From NCBI RefSeq assembly GCF_022827545.1, contig NZ_CP094669.1, forward strand, positions 3,748,001 to 3,812,000: a stretch of DNA of 64,000 nucleotides, in the 5' to 3' direction. A program made the translations under genes and the position numbers. Shown piece by piece: positions 1 through 64,000 of this stretch (its first letter is position 1; every line of letters starts with the position of its first letter). The stretch comes from Hymenobacter tibetensis (GTDB taxonomy: Bacteria > Bacteroidota > Bacteroidia > Cytophagales > Hymenobacteraceae). The notes under the pieces are model-generated. The model did not search any database, was not told the DNA's origin, and saw only the letters and a list, made by a program, of their open reading frames with translations.

Positions 1-74
1 TGACTGGTCGCCTATTGGAACACCTAACTAAAGAATCGACCGTTTCTAAACAGCCTATCTGAAGTTGTTCGCAC

Positions 75-545
75 CTATAAGGGAGTAGGAGCAACTTGCC
101 AAGCTGAAGCTAAGAGCTGTACGCCTGCTCGCTGGTGCTCTATTTCGCTGGTGCTTTGCCAGCCGCCACTTTCTATTAGGGCAACCGCGATGTAGGCCAG
201 CGCTTCCGTTGTCGTAGAGGCCTGCCCGCGTACAAGCACAGTGGCTTCCAGCGGAGTGATCTTAGGGCGGCAGTACTCAATTCGGTACCCGCTCTGATTA
301 CCAATAACCAGGACGCCCCAATTATCGCTGGCATTGTAATACGGTTGATCCTGCAACAGCAGATGATAGTGTGAGGTCAGTCCCCACAGCGGAGTGGTAA
401 CAAACTGTTGTTTCACACGCTCGATCAAAGCCAACATGGCATTACCAATCTGTATCGTCTCCCAAGTGTTATCGGGTACGAGTAATTCCTGGTAAAATGA
501 CTCTAACGTTTGGCTTGGCTGCGACTGACTACGGACGAAGGGCAT
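75..545 (-). CDS. Hypothetical protein (orphan, 156 aa)
   Basis: I do not recognise this protein. It is a soluble-looking 156-residue product without a signal peptide or membrane segment. The middle contains a hydrophobic strand (WGVLVIGNQSGYRIEY) and the C-terminal third a probable helix (EALAYIAVALIESGGW). It stands alone on the minus strand. Its size and lack of family resemble the other orphan genes at 36-37 kb and 48-50 kb, but I see no direct sequence similarity. The ATG at 543-545 is the first in the frame. No function is proposed. Confidence 0.6.
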   Translation of the reverse strand: MPFVRSQSQPSQTLESFYQELLVPDNTWETIQIGNAMLALIERVKQQFVTTPLWGLTSHYHLLLQDQPYYNASDNWGVLVIGNQSGYRIEYCRPKITPLEATVLVRGQASTTTEALAYIAVALIESGGWQSTSEIEHQRAGVQLLASAWQVAPTPL

Positions 546-677
546 GGCAGATCTTTTTCAGATAATCAGTGTACCTCTTTAGATAAGGACTCCGTCGGCT
601 ATCCTATGCGAAAAGGCAGGCAAACTACTGAAGTTGCGGCAAATGGTCATTTACTGGAGGGCAAACCACCCCACACA

Positions 678-713
678 AACGGCCCGGAAACGCAGGGTTT
701 CCGGGCCGTTTTT
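678..713 (+). terminator. Strong intrinsic terminator without an obvious plus-strand gene
   Basis: Two perfectly complementary 14-base arms (678-691 and 697-710) enclose a 5-base loop and are followed by a short T run, a textbook rho-independent terminator on the plus strand. No convincing plus-strand protein gene lies between 546 and 678, so the terminated transcript is unknown. It may be a small RNA or the trace of a lost gene. The rest of the 546-844 gap shows nothing else I can name. Confidence 0.8.
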
Positions 714-844
714 CACTACCGTTTATTAAAGGGCTGAGAGGACTCTTTCTTCCGCTACGCAAGCTCAACTGCGCTATTTAGGGGATAGCGCAGGCGTAAG
801 AACAGTACTTCTTGGCTCTCGGGCCGAGCGGCTAAGGAGCGACG

Positions 845-1168
845 CTACGTGGGATTTTCGCTCACCCGCTGGGTGGGGAGCACTTCCCACGGGCTCGCCA
901 GCAGGGGCCGCACCAATGCCAGGATACCGGGTACGGCGGGATGCGTGGGGTGGGCGGCTACGGCCTCCTCGTTGGCCCAGCCGGCCAGCAGCACGAACGC
1001 AGTAGGGTCCTCGGCCTGCACCAACAGGTGGTAATACAAGCAGCCGGGTTCGCGGCGGACGGGCTCGATGAGTTCGAGCAGGAGTCCCTGCACCCGCTGA
1101 CGGTGCGCCGGCTGGCTTCGAATCGTCACGAGCAGGTGACGTTCGGCCGATTTGTCGAGGGTAGTCAT
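845..1168 (-). CDS. Antibiotic biosynthesis monooxygenase (ABM) family protein
   Basis: This is a 107-residue single-domain ABM-type protein. ABM domains form dimeric ferredoxin-like barrels that oxidise quinones or similar aromatics, often without a cofactor. The typical layout is visible: a first strand HLLVTIRSQPAHRQRV, then a helix LLLELIEPVRREPGCLYYHL, then VLLAGWANEEAVAAHPTHPA. I chose the ATG at 1166-1168 because the upstream 66 codons of the frame read as out-of-frame shadow of the neighbouring oxidoreductase. It lies 43 bases downstream of that gene on the same strand, so the two probably form an operon under the divergent HxlR regulator. The substrate is unknown. Confidence 0.85.
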   Translation of the reverse strand: MTTLDKSAERHLLVTIRSQPAHRQRVQGLLLELIEPVRREPGCLYYHLLVQAEDPTAFVLLAGWANEEAVAAHPTHPAVPGILALVRPLLASPWEVLPTQRVSENPT

Positions 1169-1211
1169 GGTAAATGAGCAGTAAGTTGGGGTGTTAAAAG
1201 GCTCTTTGCTT

Positions 1212-2294
1212 TTACGCGACGGTGAGCACAATTTTGCCCTGCAGGTGTCCGCGGGCGGCGCGTTCGTGCGCCTGACGCGCCTCGGCCAGCGGAAACGTGC
1301 TGTCGATGACCACGCGCACCGTGCCGGCCGCCAGCAAGCGTCCCAATTCCGCGAGCTGCGCGCCATGGGAGCGCACCTGGGTCATCGAAACCGCAATGCC
1401 TTGCTGGGCGGCCTGCTCGGTAGCGGTGAAGCCCAAGAACACGGGGAATAGTGCCCCACCCCGGCGGAGCGTGCGCAGGAAACGGTCCGTGGTCGGGCCA
1501 CTCAGCGTATCGAGCACCAGGTCCACGTCCTGCACGATTTCCTCGGCCGGAGCCTGGGTATAGTCGAGGAACTCGTCGGCTCCCAACTCGCGCAACAGCG
1601 CTTCGTGTTTGCTCGACGCCACGGCGATAACATGTGCGCCCTGCCATTTGGCCAGCTGCACCGCCAGGTGGCCCACGCCGCCCGCGGCCCCGTTCACCAG
1701 CACCCGCTGACCCTGCAGCGGTACCGGGCGATGCGGCTCCGCTTGGAATGGATTTGGCGCGGTGTGTCCCAACTCAATCAGGTACTGCCACGCCGTTAGC
1801 CCGGACATCGGGGCGCCTGCCGCTTGCACGTGGTCAAGGCCGGCCGGCTTATGGGCTAGGTCCGTAGCCGGTGCGGCCACATACTCCGCATAGCCTTGGC
1901 TTTCCCCTACGCTCGGAAAGCGAATCATCCCAAACACTTCCTCGCCGACGGCGAAACCCGTTACATCTGGGGCTATGGCGGCGACGACGCCCGACACATC
2001 CGTGCCCAAGATGAGGGGGAAGGAAACGGAAGGTTGCCACGTCGGCGGCAACTTCTTGTACCCGTCGCGCAGGTACCAGTCGGGTGGATTGAGGCCAATG
2101 GCGTGTACGCGCACGAGCACTTCCCCTGGCTTCAGCTTGGGCCGGGGCGCTACCTCGTAGCGCAGCACCTCGGGGCCCCCAAATTCGTACTGGCGTACTG
2201 CCTGCATCGTCCCGGCGGTGGCGGTGGCTCGTGCTACTTCGTGTGGTTGGTCGGCAATCGTCTGCTGTTCTAACTTGATTCCTGTTGTGGCCAT
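1212..2294 (-). CDS. NADP-dependent quinone-oxidoreductase-like MDR protein
   Basis: This 360-residue medium-chain dehydrogenase/reductase belongs to the zinc-free quinone oxidoreductase group. The N-terminal GroES-like half carries FGGPEVLRYEV and VHAIGLNPPDWYLRDG. The Rossmann half carries the nucleotide-binding motif VNGAAGGVGHLAVQLA, and LRELGADEFLDYTQ follows. The ATG at 2292-2294 (MATTGIKLEQQ) was preferred: the longer frame begins at a TTG inside the promoter region, and a further internal Met at MQAVRQYEFGG could also serve. The gene is divergent from an HxlR regulator, the usual arrangement for electrophile- or quinone-induced reductases, and is followed by an ABM monooxygenase. Confidence 0.9.
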   Translation of the reverse strand: MATTGIKLEQQTIADQPHEVARATATAGTMQAVRQYEFGGPEVLRYEVAPRPKLKPGEVLVRVHAIGLNPPDWYLRDGYKKLPPTWQPSVSFPLILGTDVSGVVAAIAPDVTGFAVGEEVFGMIRFPSVGESQGYAEYVAAPATDLAHKPAGLDHVQAAGAPMSGLTAWQYLIELGHTAPNPFQAEPHRPVPLQGQRVLVNGAAGGVGHLAVQLAKWQGAHVIAVASSKHEALLRELGADEFLDYTQAPAEEIVQDVDLVLDTLSGPTTDRFLRTLRRGGALFPVFLGFTATEQAAQQGIAVSMTQVRSHGAQLAELGRLLAAGTVRVVIDSTFPLAEARQAHERAARGHLQGKIVLTVA

Positions 2295-2382
2295 GATAGA
2301 GGTGAGTAGGTAATGAAGCAGCGGCTGGTTCCTTGGGTCAACGGTCGTTGAGGAGACCAACCGGCTAGCGGAGCGTAAAAGT

Positions 2383-2427
2383 ACCAGTGATTGGTATACC
2401 TTTGTAACCAGTATCACCAAGTATACC
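2383..2427 (+). promoter_or_regulatory. Divergent promoter/operator between oxidoreductase and HxlR regulator
   Basis: Two imperfect direct repeats begin with ACCAGT and end with TATACC (2383-2400 and 2407-2427). The first contains the palindrome GGTATACC at 2393-2400. The sequence TACCTTTG at 2397-2404 is a perfect match to the Bacteroidota -7 box TAnnTTTG and lies 38 bases before the HxlR start codon. Overlap of the box with the repeat suggests that the regulator represses its own promoter. The boxes are seen; binding is inferred. Confidence 0.55.
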
Positions 2428-2434
2428 GCCTCCT

Positions 2435-2779
2435 ATGAAACGTTGCCCACCGCTTGGCGACCCTGCCGCGCTCCGTGCCCTCCAGGACGCGCTCTACGTA
2501 GTCGGGGGCAAATGGAAGCTACCCATCGTCCAGTCTATTTGCAACGGCAACCACCGGTTCCGGGACATCGAGCGCAGTATCCCGGGCATTACCACGCGCA
2601 TGCTGTCTAAAGAGTTGAAGGAACTGGAAATGAACGGCATCATTTCCCGCACGGTCCATGCCGATATCCCGGTTACCGTCTTGTATGAGCCGACGGACTA
2701 CAGCAAAGTGTACGGCCCCATCATCATGGCCATGATTGAGTTTGGTCTCGTGCACCAGCAAAAGATGAAAGCGCGATAA
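2435..2779 (+). CDS. HxlR-family winged-helix transcriptional regulator
   Basis: This 114-residue protein has the full HxlR (DUF24) winged helix: LYVVGGKWKLPIVQSICNG, then RFRDIERSIPGITTRMLS, then KELKELEMNGIISRTV, and the wing VPVTVLYEPTDY-like segment. HxlR proteins act as dimers and often sense electrophiles or quinones through cysteines. Here a Cys lies near the N-terminus (KRCPPLGDP) and another in SICNGN. It is transcribed divergently from the oxidoreductase/ABM pair, which it most likely controls. A decayed relative lies at 16244-16480 and an intact one at 47131-47538. Confidence 0.92.
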   Translation: MKRCPPLGDPAALRALQDALYVVGGKWKLPIVQSICNGNHRFRDIERSIPGITTRMLSKELKELEMNGIISRTVHADIPVTVLYEPTDYSKVYGPIIMAMIEFGLVHQQKMKAR

Positions 2780-2874
2780 CGGCTTCTCTTGACACCACGC
2801 CGCCTACCCTGTCAACCAACCATCTTACTGGAGGCCATTCTATTCTACTCCCCGGCCTTTTTCTTCTGCTTTCT

Positions 2875-4197
2875 ATGAGTACCGCCCGCGAACAGCAAAA
2901 CATTGAATGGAAAGAGTCCTGGCGGGAAGATTACTTCAAGTGGATTTGTGGTTTTGCCAATGCGCAGGGCGGCCGCATCTACCTGGGGAAAAATGACGCC
3001 GGGCAGGTCGTGGGCTTGGCTAACAGCCGAAAATTGCTGGAAGACTTACCCAACCAAGTGCGGGATTTGTTGGGCATCCTGGTGGAGGTCAACCGGCATG
3101 AGCAGGACGAGCTGGAGTACGTGGAAATTGTCGTCGAGCCGTACCCCTACCCGATTAGTTACCGCGGGCAATATCACTACCGCAGCGGCAACACGAAGCA
3201 GGAAGGCCCCGCGTTAAGCGCCTTTTTGCTCCAGAAGCAGGGCAAACGTTGGGACGGCGTCCCGGTGCCCGGCCTTACGACCACCGATCTATCGGCGAGT
3301 GCCTTCGACCTCTTCCGGCAGCGCGCCGCCAAAAGTGGGCGGGTGGACGAGCAGGTGTTGCAAGATAGCAACGAGGCTTTGTTGGAAAACCTGAACTTGG
3401 TAGAGGGCGAGTACCTGAAGCGGGCGGCGGTCCTGCTGCTCCACCCGACCCCCGAGAAGTATGTGACGGGCGCCTACGTCAAGATTGGCTTTTTTGCGAC
3501 CGACGACGATCTGCGCTACCAAGATGAGGTGCACGGGCCCCTGCTGCTGCAAGTGGAACGCACGCTCAAGCTGCTGCAGACCAAGTACAGCAAACAGCAG
3601 GTCCGGTATGAAGGCGCCAGCCGCGTAGAGGAACCGGCCTTCCCGGTCCTGGCCGTGCGCGAAGCCCTGCTCAATGCTCTGGCGCATAAAGATTATAGTG
3701 GCGGCACCCCGGTACAGATCAGCGTGTATGACCACCGCCTGTACGTGTGGAACGAGGGTTACTTACCGGATCAGTGGACGGTGGAGAATCTGCTGCGCAA
3801 GCATCCGTCCAAGCCCTTCAATCCGGAGGTAGCCAACACGCTGTTCCGGGCCGGCTACATCGAATCCTGGGGGCGCGGCACCTTAAAAATGGTAGCCGAG
3901 TGTCGAGCCGCTCGGCTACCAGATCCTAGCTTCCGCTTCGAGGCTTCGGGTTTCGTAGTGGAATTCAGCACGTACACCTCTAGTTATTGGCATGCGAAAG
4001 GCGTACGAATGGACCTGATTCCCGTGCTGCTCTATACGGGGCAACACGGCACGGTCACGAACTCACTCGTGCAGCAGCAGTTGGGCGTCAGTAAACCGAC
4101 GGCCACCCGCTATTTAGGGGAGCTAGAAAAAGGGGGCTACTTACAAAAAATCGGTAAAACGGGGGTTGGCACGCAGTACACGTTAAAGGGCTCGTAA
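2875..4197 (+). CDS. AlbA_2 (Schlafen-type) ATP-binding protein with C-terminal winged helix
   Basis: This is a 440-residue protein of the RecG-like/Schlafen AlbA_2 group. Residues about 8-125 form the AlbA_2 domain (NIEWKESWREDYFKWICGFANAQGG-type start, seen as IEWKES and FANAQGGRIYLG). Residues about 255-345 form a GHKL-like ATP-binding segment (VREALLNALAHKDYSG, then VWNEGYLP and ESWGRGTLK). Residues about 385-440 form a winged helix (QQQLGVSKPTATRYLGELEK). Such proteins are thought to be DNA- or RNA-linked transcriptional regulators, and related ones occur in defence islands. It is monocistronic, so no partner can be named. Confidence 0.85.
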   Translation: MSTAREQQNIEWKESWREDYFKWICGFANAQGGRIYLGKNDAGQVVGLANSRKLLEDLPNQVRDLLGILVEVNRHEQDELEYVEIVVEPYPYPISYRGQYHYRSGNTKQEGPALSAFLLQKQGKRWDGVPVPGLTTTDLSASAFDLFRQRAAKSGRVDEQVLQDSNEALLENLNLVEGEYLKRAAVLLLHPTPEKYVTGAYVKIGFFATDDDLRYQDEVHGPLLLQVERTLKLLQTKYSKQQVRYEGASRVEEPAFPVLAVREALLNALAHKDYSGGTPVQISVYDHRLYVWNEGYLPDQWTVENLLRKHPSKPFNPEVANTLFRAGYIESWGRGTLKMVAECRAARLPDPSFRFEASGFVVEFSTYTSSYWHAKGVRMDLIPVLLYTGQHGTVTNSLVQQQLGVSKPTATRYLGELEKGGYLQKIGKTGVGTQYTLKGS

Positions 4198-4491
4198 AGG
4201 GCTCAGCATAGGAGGCACCCCGTGTTGCAAAACTGTATAAGAAGTGCAGAAAGCCCGTTTTTAGCGAGCAGGCTGGTCCTACGAAAGGGCTCAGGAAGAA
4301 ACACAGCGGGGGCTACTAAGAGGTTATCCTACTTCTTAGGAGGTTATCGAACAAGTAGAGTACCTCCTCCGCTTGGACACTGACGCATCGAGTGGCTCGT
4401 CACGAAGGAAAGACGCCCCAGGCGCAAGAGGAAGTACTGCTTTACCCGGACAGGGAGCCAGAAATTCGCGCGCAGCGTCATTTCAACTAAG
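4198..4491. other. Non-coding gap
   Basis: No convincing gene is visible between the AlbA_2 protein and the next promoter block. The segment GCTTGGACACTGACG near 4372 recalls the CTTGGACA arm of the hairpin repeats at 57.5 and 61.0 kb, but the match is too short to count. Confidence 0.5.
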
Positions 4492-4541
4492 ACAAAGGGC
4501 ATTTTGGTTAAACCCGCTGCTCAGCCAGCGGCGACCTTTGT
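4492..4541 (+). promoter_or_regulatory. Promoter block shared with the 21.2-kb AraC cassette
   Basis: Aligned without gaps to 21155-21204, 34 of 50 positions are identical. The matches concentrate in the first 27 positions (22 identical, including ATTTTGG at 4501-4507 versus GTTTTGG) and the last 9 (GACCTTTGT, all identical). The two conserved parts lie the same 41 bases apart at both sites. GACCTTTG at 4533-4540 resembles the -7 box and is 37 bases before the ATG. The upstream part is probably the binding site of the AraC protein encoded at the end of each operon. Confidence 0.7.
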
Positions 4542-4569
4542 CTCGTTAACCAACCGAAAATAACTACTT

Positions 4570-5544
4570 ATGAAAGCGGTTAGAATTCATGCCTTTGGCG
4601 GACCTGAGGTTCTGCAAGTAGAAGAGGTGGCGCGGCCGGTACCGGCCGCCGACGAACTCCTCGTCAAGGTGTACGCCAGCGGCGTAAACCCAGTAGATTG
4701 GAGCATTCGCGAAGGCGGCAACGACGCGCTGCGGGCTTATCTGACCCTGCCGATGACCCTAGGCTGGGACGCAGCCGGCGTGGTGGCAGCGGTAGGCAGC
4801 GAGGTCACCGGCTTTCAGGTAGGCGATGCTGTCTATGGCGAGCCCAACTTCCCCGGCAATGGCAGCTACGCGGAGTACTGCGCGGCCAAAGCCAGCCAGT
4901 TTGCCCACAAGCCCCAACGTCTCGACTTTATCGCCGCGGCGGGCGTGCCGCTAGCCGGCCTCACGGCCTGGACGGGCCTCTTCGAGCACGGAAAGCTGCA
5001 GCCGGGCCAGCGCGTGCTTGTTCAGGGGGCTTCGGGCGGCGTGGGTGGTTTTGCGGTGCAGTTTGCCAAAGCCAAGGGGTCGTATGTGATCGGCACCGCC
5101 TCGGCCGGCAACCTGGACTATGTCAAGCAGCTGGGCGCTGACGAGGTCATTGACTACCGCAGCCAGGAACTAGCGGCGCTGGTGCACGAGGTGGACGTGG
5201 TGCTGGAAGCCTCACCGGTGCGCGATAACACCGAGCGAGTGCGCGCCGTGGCCGTGTTGAAGAAAGGCGGCATTTTCGTCAGCGTCAATGTCGATTTCCC
5301 TTTCAATGAAGCCATGCAGGCGGCGCTGACCCAGCAGCAGGCCACCGGCGCACTGGCAGCCAACCAGCCCCGGCAGGACTGGCTGCAGGAAATTGCCCAG
5401 CTCATTGATGCCGGCCAGGTGAACGTCTTGGTTAGCAGTGTCTATCCGCTGGCGCAGGTGGCCGACGCCCACCGTGAAAGCCAGACGTGGCGCGTGCGGG
5501 GCAAGCTGGTGCTGGAAATAGCCAAAGACGGCGAGCAGGCATGA
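4570..5544 (+). CDS. NADP-dependent zinc-free alcohol/quinone oxidoreductase (MDR)
   Basis: This 324-residue MDR protein begins MKAVRIHAFGGPEVLQVEEV. It has the GroES-like half (VYASGVNPVDWSIREGG, then LGWDAAGVVAAVG) and the Rossmann half with VQGASGGVGGFAVQFAKAKG as the NADP-binding loop, followed by LGADEVIDYRSQE. No zinc-binding cysteines are present, consistent with the quinone/enone reductase type. It is the first gene of an operon whose second gene, an AraC regulator, overlaps its stop codon by ATGA. It sits behind the conserved promoter block at 4492-4541. It is similar in layout to the MDR gene at 1212-2294. Confidence 0.92.
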   Translation: MKAVRIHAFGGPEVLQVEEVARPVPAADELLVKVYASGVNPVDWSIREGGNDALRAYLTLPMTLGWDAAGVVAAVGSEVTGFQVGDAVYGEPNFPGNGSYAEYCAAKASQFAHKPQRLDFIAAAGVPLAGLTAWTGLFEHGKLQPGQRVLVQGASGGVGGFAVQFAKAKGSYVIGTASAGNLDYVKQLGADEVIDYRSQELAALVHEVDVVLEASPVRDNTERVRAVAVLKKGGIFVSVNVDFPFNEAMQAALTQQQATGALAANQPRQDWLQEIAQLIDAGQVNVLVSSVYPLAQVADAHRESQTWRVRGKLVLEIAKDGEQA

Positions 5545-6449
5545 GGCGCTTCTCCACAATAGGCGCGTTTCACGCCTTTGTACACCTGCCCCCGCCCCAG
5601 CACCCCCTGCTCAGCGTGGTGGACGTGAGCACCGTGCCGCATCAGTACGGCGCGGAGCCCACAAGTATGGTGCTGGATTTCTACGCCATTTCTGTCAAGC
5701 GCATGCGCAACGTGCGCGTGCATTACGGGCAGCACCCGTTTGACTTCAACGAAGGCGTCCTCTCGTTCATGGCGCCTCACCAGGTATTCAGCATGGCGGT
5801 GGCCGACCCAGCCGCGGAAGTGGAAAAATCCGGGTGGGTGGTGTATATCCACCCGGATTTTCTGTGGAATACGCCGCTGGCCAAAACCATTCAGCAATAC
5901 GATTTCTGGGATTACGCGCTCAAAGAAGCACTGTTTCTGTCCGCCAAGGAAGAGGCCACCATCCTGGGCCTCATCGGGGCCATGGAGCAGGAGTACGCGG
6001 CCAATCTTGACCGGTTCAGCAAGCCGATTATCGTCTCGCACGTGGAAAGCCTGCTGCAATACGCCGACCGGTTTTACCACCGCCAGTTCCTGACCCGTGA
6101 AAAGGCCAACCACGAGGTGCTTGAACGGCTGGAAACCCTGCTGCACTCTTATTTCAATGGCGCGGATGTGACCGAACGAGGCCTGCCGACGGTGCACTAC
6201 GTGGCCGACTGCCTGCAGCTGTCCCCTAAGTACTTAAGCAACCTGCTGCGCGTCGTTACGGGACAAAACACCCAGCAGCACATTCACGCCAAGCTGATCG
6301 CTAAAGCCAAGGAAAAGCTGTCGACCACCACGTTGACCGTCAGCGAAATTGCCTATGAGCTCGGGTTCGAGCATGTGCCCTCGTTCAGCAAGCTGTTCAA
6401 GGCCAAAACGAGCCTGTCGCCTTTGGCGTTTAGAACCTCTTTTACTTGA
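5541..6449 (+). CDS. AraC-family transcriptional regulator (paralogue of the 22.7-kb gene)
   Basis: This 302-residue protein starts at the ATG overlapping the upstream stop (ATGA), implying translational coupling. The N-terminal about 190 residues form a cupin-like sensor region (VDVSTVPHQYG, VHYGQHPFDFNEGVLSFM, then SGWVVYIHPDFLWNTPLA with an extra K before SGW). The C-terminal AraC DNA-binding domain covers about residues 215-302, ending in VSEIAYELGFEHVPSFSKLF. The protein is clearly paralogous to the product of 22754-23674, with near-identical segments such as TGQNTQQ and KAKEKLSTT. It probably autoregulates the operon through 4492-4541. Confidence 0.92.
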   Translation: MRRFSTIGAFHAFVHLPPPQHPLLSVVDVSTVPHQYGAEPTSMVLDFYAISVKRMRNVRVHYGQHPFDFNEGVLSFMAPHQVFSMAVADPAAEVEKSGWVVYIHPDFLWNTPLAKTIQQYDFWDYALKEALFLSAKEEATILGLIGAMEQEYAANLDRFSKPIIVSHVESLLQYADRFYHRQFLTREKANHEVLERLETLLHSYFNGADVTERGLPTVHYVADCLQLSPKYLSNLLRVVTGQNTQQHIHAKLIAKAKEKLSTTTLTVSEIAYELGFEHVPSFSKLFKAKTSLSPLAFRTSFT

Positions 6450-6693
6450 CCACAAGACGAACCACCCTGGCTTAATTGCCGCTTAGCAGATGTTGATCAA
6501 GCCGGTGCAGGGCTCGGCCGGAGGCTTATCCTAGTTGTTTTCCCTACTTAGTACACCTGGCTTTGGTCACCTGCGCCACGTCGCACGCTGCCAAAAAGGC
6601 CACCGAGAGCTTGGCGCCATCCGATGGGGAAATGGCGCCATCCCAAAAAATGGTCGTTTACCCGTACAACCTATCAAGTAATCGGCCTAAACG

Positions 6694-6733
6694 CTGAAAG
6701 CGTCCACTAGCCTGAGCTAATGGACGCTTTCAG
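6694..6733. terminator. Long perfect stem-loop
   Basis: Arms 6694-6706 and 6721-6733 are perfectly complementary over 13 bases. After one mismatch, an inner 4-base stem (6708-6711 with 6716-6719) encloses a CTGA tetraloop. It lies just beyond the 3' end of a minus-strand SDR fragment and downstream of the plus-strand AraC gene, so it may end transcription from either side. There is no T run. Confidence 0.6.
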
Positions 6734-6759
6734 TTGAAACGCGAGACAAGAGTAAAAAC

Positions 6760-6895
6760 TTAATTCAAGTAGTGGCCAGCACCTATGCCGCCGTCAACGT
6801 CGATTAAGGCACCAGTTACATAGGTATTGGTTGCAATGGCATAAATCATTTGGGCAACTTCCTCCGGCTCACCAATACGTTTCTCTCGTATTCGC
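6760..6895 (-). pseudogene. SDR C-terminal fragment
   Basis: The minus strand, ending at the TAA at 6760-6762, encodes about 45 residues typical of a short-chain dehydrogenase C-terminus: KRIGEPEEVAQMIYAI, then TNTYVTGALIDVDGG and GAGHYLN. Upstream of about 6895 the frame meets stop codons and the SDR similarity ends. The catalytic and nucleotide-binding parts are missing, so this is a remnant. It is joined directly to a fragment of an unrelated regulator on the other strand. Confidence 0.75.
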
Positions 6896-7131
6896 CTACT
6901 CTAACGCTAGCCGAGACCCTGGAACCAACTAGTGATGGCAGTCGCGTGCCGGCCGCAACCGAGGTGGTACGGCCCTTGCAGGACTCTATGCGGGCGGCCA
7001 TTCTGGCCGCGCTGGCGCAGGCAGGCAATCGGGTGCGCGGCAGCGGCGGCGCAGCAGAACTTCTGGCGATTAAACCCACTACGTTAGAGGCACGAATGAA
7101 AAAACTAGGGATTAGCGTGGCGCGGGAATAA
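6896..7131 (+). pseudogene. Sigma-54 activator C-terminal (Fis-type HTH) fragment
   Basis: The plus-strand frame ending at 7131 reads as the extreme C-terminus of an NtrC/NorR/FhlA-type activator. A linker is followed by MRAAILAALAQAGNRVRGSG and GGAAELLAIKPTTLEARMKK, then LGISVARE. The GGAAELL...PTTL...RMKKLGI pattern is characteristic of that Fis-like HTH. The AAA+ and sensor domains are absent. An in-frame ATG at 6850 lies in the neighbouring SDR fragment, so any product would be chimeric. I regard it as debris rather than a working gene. Confidence 0.7.
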
Positions 7132-7451
7132 ACAAGCAGAATCAGCTGCTGGTGGCTATCACCTGATTTCATCACTAAGTGTACTGAAGGCAGCACGCTT
7201 GCCGAACCAGCACGTAAAGAGCAGTTAGCTGTGTAGGGGGTGGGCGTAGTGCCAACAGTGTAGCATGTAGTTAGGAGGCCGGGGCGCAAATGTGATAGTC
7301 ACTGGCCTCAAAAAAATCCTCTATAGCAGTCAATCTTCATTTAGTCTAGCCGTTCTTCTTGGAGCGGCCGACTGTAAATACTACCTTCCTCGCCCTTACA
7401 TTAGTGCTTTTTTTGTAACGTTAAACTGTAGCCGGTGCTGGCCTAGAGGAA
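7132..7451. other. Non-coding gap
   Basis: Between the regulator fragment and the nrdB terminator I see no gene with recognisable protein content. The frames open here lack any family pattern. Confidence 0.5.
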
Positions 7452-7492
7452 GACAGGTGCGTAAGCTGCAGAAGCCGGCTCACGCACCTGTC
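7452..7492 (-). terminator. Probable nrdB terminator hairpin
   Basis: Arms 7452-7462 and 7482-7492 are perfectly complementary over 11 bases with a 19-base loop that contains a further short AGC/GCT pairing. The hairpin lies 28 bases beyond the nrdB stop codon on the minus strand. No long T tract follows. Confidence 0.65.
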
Positions 7493-7519
7493 GCATTAAC
7501 TGGCCGGCTAGCTTATACG

Positions 7520-8479
7520 TCAAAAGGCCTCATCCAGCGAAAACTGGTTGTCCGCCCGGGTACTCAGCACGCCTGCTTTCTGGTAGTCGCCTACTCGCTT
7601 CTCGAAGAAATTGGTTTTGCCTTGCAGTGAAATCATTTCCATGAAGTCGAAAGGGTTGGTGACCTGATAGAGCGTACCACAGCCCAAAGCCACGAGCAGG
7701 CGGTCGGCCACAAACTCGATGTACTGGCTCATGGCCTTGGCATTCATGCCGATTAGGCTAACTGGAAGCGCGTCGGTTACGAACTCTTGTTCAATCGTCA
7801 CGGCTTCGCGGATGATTTCCTGTACCCGGGCTTCGGGCAGCTTGTGTTCGAGGTAGCCATAGAGCAGACAGGCAAAGTCGCAGTGCAGCCCTTCGTCGCG
7901 GGAAATCATCTCGTTGGAGAAAGTCAGACCGGGCATCAGGCCGCGCTTCTTCAGCCAGAAGATCGAGCAGAACGAACCCGAGAAGAAAATGCCTTCGACG
8001 GCCGCAAAGGCAATCAGACGTTCAGCGAAGCTCTCGGAGTTTATCCAGGTTAGGGCCCAATGACCTTTGCGCTGCACGGCCGGCACCGTTTCCAAGGCGT
8101 GAAACAGGTAGTGTTTCTCCTCCGGGTCCTTGATGTAGGTATCAATCAACATGGAGTAGGTCTCGGCGTGAATGTTTTCCATCATGATCTGGAAACCATA
8201 GAAGCAACGAGCCTCAGGCATTTGTACTTCCTGCATGAAGTTGATCGTCAGGTTTTCATTCACGATGCCATCGGAGGCGGCGAAGAAGGCCAGCACGTGC
8301 TTAAGGAAGTAGCGCTCGTTTTCAGTCAATCCATTCCAATCTTTATGGTCCTGGGAAAGGTCGATTTCCTCGGCGGTCCAGAATGAGGCTTCCGCTTTTT
8401 TGTAGAACTCCCACACTGGCAGGTTCTGGATGGGAAAAAGCACAAAGCGGTCGGGGTTTTCGGCAAGTAAAGACTCCAT
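7520..8479 (-). CDS. nrdB: Class I ribonucleotide reductase beta subunit
   Basis: This 319-residue protein is the small (R2) subunit that houses the di-iron centre and tyrosyl radical for deoxyribonucleotide synthesis. The expected ligands are visible: Asp70 (ASDGIVNEN), Glu101 and His104 (MENIHAETY), Glu162 ([10 protein letters not shown]), Glu196 and His199 (RDEGLHCDF). Tyr108 is the likely radical tyrosine. The C-terminal tail NQFSLDEAF is the peptide that docks into the large subunit. The sequence is of the eukaryote-like R2 type common in Bacteroidota. The large-subunit gene is not in this window on either side, which means nrdA lies elsewhere. Confidence 0.97.
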
Positions 8480-8506
8480 GGTATGCTGAGTTTCGAAAGA
8501 AAATAG

Positions 8507-8553
8507 GGCGACCCTAGCTGCCTCAGTATCAGGTGATAGAAGCTAGGGTGGCC
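8507..8553 (-). promoter_or_regulatory. Hairpin in the nrdB upstream region
   Basis: Arms 8511-8519 and 8541-8549 pair perfectly over 9 bases, and three more pairs follow after one mismatch. The element is 28 bases before the nrdB start on its coding strand. It could be an nrdB leader structure or a terminator of the upstream minus-strand HD gene. A second weaker hairpin built on two CCTAGG palindromes lies at 8604-8626, immediately beyond the stop of that gene. Confidence 0.45.
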
Positions 8554-8628
8554 GTACAAGGGAGGATACAGCGATTAGGCCTACGAGCCTTGACCCTTGA
8601 ATCCTAGGTGGCTAAAGAAGCCTAGGGC

Positions 8629-9279
8629 TTATTCACTCCAGGGGGAGTTGAGCACCAGCTCGCAGAAGTTCGGGCTCCGGTAACCCGGAATAAAACGCTC
8701 CGCCACATCGGCTTTGATGTTGCCAAACGTTGTCTCGGGCTTATGGGCAAAGCCGCCGAAGAAGGTTTGCAGGATATTCTCCTTGAAGCCGGTGCGGGGG
8801 AAAGCGGCCAGCACCTCCTGGCGCTGCTCGACGGAGAGATGCTCGTAGCCCTCCCCCATCACATCAAGGCCTACCCCGGAGTACAGCAGTGCTACCTCAG
8901 GCTCTTTCCATTCGGCCACACCAATCGTCGTGTGTAGAGCAATAGCATCCCAGACCACCTGCGCGTCCTGCGGCGGAATCCCATGCGACTGCAAGAAGCT
9001 GCGGGCAGCATCGGCGCCGTCCACTTCAAAGCGCTTATGCTTGCTGCAATAGTGCTTTGTTAGGCCTAGATCGTGAAAAACGGCACTCACATAGAGTAAC
9101 TCCGGGTCGAAGTTTACCTTAGCCCGCTCGCCGTTGAGCACGCCGTACACGAACACGCGTAGTGAGTGGTTGTAGAGAAATTCGGTGCCGTGGTCGAGCA
9201 GCAACTCGGTGGCCTGTTGAGCCAGGGCAGAATCGGGCAGGCGCACGCCAGCGACGTGGGTTAAAGTGGTTTTAGCCAT
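8629..9279 (-). CDS. HD-domain hydrolase, cyanamide-hydratase-like
   Basis: This 216-residue protein carries an HD metal-binding domain. An early helix NHSLRVFVYG is followed by the HD pair in LLYVSAVFHDLGLTKHY and the later His in DAIALHTTIG. This layout matches the cyanamide hydratase/urea-forming HD group that also occurs widely as uncharacterised HD proteins. I chose the ATG at 9277-9279 (MAKTTLTHVAGVRLP) over an upstream in-frame Met because family members begin close to this point. It lies 108 bases downstream of a GlxA-type regulator on the same strand, which probably controls it. Confidence 0.88.
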   Translation of the reverse strand: MAKTTLTHVAGVRLPDSALAQQATELLLDHGTEFLYNHSLRVFVYGVLNGERAKVNFDPELLYVSAVFHDLGLTKHYCSKHKRFEVDGADAARSFLQSHGIPPQDAQVVWDAIALHTTIGVAEWKEPEVALLYSGVGLDVMGEGYEHLSVEQRQEVLAAFPRTGFKENILQTFFGGFAHKPETTFGNIKADVAERFIPGYRSPNFCELVLNSPWSE

Positions 9280-9387
9280 GAGGTTGAAGAGAAAAGGTGG
9301 TGAACTGAAAAGCAAAGGGGGGCCTACCCACTCCAAGGCGGAGTAGAGCCTGGTCGTAAGCCAAGAGGTAAGGGAGGGGTGGCTAGG

Positions 9388-10308
9388 TTAGGCGGCGCGG
9401 CCGAGGAGGCGCTGGAGTTGGCGCGGGTCGCGGAAGCCGCAGCGCTCGGCAATGGCCTGGCGCGTCAGGTTGGAAGTAGCCACGAGTGTGCGGGCCGCCT
9501 CGGTGCGAATTTTGGTCGAGAAATCGTTGATGGTCAAACCAGTGTGCTGGCGAAACAGGCGCGTCAGATTACGCGGACTGCTGTGGGCTACTTCGGCCAG
9601 TACTTCGAGGGTCGGGTTTTCGGCCAGATGGTCGAGCAGGTAGTCCTGGGCCAGGTGCACGCCCGGGTGCAGGTGGTTGCGGTGGTCGAGGTACACGCTC
9701 ACCTGCCCGTGCAGACCGTTGCGGCGGTAATAGAGCACCAGTCGGCGGCTAACTTTATATGTCAGCAGGGGCCCGAAACGCTCTTCCACCAGCGCCAACG
9801 CCAGGTCGATGCCGGCCGCGATACCGGCACTGGTGTACACGCCCCGGTCGTGCACAAACAGCCGATCGACTAATACCCGGCTGTCGGGGAAGGCCTGTTG
9901 CAGCGCGCCTACCTGTTGCCAATGGGTGGTGCAAGCGCGCCCATGCAGCAGACCCGCCGCGCCTAGCAAAAAAGCGCCCGTGCATACCGAGCACAGCGCC
10001 ACTCCTTGCTCGGGCAGCGCCCGTAGCCAGGCGTAGAACTCCGGGTGGGTGTCGTCTGCTGCTGAAGGCAACGCGCCATCGGCTAGGCCCGGTACGATGA
10101 CTAGGTCGCCGGCCTGGAGCGTCACGGTGTCGAAAGGTGACACCGCCGCAAACACCAGCCCGGCCGAGCTGCGCGCCTGCGGTTGATACCGCACGTAGGC
10201 AAGCTCCACGGCAGCTCCCTGGGCACGGGCCTCTTCGAACACCTGGACGGGGCCGGCCAAATCCAGCAGGGTGCACTGGTCAGGGATAACAAAGACGATA
10301 GTGGCCAT
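9388..10308 (-). CDS. GlxA-family AraC regulator with DJ-1/PfpI domain
   Basis: This is a 306-residue regulator. The first about 170 residues form a DJ-1/PfpI (class I glutamine amidotransferase-like) sensor domain, with CTLLDLAGPVQVFEEA, then VIVPGLADG and the nucleophile-elbow region ALCSVCTGAFLLGAAGLL. The C-terminal about 90 residues are an AraC-type double HTH (EVLAEVAHSSPRNLTRLFRQ, then AIAERCGFRDPRQLQRLL). The ATG at 10306-10308 was chosen. On the coding strand GATCTTTG at 10327-10334 is a likely -7 box. Most GlxA proteins regulate neighbouring catabolic genes; here the likely target is the HD hydrolase. Confidence 0.92.
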   Translation of the reverse strand: MATIVFVIPDQCTLLDLAGPVQVFEEARAQGAAVELAYVRYQPQARSSAGLVFAAVSPFDTVTLQAGDLVIVPGLADGALPSAADDTHPEFYAWLRALPEQGVALCSVCTGAFLLGAAGLLHGRACTTHWQQVGALQQAFPDSRVLVDRLFVHDRGVYTSAGIAAGIDLALALVEERFGPLLTYKVSRRLVLYYRRNGLHGQVSVYLDHRNHLHPGVHLAQDYLLDHLAENPTLEVLAEVAHSSPRNLTRLFRQHTGLTINDFSTKIRTEAARTLVATSNLTRQAIAERCGFRDPRQLQRLLGRAA

Positions 10309-10447
10309 AAACGAACGATAAGGATACAAAGATCTGCTGCTCCACTCTTGCTCCCAAGGTCAATAGTCGGACATTTTGGGCCAACGCTTACTCAGCAAAA
10401 ACTACGTAGGTCCTGCGCCAGGCGCACTTATCGCGATTCTAGGTTCT

Positions 10448-11324
10448 CTATAGTTCCGATAAACGACTCACCTGCTTCCCAATCAGAATCTCGGGATCCA
10501 CGCGCCGCGGCTTCGTGGCGATAGGCGAGCCGAGCGACTGGAGCTGCACCCAGGCGGCGTATTGGGCGGCCACTGACTGCCCGCTGAGGATATGGAGCCG
10601 GTGCAGCAGATGCGCGTCGTCCTGGTGAAAATCGTCCAGCGTTAGCTGACCGGTTTTATAATACAACTGAATAAGCCCACGCAGAAAAAGGTTGGCCGAT
10701 TGGCTTTGCGCGCCCGCAAAATAGTGTTCGGTGAGGTAGGCGTACTGTTGGCTAAACCAGTGGGCATGCTCCACGCTGCTGACGACGATGCGGCCCTCGT
10801 GCACGCGTAAGCCCTGTAAAAACCGCGTGATAGCCTCGCCCGAAAGCACGCCTAGTTGGCGCAAGTCGCGCAGGGTATAATCAATCCGGTCGGCTGCTAG
10901 GTTGGGTAAGGGTTGCTCAAGCAGCGTATACTGGTCGAGGTCGAGATAAATCGTTGTAGTGAAAGAGGTGGCAGGCCAGCGCCGCCTGAATCTCGGGGTG
11001 CGTCAGTACCGCTTCGTAACGCTGTTCGTGGTAGTCTTCTCCATCTATATCGAGCACGTAATCAATCAGGTGTGAAAAGGCTGTGTGTGAGACATCATGC
11101 AGCAAGCCCGCGAGCTGCTCGCGTATACTGCCCCCTAGGTGCCTGATAAGCAGCAGCACACCTACTGAATGGTCGAAGTGGGTGTGGTTGATGGCCGGGT
11201 CAGCCAACACAACAGCGCCGCCCTGATGAATGCCGCGTAAGCGCTGGATGGGCGCCGTGTGCAGCAAGTCAGTAAGGGCAGCGGTCAGTTCCACCAAGCC
11301 GTAGAGCCGGTCTTCGTAATGCAT
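10448..11324 (-). pseudogene. Frameshifted HD-domain phosphohydrolase
   Basis: The N-terminal part (10917-11324) contains an intact HD domain: RLRGIHQGGAVVLADP, NHTHFDHSVGVLLLIRHLGG, then LAGLLHDVSHTAFSHLIDYV. It then runs into a premature TGA. In the next frame the sequence continues smoothly as IYLDLDQYTLLEQPLPN, then LAADRIDYTLRDLRQLG, and on to the stop at 10448. One surplus base near 10951, close to the codons for HYND, explains the break. The whole span is 877 bases, one more than a multiple of three, giving a 291-residue protein if repaired. It is either a recent pseudogene or an assembly error. Confidence 0.85.
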
Positions 11325-11381
11325 GGTTGGCAGGATAGGGGATACTTAAACGCCAAAGGTCTAAAAGATGACCTTATAGGA

Positions 11382-11412
11382 TAATCGTTGTTATAAGCGC
11401 ATCCTCGAAATC
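11382..11412. repeat. Dispersed intergenic element, copy D
   Basis: The 17 bases at 11382-11398 match 49311-49327 at 16 positions, and the following TCCTCG-AAT segment is shared as well. Part of the same sequence (TAATCGTTGT) occurs at 37065. The element sits upstream of the frameshifted HD gene. Confidence 0.6.
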
Positions 11413-11490
11413 GTAATGATTTTCAACTAAGCTAGCCGTTACTCTTAGCATGGTACTTTACTGAAGCAGGTTCGACACGGTATCACTCAA

Positions 11491-11769
11491 TTACCACCGC
11501 GAGACGTAGGCAACGATTCCTTCATCACCTTCTGCGAATTCAACGAGTACCCAATTAGGATTCATTGCCAGCTCCCGCACTCGAAGCGACGTACGGTACT
11601 CTACTTGATAGACAGCTATGCCCATCGCTGCGAGTTGCTTGCGCAGATTCAGTAGGCTGGCTGTAACATAATAGGTCGCACCAACCCGCAATGGCACCAC
11701 AGTGCTCCTTCCTTGGAGCGGAATGGGAGCTACTTTAGAAGCCCTTAGGGCCTCGAGTAGTCCATACAA
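11491..11769 (-). CDS. Hypothetical protein (92 aa)
   Basis: This small protein is not recognised. It has a helix-rich start (YGLLEALRASKVAPIPL), a strand pair around VVPLRVGATYYVTA, and a C-terminal half rich in strands (VYQVEYRTSLRVRELA, then WVLVEFAEGDEGIVAYVSRW). There is no signal peptide. Codon use looks normal for the region and no better frame competes. A protein product is likely but its role is unknown. Confidence 0.5.
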   Translation of the reverse strand: MYGLLEALRASKVAPIPLQGRSTVVPLRVGATYYVTASLLNLRKQLAAMGIAVYQVEYRTSLRVRELAMNPNWVLVEFAEGDEGIVAYVSRW

Positions 11770-12131
11770 CGCACCGCAAAGCCACCAGACCTAGAACATG
11801 AACCAAATGTAAGAAGGCTCTATTCCTTACCAACTTAGATTATTCGCAGTTTAAGTAAAATCAATCGCTTGCGAGCTGCGAAGCCCTTTTGCATACTGTG
11901 AACGACCTATCACGGCACATAAAAAGGCTATAACGTTTACGTAATGGCACTCTTATAATGCCAAGTTTCCCACTAAACGGTGCTTGTATCATTTTTTAAA
12001 CGTCACCCTGTAAAACGTCCGAAGCAAGTGCATATAGGCGTGATAAGGGGCTCAGGCGCACCTTCTTGCGCTAGACTAATTAAGTAGCCGGGCGCAATTA
12101 CCCTACGCGTACCGACTACTTTTACTGGACC
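11770..12131. other. Non-coding gap
   Basis: I see no gene, strong hairpin or recognisable fragment here. The segment is more AT-rich than the ribokinase region that follows. Confidence 0.5.
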
Positions 12132-12245
12132 ATGCGCCTATGTACCCTTCCCTGCCGCTGCTCCCTGCGCCGTAACTTCATCACACTACTACTACTCGGT
12201 GCCGGTGCAGCGGCGCGGGCGCAGGAAATGACGCCCGCTGCCTAG
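12132..12245 (+). pseudogene. Orphan signal-peptide ORF (37 codons)
   Basis: An ATG at 12132 opens a 37-residue product consisting almost only of a secretion signal: a basic start ending SLRRNF, a hydrophobic core ITLLLLGAGAAA and a signal peptidase I-like site ARAQ. The frame stops six residues later. Exported proteins do not end there, so this looks like the head of a lost secreted or outer-membrane protein. It lies 42 bases before the ribokinase start and may share its promoter. Confidence 0.5.
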
Positions 12246-12287
12246 GAGGCCGCCCAAAATTGATTGCTGGTCTTTGCTTGCTTCTCC

Positions 12288-13196
12288 ATGCCTGTTCTCA
12301 TTATTGGTAGCTATAATATCGATTTAGTTGTTCGCTGCCCCCGATTACCCGCGCCGGGCGAAACCCTCTTGGGCGGCACCTTCGCCCAGCACCACGGCGG
12401 CAAAGGGGCCAATCAGGCCGTCGCAGCGGCCCGCCTCGCCACGGCCGGTCAGGTGCACTTCGTCGCCACAGTAGGCGACGATGAATTCGGTCGGCAGGCG
12501 CTGACGCAGTTGCGGGCCGAAGGAGTGAACACCGCGGGCGTGCGCGTGGCCCCCGGTCAGCCTTCGGGGGTGGCCCTGATTAACGTGGCGACGGGAACGG
12601 GTGAAAACAGCATCAGCGTCGCCGCTGGGGCCAACGAGCACCTGAGCCCGGCCGACGTCGACGCAGCGCTGGCCGACGCCGCCGCCGGCACGGTGGTGGT
12701 GCTCCAACTCGAAACACCCCTGCCGACAGTCATCCACGCGGCCCGGCAGGCCGCGGCGCGCGGGTTGCGCGTGATCCTGAACCCGGCCCCGGCCCAGCCG
12801 CTACCGGCCGGCCTGGGCGCGGACCTCTACGCGCTGACGCCTAACGAAACCGAGGCGGAAACGCTGACCGGCGTGCGGGTAAGCGATGCGGTCACGGCCA
12901 CCCTCGCCGCGGACCGCCTGCACGCGGCCGGGTTCGGCCGGGTCGTCCTCACGCTCGGCGCGCAGGGCGCCTACTGGTCCGACGGCACGGGGGCAGCGCT
13001 GGTCGCGGCCCCGGCGGTGCCGGCGGTCGACACCACGGCCGCCGGCGACTGCTTCACCGGGGCGCTGGCGGTGACCTTGGCCGAGGGCCACGCGTTGCCC
13101 GAAGCCGTGGCGTTTGCGTGCCGAGCGGCGGCGCTCGCCGTCACCCGGCCCGGCGCCCAAGCCAGTTTACCTACCCGGGCCGAACTTTCCGGCTAA
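12288..13196 (+). CDS. rbsK: Ribokinase
   Basis: This 302-residue PfkB-family kinase phosphorylates ribose at O5. The start IIGSYNIDLVVRCPRLPAPG and the motif HHGGKGANQAVAAARL form the sugar-binding region. The C-terminal signature AAGDCFTGALAVTL contains the catalytic Asp of the GAGD-like motif, here AAGD. The ATG at 12288 gives the usual N-terminus; an upstream in-frame start would add an unsupported extension. Only 15 bases separate it from a nucleoside hydrolase gene, so the pair would release ribose from nucleosides and phosphorylate it for the pentose phosphate pathway. No ribose transporter is adjacent. Confidence 0.93.
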   Translation: MPVLIIGSYNIDLVVRCPRLPAPGETLLGGTFAQHHGGKGANQAVAAARLATAGQVHFVATVGDDEFGRQALTQLRAEGVNTAGVRVAPGQPSGVALINVATGTGENSISVAAGANEHLSPADVDAALADAAAGTVVVLQLETPLPTVIHAARQAAARGLRVILNPAPAQPLPAGLGADLYALTPNETEAETLTGVRVSDAVTATLAADRLHAAGFGRVVLTLGAQGAYWSDGTGAALVAAPAVPAVDTTAAGDCFTGALAVTLAEGHALPEAVAFACRAAALAVTRPGAQASLPTRAELSG

Positions 13197-13211
13197 TTTC
13201 CTCTTCTGTTC

Positions 13212-14186
13212 ATGGACAAGCGCCTCCTCCTGATTGACACCGACCCCGGCGTGGATGACGCCATGGCCATTCAGTTTGCCTTGGGCCTGCCCCAGTTCGA
13301 CGTGCAGGCCCTGACCACTGTGTTCGGCAACGTGGCCGTGGAACTGGCCACCACCAACGCGCTCCGGCTGCTGCATTTGGCCGGCCGCGCCGACATTCCC
13401 GTGGCCCAAGGCGCCGCCCATCCCTTGGCCGGCGCGTTCAACGGGGGCGCCGCCTTTGTGCACGGCGACGACGGCCAGGGCAACACCGACTATCCCCCGG
13501 CGCCGACGCAGGCCGTCGCCCAGCCCGCCGCCGAGCTGCTGGCCGAGGTGATCAGCCGTCATCCCGGGCAGGTCACCCTCGTCGCGCTGGGCCCGCTCAC
13601 CAACCTGGCGCACGCCCTGCGCTTGCGACCCGGGCTGGTGCACGAAGTGGCCGAAGTCGTGGTCATGGGCGGCAATGCCTTCTGTGCCGGTAATGCCACC
13701 CCCGCGGCGGAAGCCAACGTGTTGTCCGACCCCGACGCAGCGGACGTGGTGCTGGGGGCGGACTGGCCCCTTACCCTGTTTGGGCTCGACGTGACGCAGC
13801 AAGTCAATATGCCCGGCGCGGTGCTGGACGAGCTGGCCCGTCTCACCGGCCCGCTCAGCGCCTACGTGGGCCAGATGGTGCCGTTTTACCGCCGCTTCTG
13901 CGAGCGGATGCGCCAGATTGACGGCATCTTTGTCCACGACGCGACTCCCCTGGCCTATCTGATTGCGCCGGAGCTGTTTCGCTTCGTGCACCACCCGGTG
14001 CGCGTCGATACGTCCCCGGGCATCGGCCGGGGTAAAACCTGGCCGGCCCCCAGCGACCCTGCCCAGCTGCAACGCCCCGCCCTACGGCCTTGGCTCGGCC
14101 GCCCGAACGTCAAGATTGCCGTCGGGGTGCAGGGCAGCGCGGTGGTGAGCCGCTTGCGGGAAGAGTTGCTGAAAAGCAATCTGTGA
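13212..14186 (+). CDS. Nucleoside hydrolase (IunH family)
   Basis: This 324-residue enzyme hydrolyses ribonucleosides to base and ribose. The calcium-binding motif DTDPGVDDAMAI is at residues 9-20. VTLVALGPLTNLAHALRLRP and VVMGGNAF follow, and FVHDATPLAYLI near residue 240 carries the catalytic His/Asp pair. It is co-transcribed with ribokinase 15 bases upstream. Substrate preference (purine, pyrimidine or both) cannot be read from the sequence. The product lacks a signal peptide, so it acts in the cytoplasm. Confidence 0.93.
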   Translation: MDKRLLLIDTDPGVDDAMAIQFALGLPQFDVQALTTVFGNVAVELATTNALRLLHLAGRADIPVAQGAAHPLAGAFNGGAAFVHGDDGQGNTDYPPAPTQAVAQPAAELLAEVISRHPGQVTLVALGPLTNLAHALRLRPGLVHEVAEVVVMGGNAFCAGNATPAAEANVLSDPDAADVVLGADWPLTLFGLDVTQQVNMPGAVLDELARLTGPLSAYVGQMVPFYRRFCERMRQIDGIFVHDATPLAYLIAPELFRFVHHPVRVDTSPGIGRGKTWPAPSDPAQLQRPALRPWLGRPNVKIAVGVQGSAVVSRLREELLKSNL

Positions 14187-14634
14187 GTCACTTGCCGGAA
14201 GCCTTGCTGCCGCCGGGTGCTTCGCGTACGTTTAGCTCCTGCTGCTACGAAAAGACCGGGGTCGGCTCTTCGCTTGCCGGAGTACTATACGAGGACGAAA
14301 GCGCTGGCAAGAGTCGGCCATAGGGGGTGCGCTGTTACATGGATAGGCGCACTTTATAGGTAGTCCCTCCACCCAACGCACGTATGGAGGCAAGCGCCTC
14401 CACTAGAAGAGGTGCGTAGGAGAGGCTAGGGAGGGAATAACTCTTCTCCTGTGATTCCTTGGAAAAGCCACGTAGCATAATACAACTTCTCGGACACGAA
14501 AAGCGTGGCCTATCACATGTTCTAAGCTTGAAAGGCCACTCTGCCTAGTGCTTTTCTTGCGCTACGTTTTTGGTCGGTATGATTCCTCCGTTACTGCTCT
14601 TTCCCTTAGATAGCTGGTTCGAAGCGGATTCGAG
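14187..14634. other. Non-coding gap with a small hairpin
   Basis: There is no recognisable gene. A 7-base perfect hairpin (14385-14391 with 14396-14402, loop AAGC) lies near the middle, but its distance from the nucleoside hydrolase stop makes a terminator role doubtful. Confidence 0.45.
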
Positions 14635-15090
14635 CTAGTTTTTTACTCGGACGTAGTGCTCAACTATTACACGATTTATACCCGCCTGCTCGACCTGCTC
14701 TTGGCCTTGCTGGATGAGAGTATCTCCCTTGAAAGCTACGGTAAAAGAAAACGTAGTTCCTTCCCACTTTCGGGCAGTGCAATAGTCCAACTGCTCGGTA
14801 TACATATCGTTGCGCAAGGAATACCGGCCCCCGCCCGATACAAAAACCGCCGAATCCTGGCCTTTCTGTAGATCGTGCTGCAAGAAGGCAAAATGCGTGT
14901 CGTTGATGATTTTAATAAACGACTGCTTGCGAGTGAAATCAACAACCGTCGTGTCTCCCTTTTCAATGGTCGTTGCTCGTAGTAGCTGCCAGGTACCAAC
15001 CAGCGGATGATCAACCGGTTTCAACGCTTTAGGTTCTCGGCACGAAATCAGAAAAACGCAACTCGATAAAAGGCAGCTGTTTAGTTTCAT
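14635..15090 (-). CDS. Lipocalin-like lipoprotein
   Basis: This 151-residue protein starts with a lipoprotein signal (LLSSCVFLISCREPK); the Cys in LISC is the likely lipidated residue. The mature part begins HPLVGTWQLLRATT, the pattern of the lipocalin-like/DUF4488-type domain common in Bacteroidota. Alternating strands follow (FIKIINDTHFAFLQHD, GGGRYSLRND, TFSFTVAFKGDTLIQQG). It probably sits in the outer membrane or periplasmic face and binds a small hydrophobic ligand, but that role is inferred from the fold. It is monocistronic. Confidence 0.8.
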   Translation of the reverse strand: MKLNSCLLSSCVFLISCREPKALKPVDHPLVGTWQLLRATTIEKGDTTVVDFTRKQSFIKIINDTHFAFLQHDLQKGQDSAVFVSGGGRYSLRNDMYTEQLDYCTARKWEGTTFSFTVAFKGDTLIQQGQEQVEQAGINRVIVEHYVRVKN

Positions 15091-15346
15091 GTGCTTAGGC
15101 CTATGTTTTTGAACCTACTGCTCGCTTTATGCCAGCATGGCAGCTAGGTGGTGTTTACGCACCTGCTACTGTCCGTAGCCAGCTGCGACAGAAAGGTAGC
15201 ACTGCGTACGGTTCTAGGGGCCAAGTATTTTCGTTGGTAAGAGGAGCCACACCCATCGTAGTGCTTGTTGCTGAGATGCAGATGGGTTCTATCTTCGGCA
15301 ACCTTGTAAAGAGAGGTTTGCGACTGCACAGTATTCGTTCCGGGGC

Positions 15347-15872
15347 GTGGTAGTTGATGGTAGCCGCTGGCTCCGACTGACCACGGTGGATACTGCGCAG
15401 GGTACCAAGCGAGCGACTACCGTAATCTCCTTCCAGCCAGGGCTGCTCTACGCTCACAATGGGTATAGCGTGTCCTATATCGGGGTTGGGGGCTACCTAC
15501 CCCGGGTTTACTTAACTTACCTCACTGCGCCCATACTGGCCAAAGGGAAAGTCAGGAGCTAGGTAGCCGAGACCGGGCCGTAAGTCGGCTACCTGACCGA
15601 CGCTAGGCACCGCAATCCACTCGTCGATCCGCCGGAGGCCAATCGCCTTGCTCCCTACCGGCGGTAGGAACTGGGCTAATGTCGCGGGCATCGGGTATGA
15701 ACTCCCAAATGGTTTGGGGATCGGCATGCGCTATACGAGGGTGGGAACTCGGCTGCACCAGGAAGAAAGTGAGCCATCCTATAACAGCGCCTTTCGGGTC
15801 CTATTTCTCCTATGTACTGACTCGCCGCTCTCCTACGGGCACCTAGCACGAGCTACCGTCCTGATGCCTTGA
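15347..15872 (+). pseudogene. Decayed outer-membrane beta-barrel gene (OMP_b-brl_2-like)
   Basis: Two plus-strand frames hold pieces in the order expected for a PorT-like beta-barrel of the outer membrane protein beta-barrel family. The first (to 15562) contains VISFQPGLLYAHNGYSVSYI and ILAKGKVRS. The second (about 15610-15872) contains GIGYELPNGLGIGMRYTR and YNSAFRVLF, the usual last strands. Stops and frame changes separate them, and no signal peptide remains. The assignment rests on pattern similarity, so it is moderate. The rest of 15091-16243 shows no other gene. Confidence 0.5.
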
Positions 15873-16243
15873 GATGAGGCTACGTAACGAATAGAGAACG
15901 GTCCTGCACGAGCGTTACGAGGTATTTGGTATTTTACTGTTGGTGAATTATAGCATGTAAAAACCATGTGGCAGCAGTCAGCCATAATATCGCGATGCGA
16001 CAGATGAGGGCGTATTCCAGCACTTTGGGGTCTTACGCTGCTCACTTACCGAACACCACCGTTTATCGTTCTAGCTCCTGTTTGGCTGGATATAGTTAAG
16101 TGCATATGTGTAGAGCGCGTGAGCCTTTCCGGGCTGCTTGACCAGCAACTCATCTCAGTTGTATGCTAGGGCTTTATGATCTCCAGCTGATTTAGATCTA
16201 TCCTGCCTTATTGCCGCTTACTCTGACGACGCGTTCCCCATAT

Positions 16244-16480
16244 CTAAGCGGTGTTGATGCTGCAGGCCCACGCTTTTAAGACCTCGGTGACGGGGTCGAG
16301 CGTGCGGGCATAGGACAGCGCGTGATATTCCATGAGCACGGGCGGGCCGCGGGTGCACCATGCGGGCAATAAAGTGATGGGATTATAAATCCTTTAACTC
16401 CTTGGCTAGCACCTTCGTGAAGATACCCGGTACGCTGCACTCTAACCCGCAAGGCAATTTTCCGTTGTAGCGCGAATTCG
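16244..16480 (-). pseudogene. Decayed HxlR-family regulator
   Basis: On the minus strand the middle of an HxlR winged helix is legible: NGKLPCGLECSVPGIFTKVL, then AKELKDL followed by an in-frame TAA where family members have Glu. It continues SHHFIARMVHPRPA, shifts frame, and ends PVLMEYHALSYARTLDPVTE and VLKAWACSINTA. The match to the intact regulator at 2435-2779 (IPGITTRMLSKELKELE) is obvious. The N-terminal helix is lost. It lies downstream of the zinc ADH and may once have controlled it. Confidence 0.75.
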
Positions 16481-16528
16481 CACCAGGAGGGCACGTAGAA
16501 AGGAGATGACGCTTACTTCCACCCGCTA

Positions 16529-16586
16529 CGTTGCGCTTGCTTGGGGGAAGGGCTGCCTGTTGCTCTTCCCCCAAGCAAGCACAACG
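16529..16586 (-). terminator. Very long stem-loop beyond the ADH gene
   Basis: Arms 16529-16550 and 16565-16586 are complementary at 21 of 22 positions with a 14-base loop. It lies about 50 bases past the ADH stop on the minus strand, between that gene and the HxlR remnant. It could end ADH transcription, but the stem is longer than most terminators and lacks a T run, so a palindromic repetitive element is also possible. Confidence 0.6.
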
Positions 16587-16635
16587 CGTGCCGCACGTAC
16601 TAGCTGGGAGTTCCAATTGCCGGGACCTGCCGCCC

Positions 16636-17676
16636 TTACAAGGTGGCCATGTCAATTACAAAGCGGTAGCGCACATCGCCTTTCAGCATCCGCTCGAAAG
16701 CAGAGTGAATATCTTTGATGTCTATCACTTCGATGTCTGACACTAGGTTGTGCTCGGCGCAGAAATCCAGCATTTCCTGGGTTTCGGGTAGGCCCCCGGC
16801 CCCTGAGCCGGTCACTGTTTTGTTGCCATTCGCTAGGCTGAAGGAAGGCACCTGCAAGGGCGCCAGCGGCATGCCCACGTTGATGTAGGTGCCGTTGGTG
16901 CGCAGCAGGGGCAGGTACAGGTTGATGTCGTGGTCGGCCGCCACCGTGTCCAAAATAAAATCAAATTGCCCCTGCACGGCCGCTACTTCGGCGGCGTTCT
17001 TGGTGACGACAAAGTGGTGCGCGCCTAACGCCTTGGCATCTTCGCGCTTGGCTTCGGAAGTGCTGAGCACAGTCACGTCGGCCCCGAAGGCCACGCCGAA
17101 TTTGACGCCCATGTGTCCCAGGCCACCCAGGCCCACCACGGCCAGCTTGTGGCCGGGACCTACCCGCCAGCGACGCAGGGGCGAGTAGGTGGTGATGCCG
17201 GCGCACAGCAGTGGGGCCACGGCGGCTAGGTCCAGCTTCTCGGAAATTCGGTGGGCAAAGTCCTCGTGCACCACGTTGTGGTTGCTGTAGCCGCCGTAGG
17301 TAGGCAGCCCGTCGTGGCCGGTGCTGTTGTAGGTCTGCACCGGGCTTACCTGGCAGAATTGCTCCTGGCCATTCGCGCAGTCGGCGCAGTGGCGGCACGA
17401 ATCGACCATCACGCCGACGCCGACCAGGTCACCGACCTTAAACTTGTGGGCGTGCGCGCCCACGGCCACCACGCGACCTACCATTTCGTGACCAGGTACC
17501 AGCGGGAATTGGCTGTGCCCCCATTCGTTGCGCAGCAGGTGCCAGTCGGTGTGGCACACGCCACAGTACAGAATTTCGATTTGTACGTCGTGGGGCGCCA
17601 GGTCGCGGCGCTCGAACGTCCAGGGGGCTAAATCGGTTTGCGCATCGTGCGCGGCGTATCCTTTGGCAGCTAGCAT
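16636..17676 (-). CDS. Zinc-dependent NAD(P) alcohol dehydrogenase (CAD/YahK type)
   Basis: This 346-residue enzyme is a zinc MDR of the cinnamyl alcohol dehydrogenase/YahK group, which reduces aldehydes with NADPH. Catalytic zinc ligands are Cys41 (YCGVCHTDW) and His63-Glu64 (VPGHEMVG). The structural zinc lobe is VDSCRHCADCANGQEQFC. VVGLGGLGHMGVKFG is the nucleotide-binding loop, and CAGITTYSPLRRW carries the remaining catalytic Cys. The gene is monocistronic on the minus strand behind a GACCTTTG box and faces an AraC regulator located upstream in the same orientation. Confidence 0.95.
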   Translation of the reverse strand: MLAAKGYAAHDAQTDLAPWTFERRDLAPHDVQIEILYCGVCHTDWHLLRNEWGHSQFPLVPGHEMVGRVVAVGAHAHKFKVGDLVGVGVMVDSCRHCADCANGQEQFCQVSPVQTYNSTGHDGLPTYGGYSNHNVVHEDFAHRISEKLDLAAVAPLLCAGITTYSPLRRWRVGPGHKLAVVGLGGLGHMGVKFGVAFGADVTVLSTSEAKREDAKALGAHHFVVTKNAAEVAAVQGQFDFILDTVAADHDINLYLPLLRTNGTYINVGMPLAPLQVPSFSLANGNKTVTGSGAGGLPETQEMLDFCAEHNLVSDIEVIDIKDIHSAFERMLKGDVRYRFVIDMATL

Positions 17677-17705
17677 CGGGGTCGGTTAAAAAGTAGTGAA
17701 CTCGA

Positions 17706-17713
17706 CAAAGGTC
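17706..17713 (-). promoter_or_regulatory. ADH promoter -7 box
   Basis: On the coding strand the octamer is GACCTTTG, 30 bases upstream of the ADH start codon. The same octamer lies 26-44 bases before other starts in this window and is close to the Bacteroidota consensus TAnnTTTG. Confidence 0.5.
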
Positions 17714-17776
17714 CGCCTGCCCCCACCGGCTGGTTAAGCGAATACCCAACCAAAACTTGTCTTATTCAAACCTGCC

Positions 17777-18691
17777 TTAGCGGACCAGCCGCCCGGATGC
17801 CTCGGCCCGCCGGAATGCGTTGGGCGACGTGCCGGCGTGCTTGCGAAAAAAGTGGTTGAAGTACGTGGGGTCGGCAAAGCCTAGCGCCTCGGCTACGTCG
17901 GCAATGGGCCAGTCGGCATGCTGCAGCAAGCGCTTAGCCTCCTGCGTAATACGCGCCGCCAGGTGCGCGCTGGTCGGTCGCCCCGTTACGTCGCGCAGCA
18001 CCCGGCTCAGGTAGTTGACGTGTACGCCCAGGTGCTGGGCAAAGGCCTCCGCTGTGTGCAACGGCAGGGGCCGGGCGGGTGACGTGACGGGAAACTGTGT
18101 TTCCAACGCCTGCAAAAACTGGGTGGCTAGTCGGCTGGCCGCACTCGGGTCGGCCAGCTGCGGCACGTCGGGTTGCATGCGCAGGGCTTCGTGCAGCAGC
18201 AAGTGCACGTGCGTGCGCAGTAGGTCGAACTTATAGCGGTACGAGGAATTGACCTCGGCCAACATCTGCTGGAAAAGTTGGGTCAGGAACGCGCATTGCT
18301 CGTCGGTGAGCAGAAATACGGGACTGGTACCCAGCTGAAACAAGGGTGAATCTGCCCACGGCACCCCCTGCCCCGGCGTGGACAGAAACTCGGTGGTAAA
18401 CAGACAGCAATACCCGTGCAGCGGCTCGATAGGCGTGCAGGCATAGGGGGCGAGCGGATTATAGAGCAGCAGCGCGGGACTCTCAATCCGCAGTGAGTGC
18501 CCGGCGTATTGCAGCTGCGTGGTGCCGCCCGTGTAGAGGCTAATTTGGTAAAAATCGCGGCGGCCGTAGGGCAGGCTCGGCTGACTGACCCCAGTGGCAA
18601 TAGGATAGACGTTGAACGGCTGCGGCACTTGCGGCAGATGCTCCTGCAAGTAGTGCTGGTGAAACTGGCTGAGGGATTCGCGAGGCGACAT
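17777..18691 (-). CDS. AraC-family transcriptional regulator
   Basis: This 304-residue regulator has an N-terminal cupin-like region (FYQISLYTGGTTQLQYAG, then PALLLYNPLAPYACTP) and a C-terminal AraC domain. The first HTH is FAQHLGVHVNYLSRVLRDVT and the second is IADVAEALGFADPTYFNHFF, followed by RKHAGTSPNAFRR. Such Bacteroidota AraC proteins usually sit next to the oxidoreductase they induce. Here the zinc ADH lies 100 bases downstream on the same strand. It does not share the distinctive segments of the 5541 and 22754 paralogue pair. Confidence 0.92.
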   Translation of the reverse strand: MSPRESLSQFHQHYLQEHLPQVPQPFNVYPIATGVSQPSLPYGRRDFYQISLYTGGTTQLQYAGHSLRIESPALLLYNPLAPYACTPIEPLHGYCCLFTTEFLSTPGQGVPWADSPLFQLGTSPVFLLTDEQCAFLTQLFQQMLAEVNSSYRYKFDLLRTHVHLLLHEALRMQPDVPQLADPSAASRLATQFLQALETQFPVTSPARPLPLHTAEAFAQHLGVHVNYLSRVLRDVTGRPTSAHLAARITQEAKRLLQHADWPIADVAEALGFADPTYFNHFFRKHAGTSPNAFRRAEASGRLVR

Positions 18692-18978
18692 GAAGGGCGT
18701 TGAAAAGGGCGAATGCTACGCTACAACTACTCATTGGTCAGTATGTTGCTAGGTACAGCCGGTGCCCAGCCGAATAGCATTTATGATAGGACACGTCGCT
18801 CTCAAAGGTCGGAAATTGGTGCGGCAAGCACAGGATTGAGCTTGATAATCCGACGGAGAGCACCACCTAGGTACAAACCAGGACCACTTCAGCGTATCCT
18901 GATGAGGGGATAAGATTTCCTAACCGGTGCGGCGCAAACCGTAGGGAAATAGTGCTGTAAGGAAGCCCCTTTTGAAGG

Positions 18979-19115
18979 TCAACAGGTTAGAAGTGCCATT
19001 CCCCGTGACTATTGCCCAAACCATGACTTACGCCCGTGGCCAGCCTAGCAGCTTGGACATGGGCGACATTCTGGTGCGGCCAACGGCCCGGAATGGAGCC
19101 GTCATGCCACCCTGA
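18979..19115 (+). pseudogene. SDR C-terminal remnant
   Basis: The plus strand ending at the TGA at 19113-19115 encodes PFPVTIAQTMTYARGQPSSL and then DMGDILVRPTARNG. The pattern of a helix followed by VxxGDILxRPTAQ is the normal C-terminus of YdfG-like short-chain dehydrogenases. Everything upstream of about 18979 lacks SDR content. The rest of the 18692-18978 gap shows no gene. Confidence 0.6.
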
Positions 19116-19222
19116 ATCATGTTGGGCAGCGAGCAGGCTTCACGGACTGTGAACACGCACGTGGGTTAGAGACGCAAGCAACATTGAGCTTTCTACGCAA
19201 ACACATAGTATCAGCATTCTAT

Positions 19223-19230
19223 GACCTTTG
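19223..19230 (+). promoter_or_regulatory. Likely -7 box of the AraC gene at 19257
   Basis: GACCTTTG begins 34 bases before the chosen ATG. An ATG at 19221 directly overlaps this box, which is why I treat 19221 as promoter and not as a start codon. Confidence 0.45.
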
Positions 19231-19256
19231 TTTGGTCGGTTGAAACCAGTAGACAA

Positions 19257-20084
19257 ATGAAAACGGAACCCTCCCCTACCCTTAATCAGCCAGGCATACT
19301 CTACTCAGAGTACGCAAACCGCTACGTGGACGCGGACCAATGTGTGGCCGTGCATGGCCTAACCTATCTGCTGGCGGGGAGCCTGCGGGTCACGGAAGTC
19401 GGACAAAGTCGTGTATTCGAGGCGGGCAGTTTGCTGTTCACTCGCAAAAACTTCCTAGCCAAATTCACCAAGCAGCCGGCCGCAGATGGGCCTTTTCGAG
19501 CCATTACAGTGGCATTTGATACTCTTACTCTGCTCGCAGCCAGTCAAGCATACGGCAAACGTAGCGAGCCACTCCCTGCGAGTAGTCCGGCCATTACGGT
19601 TCTAAACACAACCCCGCCGCTCCAGCAACTCGGCGAGTCTCTCCAACCTTATTTCGCCCAGTCCTTGCCCGCGTCCCTGGCTCACGTGAAGCAACAGGAA
19701 GCCTTAGCATTGCTCCTGCAGGCCCACCCGGCCCTGCAACCGGTACTGTTCCATTTCGCGCCGCCCGGTAAAATCGACCTGGAAACCTTTATGCGGCAGC
19801 ACTTCCGCTTCAATGTTGGCCTGCCACAGCTGGCGTACCTCACGGGGCGGAGCCTGGCCAGCTTCAAACGGGATTTTCACCGGATTTTTCGCACCTCGCC
19901 CGCCCGCTGGGTTTACCAACAGCGACTGGCCGAAGCCCATTACTTGCTGCAACAAGAACACAAGCGTCCTTCGGAGGTGTACCAGGAAGTGGGCTTTGAG
20001 AGCTTGGCGCACTTCTCCTATGCCTTCAAGCGGCTGTTTGGTTGCCCGCCTTCCAGCGTGTATGCGCCCGGTCTGGCCGGTTAG
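19257..20084 (+). CDS. AraC-family transcriptional regulator
   Basis: This 275-residue protein begins MKTEPSPTLNQPGILYSEYA. The N-terminal sensor half contains GLTYLLAGSLRVTEVGQSRV and AGSLLFTRKNFLAKFT. The C-terminal DNA-binding half contains LPQLAYLTGRSLASFKRDFH, then TSPARWVYQQRLAEAHYLLQ and VYQEVGFESLAHFSYAFKRL. The start at 19257 is preferred to the ATG at 19221, which lies on the probable promoter box. It is followed 70 bases later by an SDR gene in the same direction, its likely target. Confidence 0.9.
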   Translation: MKTEPSPTLNQPGILYSEYANRYVDADQCVAVHGLTYLLAGSLRVTEVGQSRVFEAGSLLFTRKNFLAKFTKQPAADGPFRAITVAFDTLTLLAASQAYGKRSEPLPASSPAITVLNTTPPLQQLGESLQPYFAQSLPASLAHVKQQEALALLLQAHPALQPVLFHFAPPGKIDLETFMRQHFRFNVGLPQLAYLTGRSLASFKRDFHRIFRTSPARWVYQQRLAEAHYLLQQEHKRPSEVYQEVGFESLAHFSYAFKRLFGCPPSSVYAPGLAG

Positions 20085-20154
20085 GGCGGGTGCGAGCTTT
20101 TACCAGCCCGTACGCCTTCTAGCTACAACTATACTACCCTCTTTTCCTTGCTTT

Positions 20155-20976
20155 ATGCCTACCATCTTCATTACTGGCGCTTCGTCCGGCCTCGGGAAAG
20201 CCACAGCCAAACTTTTTGCCGCCCGGGGCTGGCGCGTCATGGCCACCATGCGCCACCCCGAGTACGAAACCGAGCTTGGGCAGGTGCCGGGCGTGCACCT
20301 GCTGCCGCTGGATGTAACCGACCCGACTCAGATCGAGCAGACGGTGCAACGCGCTATTGCGCTGCACCCTGTCGACGTGGTATTCAACAATGCTGGCTAC
20401 GGCCTTATCGGCGCGCTGGAAGCCGTGTCGGATGAGCAGATTACGCAGTTGCTTACTACCAATCTGCTCGGCGTCATTCGGGTCACGAAGGCGTTTCTGC
20501 CCCATTTGCGGGCCAAGCGGTCTGGCCTTATTTTGAGCACGACGTCCATGGGCGGCTTCCTCACCTTTCCACTCTACTCAATTTACCACGCCGCCAAGTG
20601 GGCCGTGGAGGGCTGGAGTGAGAGCATGTCGTTCGAGTTGGCCCTGCATAACATCCGCATCAAAACGATTTCACCCGGCGGTACCGCCACTGACTTCACG
20701 GGCCGCTCGCTGCAGGTAGCTGAGCATGAGGCCTACAGTGGCTTATTTCAGCAGCTGTTGGCCGGGCAGGAAGGCGTCCAGTTTGCGCCCGCTGAGGTTA
20801 TTGCCCAGGTGGTGTATGCGGCGGCGACTGATCCACAAGATCAACTTCGCTACCCGGCCGGCCCCGATGCCGTAGCCGCTTACGCCCAGCGGCAAGCAGC
20901 TGGCCCTGAAGTTTTCCGTCAAGGGGTGGCCGCTCAATTTGGGTTGCCCAAGCCAGCAATTCAACCAGCCACTTAG
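20155..20976 (+). CDS. SDR-family oxidoreductase (classical type)
   Basis: This 273-residue short-chain dehydrogenase begins MPTIFITGASSGLGKATAKL with the TGxxxGxG cofactor loop at residues 7-14. VVFNNAGYGLIGALE carries the NNAG motif, STTSMGGFLTF the catalytic Ser region, and YSIYHAAKWAVEGW the YxxxK pair. The C-terminal half resembles the 17-beta-hydroxysteroid-like SDRs. An ORF extending upstream into the AraC gene is a shadow frame. The pair AraC-SDR forms a likely induced cassette; the substrate is unknown. Confidence 0.92.
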   Translation: MPTIFITGASSGLGKATAKLFAARGWRVMATMRHPEYETELGQVPGVHLLPLDVTDPTQIEQTVQRAIALHPVDVVFNNAGYGLIGALEAVSDEQITQLLTTNLLGVIRVTKAFLPHLRAKRSGLILSTTSMGGFLTFPLYSIYHAAKWAVEGWSESMSFELALHNIRIKTISPGGTATDFTGRSLQVAEHEAYSGLFQQLLAGQEGVQFAPAEVIAQVVYAAATDPQDQLRYPAGPDAVAAYAQRQAAGPEVFRQGVAAQFGLPKPAIQPAT

Positions 20977-21154
20977 CGCCCGTTAGTTTGCGCTGCATTG
21001 CCTGCAGATACCACCTGGTTCCGCTCCGCCACTAGGTGCCCCGCTAACCAATGGCTAGGCACGTACCCGAAGCCGGTACAAGAGAATCCTACTTCAGGCC
21101 CTCTCTATTTCCTACAAGGGAATTGTTTGAGATGACGAGTGACTTTTGACTACA

Positions 21155-21204
21155 ACAAAAGGCGTTTTGGCTACAGCCGCTTTTTACGTGGGATTGACCT
21201 TTGT
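21155..21204 (+). promoter_or_regulatory. Promoter block shared with the 4.5-kb AraC cassette
   Basis: This block aligns without gaps to 4492-4541 (34 of 50 identical, concentrated in the first 27 and last 9 positions). GACCTTTG at 21196-21203 lies 44 bases before the SDR start codon. The upstream part includes GTTTTGG and GCCGCT. It probably binds the AraC protein encoded at 22754-23674. Confidence 0.7.
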
Positions 21205-21239
21205 TCTGTCACTATCACCCCACGTAAAATAGCCGGAAA

Positions 21240-22016
21240 ATGGAATTGAAGAACAACACCGTCCTGATTACGGGCGGGACAAGCGGGTTTGGGCTGGAAT
21301 TCACCAAACGCTTCCTGGAGTTAGGGAATACCGTACTTATCACGGGCCGCAATCCGGCGAAACTAGCCGAAACCAAAAAGCTGTTTCCGCAAGTCCACAC
21401 CTTTCAAAGTGATATCAGCAAGCCCGAAGATATCCAGGCCTTGTATCAGCAAGTGCTGGAGAGATTTCCTGACCTGAATATCCTCATCAACAACGCCGGT
21501 GAGATGCGCAAGCTTGTTCTCCACGACGAGCATGATCTGCTGGATATCACCCGGGAGATAGAAATTAACCTAATGGGACCGATCCGGATAATCCAACAGT
21601 TTCTACCCCACCTGAAAAAGAAAAGTGCCGCCGCCATTCTCAATGTCACGTCCGGCATTGCCCTGATGGCCTTTCCCATCGCGCCCGTGTACGGCGCCAC
21701 GAAATCCGGGCTGCGTTCCTATACCCAATCGTTACGGGTGCAACTGAAGAACACCAGTATCAAGGTGTTTGAATTGGTAGCGCCTGGCTCCCCCACCCCC
21801 TTGAACGATAAGTTCAAGGAGCTAGATGGCTTTAGTTCGAGCGGTATGCTGGCGCCTGAAAAAATAGTGGCAGCCGCCATCAAAGCCATGCAGCAAGACA
21901 AATGGGAGATTTATCCTGGCCTGCTGCGGGCCATTCGCTTTGTTATCCGGCTGGCCCCGCAATTTGTGCTGGCGCAAGCCAGTAAAATCGGTGCTTCCGC
22001 CATGCAAGGCAAATAA
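21240..22016 (+). CDS. SDR-family oxidoreductase (DltE-like)
   Basis: This 258-residue SDR starts MELKNNTVLITGGTSGFGLE. NILINNAGEMRKL holds the NNAG motif, ILNVTSGIALMAFPIAPVYG the Ser and Tyr region, and ATKSGLRSYTQSLRVQL the Lys helix. The sequence resembles DltE-type oxidoreductases. It heads a four-gene operon: a 17-base gap leads to a small membrane protein, then a DoxX-like protein, then an AraC regulator paralogous to that of the 4.5-kb cassette. The upstream promoter block is shared with that cassette. Confidence 0.92.
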   Translation: MELKNNTVLITGGTSGFGLEFTKRFLELGNTVLITGRNPAKLAETKKLFPQVHTFQSDISKPEDIQALYQQVLERFPDLNILINNAGEMRKLVLHDEHDLLDITREIEINLMGPIRIIQQFLPHLKKKSAAAILNVTSGIALMAFPIAPVYGATKSGLRSYTQSLRVQLKNTSIKVFELVAPGSPTPLNDKFKELDGFSSSGMLAPEKIVAAAIKAMQQDKWEIYPGLLRAIRFVIRLAPQFVLAQASKIGASAMQGK

Positions 22017-22033
22017 CTGTAAGATACTCCAGC

Positions 22034-22234
22034 ATGAAAAACGATACCAAAGGGGTGGCAGCCGCCATTGGGCTCACCTTGCTTAACCTAATTCCATTCG
22101 CCGGCCTTTTCCTGTACCTCAAACAGGGAACTCCATCGCCTGATGATACGAGAAGAATCTTAGTGAGTACGTTAGTTGATATTCCAGCCCGATTGGCAAT
22201 GGGCTATTTGCTCAACACCTACATCTGCAACTGA
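22034..22234 (+). CDS. Small membrane protein (66 aa)
   Basis: The product has one strong hydrophobic helix near the N-terminus (AAAIGLTLLNLIPFAGLFLY) and a weaker second one (LVDIPARLAMGYLLNTYI). I do not recognise a family. It lies 17 bases after the SDR and 1 base before the DoxX-like gene, so it is almost certainly part of the same mRNA and may be a partner of the DoxX-like membrane protein. Confidence 0.65.
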   Translation: MKNDTKGVAAAIGLTLLNLIPFAGLFLYLKQGTPSPDDTRRILVSTLVDIPARLAMGYLLNTYICN

Positions 22235-22235
22235 C

Positions 22236-22589
22236 ATGGCCAAGAACATAATTGCCTTGCTGCTAATGGCCCTGTCGGTCAGCTTATCCTTCAAGCACGG
22301 CTGGGATTCGTTGCAGGTCAAAGACAATCCGGCACCGGCAAAAATGATGAGCGAATTGGGTATTAGCAGCGCACTAGTTCCTCTTTTGGGAGGGATTACT
22401 ATCGCTATTGGCTTACTGACGCTGTTCCCGAAAACATTCTTCCTTGGCAACCTACTCAACGCGCTATCCATTGTGGCAATAATGGCGTTGGCCTTACAAG
22501 CTGGCAATTTCAAAATTGCCTTGCTGGAAATTCCTTTTTTGCTACTTCCTCTGGGACTGATCTATTTACGCTATCCTTTCCAAGGGTAA
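22236..22589 (+). CDS. DoxX-like family membrane protein
   Basis: This 117-residue protein has four predicted membrane helices, starting MAKNIIALLLMALSVSLSFK. The pattern of KHGWDSLQ followed by SELGISSALVPLLGGITIAI is typical of DoxX-like proteins of Bacteroidota, which form redox-linked inner-membrane complexes with oxidoreductases. The ATG at 22236 was chosen because it follows the previous stop by one base, whereas the longer frame starts inside the preceding gene. Confidence 0.82.
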   Translation: MAKNIIALLLMALSVSLSFKHGWDSLQVKDNPAPAKMMSELGISSALVPLLGGITIAIGLLTLFPKTFFLGNLLNALSIVAIMALALQAGNFKIALLEIPFLLLPLGLIYLRYPFQG

Positions 22590-22615
22590 TACGCCAGGGT
22601 GAATCGCCAGTGCTC

Positions 22616-22713
22616 CTTCAGTGGTAAAGCAACTTCAATGCTTCAGTGACGAGCAAAAAGGACAGGGCGTTTACCAACTATCCTTCAGCTAAATAATACT
22701 TAGCGCTTCAGTG
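22616..22713 (+). promoter_or_regulatory. Three exact CTTCAGTG repeats upstream of AraC
   Basis: CTTCAGTG occurs at 22616-22623, 22641-22648 and 22706-22713 in the 164-base gap before the AraC gene, with a near copy (CTTCAGCT) at 22683. All are in the same orientation. This could be an additional regulator site for internal transcription of the AraC gene. Confidence 0.35.
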
Positions 22714-22753
22714 CGAATTTCTATTGTAAAGAGGATCAACAACTGAAAATGCC

Positions 22754-23674
22754 ATGACCAGCAATAAACCCCTACGAATAAAAACAATTACGGAAGGCCA
22801 TCGAATTTTGGGCTTGCCCAAACCTGAACATCCCTTGATCAGTGTGGTAGAGTATGCCGCGCTGCAAACCCCCGCCGCCGACACGACGCATACTGGAGCG
22901 CTGTTCGATTTTTATTTTATTTCCCTTAAAAAAGGATTTCGCAATAAATTTTACTACGGACAACAGCAGTATGACTTTGATGACGGGATGATGTATTTCG
23001 TGGGTCCCAATCAATTAGTCAGAGGCGCTGGCCCAAGCCCAGAGGATGACCTTTCCGGCTGGATTCTGTTGGTTCACCCGGATTTGCTGTGGGGCACACC
23101 CCTGGCGAAAACAATCAAAAAATACGAATACTTCGATTACTCGGTGAACGAAGCCTTATTTCTTTCAAATAAGGAAGAACTCATCATTAACAACATAATC
23201 GCCAATATTAAAACTGAATACCACGCGAACATCGATAAATTCAGCGAAAGTATTCTTGTTTCTCATTTTGAAACGTTGTTGAATTATTCGAAACGTTTTT
23301 ATCAGCGCCAATTTATCACGCGTAAAAGGAGTAATCACCAAATTCTGGATCGGCTAGAAAAGTTGCTGGCAGATTATTTTACTAGTGATGATTTAGCGGT
23401 CAAAGGGCTGCCGAGCGTACACTATATTTCCAGTGAGCTCCATGTTTCGCCTACTTATTTACGCGGGCTGCTGAAGGTTTTAACAGGGCAGAATACGCAA
23501 CAGTATATTCACGATAAACTGATTGAGAAGGCGAAAGAAAAATTATCAACCACCGCTTTGTCTGTCAGCGAAATTGCCTACGAATTAGGATTTGAACATC
23601 CCCAGTCATTTAGCAAACTGTTCAAGACAAAAACCAGCGTTTCGCCTTTGGAATTCCGGCAATCATTTAACTGA
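22754..23674 (+). CDS. AraC-family transcriptional regulator (paralogue of the 5.5-kb gene)
   Basis: This 306-residue protein is paralogous along its length to the product of 5541-6449. Shared landmarks are HPLISVVE, YYGQQQYDFDDGMMYFVGPN, VHPDLLWGTPLAKTI, TGQNTQQYIHDKLIEKAKEK and VSEIAYELGFEHPQSFSKLF. The N-terminal about 190 residues are the sensor region and the last about 90 the AraC HTH. Its codons are visibly more AT-rich than those of the 5541 copy, which suggests separate acquisition and not a recent tandem duplication. It closes the SDR/DoxX operon and probably binds 21155-21204. Confidence 0.92.
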   Translation: MTSNKPLRIKTITEGHRILGLPKPEHPLISVVEYAALQTPAADTTHTGALFDFYFISLKKGFRNKFYYGQQQYDFDDGMMYFVGPNQLVRGAGPSPEDDLSGWILLVHPDLLWGTPLAKTIKKYEYFDYSVNEALFLSNKEELIINNIIANIKTEYHANIDKFSESILVSHFETLLNYSKRFYQRQFITRKRSNHQILDRLEKLLADYFTSDDLAVKGLPSVHYISSELHVSPTYLRGLLKVLTGQNTQQYIHDKLIEKAKEKLSTTALSVSEIAYELGFEHPQSFSKLFKTKTSVSPLEFRQSFN

Positions 23675-24141
23675 AAGTTTCCCTCTCCCGATGTCGGCTC
23701 GCCTCTTCGGAAGCACGGCCAGACAGCGTACACGGGCCCTTTTTGTTGCCAAAAACCCATGCGCGCTACGAGCAGTAGTCCCGGGCCCTGGCTGGTGTAC
23801 CTCCGTGAACGACTAGCTCACCTACCCGACCAGTCAGGCGCGGCATTCCACCCACTCGGCACGTAGTGGGGGTCCTTACCCGAGTAGGAAGAACAGGAAG
23901 CAGATACATAGTAGGCAACGAGCCTTGGGTAGACACCCGCCTGCTCGGTAGCGGTCGGCGCTATTCGACGACGATCTGGCTATCCACAACTTGTGCGCGG
24001 GGAGTCTTTCGTGTAAACGCGGCGCTGGGCACTAGCCGATCCGATCTGCGGACATCAGCACTGCCCCTGAAGCGGGAGCAGTGTACCGTTCTCCCTGGCA
24101 CGGGGTCGGGACGCCCTTTTCACTTTTCAGCACTGAAGTTC
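23675..24141. other. Non-coding gap
   Basis: The frame of the MBL gene stays open upstream to about 23866, but the translated extension has no family features and would bury the lipoprotein signal. I see no other gene or strong hairpin here. Confidence 0.5.
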
Positions 24142-25248
24142 ATGGGTAATCGATTGCTAGTTTCGCTGCTAACTACGGCGACGGTCGCCCACTTGGGTAT
24201 GGTGACCGGCTGCGCTCCTTCGGCGGCTCGGCGGGCCGTGTACGCCCACTCAAGTTATTACGCGCACGGTCGATTTGTCAACCAACAGCCTACCTCTTCA
24301 CTCTCGGCCGGCAACCCCTTCTCCGTGCTCTGGCACTTTCTTACGACCAAAGTCCCGGACCGCGAACCCACCGCCCCGCTGCCCGTTGTGCCGCTGGACA
24401 TCGCCTCGCTGACGGACCGCCGGCCGGAGCTGGTGCGCGTGACGTGGCTGGGCCATTCCTCAAGCCTAGTGGAAATTGCTGGCTACAAGCTCCTGCTCGA
24501 CCCCGTGCTGGGTTTCACGATCGGCCCCGTCGCCTGGGTATCGCCGCAGCGCTACACCCGCACGGTACCGGCCACGGCCGCGCAATTGCCTTTTATCGAT
24601 GCCGTCCTGATTTCGCACGACCACTTCGATCACCTGGACCGCGCAACCATTGAGTTGCTGCGCGACAAAGTGGGGCACTTTTACGTGCCCCTGGGCGTGG
24701 GGTCCCATTTAGTTAGGTGGGGCGTGGCGGTTGGACGCATCACCGAGCTAAACTGGGGGGAAGAAGCCCGATTGTCCGGCCTGACGCTGGTCTGCACACC
24801 TACGCACCATGGCTCCGGACGGGGCGGGCGCCGCGACGCAACCTTGTGGGGCTCCTGGGTTATGCAGGCCGCGACCTGCCGCCTCTTTTTCAGCGGCGAC
24901 GGGGGCTACGGCCCCCATTTCAAAACCATTGGGGACGCCTACGGGCCGTTTGATTTGGCCTTGATGGAATGCGGGCAGTATAGCCCGCAGTGGGCGCCGA
25001 TGCACATGCTGCCCGAACAAACCGTGCAAGCGGCTCTGGACTTGCGGACCCGCCGGATGCTGCCCGTGCACTGGGCGGCCTTTTCGGAGTCGTTGCATCC
25101 TTGGACCGAGCCCGTGGAGCGGGCGCTGGCAGAAGCCGCCCGGCGGGGTCTGCCTCTGACCACCCCCCGTCTGGGCGAACCCGTGCTTATTACCGATTCC
25201 ACGCGGTGGCCCACCGCCGCCTGGTGGCGGTTGGTGAGGCCTCAGTGA
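24142..25248 (+). CDS. MBL-fold metallohydrolase lipoprotein (UlaG/NAPE-PLD-like)
   Basis: This 368-residue protein starts with a lipoprotein signal (LLTTATVAHLGMVTGCAPS, lipobox Cys). The mature part is a metallo-beta-lactamase fold of the UlaG/NAPE-PLD-like type: VTWLGHSSSLVEIAG, LLLDPVLG, then the metal motif DAVLISHDHFDHLDR, CTPTHHGSGRG, LFFSGDGGYGPHF and LPVHWAAFSESLHPW. Members hydrolyse phosphodiesters of lipids such as N-acyl-phosphatidylethanolamine or related substrates. The substrate here is unknown. The lipid anchor places it in the envelope. Confidence 0.9.
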   Translation: MGNRLLVSLLTTATVAHLGMVTGCAPSAARRAVYAHSSYYAHGRFVNQQPTSSLSAGNPFSVLWHFLTTKVPDREPTAPLPVVPLDIASLTDRRPELVRVTWLGHSSSLVEIAGYKLLLDPVLGFTIGPVAWVSPQRYTRTVPATAAQLPFIDAVLISHDHFDHLDRATIELLRDKVGHFYVPLGVGSHLVRWGVAVGRITELNWGEEARLSGLTLVCTPTHHGSGRGGRRDATLWGSWVMQAATCRLFFSGDGGYGPHFKTIGDAYGPFDLALMECGQYSPQWAPMHMLPEQTVQAALDLRTRRMLPVHWAAFSESLHPWTEPVERALAEAARRGLPLTTPRLGEPVLITDSTRWPTAAWWRLVRPQ

Positions 25249-25715
25249 TACCACGGAGTCAACTCGCTGGGCTCCGGCAGCTGACGGCTCTTTTCTATCG
25301 GCTTCGAGACGACATGCGCTTTCTGCTTCAGTGGGCACCATGAGAAGCTAGACGTCACTTCCTCGCTACACCCTAAGTTTCCTGTTTCTACCCTTTACCA
25401 CAACCTGTTGCAGCTTTACGTGGGGTTTGACATCCTGCCCTAACAAGGTTCGAGTCTGGAGTGCTGCCAGGCCGATATGTAGAGAGCTAGCCAAGCTACT
25501 CGAGGAGGGTATAAGGCTCCTCGACTACCAAGACCTAGCGGGGTTTCGCCACTAAGTCGCCCCCCCCTTTCATGCTACGCAAGCCGCCCCTCTTCGGGAA
25601 GTTGTCACAACCAACTTGTGTCCGCTGCTACCTATTTCTCGAGTCGGGTAGGCTAGGGCTTCCTGTACGCTGCTAATTCGAAGCCTAATCCCTTCCTCAC
25701 CACGCCGCATGTATC
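25249..25715. other. Non-coding gap with an 8-bp hairpin
   Basis: A perfect inverted repeat (25500-25507 with 25517-25524, arms TCGAGGAG and CTCCTCGA, 9-base spacer) could be an operator for the next gene, about 190 bases downstream. No gene is visible. Confidence 0.45.
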
Positions 25716-26948
25716 ATGTCTAGCCCCCTACACTATTATCCCGCTGATCTGGCGGTGGCTCTGCGACAGCACTGGGCTCCCGACGCCCCCCCGCTACCCA
25801 CTGCAGCGGTGCTTACTGCCTTTCTCTCCACGCTCTACCAAGCTAGTATGTTGGCCGAGGAAGGCCGCCCCGTTGTATGTCACTTGGTGCTGGCGACCCC
25901 GGCCGAGCTGGAAGCCCAGGCCGTAACGCTCACCGATTTTCACTTGCTGCGCTTTGCCGAGCCCCGCGCCTACTCCGAGCAGGAGTTGCGCCGGCTCAGT
26001 CCCGCCGTGCAGCAGGCCAGCAGTTTACTGGCCGTGGCCCCCACCGCAGACGGTAATTTGCACCTTTGGGGGATGCTTTTCAGCGAACATGAGTGGGACC
26101 AGTTCGTAGACCAACCCCGCCAGAGTACGGCGGTGCCGCCGCGCGCGCTGCTGGTACAGGTAAATGGGCCAGGAAACCTCGTTTTCTATGACGGGGCGCA
26201 CCGCGTCCTCACCTTACAGCGGGGCCGGATTGATGGGCACGGCTTTTTGTCCTTTCCCCTGACCTGGATCGAAGGGCGCATTGTGATAAGTCAGCAGCTG
26301 GCCGGCCAGGACCTGTCGCCGGAGAAGCGGGAGCTGTTTCGCCATCTTATCTTGCTGCTCCAGCGGCGGATACTGACCCGCGTCCGGGCCAGCGGCCATG
26401 GCGCGCTCATCGTGATGGTGCCCGCCGACCGCATTGCCCCCCTGACGGCCCCCGGCGGGGTCTTGTGCCCTAAGTACCCGGTGCTGCCCGGTGGAGGAAC
26501 GAGCTCGCGCTTTGCGGCGCTAGCCCAAGCCGTGATTCGCCGCTTGGCCGCGCTCGGGGAAGTGAGTTGGGCGCACTATCAGCGGACTCACGATGACGAA
26601 CTGCTGGTCCTCGCTGCCGAAATCGAGCACTTGGCCGACTATTTGGCTGGGCTTACCGCCGTTGATGGGGCCTTGGTGCTCACCCAATTCATGGATCTGG
26701 TAGGTTTCGGGGTTGAAATACAAGCCACGCAGGTTTCGCTGGAACAAGTCTACCGGGCTCTCGACCTGGAGGCCCAAGCGCGTCAGCCCTTGGCCGTTGA
26801 CCACGGGGGCACCCGCCACCGCGCCGCCTACCGTCTCTGCCTGGCCGCGCCTGACTGTTTGGCCATCGTCGTTTCGCAGGACGGCGGGGTGCAGTTTGTG
26901 GGAGAGCAGGCCGGGCAGGTGGTCGTCTGGGACCAGCTTACCTACTAA
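25716..26948 (+). CDS. Diadenylate cyclase (DAC)-domain protein with N-terminal sensor region
   Basis: This 410-residue protein has a DisA_N-like DAC domain at the C-terminus. The two signature motifs are present: DGA at residues 317-319 (VDGALVLTQFMDLVGFGVEI) and RHR at 367-369 (GTRHRAAYRL), followed by CLAIVVSQDGGVQFV. DAC domains condense two ATP into c-di-AMP. The first about 290 residues do not match the DNA-binding DisA or membrane CdaA forms. They resemble the putative sensor domains of standalone DAC proteins (I believe the group called DACNV), but I cannot confirm that. It is monocistronic and convergent with the HTH gene that follows. Confidence 0.8.
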   Translation: MSSPLHYYPADLAVALRQHWAPDAPPLPTAAVLTAFLSTLYQASMLAEEGRPVVCHLVLATPAELEAQAVTLTDFHLLRFAEPRAYSEQELRRLSPAVQQASSLLAVAPTADGNLHLWGMLFSEHEWDQFVDQPRQSTAVPPRALLVQVNGPGNLVFYDGAHRVLTLQRGRIDGHGFLSFPLTWIEGRIVISQQLAGQDLSPEKRELFRHLILLLQRRILTRVRASGHGALIVMVPADRIAPLTAPGGVLCPKYPVLPGGGTSSRFAALAQAVIRRLAALGEVSWAHYQRTHDDELLVLAAEIEHLADYLAGLTAVDGALVLTQFMDLVGFGVEIQATQVSLEQVYRALDLEAQARQPLAVDHGGTRHRAAYRLCLAAPDCLAIVVSQDGGVQFVGEQAGQVVVWDQLTY

Positions 26949-27061
26949 CCGGGAACACGCGCTCGTAAGGCAACTGCAGGCAAGAAGCTATATAGATTAA
27001 TATCTCATGAGGTTCTGAGCCCTTCCTAAGCCCTCCAATGGTCCGTTTTTACTCGACCACC

Positions 27062-28057
27062 TTATAGGGTTTTTGCTCGTTGCTGAATGTTCTGGCGTAT
27101 CGCATTGAAAAACTGATTGCGTTCCTTTTCTCCTACGCCACTGACGAGAGTGGACTTCTTCATCAGATTGTCCATGTTAGCAAACATGAAGTCGTTGAAC
27201 CCTTCATCCCGAGTGCCCAGAAAATGTAGTACACTGTGGTTGAGGTACGTTAATCGGATGTCATTCAGCTCCACCAGCAAGGTGTTGTCCCCTAGAATGA
27301 GCTCGTTTACGAATAAGCGGTAGGGCAAGCGGTTGCTGTTAGGCTGCTTCAAGATGCACTTTACGCCAATTTCCGCCTGGTATTCGATGGACTCAAGCAG
27401 CTCGGCCAATTTTTCATAGAGTAGGCGCGCATCATCTGCCGAGGCAAAAGCGCCGGCTTCGTGGTAAAACTCGATCTGGCGCAGCGTGCTGTTTACACTT
27501 TCTGCATTCCAGATTTCCGTGGTGGGCATTTCGTGGTACAAGGCTACAATACGTTGGCATAGGGCGTGGCCAGCATCGTACTGCGGATCGCCGAAACGAA
27601 ACCGGACGCCCTTTAGGCTGTCGTAATGCAGGATGGACTTCATCCAAAAGAACATCTTGAACTCGGCCAACTCGGGAATCTGGAAGTGATAGAACGGGGG
27701 AATGTCTTTGAGCAGGTAGTACAAGTGCCGCTTGCCGAAACTATTCATAAGCTGCAATTGGCCCAGCATGTGAGTTAGCCAGCTTTCCAGCGTAACCGGA
27801 CTAGATGCTACAGGCTTGCCCGTGAATAATACCGCATCGCTTTGCAGGTTCAGCAGTTGATCGAGGGACACCTTGTAGTGGGCGGCCAACTGCTGAAGCT
27901 CGCCTAAGTCGAGGGGCTTTTCGCCTCGAATGCGGCGGTAGGCGCTGTCCGTGCTGATTCCGAGTAGCTCGGCTACCTCTTCCACCAAGGCTTTGTGGGG
28001 TGGCACGTGGCTTTTAAGATGCTGAAAAAACAGGCTCTGGCTGGTAGCGGGGTTCAT
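27062..28057 (-). CDS. Helix-turn-helix regulator with C-terminal sensor region
   Basis: This 331-residue protein has an Xre-like HTH at about residues 20-70: ALVEEVAELLGISTDSAYRR, then GELQQLAAHYKVSLDQLLN. The remaining 260 residues are helical and unrecognised. This type is widespread in Bacteroidota as a stand-alone regulator. It is divergent from the TonB receptor/FAD dehydrogenase operon, which it probably controls. Confidence 0.8.
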   Translation of the reverse strand: MNPATSQSLFFQHLKSHVPPHKALVEEVAELLGISTDSAYRRIRGEKPLDLGELQQLAAHYKVSLDQLLNLQSDAVLFTGKPVASSPVTLESWLTHMLGQLQLMNSFGKRHLYYLLKDIPPFYHFQIPELAEFKMFFWMKSILHYDSLKGVRFRFGDPQYDAGHALCQRIVALYHEMPTTEIWNAESVNSTLRQIEFYHEAGAFASADDARLLYEKLAELLESIEYQAEIGVKCILKQPNSNRLPYRLFVNELILGDNTLLVELNDIRLTYLNHSVLHFLGTRDEGFNDFMFANMDNLMKKSTLVSGVGEKERNQFFNAIRQNIQQRAKTL

Positions 28058-28454
28058 GGCTGTATCTTTTGGTAAAAGCTGCTGACACGCCAGCCATTAT
28101 TAGTAGATAATACTACAAAAATTAAATATTTAATAGGTCAGCTACAAAAAATGCCATTGCCAGTGTCCTGCATTACTAGGAGAAGTAAAACTCATCACTG
28201 CTAGACTACAGCCCTTATTTATCACTTAGAGAAGAGGCAATTACACCTATACTTTTATCACGGCAGCAACCGCTACCCAACTGAACTGCCTTAGAACCCG
28301 GAATTGCCCCAGCCGCCGATCTAATCTGTCGCTCATGTTAGCTAAGCGGTAACGACCAGTGCGCTACAGGTTGTCAGTCAGTTGCTTAACTCTAGGCCCC
28401 ACTACGGCCCTGATGTTTGCTGCACGCTTGTAATCCATCTCTCATTTCCAGACT
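28058..28454. other. Divergent promoter region between HTH regulator and TonB receptor
   Basis: The 397-base gap is AT-rich near the HTH start (28090-28140). GATGTTTG at 28411-28418, 37 bases before the receptor start, is a -7 box candidate. No gene is visible. Confidence 0.45.
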
Positions 28455-31223
28455 ATGAACACAAAAGCTACGTTTCACTCGCTGCTGTTCGCTTTTTTAC
28501 TGTCGCCGTTGGGCGCTTGGGCACAGCAGCAACCTCTGAGCGGCCGGGTGCAGAACGAAGCCGGGCAAGCATTACCCGGGGTGACAGTCTTCTTGAAGGG
28601 CACCTACATCGGGGGCAGCACGGATGAAAATGGTCGTTTTGAACTCCGGGAAGGCAAACCCAGCAACGCTCCGTTGGTGCTGGTGGTGTCGCTGGTGGGC
28701 TACGAAAGCCAAGAAATCCCTCTGACCTCGTTTAGCGCGGCTACCCCGGTGGTACTGAAGCCCAGCACCCTGCTCGACCAAGTGGTAGTGGCCGCGTCGC
28801 GCGTGGAGGAGACGATTGGGCAGGTCCCAGTGACAGTGGAAAAGCTCGATCAGCGGCAGGTGCAGCAACTCACCACCCCCGATTTGGTGGCAGGCCTGGG
28901 GCGGTTCAAATCCATCGACATCAGCAGTTCCAGCATGCTGACCACCAGCTTCAGCACCCGGGGCTTCAATTCCTCACGGGCCGACCGGGTCATTCAGCTG
29001 GCCGACTACGTGGACACGGCCGCGCCCAGCCTGAGCACCAACTTCGGCAACCTGCTGGGCATTCCAGTGCTGGACGTGGCCAGCGTGGAAATCGTGCACG
29101 GACCGGCCTCGGCACTCTACGGCGCCAATGCCTTCAACGGGGTGCTGCTCACCAACTCCCGCGACCCTTTCCGCGACCCAGGGTTGAGCGTGCGGCTGCG
29201 GGCCGGCAACCGCCATATGCTCGATGGCCAGCTGCGCTACGCCGTGAAGCTGGGCGAGCGGGTGGCCTTTAAAGTGGCGGGTGGCTACATTCAGGCTCAT
29301 GACTTTACGGCTAATAACCAGGATGCTACGTCCCAGTTGATTGAACCCGCCAACAACCCGGTCGGCTCCAACCTAGGCTACGACGCCGTGAGCCGCTACG
29401 GCGACATTGGCAACACGTTCACGGCTACCGGCGGGGCTTTGGCTGGTAAAACGGTGTTTCTGCCTGGCTACTCCGAGGCCGACCTGATTGGCGGCGACAA
29501 CAAAACCTACTCGCTGAAAGTGGCCCCTAGTTTATCGGTGCTGCTCACCGACCGGGTGAAAGCCACGGTGGGCTACAAGTACAACATCACCAGTAGCACC
29601 TACCAGGCCGGGGCGCGGTACCGCTTCGAAAACAGCGGCGTGCAGCAAGCCAAAGTGCTGGTGGAAGGTCGCAACTGGTTTGTTCGCGCCTTTACCACCC
29701 GCGACTTTTCCGGTGGGCGGGACTCCAAAACCGATGGTTCCTACAACTTAGGCTTCTTAGGGGCTTTCCTGCAAACCCAGTTGGCTCCGGGCTTCAACGT
29801 GCCTATTGGCGGGGGCAATACTCGCCCCGGTAGCTATGCGGAACGCTACTTCGGCACCTACGCCACAGTATATAATCAGGCCTTCGCTGCCAACGGAGGC
29901 AATGCTGCCGCTGCCGCTCTAACGGCTCGCACCGCGGCCAACGCTAATGCGCCGCTGCTGCAACCCGGCACGCCGGAATTTGCGGCGGCCCGCGACCGAA
30001 TCATCCACAATCCCACGCCGGGTGTGGGGGCGCGGCTTGTTATCCGCTCGTTGCTGAACGACGGCAGCGCACAGTACAACTTCAAATCCGACGTGGTGGA
30101 CGTGGTGGTAGGTGGGTCCTACCGGCAGTACTTGCTAGGCTCGGATGGCAGCTTGTTTCAGGACTCGCGGGAGGGAGGGCGAATCAGGAATTACGAGTAC
30201 GGGGCCTACGTGCGGGCCAGCAAAGGCTTGGTGAACGAGCGGCTGCAACTGGCTGCCGCGGCCCGTGTCGACCGGTTCAAGAACTTCGGCACGGCTTTCT
30301 CGCCGCGCGTGTCGGCGGTGTACTCGGCAGGGCCGGAAAAGCAGCATAACCTGCGCGCCAGCTTCAGCCGCGCCCTGCGGGCTCCCGCGCAAGACAACCA
30401 GTACATCCGCCTCGATGTGGGGCGAGCCATCCTGCTGGGCAACGTCGAGAACGGATATAGAGGCTATACGACGGCGCTGGCTCCCCAACTGCCCGGGATT
30501 CTGGCCCCCACCCGGGCCGCCGACCTAGCCACCTACGAGTACCAAGCCGACCCCTTGAAGCTCGAAGAAGTGAACAGCGCCGAAGTGGGCTACCGCGCCC
30601 AGCTCACGCCGCAACTGTTTCTGGACGTGGATTACTTCTTCAGCGTCTACGACAACTTTATTGCCACCCAGAACTCCATTGGCAACGTGGACGGCACCCG
30701 GCCAACTCCTCAGCAGATTGCTGCCGCAGCACCCAGCCGCTTTCAGAGCCCTGCCAACCCTACCCGGGTCATCCAGATTGCCGCCAACGTCGACCAGCAG
30801 GTGCGCACCAACGGGGCCGGCCTAACGTTGAATTACACCTTCGCGACGGGCTTGGTTTTAAGCGGCAACTACAGTTACAACGAACTGCTGACCACCAAGT
30901 TTAAGCCGGGTACGCAGTCGTTTTTCAACACGCCCAAGCACAAGTTCAACCTCGGAGCCAGCGGCCAACTGCTAGAGCGCAAGCTAAGCTACACGCTCAA
31001 CTACCGCTGGGTGGACCGCTTCCTCTATGAATCCACTTTCGCCACCGGCACGCTGCCCCGGGCGCAAGTAGTGGATGCGCAGTTGGGCTACTCGGTGCCT
31101 AGCTTGCGCACTACTTTTCAGGCCGGCGGCACCAACCTGTTCAACTCCACCAATTACCAGGTATACGGCTCCCCAAGCTTCGGCCGGCTGGTGTATGTGG
31201 GCCTACTGTTCGAGGTGAAATAA
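28455..31223 (+). CDS. TonB-dependent outer-membrane receptor
   Basis: This 922-residue receptor has a signal peptide (FAFLLSPLGAWAQQQ), a carboxypeptidase-regulatory-like domain at about residues 26-105 (SGRVQNEAGQALPGVTVFLK, then GSTDENGRFELREG), a plug domain at about 115-230 (VVVAASRVEETIGQVPVTVE, then VEIVHGPASALYGANAFNGV), and a 22-strand barrel ending LVYVGLLFEVK. It imports a large or scarce ligand using TonB energy. It is not paired with a SusD-type lipoprotein. A flavoprotein gene follows after 62 bases, and an HTH regulator is divergent. The substrate is unknown. Confidence 0.95.
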   Translation: MNTKATFHSLLFAFLLSPLGAWAQQQPLSGRVQNEAGQALPGVTVFLKGTYIGGSTDENGRFELREGKPSNAPLVLVVSLVGYESQEIPLTSFSAATPVVLKPSTLLDQVVVAASRVEETIGQVPVTVEKLDQRQVQQLTTPDLVAGLGRFKSIDISSSSMLTTSFSTRGFNSSRADRVIQLADYVDTAAPSLSTNFGNLLGIPVLDVASVEIVHGPASALYGANAFNGVLLTNSRDPFRDPGLSVRLRAGNRHMLDGQLRYAVKLGERVAFKVAGGYIQAHDFTANNQDATSQLIEPANNPVGSNLGYDAVSRYGDIGNTFTATGGALAGKTVFLPGYSEADLIGGDNKTYSLKVAPSLSVLLTDRVKATVGYKYNITSSTYQAGARYRFENSGVQQAKVLVEGRNWFVRAFTTRDFSGGRDSKTDGSYNLGFLGAFLQTQLAPGFNVPIGGGNTRPGSYAERYFGTYATVYNQAFAANGGNAAAAALTARTAANANAPLLQPGTPEFAAARDRIIHNPTPGVGARLVIRSLLNDGSAQYNFKSDVVDVVVGGSYRQYLLGSDGSLFQDSREGGRIRNYEYGAYVRASKGLVNERLQLAAAARVDRFKNFGTAFSPRVSAVYSAGPEKQHNLRASFSRALRAPAQDNQYIRLDVGRAILLGNVENGYRGYTTALAPQLPGILAPTRAADLATYEYQADPLKLEEVNSAEVGYRAQLTPQLFLDVDYFFSVYDNFIATQNSIGNVDGTRPTPQQIAAAAPSRFQSPANPTRVIQIAANVDQQVRTNGAGLTLNYTFATGLVLSGNYSYNELLTTKFKPGTQSFFNTPKHKFNLGASGQLLERKLSYTLNYRWVDRFLYESTFATGTLPRAQVVDAQLGYSVPSLRTTFQAGGTNLFNSTNYQVYGSPSFGRLVYVGLLFEVK

Positions 31224-31285
31224 GGTCTGCCTTTTCAGCCTATAAAACAGCGTTAAATAACCACAATATCCTACCCAGCAATGCT

Positions 31286-32944
31286 ATGCATACCGAAGCA
31301 GACGTAATCATTATTGGGGCTGGCTTAGCTGGTTTGGTGGCGGCAACCGAATTGGCAGAGGCTGGCAAACGGGTGGTGCTGCTGGACCAGGAGCCCGAGC
31401 AAAGCCTGGGTGGGCAAGCCTTCTGGTCGTTGGGTGGGCTGTTTCTGGTTGACACGCCCGAACAGCGGCGTCTGGGCATTCGGGACTCCTATGAGCTGGC
31501 GTTGCAGGACTGGCTGAGTACAGCCGCGTTTGACAGGTTGGAAGATGCCTGGCCTCGCCGCTGGGCCGAAGCGTACGTGGCCTTTGCTGCCGGCGAGAAA
31601 CGGACATGGCTGCACCAGATGGGCGTGCGCTTCTTCCCTGTTGTGGGGTGGGCCGAGCGAGGCGGTTACGGAGCCCTGGGACCCGGCAACTCGGTGCCTC
31701 GGTTTCACCTGACTTGGGGCACCGGGCCTGCCGTGATGGCCCCATTTGCTCGCCGGGTCCGCGAAGCGGTGCAACGCGGACGCATTACGTTGAAGTTCCG
31801 CCACTGCGTCACCGAACTGACGGTTACCAACGGCGTCGTGGACGGTGCCCAGGGAGAGATTCTGGAACCCAGTGCGGTACCCCGCGGCGCGAAAAGCTCC
31901 CGCCGCGCTGTCGGTGACTTTACGCTACGAGCCCAGGCCGTCATCGTGACGGCCGGGGGCATGGGCGGCAACCACGCGCTGGTGCGCCAGCATTGGCCCG
32001 CTCGTATGGGCACACCCCCACAGCATATGCTCTCGGGCGTGCCCGACCACGTCGATGGGCTGATGCTGGGCATCAGTGCCGCGGCGGGGGGGCATCTCAT
32101 CAACCAGGACCGGATGTGGCACTACCCCGAAGGCCTGGAAAATTGGAATTCCATCTGGCCACAGCACGGCATCCGGGTGTTGCCGGGCCCTTCTTCGCTG
32201 TGGCTGGATGCGTGCGGCAATCGGCTGCCTGGCCCGCTGTACCCCGGTTTCGACTCGCTGGGCACTTTGCAGCACCTGCGGCAGACCGGCTACGACTACA
32301 GCTGGTTTGTGCTGACGCAGAAGATCATCCGCCACGAATTTGCCCTGTCCGGCTCCGAGCAAAACCCGGACTGGACCAACAAAAGCTGGCGCCAAAGCCT
32401 GGGCCGTGCGTTCGGTAAAGGCGCCCCAGCTCCGGTGGAGGCGTTCAAGCAGCACGGCACCGATTTCATAGTGCGCAACACGCTAGCCGAGTTGGTGCAG
32501 GGCATGAACGCCTTAACCGCCCAGCCGCTGCTTGACCCCGTTGCGCTGGCGCGCGAAGTACGGGCCCGCGACCAGCAGATCGACAACCCTTTCAGCAAAG
32601 ACGGCCAGATAACGGCCATCCGGGGCGCGCGCCGCTACCTTGGCGACAAGCTGATTCGGACGGCCAAACCGCACAAGCTGCTCGACCCCACCCAAGGCCC
32701 GTTGATTGCCGTGCGGATGCACGTGCTGACCCGCAAAACGCTGGGAGGCCTGGAAACCGACCTCTCGGGGCGGGTGCTGGGCCCGGAAGGCCAGCCAGTG
32801 CCGGGCCTGTACGCGGCAGGAGAAGTGGCGGGCTTTGGCGGCGGCGGCATGCACGGCTACCGGGCCCTGGAAGGCACTTTCCTGGGCGGGTGCCTTTTCT
32901 CGGGTCGCGTGGCGGGACGGGCCGCGGCCCAGGAAACACTGTAA
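31286..32944 (+). CDS. FAD-binding dehydrogenase (3-ketosteroid dehydrogenase-like)
   Basis: This 552-residue flavoprotein belongs to the fumarate reductase/KsdD-like family. The FAD-binding dinucleotide motif is near the N-terminus (VIIIGAGLAGLVAATELAEA, GGQAFWSLGGLFLV). The second nucleotide-contact region is VIVTAGGMGGNHALV, and the C-terminal FAD loop is GLYAAGEVAGFGGGGMHGYR. Proteins annotated as FAD-binding dehydrogenases of this size introduce double bonds in steroids or related substrates. The pairing with the TonB receptor upstream suggests that imported ligand is oxidised here. No signal peptide is present, so the enzyme is cytoplasmic. Confidence 0.9.
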   Translation: MHTEADVIIIGAGLAGLVAATELAEAGKRVVLLDQEPEQSLGGQAFWSLGGLFLVDTPEQRRLGIRDSYELALQDWLSTAAFDRLEDAWPRRWAEAYVAFAAGEKRTWLHQMGVRFFPVVGWAERGGYGALGPGNSVPRFHLTWGTGPAVMAPFARRVREAVQRGRITLKFRHCVTELTVTNGVVDGAQGEILEPSAVPRGAKSSRRAVGDFTLRAQAVIVTAGGMGGNHALVRQHWPARMGTPPQHMLSGVPDHVDGLMLGISAAAGGHLINQDRMWHYPEGLENWNSIWPQHGIRVLPGPSSLWLDACGNRLPGPLYPGFDSLGTLQHLRQTGYDYSWFVLTQKIIRHEFALSGSEQNPDWTNKSWRQSLGRAFGKGAPAPVEAFKQHGTDFIVRNTLAELVQGMNALTAQPLLDPVALAREVRARDQQIDNPFSKDGQITAIRGARRYLGDKLIRTAKPHKLLDPTQGPLIAVRMHVLTRKTLGGLETDLSGRVLGPEGQPVPGLYAAGEVAGFGGGGMHGYRALEGTFLGGCLFSGRVAGRAAAQETL

Positions 32945-33208
32945 TTGACGTCTTGGCAGCAGCAAGCTGTGCTTGGGCCACATGACGAACGGCTCCGGGC
33001 AGTCAAAAAGAAGCAGGACCCCACCAACTTCTATCGCTTCAACCAAAACATTCTCTCAGCTGCCTAACCGCAGGAACACTCCACCGAACCGACCACTGTG
33101 CCTTTCTCTCCCACTTATAGTGGACCGGAGTTTGGGCCACACCAGTTGCAACTGGCAAGTGGTATCACTAGTGACTCATTGTATCCAAAACAACTACCTC
33201 TTGCTCCA

Positions 33209-33709
33209 GTGCGTTATTCTCTGCTTCTGGTCGGTGGGCTCTCGAGTAGCCTGCTCGCCTTTCCCCTGCACGCGCAAACCACGCCCGACTCTACTACCGC
33301 TCGAGCTGCCCAGCCGGCGCTGGCACCGGTTTCAACCCGCGAGGACAGCATCCGAGCAATCCACCACCTCTATAAGGCGCGTCGCCGAACCGGCACCTGG
33401 TTTATTGCAGGCGGGGCGACGGCCCTTACGACAATCGGTATGCTCTATGCGGCAACGGCAGCCTTTTCTTCTGTTGTGAGCGCTGGCTATAGCTTGACAA
33501 ACCAGCCCGCACCCACAGAAGATAACACGGGCTTTATCGCCGCCGCAGGCATTGTGGGAGCCGTGACGGTGGTCCCCGCCGTTGGCCTAAAATCCAGGTT
33601 CAGCCGCCAGAAAGAAAAGGCCCTGATCCAGGACTACGAACAAGGACAACCGCTACCGGCCGAGCTGCGCAGCGCTTTGCAGGATAAGTTTTTTCGGCGC
33701 ACTCGGTAA
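33209..33709 (+). CDS. Exported membrane-associated hypothetical protein
   Basis: The GTG at 33209-33211 opens a product with a clear signal peptide (RYSLLLVGGLSSSLLAFPLHAQ). The longer frame from the ATG at 33098 would add 37 residues before this signal, so I favour the internal GTG. The mature part has a predicted helix pair (WFIAGGATALTTIGMLYAAT, FIAAAGIVGAVTVVPAVGL) and a basic C-terminus. I do not recognise a family. The stop abuts a degraded transposase on the opposite strand. Confidence 0.7.
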   Translation: MRYSLLLVGGLSSSLLAFPLHAQTTPDSTTARAAQPALAPVSTREDSIRAIHHLYKARRRTGTWFIAGGATALTTIGMLYAATAAFSSVVSAGYSLTNQPAPTEDNTGFIAAAGIVGAVTVVPAVGLKSRFSRQKEKALIQDYEQGQPLPAELRSALQDKFFRRTR

Positions 33710-33711
33710 GC

Positions 33712-34280
33712 TGGAGCAAATATTTGCAAGGCCATTTAGTCCAACGCGCCACGGAGTTAGCCCGCGTAGGGTATTCAAGCGCTTGGCGTGGTTGTAGGCC
33801 AGCAAATTGCAGGTGCTCGTTGAACTCATCGGTGGTCTGGTAGTGGAAGCGATGGACCGTCGCGTCTTTGAGGGTACGGTTCATGCGCTCAACCTGGTCG
33901 TTGGTCCAGGGATGTGTCGACTTGGTCAAGCGATGCTCTAAGCCGTATTCGCGGCAAATGCGGTCAAAGCTGTGCCCACCCGGCAGGAATTGGTGCGGCT
34001 CGGGCGTGATTGTACCCATTTTCCGTCAGCCCGGTATGGACTTTAATAAGGCAACTTGTCGAGCACGCGCCGCAGAAACTCGGCCGTGACCACCCGCTTG
34101 GCGCGATGATGCAGCTCGGCAAAGGCCACTTTGCTGGTGCGGTCAATGGCCACGAAGAGGTACTGCTTGCCTTCTTCGGTCTGCACTTCCGCGAAATCGA
34201 CGTGCAGGTAGCCGGTGGGGTAGTCCTTGAACTTCTTTTTCGCAGGTCTCTGCCCGTATTCGTTCGGTAAGTTCGTCACA
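33712..34280 (-). mobile_element. Degraded IS481-type transposase
   Basis: Minus-strand pieces in at least three frames rebuild an IS481-like integrase core. The first is DYPTGYLHVDFAEVQTEEGK, then YLFVAIDRTSKVAFAELH and LRRVLDKLPY. A frame change leads to IKVHTGLTENG. Another leads to SFDRICREYGLEHRLTKSTH, PWTNDQVERMNRTLK and NEHLQ, and the last to NLLAYNHAKRLNTLRGL. The order and DDE-type motifs match, but the N-terminal HTH and intact ends are missing, so it is inactive. Confidence 0.85.
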
Positions 34281-34606
34281 ACTACGCTTGCAGCAGCGTG
34301 CTCCTCATTAAATCAGACGCCGCCTTAAACGATCCCATCCAGCAGCCCCCGTCTTTTATCCTTACATTATGGAACTTCACGGCGGTCACATCCGGGTTGA
34401 AAGCCAGGAGCAAGAAGGCACCTGCTTTTTCATTGACTTGCCTTGAATGTTCCGCTCTCTCCGAGAGCATTCTACTTGAATGAGGGTGCCAAACCCGTTC
34501 GAAAAGAGCTGTACGAACGGGTTCCCATGCTCCGCTGACGCCCACGAACACGCGGTTTTTGGGGGTGTTTTTCACTAGGTAATTCGAACACCCGATGCGA
34601 GTTCGG
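34281..34606. other. Non-coding gap with hairpins
   Basis: A perfect 10-base inverted repeat (34492-34501 with 34514-34523, 12-base loop) lies just before a T-rich stretch near 34555-34575. A smaller one pairs 34454-34459 with 34463-34468. A 97-codon minus-strand frame here has no family features and I do not call it a gene. The larger hairpin could belong to the IS remnant or to transcription ends. Confidence 0.5.
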
Positions 34607-35668
34607 TTACGTCAGCGACCAGGCTTGGCGCAATATATTCATGAGCAGCGCGGCAAAGTCCCAGCCAATGGCATGCGCGGCTAAGGCCGAAAGGCTGTCT
34701 TGATTGGCCCGACCCGGTCGGCCAGGACCCGTCATGTTGGGTTTCATGTTCAGGTCGAACAGGTAGTAGGTGTCGCCGTGGGCGGCCTGCCGACAATCGA
34801 TGCGGATAGGCGCTTTGGCCCCGACCAGCCGCGCCGCTGTGGCACACTGCTGCATCACCTGCTGCACGGCTGGAGTGGCCAGCTCCGCGGGCGCCATTAC
34901 CTGACTGTTTTCGCTCACGGCGACTGTTCCATTGTAAGGCGCAATGCCCTGGTGGTGATGAAAGCGTTTGACCGGCGGCAGGCTCCAATAGTCGGCGTAC
35001 TGCTGCTCGACTCCTCCCACCAGATACGCGCCCGGCGGCAGCACCGTCACCGTGATTTCTTGGCCCGGCAGGTACTGCTCGACCAGCACAGCCTCGCCAA
35101 ACTCACCGGACGCGACCAGCAGCGGTAACCGCGCGGCCAAGTGGGCCGCGCTCAGCACGCGTTCCACCCCGGCGCTGCCTCGTCCCCGAATAGGCTTGAG
35201 CACCACCGGAAACTCGAACTCAGCCGGCAGTACCTCGGGCTGCGTCATGATGCGGGCGGCCGGGATAGGCAGGCCGTGGGCGCGGAGCCACTCGTTGGCC
35301 GTCCACTTGTCCTCATACGTTTCCGCTACAGCCGGGGGCTGGCCCACCAGCCGGCCGCCGTGCTGCAAGTACGCGTCAATCGGGTGGCCGACAAAGGGCA
35401 CCGTGTTCAGCCACAGGATGGTGCCCCCCTGGGCCTGGGCCTGCGCAATGCCGGCGGCAGTGTCCGGAAACACCCAGTCTAAGTCGCGCGTCACCTGCGG
35501 CGCGGCGACGGGGGTGACAATAGGCACGCCCTGTTGCCGGAGGGTCACGGCAATGTCCGCCCCGCTATCGGCGTAGCCATTGGGCTTAAGCGGTTTGCGG
35601 ATGCCGTTAATGACGGGCGGTACTTGGGCCTGATACAGGATGGCGACGGGGGCAAAAGAGAAGACCAT
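34607..35668 (-). CDS. ATP-grasp domain protein (D-Ala-D-Ala ligase-like)
   Basis: This 353-residue protein shows an ATP-grasp fold: the central domain includes KWTANEWLRAHGLPIPAARI, FPVVLKPIRGRGSAGVERVL, VLVEQYLPGQEITVTVL and the magnesium-binding region YYLFDLNMKPNMTGPGRP. The layout matches carboxylate-amine ligases of the D-alanine-D-alanine ligase type without being the housekeeping enzyme. I chose the ATG at 35666-35668 (MVFSFAPVAILYQAQ); an upstream in-frame start adds an unsupported tail. It has no biosynthetic neighbours, so the substrates remain open. Confidence 0.87.
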   Translation of the reverse strand: MVFSFAPVAILYQAQVPPVINGIRKPLKPNGYADSGADIAVTLRQQGVPIVTPVAAPQVTRDLDWVFPDTAAGIAQAQAQGGTILWLNTVPFVGHPIDAYLQHGGRLVGQPPAVAETYEDKWTANEWLRAHGLPIPAARIMTQPEVLPAEFEFPVVLKPIRGRGSAGVERVLSAAHLAARLPLLVASGEFGEAVLVEQYLPGQEITVTVLPPGAYLVGGVEQQYADYWSLPPVKRFHHHQGIAPYNGTVAVSENSQVMAPAELATPAVQQVMQQCATAARLVGAKAPIRIDCRQAAHGDTYYLFDLNMKPNMTGPGRPGRANQDSLSALAAHAIGWDFAALLMNILRQAWSLT

Positions 35669-35949
35669 ACGACTAGGTACGAAGAGCAGCGCAAAGTAAC
35701 GACCGCCACACTTGCTCGACGCGTTATCCAATCAACACAGCGCGAGGATGCACGCTACATAATGGGCGTAGCACCTTTGCCAGCGCATGACTTCCTATTG
35801 AAAATAAAAATGACTTCTCGAACAGCGACAAGTCTGATAACAGGCCCTTAACAGACCCTATCCGAAAGCCGGTGGTTGCTTGCATCACCCTTTCGCTGCC
35901 CTATACCACCTCGTGCGGCAAGACGTCAAAATGCCGATATCTTTCGGTC

Positions 35950-36153
35950 ATGGAAAACCAGCCTGAGATTCCGCCTGGATGGGAGCTAACTGTTGATGAA
36001 GTCTCTAGTAATGTGTATGAGGTGCGCTTGACGTGGGACCGGGGGCCCCTGGTCGAGACGAAAGGAACCGACGTCGAAGGCATGGTAGCATGGTGTGTAC
36101 AATCCGCACGGACTATTGAAGACCTAATGCGTCGAAGGGGCTTGTTTTCGTAA
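35950..36153 (+). CDS. Hypothetical protein (67 aa)
   Basis: This small acidic product begins MENQPEIPPGWELTVDEVSS and has a strand pair (VYEVRLTWDRGPLVETKG) and a C-terminal helix (VEGMVAWCVQSARTIEDLMR). I do not recognise a family. It is the first of a group of small orphan genes that includes an Imm32-like gene, so an immunity-type or accessory role is possible but not shown. Confidence 0.5.
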   Translation: MENQPEIPPGWELTVDEVSSNVYEVRLTWDRGPLVETKGTDVEGMVAWCVQSARTIEDLMRRRGLFS

Positions 36154-36254
36154 GCCGTAGGGGGCCGTTTCGTCAACACACCATGTGCTCTCACTGGCAG
36201 ACGAAAACAGGAGTATGGGGCAATAGGGAAGTGTACTTCTTTCACTTTGGTTCT

Positions 36255-36290
36255 GGAAATAGTTGCTTGACATAAGAAGGACTTATCAGA
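36255..36290. repeat. Dispersed intergenic element, copy A
   Basis: GGAAATAGTTGCTTGACATAA at 36255-36275 differs from the copy at 37048-37067 by small changes; the core AGTTGCTT and ACATAA are shared. It sits between convergent orphan genes. Confidence 0.5.
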
Positions 36291-36696
36291 CAACTAAGGC
36301 ATATGCTTTTATCCTGGTGGCAACGATAAAATCATTGTCTTTTTCATCGACCTCTTGGGTTTCGTCATAGGGATCAAGTGATAAGTAATATCCTTTTTCT
36401 ATGGGCAAGAATTTGTAGGATACCACATTGTAGAATGAAACCTCCATGCTGTAAGCAAGGGCATAAGCCGACACCTGCTCAAAGCAGAGCAGCAGTTTTG
36501 AGACGGAGGCAGAATGGCGTAGTAGCAAGGTGAGCTTGAGCACTAAGCCATTCTCTTCATACTTGATGAGCACGCTTTCCAGCGAAGCGTTCAGTAAGGT
36601 TTCTTTACCCGCTACTAAGGACAACACCGCGTGGTTCTCCGCCAAAAGGCGCATTGCCTGATTGTTAGGCTCGGACAAGGTGCGGGGGCTCGGCAT
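36286..36696 (-). CDS. Hypothetical protein (136 aa)
   Basis: This 136-residue protein is not recognised. It alternates strands and helices (VLSLVAGKETLLNASLES, VLIKYEENGLVLKLTLLLRH, VSFYNVVSYKFLPIEKGYYL) and ends in an acidic DETQEVDEKDND stretch before a strand. It has no signal peptide. A 29-base gap separates it from the Imm32-like gene upstream on the same strand, so the two are probably co-transcribed. Confidence 0.6.
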   Translation of the reverse strand: MPSPRTLSEPNNQAMRLLAENHAVLSLVAGKETLLNASLESVLIKYEENGLVLKLTLLLRHSASVSKLLLCFEQVSAYALAYSMEVSFYNVVSYKFLPIEKGYYLSLDPYDETQEVDEKDNDFIVATRIKAYALVV

Positions 36697-36725
36697 AAAT
36701 AGACTTGCTGTTCCTTGGACCAGAC

Positions 36726-36986
36726 CTAGGCGATTTTCTCGATCAAGAGTTCACACGAAGGCTCTTCCAACGCGTTGGTCTCATCCAGATGCAGATGAGC
36801 ACCTGGTGTAACATTGTCTTGCGCTAGGTTTAGAAGATGACTAGCCAAGGACACAAGGCCCTGCTTGTTGGCCTGTATCCTGATGACACCTTGCTCAACT
36901 GTCGTTTGAATCGAGAATCCTGCGGTCCACTGATATTCTATGCCGCGGCTAGGATCATACGTGGGAACCTCAAGGGTTATCTGCAT
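36726..36986 (-). CDS. Imm32-like immunity protein
   Basis: This 86-residue protein resembles the Imm32 family of polymorphic-toxin immunity proteins. The diagnostic core is RIQANKQGLVSLASHLLNLA followed by TPGAHLHLDETNALEEPSCE and LLIEKIA; family members show an ANKEGL-helix followed by GSHxHLDE-N-LEEGS-ELIIEK. Immunity proteins neutralise a cognate toxin, but no toxin gene with an obvious toxin domain is adjacent, so this may be an orphan immunity gene. It shares a short gap with the gene at 36286-36696. Confidence 0.65.
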   Translation of the reverse strand: MQITLEVPTYDPSRGIEYQWTAGFSIQTTVEQGVIRIQANKQGLVSLASHLLNLAQDNVTPGAHLHLDETNALEEPSCELLIEKIA

Positions 36987-37047
36987 AGTGATTACAAATA
37001 GTGTGTTAGCAAGATTGCACTAAATACTTTTACGCCATTCGATTCTC

Positions 37048-37078
37048 GGAATAGTTGCTTTACATAATCGTTGTCATA
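37048..37078. repeat. Dispersed intergenic element, copy B
   Basis: The first half (AGTTGCTTTACATAATC) matches copy A and copy C at 49294, and the second half (TAATCGTTGTCATA) matches copy D at 11382. It lies in the divergent gap between the Imm32-like gene and the gene at 37204. Confidence 0.6.
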
Positions 37079-37203
37079 CCCATGGTCTGGGAGAAGTAGT
37101 GCTTTTGACCCCACGGCTCCGAACCTCAATTTGCAGTACTTTTCCGGGGAAAAGGCTCCAATTTGCGTGTTTACGAAAAACGCACAGTTTTACTCGCCAG
37201 CTG

Positions 37204-37572
37204 ATGACCATTCTTCACGTACCAGAGCAGCATAGGAAGCCATCTGACGAAGGAGGATTATTCTTACGAGCGCTTGCGTGGGTACTGCTTCGCGTGGTTC
37301 CAAAGGCCAGCCCAGATTATGACCGGCATTTTAAGGAAGTGGCGTATTGGTTAGTGGAAGTAGACGCCGAAGGGAAAGCAGAGCGGGAAATCGGATTCAA
37401 TACACAGCATGAGCCGGTTTTTTTTGCGCCTACCAACCGCAACTGTGGCTTGTGGACGGATTCTGACCGCATCTTTTCGCGGGAGCAGTTCGAGTCCCGA
37501 GACGATTTCCCTTTTGATAGTACGTGGAACAACTTGTATGCTCAAACCCTGCAGGGCACTCGTTCACTTTGA
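37204..37572 (+). CDS. Hypothetical protein (122 aa)
   Basis: This product starts MTILHVPEQHRKPSDEGGLF at the ATG at 37204; an upstream in-frame ATG at 37099 adds a basic, cysteine-containing stretch that does not look native. The body contains LRALAWVLLRVVPKASPDYD, HFKEVAYWLVEVDAEGKAE and REIGFNTQHEPVFFAPTNRN. I do not recognise a family with certainty. It is divergent from the Imm32-like gene. Confidence 0.55.
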   Translation: MTILHVPEQHRKPSDEGGLFLRALAWVLLRVVPKASPDYDRHFKEVAYWLVEVDAEGKAEREIGFNTQHEPVFFAPTNRNCGLWTDSDRIFSREQFESRDDFPFDSTWNNLYAQTLQGTRSL

Positions 37573-37858
37573 TAGTGACTTAAGTAAGGTTGACCTTACC
37601 TGCCTACCCTACCGCCACAGCTGTGCTGCTACTCGGTTTGGTGCATGCGTTGCTGGGCCACTTGACGCTACGCTTCCTGCTCTAGCTGGGGTTAAGTTCC
37701 ATGGCCAGCCCGTAACAACGGCTCACTTCATGGGCTCCGTAACGGTTGTTGAACGGTCTATTGTAAAGTGCCATACCGCCCATAATGTCTGTTCGAACGC
37801 TGTCGTCAAAATGTAAAAATTCTGCTCGATGCAGGATAAGGTCGCTAGAATGAACCCT

Positions 37859-39505
37859 TTAGCCTAACAACTTCTCGTCGCCTTTAATCGAATCAACTAC
37901 CGAACCACCTTCTTCCGGCGTGGTCGCTTGCGCGCTGCTAGCGTGCGCCCGCGTCGCCAGCATGGCACTAAGCGTCTGCGCGGCGGCGACCACTTGTGCC
38001 AGGTAGTGCAGGCGGGCCAACAAGCGAATGGCATTGCGCGTGGTGAGCGGCCCGGCTTTGAGGCGGTAGTCGAAATACCAGTCTTCCGCCGTGACGGTCT
38101 CGCAAAAGTGGTATTCGACAAAGTACGACTGCAAGAGCGCGCCCAGTTCCCCATCGTGGGTGGCGGCCACCACCCAACTGCGGGGCTGCAAGTAGGCCAG
38201 TACGGCTTTATTGGCAGCGATACGCTCCTGCGTATTGGTGCCTTTGAACAGCTCGTCGAGCAGCAGCAGGTAGCTGCTGGGGGCCGCGTCGCAGGCCAGT
38301 AGTAGCTGGCGCATGGTTTCGGCTTCGACCAGGTAATAGCTTTTGCCCGTGGGCAGGCTGTCGGCCAGGCTCAGGCTGGTGAGCACCCGGCAAAACGGGG
38401 CGCGGTAGGCGGTGGCAGGGCACGTGGCGATGGTCTGGGCCAACAGCGCATTCACGCCCAGCGTACGCATAAAGGTGGTTTTGCCCGCCATATTGGAGCC
38501 GGTCAGCAGCACGCCGGGCCCAGCCAGGGTCAGGTCATTTGGCACGCACCCCAGCACGAGCGGATGGTAGCCAGCCTGCAGCTGGATGCCGTCGGCCGCC
38601 GGCCCAAAGTGCGGCACGCAGGTGGCGTGACGCTGGCGGAAGCTAGCCACCGCTAGGGCACAATCGACGTAGCCCACGGCCTCAAAGACCGTCCGAATCG
38701 CGGGCGCCTGCTGCTGCACGGCCACCCGGCAACGAGCATACACCAGCACGTCGAGCAGTAGCAGCATCTTGACCAAGCTGAGCACCAGTAAGTTGTCTTG
38801 AACTTGAAGGAACGTTACTTGCCACATGATGGCCCTCAGCCGGGACAGGGGCGCGGCCAGCGGCTGTAGCGGCCGCAGGGGCAGGGCCGCCCGCTGGAGC
38901 GCCTGGCCCGCCCGACGCAAGCGGCCCAGTTGCAGCAGCGGGCGAACACAGTTAGTAATCCGCTGCAGCTGCCAGAAGTGAAACACGGCATTGGTGAGGG
39001 CAAACGCCAGCGTACCCACCCAGAGGACGGGGAGCCAAAAGCCTCCGAGCAATGTGGCCAACAGCCCCAGCACGAGCAGCGGCGCGAAGCGCGCACCGGG
39101 CAACGTGGGCAGCGGCTCCCCACTGAACAAATCCGTTAGGTAGTACGCCTCGTGGGCCGTGAGTTGGTTGAGGGCGAGCAACGCATGCCCGCGGACCTCG
39201 GATTGCTGCGCCAGCAGGTTCGCGGCGGTATCAAACTCGTGCAGGGGGGCCTCGTCGGTGAGCGGGCTGCGCAGGCGGTGGTAGAGGCATTGCTGGCCGA
39301 CCGGGCTCACCGTCGCATCGAGTAGGTTAAAGAGCAAGTCGCCGTTCAGGTCCTCCCAGGTTTGGTCCGGCAGGCGGTGGTACGCGGGCTCGTGCTGAAC
39401 GAGGTCATAGTAGCGGGCCACCAAGGGCAAGTGGGGGGAACGCGCCGCTGGCTGGTGCCAGGCCGCCTCCAGGCGGCGTAAGTGCGTGCGGGAAGAAGTC
39501 CACAT
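37859..39505 (-). CDS. MutS-family ATPase (MutS-like, no mismatch-recognition domain)
   Basis: This 548-residue protein has only the core and ATPase domains of MutS. The core helices cover about residues 30-300. The ATPase begins at GVLLTGSNMAGKTTFMRTLG (Walker A Lys342), has the linker YYLVEAETMRQLLLACDAAP and Walker B LLLLDELFKGTNTQERIAAN, and ends with the VVAATHDGELGALLQ His loop. The N-terminal mismatch-binding domains of MutS are absent, and there is no Smr domain as in MutS2. Related proteins are common in Bacteroidota and uncharacterised. A hydrophobic pair around residues 150-200 is compatible with membrane association. I chose the ATG at 39503-39505. Confidence 0.88.
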   Translation of the reverse strand: MWTSSRTHLRRLEAAWHQPAARSPHLPLVARYYDLVQHEPAYHRLPDQTWEDLNGDLLFNLLDATVSPVGQQCLYHRLRSPLTDEAPLHEFDTAANLLAQQSEVRGHALLALNQLTAHEAYYLTDLFSGEPLPTLPGARFAPLLVLGLLATLLGGFWLPVLWVGTLAFALTNAVFHFWQLQRITNCVRPLLQLGRLRRAGQALQRAALPLRPLQPLAAPLSRLRAIMWQVTFLQVQDNLLVLSLVKMLLLLDVLVYARCRVAVQQQAPAIRTVFEAVGYVDCALAVASFRQRHATCVPHFGPAADGIQLQAGYHPLVLGCVPNDLTLAGPGVLLTGSNMAGKTTFMRTLGVNALLAQTIATCPATAYRAPFCRVLTSLSLADSLPTGKSYYLVEAETMRQLLLACDAAPSSYLLLLDELFKGTNTQERIAANKAVLAYLQPRSWVVAATHDGELGALLQSYFVEYHFCETVTAEDWYFDYRLKAGPLTTRNAIRLLARLHYLAQVVAAAQTLSAMLATRAHASSAQATTPEEGGSVVDSIKGDEKLLG

Positions 39506-39882
39506 AAGAAACCAGGGGAGTGACGAGTAGGCAGGGAACTGGTGCCCCTGGTAAGTAGAAGGAGCGCGAAAGGTAACTAAGGAAGGCGTAGAAGAAGCGG
39601 CCCACGCCAGTAGCAACCGGCGTCTAGCGCTAATAGCAACCTTATTCCGGGGCTTGTCCGAGAACTAGCATTATGTTCAACAGAAGCTCCTGAAAGCAGA
39701 CCTAATACGGCCGCTTGGATATTTATGTAAACGCCCCTGATCCAGCGGATAAGGGGGCCGGGGAACCCGTTTCGCTAGCTGCTGGGCAGACGCGCTTACC
39801 TCTTAAGCGGGTGGTCCGCTGGCTACCCAAGCCGCCGGGCGCCGTTTATACGCGCTACCTTCCAGTGTTATTCGTGAAGCAA

Positions 39883-40734
39883 ATGGTGTCTCCCCTACCC
39901 CATTACCCCCTGTCTCCTTTGGCGCGAGCGGGGGTGCTCGTTCGCCCCCTAGCCGACGCCGCCCGGGCCGCCGCCCACCCGCCTGGGGCGGCGCACCACG
40001 ACGCTCATTATTTGCTGGTGCTGCTCACGGCGGGCGAGCTGCATCTGACGCTGGATTTCGAGGAACTCACGTTGCGCGCCCCGGCCGTGCTGCTCATCAG
40101 CCCCGGGCAAGTGCACCAGCTGCGTGGGGCTACCGCCCCCCAGGGCTGGGGGGTGAGCTTCGAGCCGAGCCTGGTGGCCGAAGACACCCGCGCCTTGCTC
40201 GAGCAGCAGTTGCGCCAGCCGGTGACCGTTCAGCCCACCTTGCACACGCGAGCCGAGACGCTCTTGGCGCTGCTCGCTGACTGTCAGCAGGACGCCGGGC
40301 CCACGACCCACCTGGGTCCGGCGCTGCAGGCCTTGCTGGCGGCGCTGCTTCACTTGTTGGCCAATGAGCTGGCGCCGTTGAGCGTGCACGCCCAGGGGGC
40401 CACCACCCGTGGGCAGGAACTGCTCGCCGGCTTTTACCGGTTGCTGCGCCAGCATTTTCGGGACTGGAAGCAGCCCGCCCAGTACGCGGCCGCCTTGGCC
40501 GTCACCGTTTCGCACCTTAACGACACGGTGAAGGCGCGTAGTGGCTATCCGGTAAGCCAGCACCTGCAAGCGCGCACAATTCTGGAAGCCAAGCGCCTGC
40601 TCTTTTACTCCGACGAGCCCGTCAAGCAGATTGGCTACGCCCTGGGCTATGACGAGCCAGTGTACTTCGGCAAGCTCTTCAAAAAGGTCACCGGCCTTAC
40701 ACCGCAGCAGTTTCGGCGCACGATCCGCGAATAG
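39883..40734 (+). CDS. AraC-family transcriptional regulator
   Basis: This 283-residue regulator has a cupin sensor half (HYLLVLLTAGELHLTLDFEE, then APAVLLISPGQVHQLRG) and a C-terminal AraC domain (YAAALAVTVSHLNDTVKARS, then VKQIGYALGYDEPVYFGKLF and KKVTGLTPQQFRRTIRE). I took the ATG at 39883 as start; upstream codons of the frame lack similarity to the family. The next genes, an inositol-monophosphatase-like protein and an NmrA-like oxidoreductase, follow in the same direction and are its likely targets. Confidence 0.9.
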   Translation: MVSPLPHYPLSPLARAGVLVRPLADAARAAAHPPGAAHHDAHYLLVLLTAGELHLTLDFEELTLRAPAVLLISPGQVHQLRGATAPQGWGVSFEPSLVAEDTRALLEQQLRQPVTVQPTLHTRAETLLALLADCQQDAGPTTHLGPALQALLAALLHLLANELAPLSVHAQGATTRGQELLAGFYRLLRQHFRDWKQPAQYAAALAVTVSHLNDTVKARSGYPVSQHLQARTILEAKRLLFYSDEPVKQIGYALGYDEPVYFGKLFKKVTGLTPQQFRRTIRE

Positions 40735-40781
40735 GACTAGCATCCCCGGCCTTACGCCTACTTTTTGGAGAGAGGACCCGC

Positions 40782-40789
40782 GACCTTTG
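40782..40789 (+). promoter_or_regulatory. -7 box of the IMPase-like/NmrA operon
   Basis: GACCTTTG begins 34 bases before the IMPase-like start codon. TTTTTGG at 40762-40768 is about 20 bases upstream and could serve as the -33 element. Confidence 0.5.
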
Positions 40790-40815
40790 CCAGGGTACTT
40801 AACTCCAGTGTTGTG

Positions 40816-41619
40816 ATGCTATCTTCCTCCGAAATCGCCACCCTCCACGTCGCCGTGCGCGCCGCCGGCGACCAGTTTCTGCCTGATTTTCGCCGCTTGC
40901 CCGTGCCGCAAACCAGGGCCGAGCTGCAGGCCCGCCTCGCGGACATCGAGGCACGCTGTATGGCCGCCTTGCAAGCCCCCCTGGCCGCGGCCTTTCCTAC
41001 CACCCCCTGGCTAGCCGCCGACGACTTCGGCCTCTCGACGGCTGCCACTACGCTCCCAGCCGAGTACTGGCTCTGCGATGCCATGGACGGGGCCATTCAG
41101 TACGTGCAGCAACTGCCGGGCTGGACAATTAACCTGGTGCTGATGCGCCAGCACGAGCCCGTCTTCGCCGCCATCTACGACCCGCTGGCCCAGGAGCTGT
41201 TTTGGGCCCAGGCCGGCGCCGGGGCCTTCGTGAATGAAACGCCGTTGCGTCCCAGCACCAAGCGCGAGCCGGACGTCATGGTCGCTGTGTTCGAGCATAC
41301 CCACGGCCTGGACGAGGACGCGGCCCTGCGTCGGCGCGTCAGCCAGGGCGTGGAACAGTTGCTGGCCACCTACGGCGTGGTGCGCAACTATGGCCCCCAC
41401 GGCTTGCAACTAGCCTATGTGGGGGCCGGCCGGCTCGACGTGTTTCTGCAAGTGGGTCGCGACCTGGAAAACTGGCTGCCTGGCCTGCTCATCGCCCGCG
41501 AGGCCGGCGCCGAGGTACTGACGGCGGCCGGCCAGCCTTGGCACTGGGCGGCCGACAGCCTGCTGGTCACGGTCCCGGGCCTGGGGGCCACTTTCACGCC
41601 CACTCCCCCCTCTGTTTAA
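40816..41619 (+). CDS. Inositol monophosphatase-like protein with modified metal motif
   Basis: This 267-residue protein has the IMPase fold. The first metal motif, normally DPxDGT, is changed: CDAMDGAIQYVQ with Asp88 and Asp91 kept but Pro replaced by Ala and Thr by Ala. The second metal Asp region is GRDLENWLPGLLIAREAGAE, compared with the usual WDxAAGxLIxxEAGG. The upstream Glu pair is replaced by ADD at 68-70. Phosphatase activity is therefore doubtful or the substrate is changed. The gene lies between an AraC regulator and an NmrA-like gene, 13 bases before the latter. Confidence 0.85.
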   Translation: MLSSSEIATLHVAVRAAGDQFLPDFRRLPVPQTRAELQARLADIEARCMAALQAPLAAAFPTTPWLAADDFGLSTAATTLPAEYWLCDAMDGAIQYVQQLPGWTINLVLMRQHEPVFAAIYDPLAQELFWAQAGAGAFVNETPLRPSTKREPDVMVAVFEHTHGLDEDAALRRRVSQGVEQLLATYGVVRNYGPHGLQLAYVGAGRLDVFLQVGRDLENWLPGLLIAREAGAEVLTAAGQPWHWAADSLLVTVPGLGATFTPTPPSV

Positions 41620-41632
41620 AATCGTCTCGCGT

Positions 41633-42256
41633 ATGCACCTTACCATTATTGGCGCCTCGTCAGGCGTCGGGCTGCTGGCCGTGCAGCAGGCCCTGGCCCA
41701 GGGCCACCACGTCACGACCCTCTCGCGCACTGTGGCTACCCTGCCCGAGCACCCGCACCTGACCACCGTAACTGGCAGCGCTACGTCCGCGGCCGACCTG
41801 CGCCGGGTGTTGCCCGGGGCCGAAGCCGTGCTCATCACCGTGGGCACGGCGAAGAAAAACAGCACGCCGCTCTTCACTGATACCGCTCGGGCCTTGCTCG
41901 CCGCCACCGCAGATACCCCGCTGGCGGCGCCGGTGCTGGTGCTGACGGGCTTCGGGGCTGGGGCCAGTGCTAGGTACCTCAGCTGGTGGATGCGCCTGGC
42001 CATCCGCTGGTTTATGCAGCCCGAATACGACAACAAGACCCAACTGGAAGAGCTGCTGGCGGCCAGCAGCCTGCGCTGGGAATTCGTACGGCCGGGCATG
42101 CTGACGGATGGTCCGCTGGCCCCCTACCACGTGTTGCCCGAGCTAACGCCCGACATGCGCGTCGGCCGCATCAGCCGGGCCAGCGTGGCCGATTTTCTGC
42201 TGCGCCAAGCCCAGCAGCCGACGCTGCTCCACCACTACCCGGCACTCACTAGGTAA
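41633..42256 (+). CDS. NAD(P)H-binding NmrA-like oxidoreductase
   Basis: This 207-residue protein is an atypical SDR. The start MHLTIIGASSGVGLLAVQQA carries the glycine-rich cofactor loop. It continues with VLPGAEAVLITVGTAKK and VLVLTGFGAGASARYLSWW. No classical YxxxK pair is evident, so it may be a cofactor-binding sensor or reductase of the NmrA/HSCARG type. It is the last gene of the AraC-IMPase-NmrA cassette. Confidence 0.88.
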   Translation: MHLTIIGASSGVGLLAVQQALAQGHHVTTLSRTVATLPEHPHLTTVTGSATSAADLRRVLPGAEAVLITVGTAKKNSTPLFTDTARALLAATADTPLAAPVLVLTGFGAGASARYLSWWMRLAIRWFMQPEYDNKTQLEELLAASSLRWEFVRPGMLTDGPLAPYHVLPELTPDMRVGRISRASVADFLLRQAQQPTLLHHYPALTR

Positions 42257-42598
42257 GCCAAACGCTACCCGGCAGCAACCACGCTATGGTCGGTGCTGGC
42301 GGCTCTCTCCTCATGGCTCAGGGGCTGAACAAACCGGCACCGGTACCGGGGTTCGTTCTAAAGAGGGGAAAAGAGGGGTGGTCTAGTTAAGCTGGACAGT
42401 TAAGAGCATCGTGAAGGTCCATTTTGTCATGAGAATTTGAGCTTGCACTACGTCCTCAACCTGTCTGCATTTAGTAGACCACTTCAGCTCATTTGATGAA
42501 GCGGGTGGGTTGCGGGCAACCGACCAGAAAAGTACAGGACAGTTCGGGTCCTGTTTAGGTGGTTCTTGCCTAGCAGAAATCACCTTGACCTCCCCCAC
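42257..42598. other. Non-coding gap with a hairpin before the GH2 gene
   Basis: A perfect 7-base inverted repeat (ACAGGAC at 42534-42540, GTCCTGT at 42548-42554) lies 45 bases before the GH2 start and could be an operator. No gene is visible. Confidence 0.5.
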
Positions 42599-44959
42599 AT
42601 GCCTCTTTACCCATCCCGTAGTACGACTTCCGCTAGGCGTAGCGTCCTGCTACTTGCTACAACCTTATCCGCGTTGGCCGCCAGCGCGCAGATGCCGGCC
42701 CGCACAATCACACCCTTCGATACCGATTGGCGCTTTGTGCAGCAGGATGCGCCGGGCGCGGAACAGGTTACCTTCAACGAGGCGGGGTGGAAAGCCGTGG
42801 TGGTGCCCCACGACTGGAGCATTGCCGGGCCGTACGACCGCACCAATCCTCCCGGGCGGGGCGGCGGCTACCTGCCCGGCGGCATCGGCTGGTACCGCAA
42901 GCAGTTTACGCTGCCCGCCAGCGAGGCCAAGCGCCAGGTCTGGGTGGAATTCGATGGCGTGATGGCCAACAGTGAGGTATGGCTGAACGGGCACAAGCTC
43001 GGGCAGCGGCCCTACGGCTACAGCAGCTTCGCTTATGACCTGACGCCTTACTTGGTATCGGGGAAAGCCAATGTGCTGGCCGTGCGGGCCGACAACTCGG
43101 TGCAGCCGGCCTCGCGCTACTACACCGGGGCCGGCATCTACCGCCACGTGCGGCTGGTAAGCACCGCCCCCACCCACTTCACCTACGGCGGCGTATTCGT
43201 CAGTACGCCCCAGGCTACGGCCGCCCAGGCCAAAGTGCAGGTGCAGGCCGAAGTGCAGAACCAGTCGGCCGCGGCGGGTACCTACACGCTCGAAACCACG
43301 CTGCTGGCCCCCAACGGCAAGCCCGTGGGCACTATCCGCAGCAACCAGGCCGTAGCGGCGGGCCAGACCGTTACCTTCACCCAAACCCTGCCGGTAGCTA
43401 AGCCCCAGCGTTGGAGCCCAACCCAGCCCGTGCTCTACCAAGCCACCACGCGTGTGCTAGCCGGCAAAACGGTACTCGACGAGTACACCACGCCCTTCGG
43501 GATTCGAGAAGCGAAGTTTGTGGCCGCCACCGGCTTTTGGCTGAACGGCGAGAACCTGAAAATCAAGGGCGTGTGCCTGCACCACGATGCGGGCGCCCTG
43601 GGAGCGGCCGTGCCGTTGCGCGCCTGGGAGCGGCGCCTGGAGCTGCTCAAGCAAGTAGGCGTCAACGGCATCCGCACGGCGCACAACCCAATGGACCCCG
43701 AGTTTCTGGACCTCTGCGACCGGATGGGCTTCGTGGTGATGGATGAAACGTTTGACACCTGGACCGCGGCTAAAAACCACGCCGAGAAAGGCTACAACCT
43801 GCACTTTAAGGACTGGTGGCAGGCCGACACCCGCGACTTGGTACGCCGCGACCGGAACCACCCCAGCATTGTGCTCTACAGCGTGGGCAACGAGATTCGG
43901 GATGATTTGAACAGCCCGGCGGGCTTTCAGCGCTACAAAGAGCAGCAGGACCTGGTACACCAAACCGACCCCACGCGTCCGGTGACCATGGCCTTGTTTC
44001 GCCCCAGCCAAAGCAAAGTATACGAAAACGGCTTCGTGGAAACCATGGACGTGGTGGGCCAGAACTACCGCGAAGCGGAGCTGGTAGCCGCCCACGAGGC
44101 CAAGCCCGCCCGTAAAGTCATCGGCACTGAAAACGGCCATGAACTGCCCGCCTGGCTGCTGCTGCGCGATAAGCCCTACATGGCCGGGCAATTCCTGTGG
44201 ACGGGCTTCGACTACCTGGGCGAGGGCAACTGGCCAGAAATTGCCAACGGCCAGGGGTTGTTTGACCGCACCGGTGGCTGGCGGCCCGTGGCCTACCAGC
44301 GCCAGAGCTGGTGGGGCGCGCAGCCTGTGGTGCGCCTCGTGCGCAAAGCCGAAAACGCCGGCGCCGGCGAGTGGGTCGCCAACTGGACGCCCACCGATTT
44401 TGATACCTACGACGATGCCAAAGTGCAAGTCTACAGCAACTGCGACGAGGTCGAGCTGTTTCTCAACGGCAAGTCGTTAGGCGCCAAGCCCAAGCCGGCC
44501 GACGACTCGCCCCGCGCCTGGGATGTGACGTTCGCCAAAGGCACCCTGCGCGCCGTGGCCCGTAACAAGGGCAAGGAAGTAGCCACCGACGAACTGAAAA
44601 CGGCCGGCCCACCGGCCCGCATCGTGCTGAGCACCGACCGCCCCCAACTGGCCCACGACTGGGACGACGTGGCCTACATCACGGCCCGCGTGGTGGATGC
44701 CAACGGCGTAGTCTGCCCTAATACCGACCAGCAACTCACCTTCAGCGCGAGCGGGCCCGGGGCGGTCGTAGCCGTCGACAACGGCAACATTGCCAGCCAC
44801 GAGCCCTACCAGGCGCAGGCCCGGCAGGTCTACCAGGGGCAGTGCATTGCCCTCGTCAAGGCCAACGCCCCGAGCGGTAAAATCACGCTCAGCGCTGCGG
44901 CTTCTGGCCTCACGTCCGGCACGCTGACGCTGGAGGCCGCTCCGGCCCGCACGAAGTAG
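42599..44959 (+). CDS. Glycoside hydrolase family 2 (beta-galactosidase-like)
   Basis: This 786-residue exported enzyme starts with a signal peptide (RRSVLLLATTLSALAASAQ). The sugar-binding domain (WYRKQFTLPASEAKRQVWVE, then NSEVWLNGHKLGQRPYGYSS) is followed by the Ig-like domain and the TIM barrel. The acid/base Glu432 lies in VLYSVGNEIRDD and the nucleophile Glu511 in VIGTENGHE. C-terminal Ig-like domains include VQVYSNCDEVELFLNGKSLG. Members cleave beta-galactosides or related glycosides; this sub-type has DUF4982 and invasin-like C-terminal domains. It probably acts in the periplasm. Confidence 0.93.
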   Translation: MPLYPSRSTTSARRSVLLLATTLSALAASAQMPARTITPFDTDWRFVQQDAPGAEQVTFNEAGWKAVVVPHDWSIAGPYDRTNPPGRGGGYLPGGIGWYRKQFTLPASEAKRQVWVEFDGVMANSEVWLNGHKLGQRPYGYSSFAYDLTPYLVSGKANVLAVRADNSVQPASRYYTGAGIYRHVRLVSTAPTHFTYGGVFVSTPQATAAQAKVQVQAEVQNQSAAAGTYTLETTLLAPNGKPVGTIRSNQAVAAGQTVTFTQTLPVAKPQRWSPTQPVLYQATTRVLAGKTVLDEYTTPFGIREAKFVAATGFWLNGENLKIKGVCLHHDAGALGAAVPLRAWERRLELLKQVGVNGIRTAHNPMDPEFLDLCDRMGFVVMDETFDTWTAAKNHAEKGYNLHFKDWWQADTRDLVRRDRNHPSIVLYSVGNEIRDDLNSPAGFQRYKEQQDLVHQTDPTRPVTMALFRPSQSKVYENGFVETMDVVGQNYREAELVAAHEAKPARKVIGTENGHELPAWLLLRDKPYMAGQFLWTGFDYLGEGNWPEIANGQGLFDRTGGWRPVAYQRQSWWGAQPVVRLVRKAENAGAGEWVANWTPTDFDTYDDAKVQVYSNCDEVELFLNGKSLGAKPKPADDSPRAWDVTFAKGTLRAVARNKGKEVATDELKTAGPPARIVLSTDRPQLAHDWDDVAYITARVVDANGVVCPNTDQQLTFSASGPGAVVAVDNGNIASHEPYQAQARQVYQGQCIALVKANAPSGKITLSAAASGLTSGTLTLEAAPARTK

Positions 44960-45005
44960 CAGCCCTGTTCACCGACCTTTTTCACCCCTGCTCCCGCCTC
45001 TTTTC

Positions 45006-45998
45006 ATGCCCTACTCACCCGCTCCAACGCGCTACCAACATATGACCTACCGGCGCTGCGGCCGCAGCGGCCTGACGCTGCCGGCGGTGTCGTTGGGCCT
45101 GTGGCACAATTTCGGGGACGTAGATATCCTCGGTGCCTTCCGCGAGACGCTGCGCACGGCCTTCGACAGCGGTATCACGCACTTTGATTTAGCCAACAAT
45201 TACGGCCCGCCGCCCGGCGCGGCCGAAACCAACTTTGGCCGCCTGCTGCGCGAAGACTTTGCTGGCTACCGCGACGAGCTCATTATCTCCACCAAGGCGG
45301 GCTACACCATGTGGGAGGGCCCCTACGGGGACTGGGGCTCGAAAAAGTACCTGGTGAGCAGCCTCGACCAGAGTCTCCGGCGTATGGGCCTGGACTACGT
45401 GGACATCTTCTATCACCACCGTCCCGACCCTGACACCCCGCTGGAGGAAACCATGGCGGCCCTCGACCTGCTGGTGCGGCAGGGCAAGGCCTTATACGTG
45501 GGCCTCTCCAACTACCGACCTAAAGAAGCCGCCGAAGCCTTTCGGCTACTGCGCGAGTTGGGTACGCCTTGCCTGATTCATCAACCCAAGTACTCTATGT
45601 TTGAGCGCTGGGTAGAGGGCGGTCTGCTCGACTTGCTCGGACAGGAAGGGGTCGGCTGCATTCCGTTTTCGCCGCTGGCCCAAGGGTTGCTCACCGATAA
45701 ATACCTGCACGGCATCCCCACCGACTCGCGGGTAGCCAAAGGCGTTGGCTTCTTGCAAGAAAATCAGCTGACGCCGGAGCGCCTGCACCAAATTAGCCGG
45801 CTCCATGACCTAGCGCAGGGACGCGGGCAAAGCCTGGCGCAGCTGGCATTGGCCTGGATCCTGAAGGATGAGCGAGTGAGCTCCGTGCTCATCGGCGCCA
45901 GCCGCCCCGCCCAGTTGCTCGACTCGCTCCGCAGCCTGGACAACACCCGGTTTGCCCCTGAGGAGCTGGCCCAGATAGACCAGATTTTAACCGCCTAG
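45006..45998 (+). CDS. mgrA: Aldo/keto reductase (L-glyceraldehyde 3-phosphate reductase type)
   Basis: This 330-residue AKR of the YghZ/MgrA group reduces small aldehydes with NADPH. The catalytic tetrad is visible in HFDLANNYGPPPGAAE (Asp, Tyr), IISTKAGYTMW (Lys) and DIFYHHRPDPDTP (His). The NADPH-binding C-terminus is SSVLIGASRPAQLLDSLRSL. The sequence KYSMFERWVEGGLLDLL is typical of this group. It is 47 bases downstream of the GH2 gene and may be co-transcribed. The symbol is assigned by similarity only. Confidence 0.9.
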   Translation: MPYSPAPTRYQHMTYRRCGRSGLTLPAVSLGLWHNFGDVDILGAFRETLRTAFDSGITHFDLANNYGPPPGAAETNFGRLLREDFAGYRDELIISTKAGYTMWEGPYGDWGSKKYLVSSLDQSLRRMGLDYVDIFYHHRPDPDTPLEETMAALDLLVRQGKALYVGLSNYRPKEAAEAFRLLRELGTPCLIHQPKYSMFERWVEGGLLDLLGQEGVGCIPFSPLAQGLLTDKYLHGIPTDSRVAKGVGFLQENQLTPERLHQISRLHDLAQGRGQSLAQLALAWILKDERVSSVLIGASRPAQLLDSLRSLDNTRFAPEELAQIDQILTA

Positions 45999-46156
45999 GC
46001 CACTCGGCTACTCCTGCGTGGCAGCAAACGGGTTATACTGGTATCCTGCCAGTTAGCTAAGCGACAACGACTCAGGTACTCTATAGCTGATCAGAGCGGA
46101 GTTGGGTTAAGCAGGAGTTGCGGGCCTAGCGCCGGTCGTTGCCGAAGCGCCTCTGC

Positions 46157-47014
46157 TTAGGGGTGGGCGGCCAAAAAGGGCAGCAGCACGGAGGCCATCG
46201 CCTCCGGCACTTCCTCGGCTAGGTCATGGCCGGTGACGTGGTGGGCCAGTTGCTGCATGATCTCTTCGTTGCGCGCTCCAATAAACGCATCGCCGCCTAG
46301 CGCCAGAACCGGGAGCGCCAGCTTGGTTGTAGCCGATTCTCGATTCTGTTCGCCGTCCACGAGCATAGCGCGGTACACGGCCAGCATCGAGCGGATACCG
46401 CCGGGCAGGCTGTAGCAGCGCACGTATTCCTCGATGGCATCCGCCGTGGCCGTGTCGGGGAATAGCCGTTCGGACTTGATCATATAGGTAATCAACTCGC
46501 GCTCATGGCCGGCAATGAGCATCTCGGGCACATCCGCTTTAAAGTAAAACCCCACATGCCAGAGAAACATACCCGCTGCGTTTTCGGGAGTCAAGGCCGC
46601 GTGCTGTTCGAAGTTGAAGCCGGGCATTAACGCTTCGGTAAAGACCAGGGACTTCACCCGCTGTGGGTGGCGCGCGGCGAGCTGATAGCCAATAACGGCC
46701 CCCCAATCTTCGCCCACCACGTGATAGGCGTCGTGGCCAAGCGTAGCCATGAGCGCCGCAATGTCGTCGCTCATGGTGGCCGCGTCATACCCGCCGGCGG
46801 GGTGGTCCGAGTCGCCCAGGCCGCGCAAGTCCGGTACGATGACGGTGTACTGGTCGCTGAGCAGGGGCAGTAGGTGGCGCCAGTGATACCCGGTTTTAGG
46901 GATGCCATGCAGCAACACCACGGGGACACCCGTTCCAGCGAAGCGATAGTGCAGGCTCGTGCCATTGACCGCGGCGCGGTCTGTGTGCACCGGGGTTCCC
47001 TGGTGGTCGACCAT
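46157..47014 (-). CDS. Alpha/beta hydrolase (epoxide hydrolase/haloalkane dehalogenase-like)
   Basis: This 285-residue alpha/beta hydrolase has the oxyanion motif VVLLHGIPKTGYHWRHLLPL, then YTVIVPDLRGLGDSDHPAGG and the nucleophile elbow HVVGEDWGAVIGYQLA, where the nucleophile is Asp, as in epoxide hydrolases. The later acid and His are in VLALGGDAFIGARNEE and the C-terminal helix region (VTGHDLAEEVPEAMASVLL). I chose the ATG at 47012-47014; an in-frame ATG at 47053 is also possible. It is divergent from an HxlR regulator, its probable controller. Confidence 0.9.
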   Translation of the reverse strand: MVDHQGTPVHTDRAAVNGTSLHYRFAGTGVPVVLLHGIPKTGYHWRHLLPLLSDQYTVIVPDLRGLGDSDHPAGGYDAATMSDDIAALMATLGHDAYHVVGEDWGAVIGYQLAARHPQRVKSLVFTEALMPGFNFEQHAALTPENAAGMFLWHVGFYFKADVPEMLIAGHERELITYMIKSERLFPDTATADAIEEYVRCYSLPGGIRSMLAVYRAMLVDGEQNRESATTKLALPVLALGGDAFIGARNEEIMQQLAHHVTGHDLAEEVPEAMASVLLPFLAAHP

Positions 47015-47130
47015 CGTACATTTGTCTTCCTTCGTAAGCGGTGATTGTATCATGCCGTAAAGGACCCCGTTGCCCACTTCATCTACAATAACTCACCCCA
47101 AAGTGAGCCCCCTCTTCCTCTTCTCAGCCG

Positions 47131-47538
47131 ATGGCCAGTAACGTGAAAGCCGGCACCACCAATGCGCAGAATCGGCAAGTGTTGTCGGCTTGGTGCTCCG
47201 TCAATGAGGTCTTGCGCGACATCAGCCCCCGCTGGAAGATGGTGCTTTTGCATGGCATTGCCCACGGGGTGGCCCAGTTCAGCCGGCTCAAGCAGGCCTT
47301 TCCCACCTTATCGGATCAGGTGCTCGGCCAACGCTTGGCCGAGTTGGTGGCCGAGGGGTTAGTCGAGAAGGCCGCCGTGGCGAATACCGTCCCACCGCAA
47401 ATTCGCTACTCGCCCACACCCAAGGGCCACGCCTTGCTGACTATTATCGATGCCCTGCAACGCTGGGGCCAGCAGGAGTGGTCGAGCGACCACCGCGGAG
47501 ATGGAGCAGCGGAGCCGGATGTTCCTAAGGCCAACTAG
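47131..47538 (+). CDS. HxlR-family winged-helix regulator
   Basis: This 135-residue protein has the HxlR winged helix: EVLRDISPRWKMVLLHGIAH, QFSRLKQAFPTLSDQVLGQR, then LAELVAEGLVEKAAV and the wing PPQIRYSPTPKGHALL. It is divergent from the alpha/beta hydrolase gene. It contains a Cys in LSAWCSVNE that could sense electrophiles. Confidence 0.9.
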   Translation: MASNVKAGTTNAQNRQVLSAWCSVNEVLRDISPRWKMVLLHGIAHGVAQFSRLKQAFPTLSDQVLGQRLAELVAEGLVEKAAVANTVPPQIRYSPTPKGHALLTIIDALQRWGQQEWSSDHRGDGAAEPDVPKAN

Positions 47539-47841
47539 GGAGCTCGGAAGTCCAATAGGCCCGTTCCGTTTCGAAAGGCGTACGGGGCCGCTATCGTCTC
47601 AAGCAAGTAGTTGGGGGATCAACAGGCTGACGGAAGTAGAGCAAAAAGCGCTGGGAACATTTGTTCTCATTCCTTAGCAAGCAAGGCGTTGGAGCCAACT
47701 AACCCCGTGGTCGGGCCTTGGACACCTTCTGATAGGTCAATCACGAAAGGTTCAGGTACCTGCTGGGGAAATGAAAAGCAACTCCGTGCGTACGCGCAGC
47801 CGATCTGCTTATCATAATATCGACGTATCGGACAATTATGT
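47539..47841. other. Non-coding gap with a repeat piece
   Basis: The 22 bases at 47717-47738 match the complement of 61053-61074 at 20 positions (CTTGGACACCTTCTGA and GGTC), so this is a partial copy of the hairpin repeat near 61.0 kb. No gene is visible. Confidence 0.55.
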
Positions 47842-48441
47842 CTATCGGAGAGTGCTGACATAAAAGTCGCGGGCAATGACATAATTCTGCCCAATGAGCA
47901 ACAGGTTGAAAGGGGGAGGACTCTGTAGCGGTTTGGGGAAATAATACCGCGACTGTAGGAGTTCCTCCCGTTTCAGGTACGATGCTTCCACACCGTATAC
48001 CCAACAGAGCGCTTGTAGCTCATTCGCTACCCATAGCGGAAGGTAAAGCGTGTGCCGATGCCCGTTTCGCAATCGTTCTTCTAACCATTGCTGGTTCCGT
48101 TCTATCCCGCTCCACACCGGTAGAAAGGCGTTCCAGTCCGCTGTTAGGGTCGCAAAGCGGTGGTAAAAGGCTGCCAGAAATCCAGAGGGCAAACCAAGCG
48201 ATGCTCGAACAGTTAGGGCCGCAAGGGAAGCATTATAGTACACGAGGGCAGGGTGGTCACAGTAATAGCCTACTTGTCCACCAGTACCTCGCTTTAGAAT
48301 GGCGGCTACCTTATGGTGGAAGTCAATGCGGTGGACCTCTACGGCAGTGGCCAACTCTAAGTAAGTGGTTTGGCTATAGCGGATAGTGCCGGTGGGGTAC
48401 AACGCACTGAATTGCTCCATCATGTTGGTGAAGCTACTCAT
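47842..48441 (-). CDS. Hypothetical protein (199 aa)
   Basis: I do not recognise this protein. It is helical with many aromatic residues (HPALVYYNASLAALTVRASL, LPSGFLAAFYHRFATLTADW, NAFLPVWSGIERNQQWLEER). It lacks a signal peptide and membrane helices. Two more orphan genes follow upstream on the same strand (48520-49230 and 49360-50106) with similar style and size, so they may form a cassette. Confidence 0.6.
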   Translation of the reverse strand: MSSFTNMMEQFSALYPTGTIRYSQTTYLELATAVEVHRIDFHHKVAAILKRGTGGQVGYYCDHPALVYYNASLAALTVRASLGLPSGFLAAFYHRFATLTADWNAFLPVWSGIERNQQWLEERLRNGHRHTLYLPLWVANELQALCWVYGVEASYLKREELLQSRYYFPKPLQSPPPFNLLLIGQNYVIARDFYVSTLR

Positions 48442-48519
48442 AGCTAGGAAGTGTACAAAAGCGGGAGCTAATCATTCACTTATGAGAACAATCTTCTTTA
48501 AAATTGTCATAGACATAAT

Positions 48520-49230
48520 CTATACTTCTTGGACAGGCCGGTAGCAAACCACTGCCGATGTTTTGCTTCCAACGTGCGCTTGCCAGTGGCGAGTTGGTCG
48601 AGAAGCTGTCACTTGGAACGTCTGTCCATTGAGCCAGCAGGCCGCGTCAAATCCATGCTCCCTAAACGGTTCATTCTCTATGATTCGCTGACACTGATAG
48701 TCGTTTCTCCGCTTGGACATGAACACGACGTCAACCACAAACGTGGTGAGGGTCCACTGACACACCAGACAAGCCGTAAGGAGGCCATCCGGGGAGGTAA
48801 AGAAGCGCTTGCGCCCGATTTTCATCACCCACGCATTGGTTAGATTGGCCTGTACGCAGTGCGCATACGCTTCGTCGAACGGCGCATGGGACCACTCCCG
48901 CCTCTTAGCCAGTTCTAGACAAGCGGTATGGATCAGTTCGAGTTGTAAGCGACTCTTGTCGTGCTCGGCTAGGCCAACATAAAATCTGAGATCCAAAGGG
49001 CGTTGCACCGTCAACACGTTGAGCAAGAGCAATTCGTTTTCCAACTTACTGCAGTCATTTGCTGTAATGCCTGGCTGATCAAGGATGTCAACGAAGAGTT
49101 TGACAATCCCCTGCGTAGTAAATGTGGGCAACCAACTCGTGTAGAGATCTGCCAGCGCAGCCGTCGACGCATTGAATACAAGTCGGTGGTTCCTCGAGGA
49201 GGTTCCTAGTGCTATTTCTCGGATAGCCAT
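48520..49230 (-). CDS. Hypothetical protein (236 aa)
   Basis: I do not recognise this protein. It begins MAIREIALGTSSRNHRLVFN and has helices around LADLYTSWLPTFTTQGIVKL and LIHTACLELAKRREW, and strand-rich C-terminal parts (LVCQWTLTTFVVDVVFMSKR). A copy of the dispersed intergenic element lies just upstream. Confidence 0.6.
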   Translation of the reverse strand: MAIREIALGTSSRNHRLVFNASTAALADLYTSWLPTFTTQGIVKLFVDILDQPGITANDCSKLENELLLLNVLTVQRPLDLRFYVGLAEHDKSRLQLELIHTACLELAKRREWSHAPFDEAYAHCVQANLTNAWVMKIGRKRFFTSPDGLLTACLVCQWTLTTFVVDVVFMSKRRNDYQCQRIIENEPFREHGFDAACWLNGQTFQVTASRPTRHWQAHVGSKTSAVVCYRPVQEV

Positions 49231-49293
49231 CAGGGGGCGATAGGTTGAAACTCGCTAACATCGCAAGCTTACCAATTGCTGAGCTATTTTCAC

Positions 49294-49340
49294 GGAAAAG
49301 TTGCTTAACGTAATCTTTGTTATAAGCTGCTCCTCGGAAT
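49294..49340. repeat. Dispersed intergenic element, copy C
   Basis: The left half (GGAAAAGTTGCTTAACGTAA) matches copy B at 37048 and the right half (49311-49340) matches copy D at 11382-11411. It is therefore the longest copy and joins the parts seen separately elsewhere. It lies between two orphan genes on the minus strand. Confidence 0.65.
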
Positions 49341-49359
49341 TACACCAGTATTTGACTTC

Positions 49360-50106
49360 TTAATCAGGGAAGTTGATTTGGCACTTTTTTGACTTGGCTT
49401 CCCTATAGAGTAGGGGAAAGGCCTCCAAGTAAGGATGCTCTCGTAATGCCTGCGCCATAGCAGCAGAGCAGCCAACAGCAAGCCATTCTGCATTCTCTAC
49501 TTTGTAAAGGCACCACGTATGATCGGCCGCAAACGAGTACGCTGGCAAGCCTTTGTCCCGCCGGTACACCGTAAGCAGATCCGCACTTACTCCCTGCTCC
49601 AACCAGTCAATAGGTAATCCGTCCTCGTCCCAATGGTAAGTACCTTCCTCAACAGAGCCATAAAACAAGGTCGTCATTATAGGGCCTAGCACCTGCACCA
49701 GTTGCTGCACAAACGCTTCTTCCAAGGCAGGACTACTACCCAGATGGGGTGGCCATCCCCCGTAGAACTGACGCATGGCCTCGCTACTAATGGGTTCGTG
49801 GTCCGGCATACCCGCGAGCGTAGCGGCCTGTCGATACGTAATGCGCTCTAATTGGTCAACAGGTGGCTGTCCCTGGCGGATACCGTGCGCGTCCCAGAAA
49901 GCGGCCCGCGCATTGAGATCTGCTACAGTGCGCTGGGCGAAAGAGTACGAAGCGATAGGAATACGACGGTCAATGCCCAAAGGTGGCAGGAGCTTTACAT
50001 ACCCCTCGTAGCCTGTTGGCAAACCAAATGAGTTTGGAGCTGCTGCTACCAGAGCAAGCGATAACCACTCCAGCTGGTTAGTTATTGGCACAGATACGAG
50101 GCTCAT
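49360..50106 (-). CDS. Hypothetical protein (248 aa)
   Basis: I do not recognise this protein. It starts MSLVSVPITNQLEWLSLALV and contains a mixed alpha/beta body (LPTGYEGYVKLLPPLGIDRR, ALEEAFVQQLVQVLGPIMTT, then LFYGSVEEGTYHWDEDGLPI and AYSFAADHTWCLYKVENAEW). The motif of a Tyr- and Trp-rich C-terminal half recalls SMI1/KNR4-type immunity folds, but the match is too vague to assign. Confidence 0.6.
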   Translation of the reverse strand: MSLVSVPITNQLEWLSLALVAAAPNSFGLPTGYEGYVKLLPPLGIDRRIPIASYSFAQRTVADLNARAAFWDAHGIRQGQPPVDQLERITYRQAATLAGMPDHEPISSEAMRQFYGGWPPHLGSSPALEEAFVQQLVQVLGPIMTTLFYGSVEEGTYHWDEDGLPIDWLEQGVSADLLTVYRRDKGLPAYSFAADHTWCLYKVENAEWLAVGCSAAMAQALREHPYLEAFPLLYREAKSKKCQINFPD

Positions 50107-50773
50107 AAGCGGCGAAGTGAGAAAAGGGCCTGTAATCTACCCGTTTGCAAATCTCTTTTCAAACAGCAACTCTAAGCCCAGACACTCTCCACAAGGTCTA
50201 ATAAGTGGCGTTTACAAGACTCGTAACGTTTTCCAAACATCCAAAAGTGTGGGGCACTCGGCTAGTGAGGATTAAGAGCGGTAGACGAGCTCATCGCTTT
50301 CACTACCAATAACGGCTTTCCAAGGTGAACTGACAGGTAGTTCACTACTACTGGCCCACACTTCTGATGCTCCCCTTAGCCAGACCAACTTAGTTCAGTG
50401 GTTGCACTGATGCGGGGATTAATCGTGTCGAGTAGTTTTAATAAGACTTTAAGAAGGGCTCTAAACATGATGTGTTGCCATTCCGATGAATTTGCTGTCG
50501 GTTGCAGTGCTGTTTAGGTACAACTTATTGCATCCGAAAACCTTGCGTGCAAGAAAAGCAGTGAACACCTGAAGACGCTGCGGCGCTTCCTGCCGTCACT
50601 GATTAAACTCTCCGAGTAGGTGCAGCGGAGTAGGACGGTGCCTCGCGGCGAAGTAATACAGGTGTGGGATCCGATGATGATTTATATGGCAGTTAGTGAA
50701 ACGGTAGCAATCCATCGCCTTTGCAATTAAACCAAGACCTCCAACAAAAATTCAACCTTTTACCTAATTATAT
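50107..50773. other. Non-coding boundary region before the AT-rich island
   Basis: This 667-base gap has no gene. TTTTCCAAACATCC near 50229 matches the arm of the hairpin at 57514-57553 apart from one base. Base composition drops near 50700, where the AT-rich island begins. Confidence 0.5.
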
Positions 50774-51655
50774 ATGAAAACAGTGCTACTTCTGACCGGA
50801 ATTTTTATTAGTTCATTTAACGCATTTGCGCAAGATATTAATTATAAAGATAGCCATACTATAGCGTGTCATAATTGCTTTGATCCTCAGTACGCAAATA
50901 ACATCGAAGAGGTATTCCCTTATACAACAACAATAGAGTTAGATATTTGGGACACCAAGACATGGTTTGGCATCGGAGGGTGGAAAGCGTTAAATAATGA
51001 TTGGTATGTCAGGCACGTAGCTACAGATAAAGTTAATAAGAATTGCTGCGGAGGGACTTTAAAAGATTGCTTAATGCGCGTTTCAAATTGGTCAAAGCAA
51101 CATCCTGATCATTCAATTATTACAATTATTATAGATAAAAAGGAAAACTGGAGTAATAATAATGAAAGCAGATTGCCTAAAAATTTAGATGCTCTTATCT
51201 TATCATGCTTTGATGAGAGCAAGATATTGACGCCTTCTGTCCTGCGAGGAAAAAAAGCAAATTTACGTGACGCATTGACCTCCAATGGGTGGCCAACTTT
51301 GGAATCACTTAAAGGAAAAGTAATGCTAGTTCTTACTGACGGAACAGTAATAACAGGGCGCCAACCATTAGACGAGTATTTGCAGTCCTCCGGAGAAAGA
51401 GCACTGTGTTTTGTTGCTCCTGAAATAGCTTCGGAGCCAGAAATTTCCAGTCCCAAAGGGTTTAGCCGAGCTTCAGTAAATTCAATTGTGTTTTTTAACC
51501 TTTCAAACGAAAATAAAAGCTTGGCTACTCAAATAAATTCAGCTGGGTTTATTTCTAGAATCTATGGAATACCAGAAAATATTAATTCGGTTAATGAATT
51601 AATTAAATTAAAAGTAAATTTTATTGCCTTGTATAATTATAAGATAAAGTTATAA
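50774..51655 (+). CDS. Secreted Ca2+-dependent PI-PLC-like protein
   Basis: This 293-residue exported protein has a signal peptide (LLLTGIFISSFNAFAQ) and the pattern of Ca2+-dependent phosphatidylinositol phospholipase C (PI-PLC-C1): HTIACHNCFDPQY, TTIELDIWDTKTWFG, WYVRHVATDKVNKNCCGGTL and HPDHSIITIIIDKKENW. The early His, the Glu/Asp in IELDIWD and the second His in VRHV fit the catalytic and calcium positions. Family members cleave glycosylated or phosphorylated lipids at the cell surface. The gene is strongly AT-rich compared with its surroundings, suggesting transfer. It opens a three-gene island of exported proteins. Confidence 0.82.
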   Translation: MKTVLLLTGIFISSFNAFAQDINYKDSHTIACHNCFDPQYANNIEEVFPYTTTIELDIWDTKTWFGIGGWKALNNDWYVRHVATDKVNKNCCGGTLKDCLMRVSNWSKQHPDHSIITIIIDKKENWSNNNESRLPKNLDALILSCFDESKILTPSVLRGKKANLRDALTSNGWPTLESLKGKVMLVLTDGTVITGRQPLDEYLQSSGERALCFVAPEIASEPEISSPKGFSRASVNSIVFFNLSNENKSLATQINSAGFISRIYGIPENINSVNELIKLKVNFIALYNYKIKL

Positions 51656-51748
51656 TAAATGATTTTGCACATCACGAGTTAAATTAAATTGCTTTTAACT
51701 CTGAGGTATTAAGCTTATAAGACTCTTCACACCTTTTTAATAATAGCC

Positions 51749-52960
51749 ATGAAATGTCTTGTTTTACCCTTGATGGTTACCACTCTCTTGTCTTTTGAGT
51801 GCAAAGGACAAAACGAATGCCTGACACTTGCAAAATTTGGCGTCCACGACACACAGGCTAATACAACTGACCACGCACGATCGGTGTCATACTTGAATAT
51901 TTTTAAACAAAATAAAAGCATGACTTATGAAGAAGCTAGGACAACATCTATGACAATGGGAATCCCATTAGGGGAACTTATGGTAAGTTTAGGATTTAAA
52001 GATGACGCTTCGTCATTCAGTGAATTTAAAGAGGAAATTCAAAACTCTACGAAATACGATGATGTTTTAATTAATAAAACAACAAGTTTTATTAAAAAAG
52101 TCAATACAGATGTTTTGGGAGTAATTAGTGCATGCATTAACTCCAATGGTTTGCATACTTATTATGAAAATACTGCTGACCCAGATGTATTTTATATCAT
52201 AACAAAATTCAAATGGGTTACAGGGAACCACGAACCCATTAATGTTAAAATGGCTTTTACAGGAAATAATTTTACAATCAATGGCATTGCATCAAGAAGT
52301 GTTGGACCTGCAATTAAGTCATTCACTCTTGAAAGCGGTGATGAAATGCGATTTATAATAAAAAAAACACCCAATTCGTCCGTAGCTTTTACATTTAATA
52401 CTTCCAGAGGAGTGCCTAAATTTGGAGGCAATATCGTTTTTCCTGCCCAAAAACAGGTGGATACGCGCAGGGATAAATATGAGTTCCAAGTTGTTCAGGC
52501 AATGACAACGCCACGCACTGTTAAAGCAACCAAACTCGGTGGAGGAGATAGCGAGTTGAAGCGATGGGGTACTACTCAATTAGATGGTAATGCAACTTTA
52601 GTTATTGTTAATAATAGCCTTAAATTAAATGTTGACGCAACGGTAGCTGAATTGGTTAAAGATAATACTGCGTTCAAGATCAAAGATTTAATTACGCTAT
52701 ATACCCCTCAGCCTGGGCGTGTGATCGCGGGATACAACATTGACATTACCCCAAGTACAATCCTGCCATTAAGTTCAGTACAGGCTGACTGGGTTACTTC
52801 TGTGCCGGCCAGTAATATTGCCTTCGCCTATAGTTGGCAAGGTGATACCGGTAAAGATGATGACAGTATTGATGGGTGCTGGATAGTTTTTGATTTAAAA
52901 CCGATAACTGTGCTTCTGAAAAAGCAGAATACGGACCAGACCGCAGGCGCGTCACACTAG
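51749..52960 (+). CDS. Secreted protein of unknown function (403 aa)
   Basis: The N-terminus (MKCLVLPLMVTTLLSFECKGQ) is a signal peptide, possibly a lipoprotein signal with the Cys in FECKG. The mature protein is not recognised. It has an N-terminal helical part (TKYDDVLINKTTSFIKKV) and strand-rich stretches (FYIITKFKWVTGNHEPINVK, NSSVAFTFNTSRGVPKFGGN), and it ends with DDSIDGCWIVFDLKPITVLL. The codons are AT-rich like those of the neighbours, so the three genes were probably acquired together. Confidence 0.75.
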   Translation: MKCLVLPLMVTTLLSFECKGQNECLTLAKFGVHDTQANTTDHARSVSYLNIFKQNKSMTYEEARTTSMTMGIPLGELMVSLGFKDDASSFSEFKEEIQNSTKYDDVLINKTTSFIKKVNTDVLGVISACINSNGLHTYYENTADPDVFYIITKFKWVTGNHEPINVKMAFTGNNFTINGIASRSVGPAIKSFTLESGDEMRFIIKKTPNSSVAFTFNTSRGVPKFGGNIVFPAQKQVDTRRDKYEFQVVQAMTTPRTVKATKLGGGDSELKRWGTTQLDGNATLVIVNNSLKLNVDATVAELVKDNTAFKIKDLITLYTPQPGRVIAGYNIDITPSTILPLSSVQADWVTSVPASNIAFAYSWQGDTGKDDDSIDGCWIVFDLKPITVLLKKQNTDQTAGASH

Positions 52961-53314
52961 CTGTTCTATGCCCTTGCACAGTACATCGTGACGCAATTTC
53001 AAGTCCCGGAGCAGGGCAGGATAAAGGGCCGCGCCGCACTATATGGTAAACAAGTACTCGGCCACCATCACTCCATTAACGGGGACATAGTGGCTTACGA
53101 GCTTCGTAGTTGCCTCAGCTGTGAAGCGTCAGATTTCCGCGAGTAGTTTTTCGGCAGCTACGGCGGCGAGTAACATAAGTATGAGAGTTGCATCTGAGAC
53201 CATTTGGCTGAGCATCAGGCGCGGTTAAGTGCCTTTACAGATTGTTTCTCGCAGGCAGTGACCGGACGGACTTGTCAATCCCTTTCTCCCACTTGCAAAC
53301 AATAAAAGCTAACT
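52961..53314. other. Non-coding gap inside the island
   Basis: No gene is visible. Unlike the flanking genes, this gap has the GC content of the rest of the window. Confidence 0.45.
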
Positions 53315-54787
53315 ATGAAAAAGCTAATTTCTAAAATTAGAATTCTTTTGTTTCTGATGCTTTTCATTTTAATAAACCATGAAAAAGCCCGAAGTCAGGA
53401 TTTTCTCACTGGTGCTGCAATACTTACGGCATCATCAAAAGTGACAACAGCCTTGGGGAATCTGTCGCCCCAACTTGGATATGCAGGTGCCAGTGTAGCA
53501 AGTGGGGCAATTACTCAACTAGGCCAGCTTACAAACGATTTGAAGGCGCTGCTTGGTCAGAACGTAAATGCCCCTATTACAAGTATGAGTTTTGAAATTC
53601 AGAACTTAGCCAGGCAGGTAACAACTGCAATCACCCAGCTCGATGCTGTGCTTGATAAACAAAGAAATTGTGGAATAAAAGATATAGAAAATCTGATTTC
53701 GACAGTCAGCACTGTGGCGTTGCAGTTAAAGGAAGGAGTTCCTCTCATTGATGCTGCAAAACCTCGGTTTAATTACTTTTCATTCGATGGACATACACCA
53801 GGAACGGTTCCCAAGGAAGGAGGGCAGGCCACGTTGATTGGGTTTAAGCTATGGCCGGAGCCAACGGTGCGACCAGTAGTTGAGCTTTTAAATGAGACCC
53901 GCACAGCGGTATTAGGAACCCTGACGGCAGCGCGTGGTAGCAGTAATGATGAAATCAGTGTGAGAATTCCCAAGGCAATCCTGACTCGTCATGCGGGACA
54001 ATGCCTATACATCAGAGTTATGCCTAAAGAAATCCGAGGCAGCCTTTTTTGGAAAGAAGTAGTCACAATAAATGAGGTGACACGAGCAATGTGCATTCCT
54101 AGTGCCAGGGTTACTTCACTACAGATTAGAGCAGCAATCGAGTACTCTTGCCCGTCGGTATCAAGAACAACGCTGCCTGCTGAAGGATTTTATTTCGAAA
54201 ACAATGATCCTGTGCTTGAAAGACAGGTATCTGAAACCAGAGGGATTTCCGTACCGGAAGGTTGCCGGATTATAAGTCTGACCCCGACCCAGCAGAATAT
54301 AACAAGGCACTTCAGAAATGCCTCGTTCGCTTTTACTGACAAATCAATTACGGCGAATGCTCACCTTGGTGATGCAGAAGACTTTAATCCTCCTATTGGT
54401 CCACGTGTAGTAACCAGCCATGCCGTCTGGTCATATTCGGTAGTCCCAAACATTGAGTGCAATAGCAACACCCCTGTTTCTGACCCCCTCGTGGAATCGT
54501 CTTTTGTTCCTATGGGTGAAAGTATAACCCGACTATCTGTTACGCTTCCTAAGAACTGTAACATTCCAACAAGTAATGTGAGGTTTGAAGTCTGGAAAAA
54601 GCATGGCAATGAAAAGCCCACCAAAATACATGAGACCGCCTGGATCCCAGCTGGTCAAGCTGGTGTAACCAACACAGCGAACAGTGATTATGCAAAGCTC
54701 GCAATTAGTTTACAGTACAATCCCGGTGTGCTAGGTGGCACAGCGCAGGTGTTCATCACGGTCACCGCTCCCAATTGCGGCTACTGA
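53315..54787 (+). CDS. Secreted protein of unknown function (490 aa)
   Basis: The N-terminus (RILLFLMLFILINHEKARSQ) is a signal peptide. The next about 110 residues are a helical, Ala/Gly/Thr-rich segment (AILTASSKVTTALGNLSPQL, QNLARQVTTAITQLDAVLDK) that could form a coiled coil. The rest is strand-rich with paired Cys residues (GQCLYIRVMPKEI, AIEYSCPSVS, EGCRIISLTPTQQN). No family is recognised. It is the last gene of the AT-rich island. Confidence 0.75.
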   Translation: MKKLISKIRILLFLMLFILINHEKARSQDFLTGAAILTASSKVTTALGNLSPQLGYAGASVASGAITQLGQLTNDLKALLGQNVNAPITSMSFEIQNLARQVTTAITQLDAVLDKQRNCGIKDIENLISTVSTVALQLKEGVPLIDAAKPRFNYFSFDGHTPGTVPKEGGQATLIGFKLWPEPTVRPVVELLNETRTAVLGTLTAARGSSNDEISVRIPKAILTRHAGQCLYIRVMPKEIRGSLFWKEVVTINEVTRAMCIPSARVTSLQIRAAIEYSCPSVSRTTLPAEGFYFENNDPVLERQVSETRGISVPEGCRIISLTPTQQNITRHFRNASFAFTDKSITANAHLGDAEDFNPPIGPRVVTSHAVWSYSVVPNIECNSNTPVSDPLVESSFVPMGESITRLSVTLPKNCNIPTSNVRFEVWKKHGNEKPTKIHETAWIPAGQAGVTNTANSDYAKLAISLQYNPGVLGGTAQVFITVTAPNCGY

Positions 54788-54893
54788 GCGCAAGAGGGTG
54801 TTGATATGTTATCGGGGGGATATTTTACTTTTTTGATCAGAGCCTAAAACGGCCTTCTTATAGCAGCGGGGGATAAAAAGACCTCTGTATCTT

Positions 54894-55022
54894 ATCCTGA
54901 AATAGGTTGACAGTTTTTCCCTAAAAACTGTCCATATGCAAGACCACATTCGCGATCTGATGCAGCGGAATCTATCCGGGGGTCCTCCTAAAGCCGACTA
55001 TTTCACTGAAAACGAGCCATAG
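54894..55022 (+). mobile_element. End of an IS3-like element with the first codons of a transposase
   Basis: The sequence TCCTGAAATAGGTTGACA near 54895-54912 is shared with 58336-58352 apart from one base. It is followed by a perfect 10-base hairpin (54909-54918 with 54923-54932) and a 28-codon ORF (54936-55022) starting MQDHIRDLMQRNLSGGPPKA. This looks like the left end and start of orfA of an insertion sequence; the remainder is missing. The IS family is my inference from the terminal sequence. Confidence 0.55.
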
Positions 55023-55082
55023 CCTGCTCCCCCGCCCGGTCGGGTCACAATCTTAAGCGAAACTTTCGCGGCCTGTTCCGCA

Positions 55083-57377
55083 CTATGCCTCCTGCTGCAG
55101 TACCCACCGGCCCTGCTGCTTGCGCACTACCATCACGCTGCCCAGCGCATACTGGTTGTAATCCACCTCGTAAAAGAAGAAGCCGCTATCACGCGCCGAG
55201 TTCAGGCACACGCGTGAGAACTGCATGCCGAGTTGCTGGCCCCAGCTGCCCAGCGGCTCGGGATACTGATGGAACGGCTCATACCGCCAATAAAGCGTAT
55301 ACCCTTCCACAGGTGGCGCAGAAGCCGGCGTAAACTCCCGTGCTACCAGATGAGCCAGCACCGGTTCCTGTAGAAGCTGCTGTAACGCCTGGGTGCGCAC
55401 TGGCAGATTCGGCTGCTCCAGCAACGACTCATACTCGGCCCGGCATTCAGCCATGGAGCGCAACCGAGGTGCCAGGTTTAGCACTTCAGGCGGCGTAAAC
55501 TTTTCCGGGTGGGCGGCCACGTACGCCTCGTAGTATGCCTGCTTTTCCGCGGCGGACAATCCTGCTGCCGGCGGCGGAATTATGGGCTCCCCATCCGGCA
55601 GGTGTTGTGCCTGCACATCTCCTATATACCGCTGCCAGAGCAACTCGGCCAGCACATCGTGATAGACCTGGTCTTCTTCCTGGCAGTAGTCCGGCGTATA
55701 GGCTTGCTGGCCCGCGGTACTGCGTCTGCTCGTCACTACTTCTTCCGTTAAGCTGGCTACGAGCTCCGCTAAGCGCTTATGCACCTCCAGGTTGTAGCCA
55801 TCGGTAAGCAGAATCGGGTGCAACTCTGCGCGCACCGCTTCAGCCCGCTGCATGTCGCCGCCCACTTGCGTGCGCTCCCAAGGCGTGGGTTCTTCATCGA
55901 CCAGCGCCTGCACCCACAACGAGACATCCCGCTTTTGCTGCTGGTTGCGCTGGATCATGGCCGCGAGCTGCCGCTGCGCTCGCAGGTAATGGTCCAACAA
56001 CGCTTTGACCTGTAGGCCTTGCTTTTGCCGGTCCTCCTTGCTGGTCAGCGCGTGCTGTTGAGCCAGCGCGTAGCACAGCCGTAAGCCCTGCCGCAGGCCT
56101 TCCAGGGCGTACCAGATAGCGCTCCAGAGTTGGTTGCGCACCTTCCCTTGCGTGTACCACTCCCCGGCCGCTTCGCCGAAGGCCTCGGCCACCAGACGTA
56201 CCGAACTCACGTAGCTGACAAACCGCCACACGGTACTCTTCTCCAACGGTTGGCTGGGCGAGAGGCTACGCCAGCTGTAGCGGTACTGCTGGGCTTCCAC
56301 CCGCGAGAGCCACGCTTCGGCTTGCCCGGGGTCCTGCAAACACGGCAGCAGTTGCAAGGCCATGGTACTCGCCTGCGCAAACTCAATCGACGCGTGCGTC
56401 CGGCCCTGCGCATCGGCTTGTAGCGCCAAGTAGTCCAGGCCGTCCATGATGCTCGCCAGCCATACCCCCCGCGGCGCGGGCGGGTCGGCGGCGCCCGGGG
56501 GCAGCTGATCCAGCGTAGCCCGCAGCAGGGGAAAGCACTGCCTCTGCTCGTATAGCGTGGCTAAGTGGTCAGGCGTCACATATGCTTCCCCTAACAAGCT
56601 CAGCAACAGGTTGAGGGGCCAGGGTTGACGGGCCAGCCGGGCGCGCAGCTTGCGCTGCGTCCGCTCACTGCCGAGTAGCCTCGGGAGCAGGCCACTCCAG
56701 GAGGATTCGTGCAGCTCGCCGCGAGCCAAGGCCCCGAACAGCTGGGCCAGTTCGCGCGCGGGCTCGCAGGCCGCTACCTGCGTTAGCCACAAAGTTAAGG
56801 GTAGCCGCCCGGCAAACAGGATGACGCTGGCCAGCACCAGTTCCTCATCGGTGGGCGGCGTAGCGGGAATTGCTGGGACGGCAAACCCCAGCTGCGCCTT
56901 CGCGATACCAGGTGGCGTTGGGCAATCGAATTCTAAGACCGCGCCGTATGCCTGTAACACGTGCCCTAGGTCATAGCCCACCGGGCGGGGTTTGGTTACC
57001 TGGGGCACGGGCGGGGGCAGTAGCAAGGACACTACCTGCTCAGTGAAGCCGGGATAGCGCGGTTCCAACACTTGATACGCCTTGCGGCCGTAGCCCGCGA
57101 GCAGGGCCTGCAGCAATTCGCCCTCGTACTCGCTAAACTGGTGGGCGGCCTGCTCTGGGGTTAGGGTTTCTGCCGTGACGATCTGCACGCTCGCTGGATC
57201 GCGAACCCCCCACTTTCCTAAGGGCATGGTCAGGCCTATTGCGGACATAAAGCCCGGCGCCAAGAGCCCGCCTGCGGCGTTGATACACGCCAACAACTCC
57301 CCCTGTTGGTACACAAAGTCAAAGATGGCGGAAAGATCAACTTCCCCTAGCCGCACAGAAGCAGGTACCGAAGACAT
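55083..57377 (-). CDS. Large hypothetical protein (764 aa)
   Basis: I do not recognise this protein. It is long, helical and Leu/Gln-rich, with repeated helical segments (LVLASVILFAGRLPLTLWLT, LARQPWPLNLLLSLLGEAYV, LLDHYLRAQRQLAAMIQRN). The C-terminal 200 residues include AAEKQAYYEAYVAAHPEKFT, then VEGYTLYWRYEPFHQYPEPL and RVCLNSARDSGFFFYEVDYN, a strand-rich module. The mixture of a helical scaffold and a strand-rich end suggests a multidomain protein, possibly a regulator or adaptor. There is no signal peptide. The gene is monocistronic between IS fragments. Confidence 0.75.
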   Translation of the reverse strand: MSSVPASVRLGEVDLSAIFDFVYQQGELLACINAAGGLLAPGFMSAIGLTMPLGKWGVRDPASVQIVTAETLTPEQAAHQFSEYEGELLQALLAGYGRKAYQVLEPRYPGFTEQVVSLLLPPPVPQVTKPRPVGYDLGHVLQAYGAVLEFDCPTPPGIAKAQLGFAVPAIPATPPTDEELVLASVILFAGRLPLTLWLTQVAACEPARELAQLFGALARGELHESSWSGLLPRLLGSERTQRKLRARLARQPWPLNLLLSLLGEAYVTPDHLATLYEQRQCFPLLRATLDQLPPGAADPPAPRGVWLASIMDGLDYLALQADAQGRTHASIEFAQASTMALQLLPCLQDPGQAEAWLSRVEAQQYRYSWRSLSPSQPLEKSTVWRFVSYVSSVRLVAEAFGEAAGEWYTQGKVRNQLWSAIWYALEGLRQGLRLCYALAQQHALTSKEDRQKQGLQVKALLDHYLRAQRQLAAMIQRNQQQKRDVSLWVQALVDEEPTPWERTQVGGDMQRAEAVRAELHPILLTDGYNLEVHKRLAELVASLTEEVVTSRRSTAGQQAYTPDYCQEEDQVYHDVLAELLWQRYIGDVQAQHLPDGEPIIPPPAAGLSAAEKQAYYEAYVAAHPEKFTPPEVLNLAPRLRSMAECRAEYESLLEQPNLPVRTQALQQLLQEPVLAHLVAREFTPASAPPVEGYTLYWRYEPFHQYPEPLGSWGQQLGMQFSRVCLNSARDSGFFFYEVDYNQYALGSVMVVRKQQGRWVLQQEA

Positions 57378-57513
57378 AAGAACTGATCGTACTTGTTCTC
57401 AGGAAGATAAAGACTTATGCAACGAACAAAGCAGTAATATTCAGATTGTTAGATTTATTTGAAAAGCAGATGCCAGAATCCTCCCCTTCACTATCCGTAA
57501 CCATTACTGGCGT

Positions 57514-57622
57514 CTTGGACATTTTCCAAACGTCCTACTGGAAAGTGTCCAAGGTTGATCCGTGCCAGGTTGGTAGTTGCCTCTGTGGGTATGTGTGATA
57601 AGGCCCCCTTATCGAGGGGAAT
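57514..57622. repeat. Hairpin repeat, copy at 57.5 kb
   Basis: A stem with arms 57514-57528 and 57539-57553 (14 of 15 pairs) is followed 40 bases later by a GGCCCCCTTATCGAGGGG motif at 57602-57619. The same two parts recur in the same order at 61035-61136. It lies in the gap between two minus-strand genes. No gene is visible in the rest of 57378-57697. Confidence 0.65.
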
Positions 57623-57697
57623 CGCTAACCAGTAGTGGTGCCGATGCGACAGCTCCACTATGGTCTTGTTTTGTCCAGGACCGATACGGCACCCTAG

Positions 57698-58282
57698 CTA
57701 CTTCGTCCGACTACTTATACGTAAATAGCTCGCCGCCTCATTGCCTGCCCCGCCCCCTGCCATCGAGTGCACGCCCGTATCCGGGAGAACTGGCCCGACT
57801 TGGCTGCCCATGGCCCGGTCCACGGAATCCACATCAATCTTAGCGTTTGCGGCCGCCACCTGCTCGAAATACACCCGTCGGGCCTTGGCTAAGGTAGCCG
57901 AGTCCATCCGCCCAAAGGTGCCCATCCCCTCCAGGACGAGCGTGTCCGTACGCCGGGTGGCCCCTTTGTAAAAGCGGAACGTAGTCGAGCTGCCCAGACA
58001 GCCGTGCCGCAGAAAGAGTGTATCGCCGTGGCGACTTAGGGTTGCTTCTTGCTGGCTATAGTAGGTCTGCAGATAAAAGCCAAGGCCCCCGCGAATAAAG
58101 CGAATGTGCTGGGGCGGCTCGCCGGGACGTGGCACGGCTGGTACCTGCTGCCATGCCCCCCGCAGATCGGCTTCGGTAGCAGGCGACGGGTGAGCGCAGC
58201 CGCTAAGGGTCAGCCAGGCCAGAGGCAAAACGGAGAGGACAGCTTTCGGCAACGGGCGGAGCAGCAGAGAAAATAGCACCAC
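57698..58282 (-). CDS. Lipoprotein of unknown function (194 aa)
   Basis: The N-terminus ends in a lipobox (VLPLAWLTLSGCAHP). The mature part begins with a helix (TEADLRGAWQQVPAVP) and includes HIRFIRGGLGFYLQTYYSQQ and DTLFLRHGCLGSSTTFRFYK, a strand-rich module reminiscent of lipocalin-like domains, though I do not assign it. The C-terminal tail is Gly-rich and disordered-looking. It is probably anchored in the outer membrane. Confidence 0.7.
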   Translation of the reverse strand: MVLFSLLLRPLPKAVLSVLPLAWLTLSGCAHPSPATEADLRGAWQQVPAVPRPGEPPQHIRFIRGGLGFYLQTYYSQQEATLSRHGDTLFLRHGCLGSSTTFRFYKGATRRTDTLVLEGMGTFGRMDSATLAKARRVYFEQVAAANAKIDVDSVDRAMGSQVGPVLPDTGVHSMAGGGAGNEAASYLRISSRTK

Positions 58283-58334
58283 TGGTAGAGCAAGATACGA
58301 ACTCTAGTAATGGGGTAAAGGCGCTACACGTCCT

Positions 58335-58381
58335 GTCCTAAAATAGGTTGACAAACCTGATAAGCGTTAACCTATGTTAGG
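58335..58381. mobile_element. Pair of facing IS ends (miniature remnant)
   Basis: The left part matches the IS end at 54895-54912. Arms 58337-58349 and 58369-58381 are complementary at 12 of 13 positions with a 19-base spacer, so two terminal repeats face each other with nothing between. This is what a large internal deletion or a very short MITE would leave. Confidence 0.5.
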
Positions 58382-58567
58382 AAAGGTACTCGGGCTAGAT
58401 GCTTCGTAAATTGAGTGTTTAGTTGTCCTTTGGCTGACCGACAGCGCTCCAAGAAAATATCCAAAACTAGGTGTTGTGTACGGCTCGTCCGAATGCCAAA
58501 TTTGCTGGAAGAGACCCACGGCCTTGGCCCCTTTTTGTTCCCACGACACCCCCGACTGCGAATCCCG

Positions 58568-58777
58568 ATGAAAAACCCTTCCCGCGCCTTCTACTTGGTT
58601 GCCACCTTCTGCCTGCTCTTGGCCTTGGGCGGAGCCTTCCTGGCGGGCTACTATTCCAGCCGCAACGACTCCTTGGCGAAGCTGGGGCAGGGGCTGAGCT
58701 TTGGGGGCGCGCTCTCGCTCATCTTCGCCTCGGCTGTGTACAAAAAACAAAAGGGCAACCCAGACAGTCCGCGCTAA
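58568..58777 (+). CDS. Small membrane protein (69 aa)
   Basis: Two hydrophobic helices (FYLVATFCLLLALGGAFLAG and GQGLSFGGALSLIFASAVYK) flank a short polar loop (YYSSRNDSLAKL). The C-terminus is basic and hydrophilic. I chose the ATG at 58568, because the upstream codons of the frame do not look like part of a membrane protein. The family is unknown. Confidence 0.6.
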   Translation: MKNPSRAFYLVATFCLLLALGGAFLAGYYSSRNDSLAKLGQGLSFGGALSLIFASAVYKKQKGNPDSPR

Positions 58778-59132
58778 GAAGACACGGAGGAATTACGGCC
58801 TAGTGCCGGGCAGATGGGCTTGCCCGCTTTGGTTCACGGAAACGGTGGTATTAGCTCAGTGAATATCCCCCCTCCGAACGCTGTCACATTAGTTGAACGG
58901 GCTTGACAAACGTTACGTGCCGAAGATGCTGTATGTATGTTTATCAGCTAATCAACTACCTCAACTAGGGTACTTTAAGAACGAAGTAGCCCCTTAGTTT
59001 ATTCCCTTCAAGCGCCTCAAGCCCGAGAAGGTGGAGCTCCTTCTGGCTACCTTGGCCGTACTGAGTTTGGTGCGTCAAACGCCGGAAAGTACTTAGACTG
59101 TCTAACTATCCACTTCGTTTTCTGACTCTTCT
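58778..59132. other. Non-coding gap with a possible gene tail
   Basis: A 32-codon open stretch (58998-59096) reads FKRLKPEKVELLLATLAVLS and then LVRQTPEST, which looks like the tail of a helical protein. It has no start and no recognised family. Nothing else is visible. Confidence 0.35.
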
Positions 59133-60812
59133 ATGCGTATTTCTACCTTCTCTTTTTTTCCACTCACCATAAAGTGTCTGTTTTTTGCTCTGGCACTAGT
59201 GCTATCCTTGGGAGCGGTAGCTCAACCCACAGCGCCAACCTGGCAAAGTGCCGTTGCCCTCGACGGCTTGTCTGCTAATGTGAGTTCTGCTGCTTTTGAT
59301 GCCTCCGGCAATCTGTATATATCCCGGCGTTTCTCAGGTACTTTGAGCTTAAGTGGCACCACCTACACCAGTAACAACGGCAGCGCCGACGTGGTGGTAC
59401 TCAAATACGCGCCGAATGGCACGCTGCAGTGGGCCCGCTTGATTGACTCCCCCGGCAACGACGAGGTGACGGACTTGGCCTTGGATGCCGCAGGCAACGT
59501 GTATGTAACCGGTATTTTCACCGGCTCGGTAACCCTGGCCCCGAATATTTCGCTGACTTGGAACGGCCACACTAACGGCCAGTGCTTTATTGCTTGTTTC
59601 TCGACGCAAGGCATCCCCCAGTGGGTACAACAAAGCACCGACTTCGCCCGCGCTAGCCGCTTAGCCGTTCACAGCAACGGGCAACTCAGCTTTGTCGGCG
59701 CTTTTTTTATCAGCCAGTCGCTAACTATTGGTGGAATGTCGTTGAGCAGTAACGCCGATGCCACCGCTTATATTGGTCGTATGTCGGCGGCAACGGGGGC
59801 CATGCAATCTTTGGCACAGCTCTTCTCCTACACCGCCATAGGCTCAAGTCCGCTAACGATAACCTACCCCCGCCTCGCTCTTTCCCCCAACGGCGATGCC
59901 TACGTGTCCATTGCCTTCCCTCCCGTCACTACGCTCGACTTTCCCAATTTTAGGCCTGTCGCTCGGGGTAATTATGACTTGGTGGTGGCCAAATACAACC
60001 CCCAAAATGGCTTCGAGTGGGCCCAATCCATTGGAGGTGCGGGCAATGACTACGACGCGGGCCTAGCAATAGATGCCAGCGGCAGCCTTTACATGGTGGG
60101 CAACTATGATGCTCCCGCCACGTTTGGCACGGCCACCGTACTTGCGCATACCGGCGGCACCGATGCCTACTTGGCCAAGTACTCGCCGCAAGGCGGCTTG
60201 CAGTGGGCCGAGCGAATGGGGGGAAGTGGTGACGATGTTTGGCGAGGCGTCGCCCTTGATGGAACGGGCACGGTGTACACCATGGGCAGCTTCTCCACCA
60301 CCGTTCAGTTCGGACCCAGCACGCTAACCAGTGCCGGCAATACCGACGTGGCTGTGGCCAGCTATTCGCCCGCTGGGCAGTTTCGTTGGGTACAGCAGGC
60401 CGGCGGTCCCGGGTCTGAGTCAGCCGCCACGCTAGGCTTCGAGGCCAACGGCGGCGCGTACGTGCGGGGCCAATTTTCCAGCACCTGCACCTTTAACTCA
60501 ACCGTACTCAGCACGCCGCTTGCCGCCGAAAACTTCATTGCTCGCCTTGGTTCCTTGCCTTTGTCACGGCGCGCCCCTGTAGCCACGGCCATGGCTATTT
60601 ATCCCAATCCAGCTTCGGCTTGGGTTTCTTTACCCGCTCTGCCTGCTCAAACGCGCGTGCACCTCATCGACGCGCAAGGCCGGGTCGCTCGTACTAGTGT
60701 TGTATCGGGCTCGGCCCACGTTTCGGTACTGGGCCTCGTGCCCGGGCTTTACACCCTGCGGGTCATCGATGTACAGGGCCGTCAGTATACCGGACGGGTG
60801 ATGGTAAAATAA
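59133..60812 (+). CDS. T9SS-sorted SBBP-repeat protein
   Basis: This 559-residue protein has a signal peptide (FFALALVLSLGAVAQPTAP). The body contains SBBP-type repeats built around phrases such as DVVVLKYAPNGTLQWARL, LAKYSPQGGLQWAERMGG and VASYSPAGQFRWVQQAGG. The last about 80 residues are a type IX sorting domain: MAIYPNPASAWVSLPALP, then RVHLIDAQGRVARTS and PGLYTLRVIDVQGRQYTGRV. It would be exported through the Sec system and then by the T9SS to the surface. The beta-propeller-like body may bind a surface partner. It is monocistronic. Confidence 0.92.
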   Translation: MRISTFSFFPLTIKCLFFALALVLSLGAVAQPTAPTWQSAVALDGLSANVSSAAFDASGNLYISRRFSGTLSLSGTTYTSNNGSADVVVLKYAPNGTLQWARLIDSPGNDEVTDLALDAAGNVYVTGIFTGSVTLAPNISLTWNGHTNGQCFIACFSTQGIPQWVQQSTDFARASRLAVHSNGQLSFVGAFFISQSLTIGGMSLSSNADATAYIGRMSAATGAMQSLAQLFSYTAIGSSPLTITYPRLALSPNGDAYVSIAFPPVTTLDFPNFRPVARGNYDLVVAKYNPQNGFEWAQSIGGAGNDYDAGLAIDASGSLYMVGNYDAPATFGTATVLAHTGGTDAYLAKYSPQGGLQWAERMGGSGDDVWRGVALDGTGTVYTMGSFSTTVQFGPSTLTSAGNTDVAVASYSPAGQFRWVQQAGGPGSESAATLGFEANGGAYVRGQFSSTCTFNSTVLSTPLAAENFIARLGSLPLSRRAPVATAMAIYPNPASAWVSLPALPAQTRVHLIDAQGRVARTSVVSGSAHVSVLGLVPGLYTLRVIDVQGRQYTGRVMVK

Positions 60813-61034
60813 TGTCTACTGGTCTCGCACACTTGCATCAAAGTTTATTGCGCAGAAACCTTCCCATCAGTTGCAATGAGAAAGCGGGCACTGTCAAGCA
60901 CTAACACCCCCTTTTATTCCTAGACCAAGCGTGTCTTACTGTTGTACCAAGTCGAGACGTGTCAGTGGCGGTGCGTAGAGAATCTTCCAGTCGGTGGAAG
61001 TGCTGTACCCCAGCCTCTAACATAGCTAACTGCG

Positions 61035-61136
61035 CTTGGACATGTTGTAAAGGACCATTCAGAAGGTGTCCAAGACACTTCCGTATCCGATTTATTAGCT
61101 ATGTACCTGTGACAAAGGCCCCTTATCGAGGGTAAT
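61035..61136. repeat. Hairpin repeat, copy at 61.0 kb
   Basis: CTTGGACA at 61035-61042 and TGTCCAAG at 61067-61074 are inverted, with a 24-base loop. 34 bases later the sequence at 61108-61136 matches 57594-57622 at 25 of 29 positions. The order and spacing match the 57.5-kb copy. The remaining part of the 60813-61396 gap contains no gene. Confidence 0.65.
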
Positions 61137-61334
61137 GTTTTGCATCAGCCACGGTCCTTTTGTTACTGTAGCTGGCAGCAAGTATCGCCTGCTTCTCTAG
61201 TCCATAATTACACTATCTCTACCGACTATTTTACCTTGGTGCGAAGCAGACCCAAGCACCTAGCTGTTTGACTAGCTGTTTGAATTGTGTAAAAAGCTGT
61301 TTGATTCTCTTTTTCAGCCCTGAAGCAGGGGAAG

Positions 61335-61368
61335 GACCTTTGTCTTAGGAAAGGCAGTAAGCCTTTCC
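61335..61368 (+). promoter_or_regulatory. Promoter box and leader hairpin of the cupin operon
   Basis: GACCTTTG at 61335-61342 is followed by a perfect 8-base hairpin (GGAAAGGC at 61348-61355 with GCCTTTCC at 61361-61368, 5-base loop) in the presumed 5' leader, 28 bases before the cupin ATG. The hairpin could affect transcript stability or expression of the operon. Confidence 0.5.
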
Positions 61369-61396
61369 CCATGATACCTTCTTGAGCTGAAGAACC

Positions 61397-61816
61397 ATGA
61401 GCGAACAAACACCAAATACCAGCAGCCCGGCCAAAACCGCGCGGGGTGCTGCCGAAAACTTCATTGGCACGGCCTGGGTGAGCCTGGTAATACCCCCTGG
61501 TAATCCCACCGATTGCGTGGTGGGCTACGTCACCTTCGAGCCGGGGGCGCGCAATAACTGGCACGCGCACCCCAGCGGCCAGCTGCTGGTCGTGACGGCC
61601 GGGGCGGGCTACTACCAGGAAAAGGGCCAGCCGGCGCTGCTGCTGCGGGCCGGCGACGCGGTCAGTATTGCGCCCGGCGTGGTGCATTGGCACGGGGCCA
61701 CGGCCACCAGCCTCTTTGTACACTATGCCATCAACCCCGGCGCCAGTCAGGGATTGGGCGACTGGATGGAGCCCGTGACGGACGAGGAGTACCAAGCCGC
61801 CCACCAGGGCTCGTAA
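61397..61816 (+). CDS. Cupin-domain protein
   Basis: This 139-residue protein holds a cupin fold with the metal-binding motif HAHPSGQLLVVTAGAGYYQE and the second motif APGVVHWHGATATSLF. Cupins of this type, found next to carboxymuconolactone decarboxylases, are often annotated as (R)-mandelonitrile lyase-like or quinol-related proteins. The gene opens an operon with a CMD protein and an aldo/keto reductase, so it probably takes part in a redox or detoxification pathway, but its reaction is not known. Confidence 0.9.
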   Translation: MSEQTPNTSSPAKTARGAAENFIGTAWVSLVIPPGNPTDCVVGYVTFEPGARNNWHAHPSGQLLVVTAGAGYYQEKGQPALLLRAGDAVSIAPGVVHWHGATATSLFVHYAINPGASQGLGDWMEPVTDEEYQAAHQGS

Positions 61817-61870
61817 GCCCAGCTGGCGCCTTTAGCCTTGTTCAATAGCCTCCTATCCTTCCTGCAAGCA

Positions 61871-63825
<1,955 letters not shown>

Positions 63826-63838
63826 ACGCCCTTACACC

Positions 63839-64000
63839 ATGAACAGGCTCCTGATTTCAACCTTGCTAACTGCCGCGGCACTCAGTGGCTGCCGCTCGAG
63901 CCAGCCCTCTGCCAAGTTGCCGGATAATGGGGGCGGTGGGCAGGTCGATGTGCGCACGTACCAGCGGGTCGATACCCTCAACTACACCGGCACAGGCTAC
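63839..64000 (+). CDS. Lipoprotein, 5' end only (cut by window edge)
   Basis: The ATG at 63839, 14 bases after the AKR stop, opens a lipoprotein signal (NRLLISTLLTAAALSGCRSS) with the lipobox Cys in LSGC. The visible 54 residues continue with a Gly-rich linker and then VDVRTYQRVDTLNYTGTGY. The rest lies outside the window, so the family cannot be named. The short spacing suggests it belongs to the cupin operon. Confidence 0.75.
   Translation, partial: MNRLLISTLLTAAALSGCRSSQPSAKLPDNGGGGQVDVRTYQRVDTLNYTGTGY

Follow-up and report, generated by a model that had tools for sequence, protein, structure and literature searches.

Two operons in the window, by which we mean the whole 64,000-nucleotide stretch of DNA that was analysed, begin with an MDR-family and an SDR-family oxidoreductase gene, respectively, end with AraC-type regulator genes and carry a similar 50-base block ahead of their first genes. 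The locus raises the question of what this block is, and whether it places both operons under common control or each under its own regulator. We consider it probable (about 0.8) that the blocks are the downstream part of AraC-type class II activator sites on weak promoters, that each site is bound by the AraC protein of its own operon, and that the two operons are insulated cassettes.

The gene assignments of the first-pass annotation hold, with the MDR and SDR genes first in their operons and the AraC-type regulators, here called A1 and A2, where they had been placed (Table 1). The regulators possess the features of the AraC/XylS family, namely a C-terminal domain with two helix-turn-helix (HTH) motifs and a domain for sensing and dimerisation like that of AraC or RhaR. 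The top NCBIfam match of the MDR protein, a PIG3-type quinone oxidoreductase, lies under the cut-off. The A2 gene starts 164 bp past the preceding gene and could therefore have its own promoter. Searches of Pfam and NCBIfam with the 117-aa protein gave no match; its relatives sit between SDR and AraC genes at five other loci (L085, L088, L089, L180 and L181). The window holds many pairs of a redox gene and a regulator (1212-2779 and 16636-23674), comprising MDR with a divergent HxlR-like gene, zinc-ADH/AraC, AraC/SDR and SDR/AraC, where HxlR and zinc-ADH were called by sight.

Table 1. Genes, half-sites, promoter boxes and recognition-helix codons of the two operons in the window
Feature	Position	Strand	Remarks
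Site 1 distal half-site core TTTCAACTAA	4481..4490	+	Kept in 38/38 A1-type loci, including the window's
Site 1 proximal half-site core TTTTGGTTAA	4502..4511	+	21 bp from distal core
Site 1 -7 promoter octamer GACCTTTG	4533..4540	+	21 bp past proximal core; transcription start expected near 4545
MDR-family NAD(P)-dependent oxidoreductase	4570..5544	+	ADH_N, ADH_zinc_N
AraC-type regulator A1	5541..6449	+	4-base overlap with MDR stop
A1 codons 278-281 (HVPS), predicted start of second recognition helix	6372..6383	+	
Site 2 distal half-site core TTTTGACTAC	21144..21153	+	
Site 2 proximal half-site core TTTTGGCTAC	21165..21174	+	
Site 2 -7 promoter octamer GACCTTTG	21196..21203	+	Transcription start expected near 21208
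SDR-family oxidoreductase	21240..22016	+	
117-aa protein between SDR and AraC	22236..22589	+	
AraC-type regulator A2	22754..23674	+	54% identical to A1
A2 codons 282-285 (HPQS), counterpart of A1 residues 278-281	23597..23608	+	

The two blocks are as alike as first described: positions 4492-4541 and 21155-21204 agree at 34/50 bases without gaps, with 22/27 identical in the first part, 3/14 in the middle 14 and 9/9 in the last 9. Compared with random 50-mers of the window, 8 of 600 of which match at least 34 positions elsewhere in it when both strands are searched, this identity alone is not extreme. We take the likeness as real because of its position and its conservation, a profile model finding site 2. 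This A1-type model, built purely from the sequences of 37 relatives of site 1 with the window excluded, recovered site 1 (E 1.1e-18) and site 2 (E 1.2e-11) as the only two strong sites in the 6.33-Mb genome (7 contigs), the next matches standing at E 0.0019 and 0.05. A simpler search with a 16-base core pattern found two perfect matches in the genome, both inside the window, and with up to two mismatches gave 16 matches against 14 for the reversed pattern; it was too weak and was replaced by the profile models.

The shared promoter block of the first-pass annotation is thus real and lies at a promoter position, but its 50 bases are too short, as it begins in the spacer and therefore contains the second (proximal) half-site only, the distal one having been missed. 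In the full element a half-site with the core TTTnGGCTAC/A occurs twice as a direct repeat with a 21-bp period, and a further 21 bp lead to a -7 box, GACCTTTG. Upstream of the MDR gene at 38/38 A1-type loci, half-sites close to GnCATTTTGGCTAA and GGCATTTTGGTTAA stand 21 bp apart and are followed by a variable linker and GACCTTTG. These loci are defined by close orthologs of A1 (71-84% identity) and number 39 in 37 genomes, including the window's; the remaining one is interrupted by a contig end. Over a scan of a few bases, the distance from proximal core to -7 octamer is 21 bp in 105/123 loci and 22 bp in 18/123, and in a later locus set, scanned over a similarly small range, 21 bp in 67/69. 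A period of 21 bp between the half-sites is likewise singled out in the first (29/51 loci vs 0-3 for other periods from 14 to 35), second (25/60 vs 1-5; 17 to 25) and third locus sets (33/80 vs 1-3; 15 to 28), in tests whose sole anchor was a -7 box in the 3.6 kb upstream and which had a threshold of 9/14 bases alike, because of which about half of the loci fall short. The score for candidate sites itself favours likeness between both half-sites; at a score of at least 19 it accepted 73/89 real sequences, 4/89 reversed and 1/89 reverse-complemented ones. A credible site is absent in 25/118 loci, and absent or poor in 11/80 later loci.

The -7 octamers stop 29 bp (site 1) and 36 bp (site 2) ahead of the ATG. 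The Bacteroidota -7 consensus, as excerpted from its description, is TAnnTTTG at -12 to -5 (PMC9723704). Placing the -7 box there would put the proximal core at about -43 to -34, the position of a class II activator, so that the proximal half-site, judged from this predicted start, would adjoin or overlap the place of the -33 or upstream promoter element. Relative to the consensus, the -7 box retains AnCTTTG, with a first base that is mostly G or C rather than T, which fits a weak promoter that may depend on an activator. A weak match to the A1-type model in the window (17705-17769, minus strand; E 0.05) lies between a zinc-ADH gene (16636-17676), which it precedes, and a different AraC-type gene (17777-18691), which it follows; the match includes the GACCTTTG box, and no clear 21-bp repeat was found when one was looked for there.

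The element accompanies its regulator across the genus. Among 101 genomes, all 37 with a close A1 ortholog, the window's included, have the block, as the first-pass annotation led one to expect, and it occurs in 4 of the 64 others, two of which have the block with only an MDR gene remnant and two a different regulator of this family. Since the A1-type model was trained on these operons, what is informative is that the block is nearly absent elsewhere. At E 1e-4 the model gave 53 matches in 41 genomes. Of these, 39 belong to A1-type MDR operons (one across two contigs) and 7 to further operons or genes of the same AraC family; 5 precede gene starts that are broken or unassigned (G020, G042, G049 C111, G028 C504 and G028 C69), and the other two are a tandem and a divergent copy. 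Three loci (L318, L319 and L321) have an operator followed by only the first ~20-30 MDR codons, and a fourth (L324) an operator, a broken MDR start and an AraC fragment; these are decayed cassettes in which the promoter has outlived the operon. An additional tandem operator copy lies immediately 5′ of the main one at L054:363-431, and at L323:3824-3891 (minus strand) a second A1-type site, ~50 bp from the A1-type operator and on the opposite strand, faces a divergent gene.

Throughout Bacteroidota the same layout is seen again upstream of operons with this AraC subfamily, with different half-site letters. Relatives of A2 at E 1e-60 occur in 64 of 296 genomes sampled across the phylum, and its best matches in that sample lie outside the genus, at up to 66% identity; among the genus loci examined the nearest is 84% identical (L085) and the next 62%, although closer relatives may have been missed as the genus was searched with A1 as query. 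We classed 149 loci by start motifs and by comparison to eleven reference proteins. The best candidate site is followed by an MDR gene at 39 of them, an SDR gene (four types) at 42, an NmrA-like gene at 19, an AKR gene at 12, the AraC gene itself at 10 and another kind of gene at 10, while at 17 none was found. A tree of 117 non-redundant regulators, of which 103 carry an enzyme class label, requires at least 9 changes of class. The promoter-regulator unit is therefore one Bacteroidota family whose enzyme was replaced repeatedly, and the notion of a reusable control cassette is borne out: promoter and regulator stay linked while MDR, SDR, NmrA-like and AKR enzymes are swapped. A search of the open-licence literature found no paper on this regulator family.

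In an AKR-type subclade (L119, L123, L125, L127 and L128), two AKR genes lie beside one AraC gene and each locus has two sites of the same dialect, possibly a local two-promoter regulon. The genome under study also has an AKR-dialect operator (GTGTAG half-sites) ahead of an AKR gene (L325:2438-2504; C1:4319437-4319503), with no AraC relative within 6.5 kb around that gene; as an AKR-dialect regulator is encoded on another replicon (C2:34966), L325 is a candidate trans target. Four of the five significant matches of the corresponding model (R2) in this genome were training sites, so that only C1:4319437 counts as independent.

The half-site letters, which vary among subclades, bear on which regulator reads which site. 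At the start of its second recognition helix, placed by modelling at residues 279-290, A1 has HVPS and A2 has HPQS, and the half-sites end in CTAA and TTAA at site 1 vs CTAC and CTAC at site 2. By alignment, the counterpart of this helix stretch in E. coli AraC is the second HTH, and in MarA the corresponding HTH enters the B-box, according to an excerpt of the published account (PMC8279559). We computed the association of 302 regulator residues with the core bases over 117 non-redundant loci, using shuffles and both half-sites, after an initial mutual-information run on all columns had been dominated by variable columns; 8 of the 38 A1-type loci were included, to prevent swamping, and L116 was dropped for its short regulator. 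H278 led at core bases 4, 7 and 8, while at base 10 P280 led and V279 came third, and for base 6 S281 came third behind I270 and F301. For bases 5 and 9 the top residues lie outside the helix, and N-terminal and other columns were also high for some bases.

Rules fixed beforehand were then applied to a later set of 80 loci, 74 with a site and 67 used (5 poor sites were dropped, as were 2 loci that share 90% or more identity with the first set). An aliphatic residue 279 went with A at core base 10 in 8/8 proximal half-sites vs 10/57 for other residues, and in 6/8 vs 6/56 distal ones. The aliphatic group adds M (L269) to the pre-written V, L and I and includes a locus whose site had already been seen (L309, the same as L040); with both removed the counts are 6/6 proximal and 6/6 distal. 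Two loci with shortened regulator translations (L251 and L295), counted as non-aliphatic, have TAA at both half-sites, and another frame gives EHLQ and EHLP. Tyr278 went with A at base 7 in 4/5 vs 10/62 proximal and 3/5 vs 2/62 distal half-sites. The relation of residue 279 to proximal A also appears within the NmrA-like (4/4 vs 5/55 others) and SDR classes (2/2 vs 8/52), whereas residue and enzyme are confounded in the MDR class, as the set has no MDR locus with a non-aliphatic 279. Phylogenetically independent pairs numbered 2-3 for residue 279 (none opposed), 8 for residue 280 (about 4 for, 1 against) and 4 for residue 278 (about 3 for, 0 against), and for none of the three residues does the comparison reach p 0.05. 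The link between helix and half-site held in 67 further loci, though through few independent events and at a level that is non-significant once phylogeny is counted. A further rule, 281 Tyr/His with TTTGT, comes from 8 loci, 7 of one subclade, and the later set had zero cases.

These observations bear on the first-pass proposal of a small regulon common to both operons, in which both AraC proteins would read both blocks. The two sites do have in common the half-site core TTTTG, the spacer ACAAA-GGC and the -7 box, and the A1-type model detects the A2 site as well. However, the A1 half-sites both end in TAA and the A2 half-sites both in TAC, this base tracks residues 279-280 (VP in A1, PQ in A2), and most strong sites in the genus precede their own AraC operon (46/53). 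With only two strong sites in the genome, differing at the helix-tracking base, we do not favour a common regulon and regard it as unlikely.

That the two blocks are alike only through inheritance of sequence without a function, or as a generic strong promoter kept after a recent duplication, is very improbable. A1 and A2 are paralogs, and the element before truncated MDR starts shows that it can outlast its operon for a time, but half-sites and -7 box are constant across 38 loci whose linkers vary, and the identical spacing recurs phylum-wide with different half-site letters. Least probable of all, to the point that we reject it, is an RNA element or attenuator formed by the hairpin-capable inverted ends ACAAAGG and CCTTTGT seen in both window blocks, as outside the A1 clade arm pairing was no better than between arms of different loci (85 training and 74 later loci vs 2000 shuffled pairs), Rfam gave no match at E 1 for 4300-4700, and the second arm is the -7 box and hence upstream of the expected start.

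Returning to self-controlled activator sites, from the sites, their geometry and conservation, the enzyme exchange and the helix association we infer how binding, activation, insulation and ligand response may work. An AraC dimer encoded at the operon's end would bind the two half-sites, and the proximal one, ending 21 bp ahead of the -7 box, would recruit RNA polymerase when the sensor domain carries ligand, each operon producing an NAD(P)-dependent redox enzyme and its own activator. As the modelled sensor domain resembles those of RhaR and AraC, ligand-controlled activation would be the likeliest mode, and the enzymes suggest that the ligand is perhaps a quinone or carbonyl substrate. Since the half-sites diverged together with the second recognition helix, mutual insulation of the two window cassettes is probable; the helices of A1 and A2 differ, and both half-sites differ correspondingly, so two separate self-controlled switches are expected. 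More tentatively, at somewhat less than even odds, we propose that such autoregulated cassettes, with at least 4 oxidoreductase classes, extend across Bacteroidota as many insulated switches whose operators and regulators co-diversified through residues 278-281 under a partial code. In this code, aliphatic 279 would specify half-sites ending in TAA and P, S or A at 279 those ending in TAC, 278 Tyr would go with GGATAC and 281 Tyr/His with TTTGTrTA.

E. coli AraC at araI1-I2 is a class II activator of the AraC/XylS family that binds direct-repeat half-sites 21 bp apart near the core promoter. The window regulators resemble it in combining a sensor domain with a two-HTH DNA-binding domain, and their sites in having direct-repeat half-sites 21 bp apart adjoining the core promoter. 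Unlike the E. coli system, the window cassettes have a Bacteroidota -7 box and redox enzymes in place of sugar genes, and the regulator gene is the last of its own target operon. YqhC of E. coli is an AraC-type activator of the NADPH-dependent carbonyl reductase gene yqhD in the aldehyde response, and its gene is divergent from its target. By this description, the likeness lies in an AraC-type activator of a redox enzyme, whereas the gene order differs. Within the phylum, excerpts of published work predict tandem sites with the same 21-bp period for Bacteroides RhaR and for hybrid two-component regulators (HTCS) with an AraC domain (PMC3870299, PMC3878776), and the sensor domain of the window regulator, as modelled, resembles E. 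coli RhaR. As described in those excerpts, the Bacteroides regulators control sugar and polysaccharide loci through other half-site letters, whereas the window cassettes hold redox enzymes, and HTCS, unlike the window regulators, are membrane sensor kinases fused to an AraC domain. To the extent of these sources, 21-bp direct repeats are already known for Bacteroides AraC-domain regulators, and what is new here is a large subfamily of that kind, of interest for its enzyme exchange and for a recognition rule that can be tested.

AraC proteins rank with the most common regulators in bacteria, but for the majority of them, to our knowledge, the DNA site is undefined, and we know of no general recognition code. 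As regulator and site lie within one operon in this subfamily, genome sequences supply natural pairs in large numbers, which makes a recognition code directly testable. Sites become predictable for many uncharacterised Bacteroidota redox operons, and the cassettes may provide orthogonal switches for a phylum with few genetic tools. Furthermore, they show enzymes swapped behind a constant control unit.
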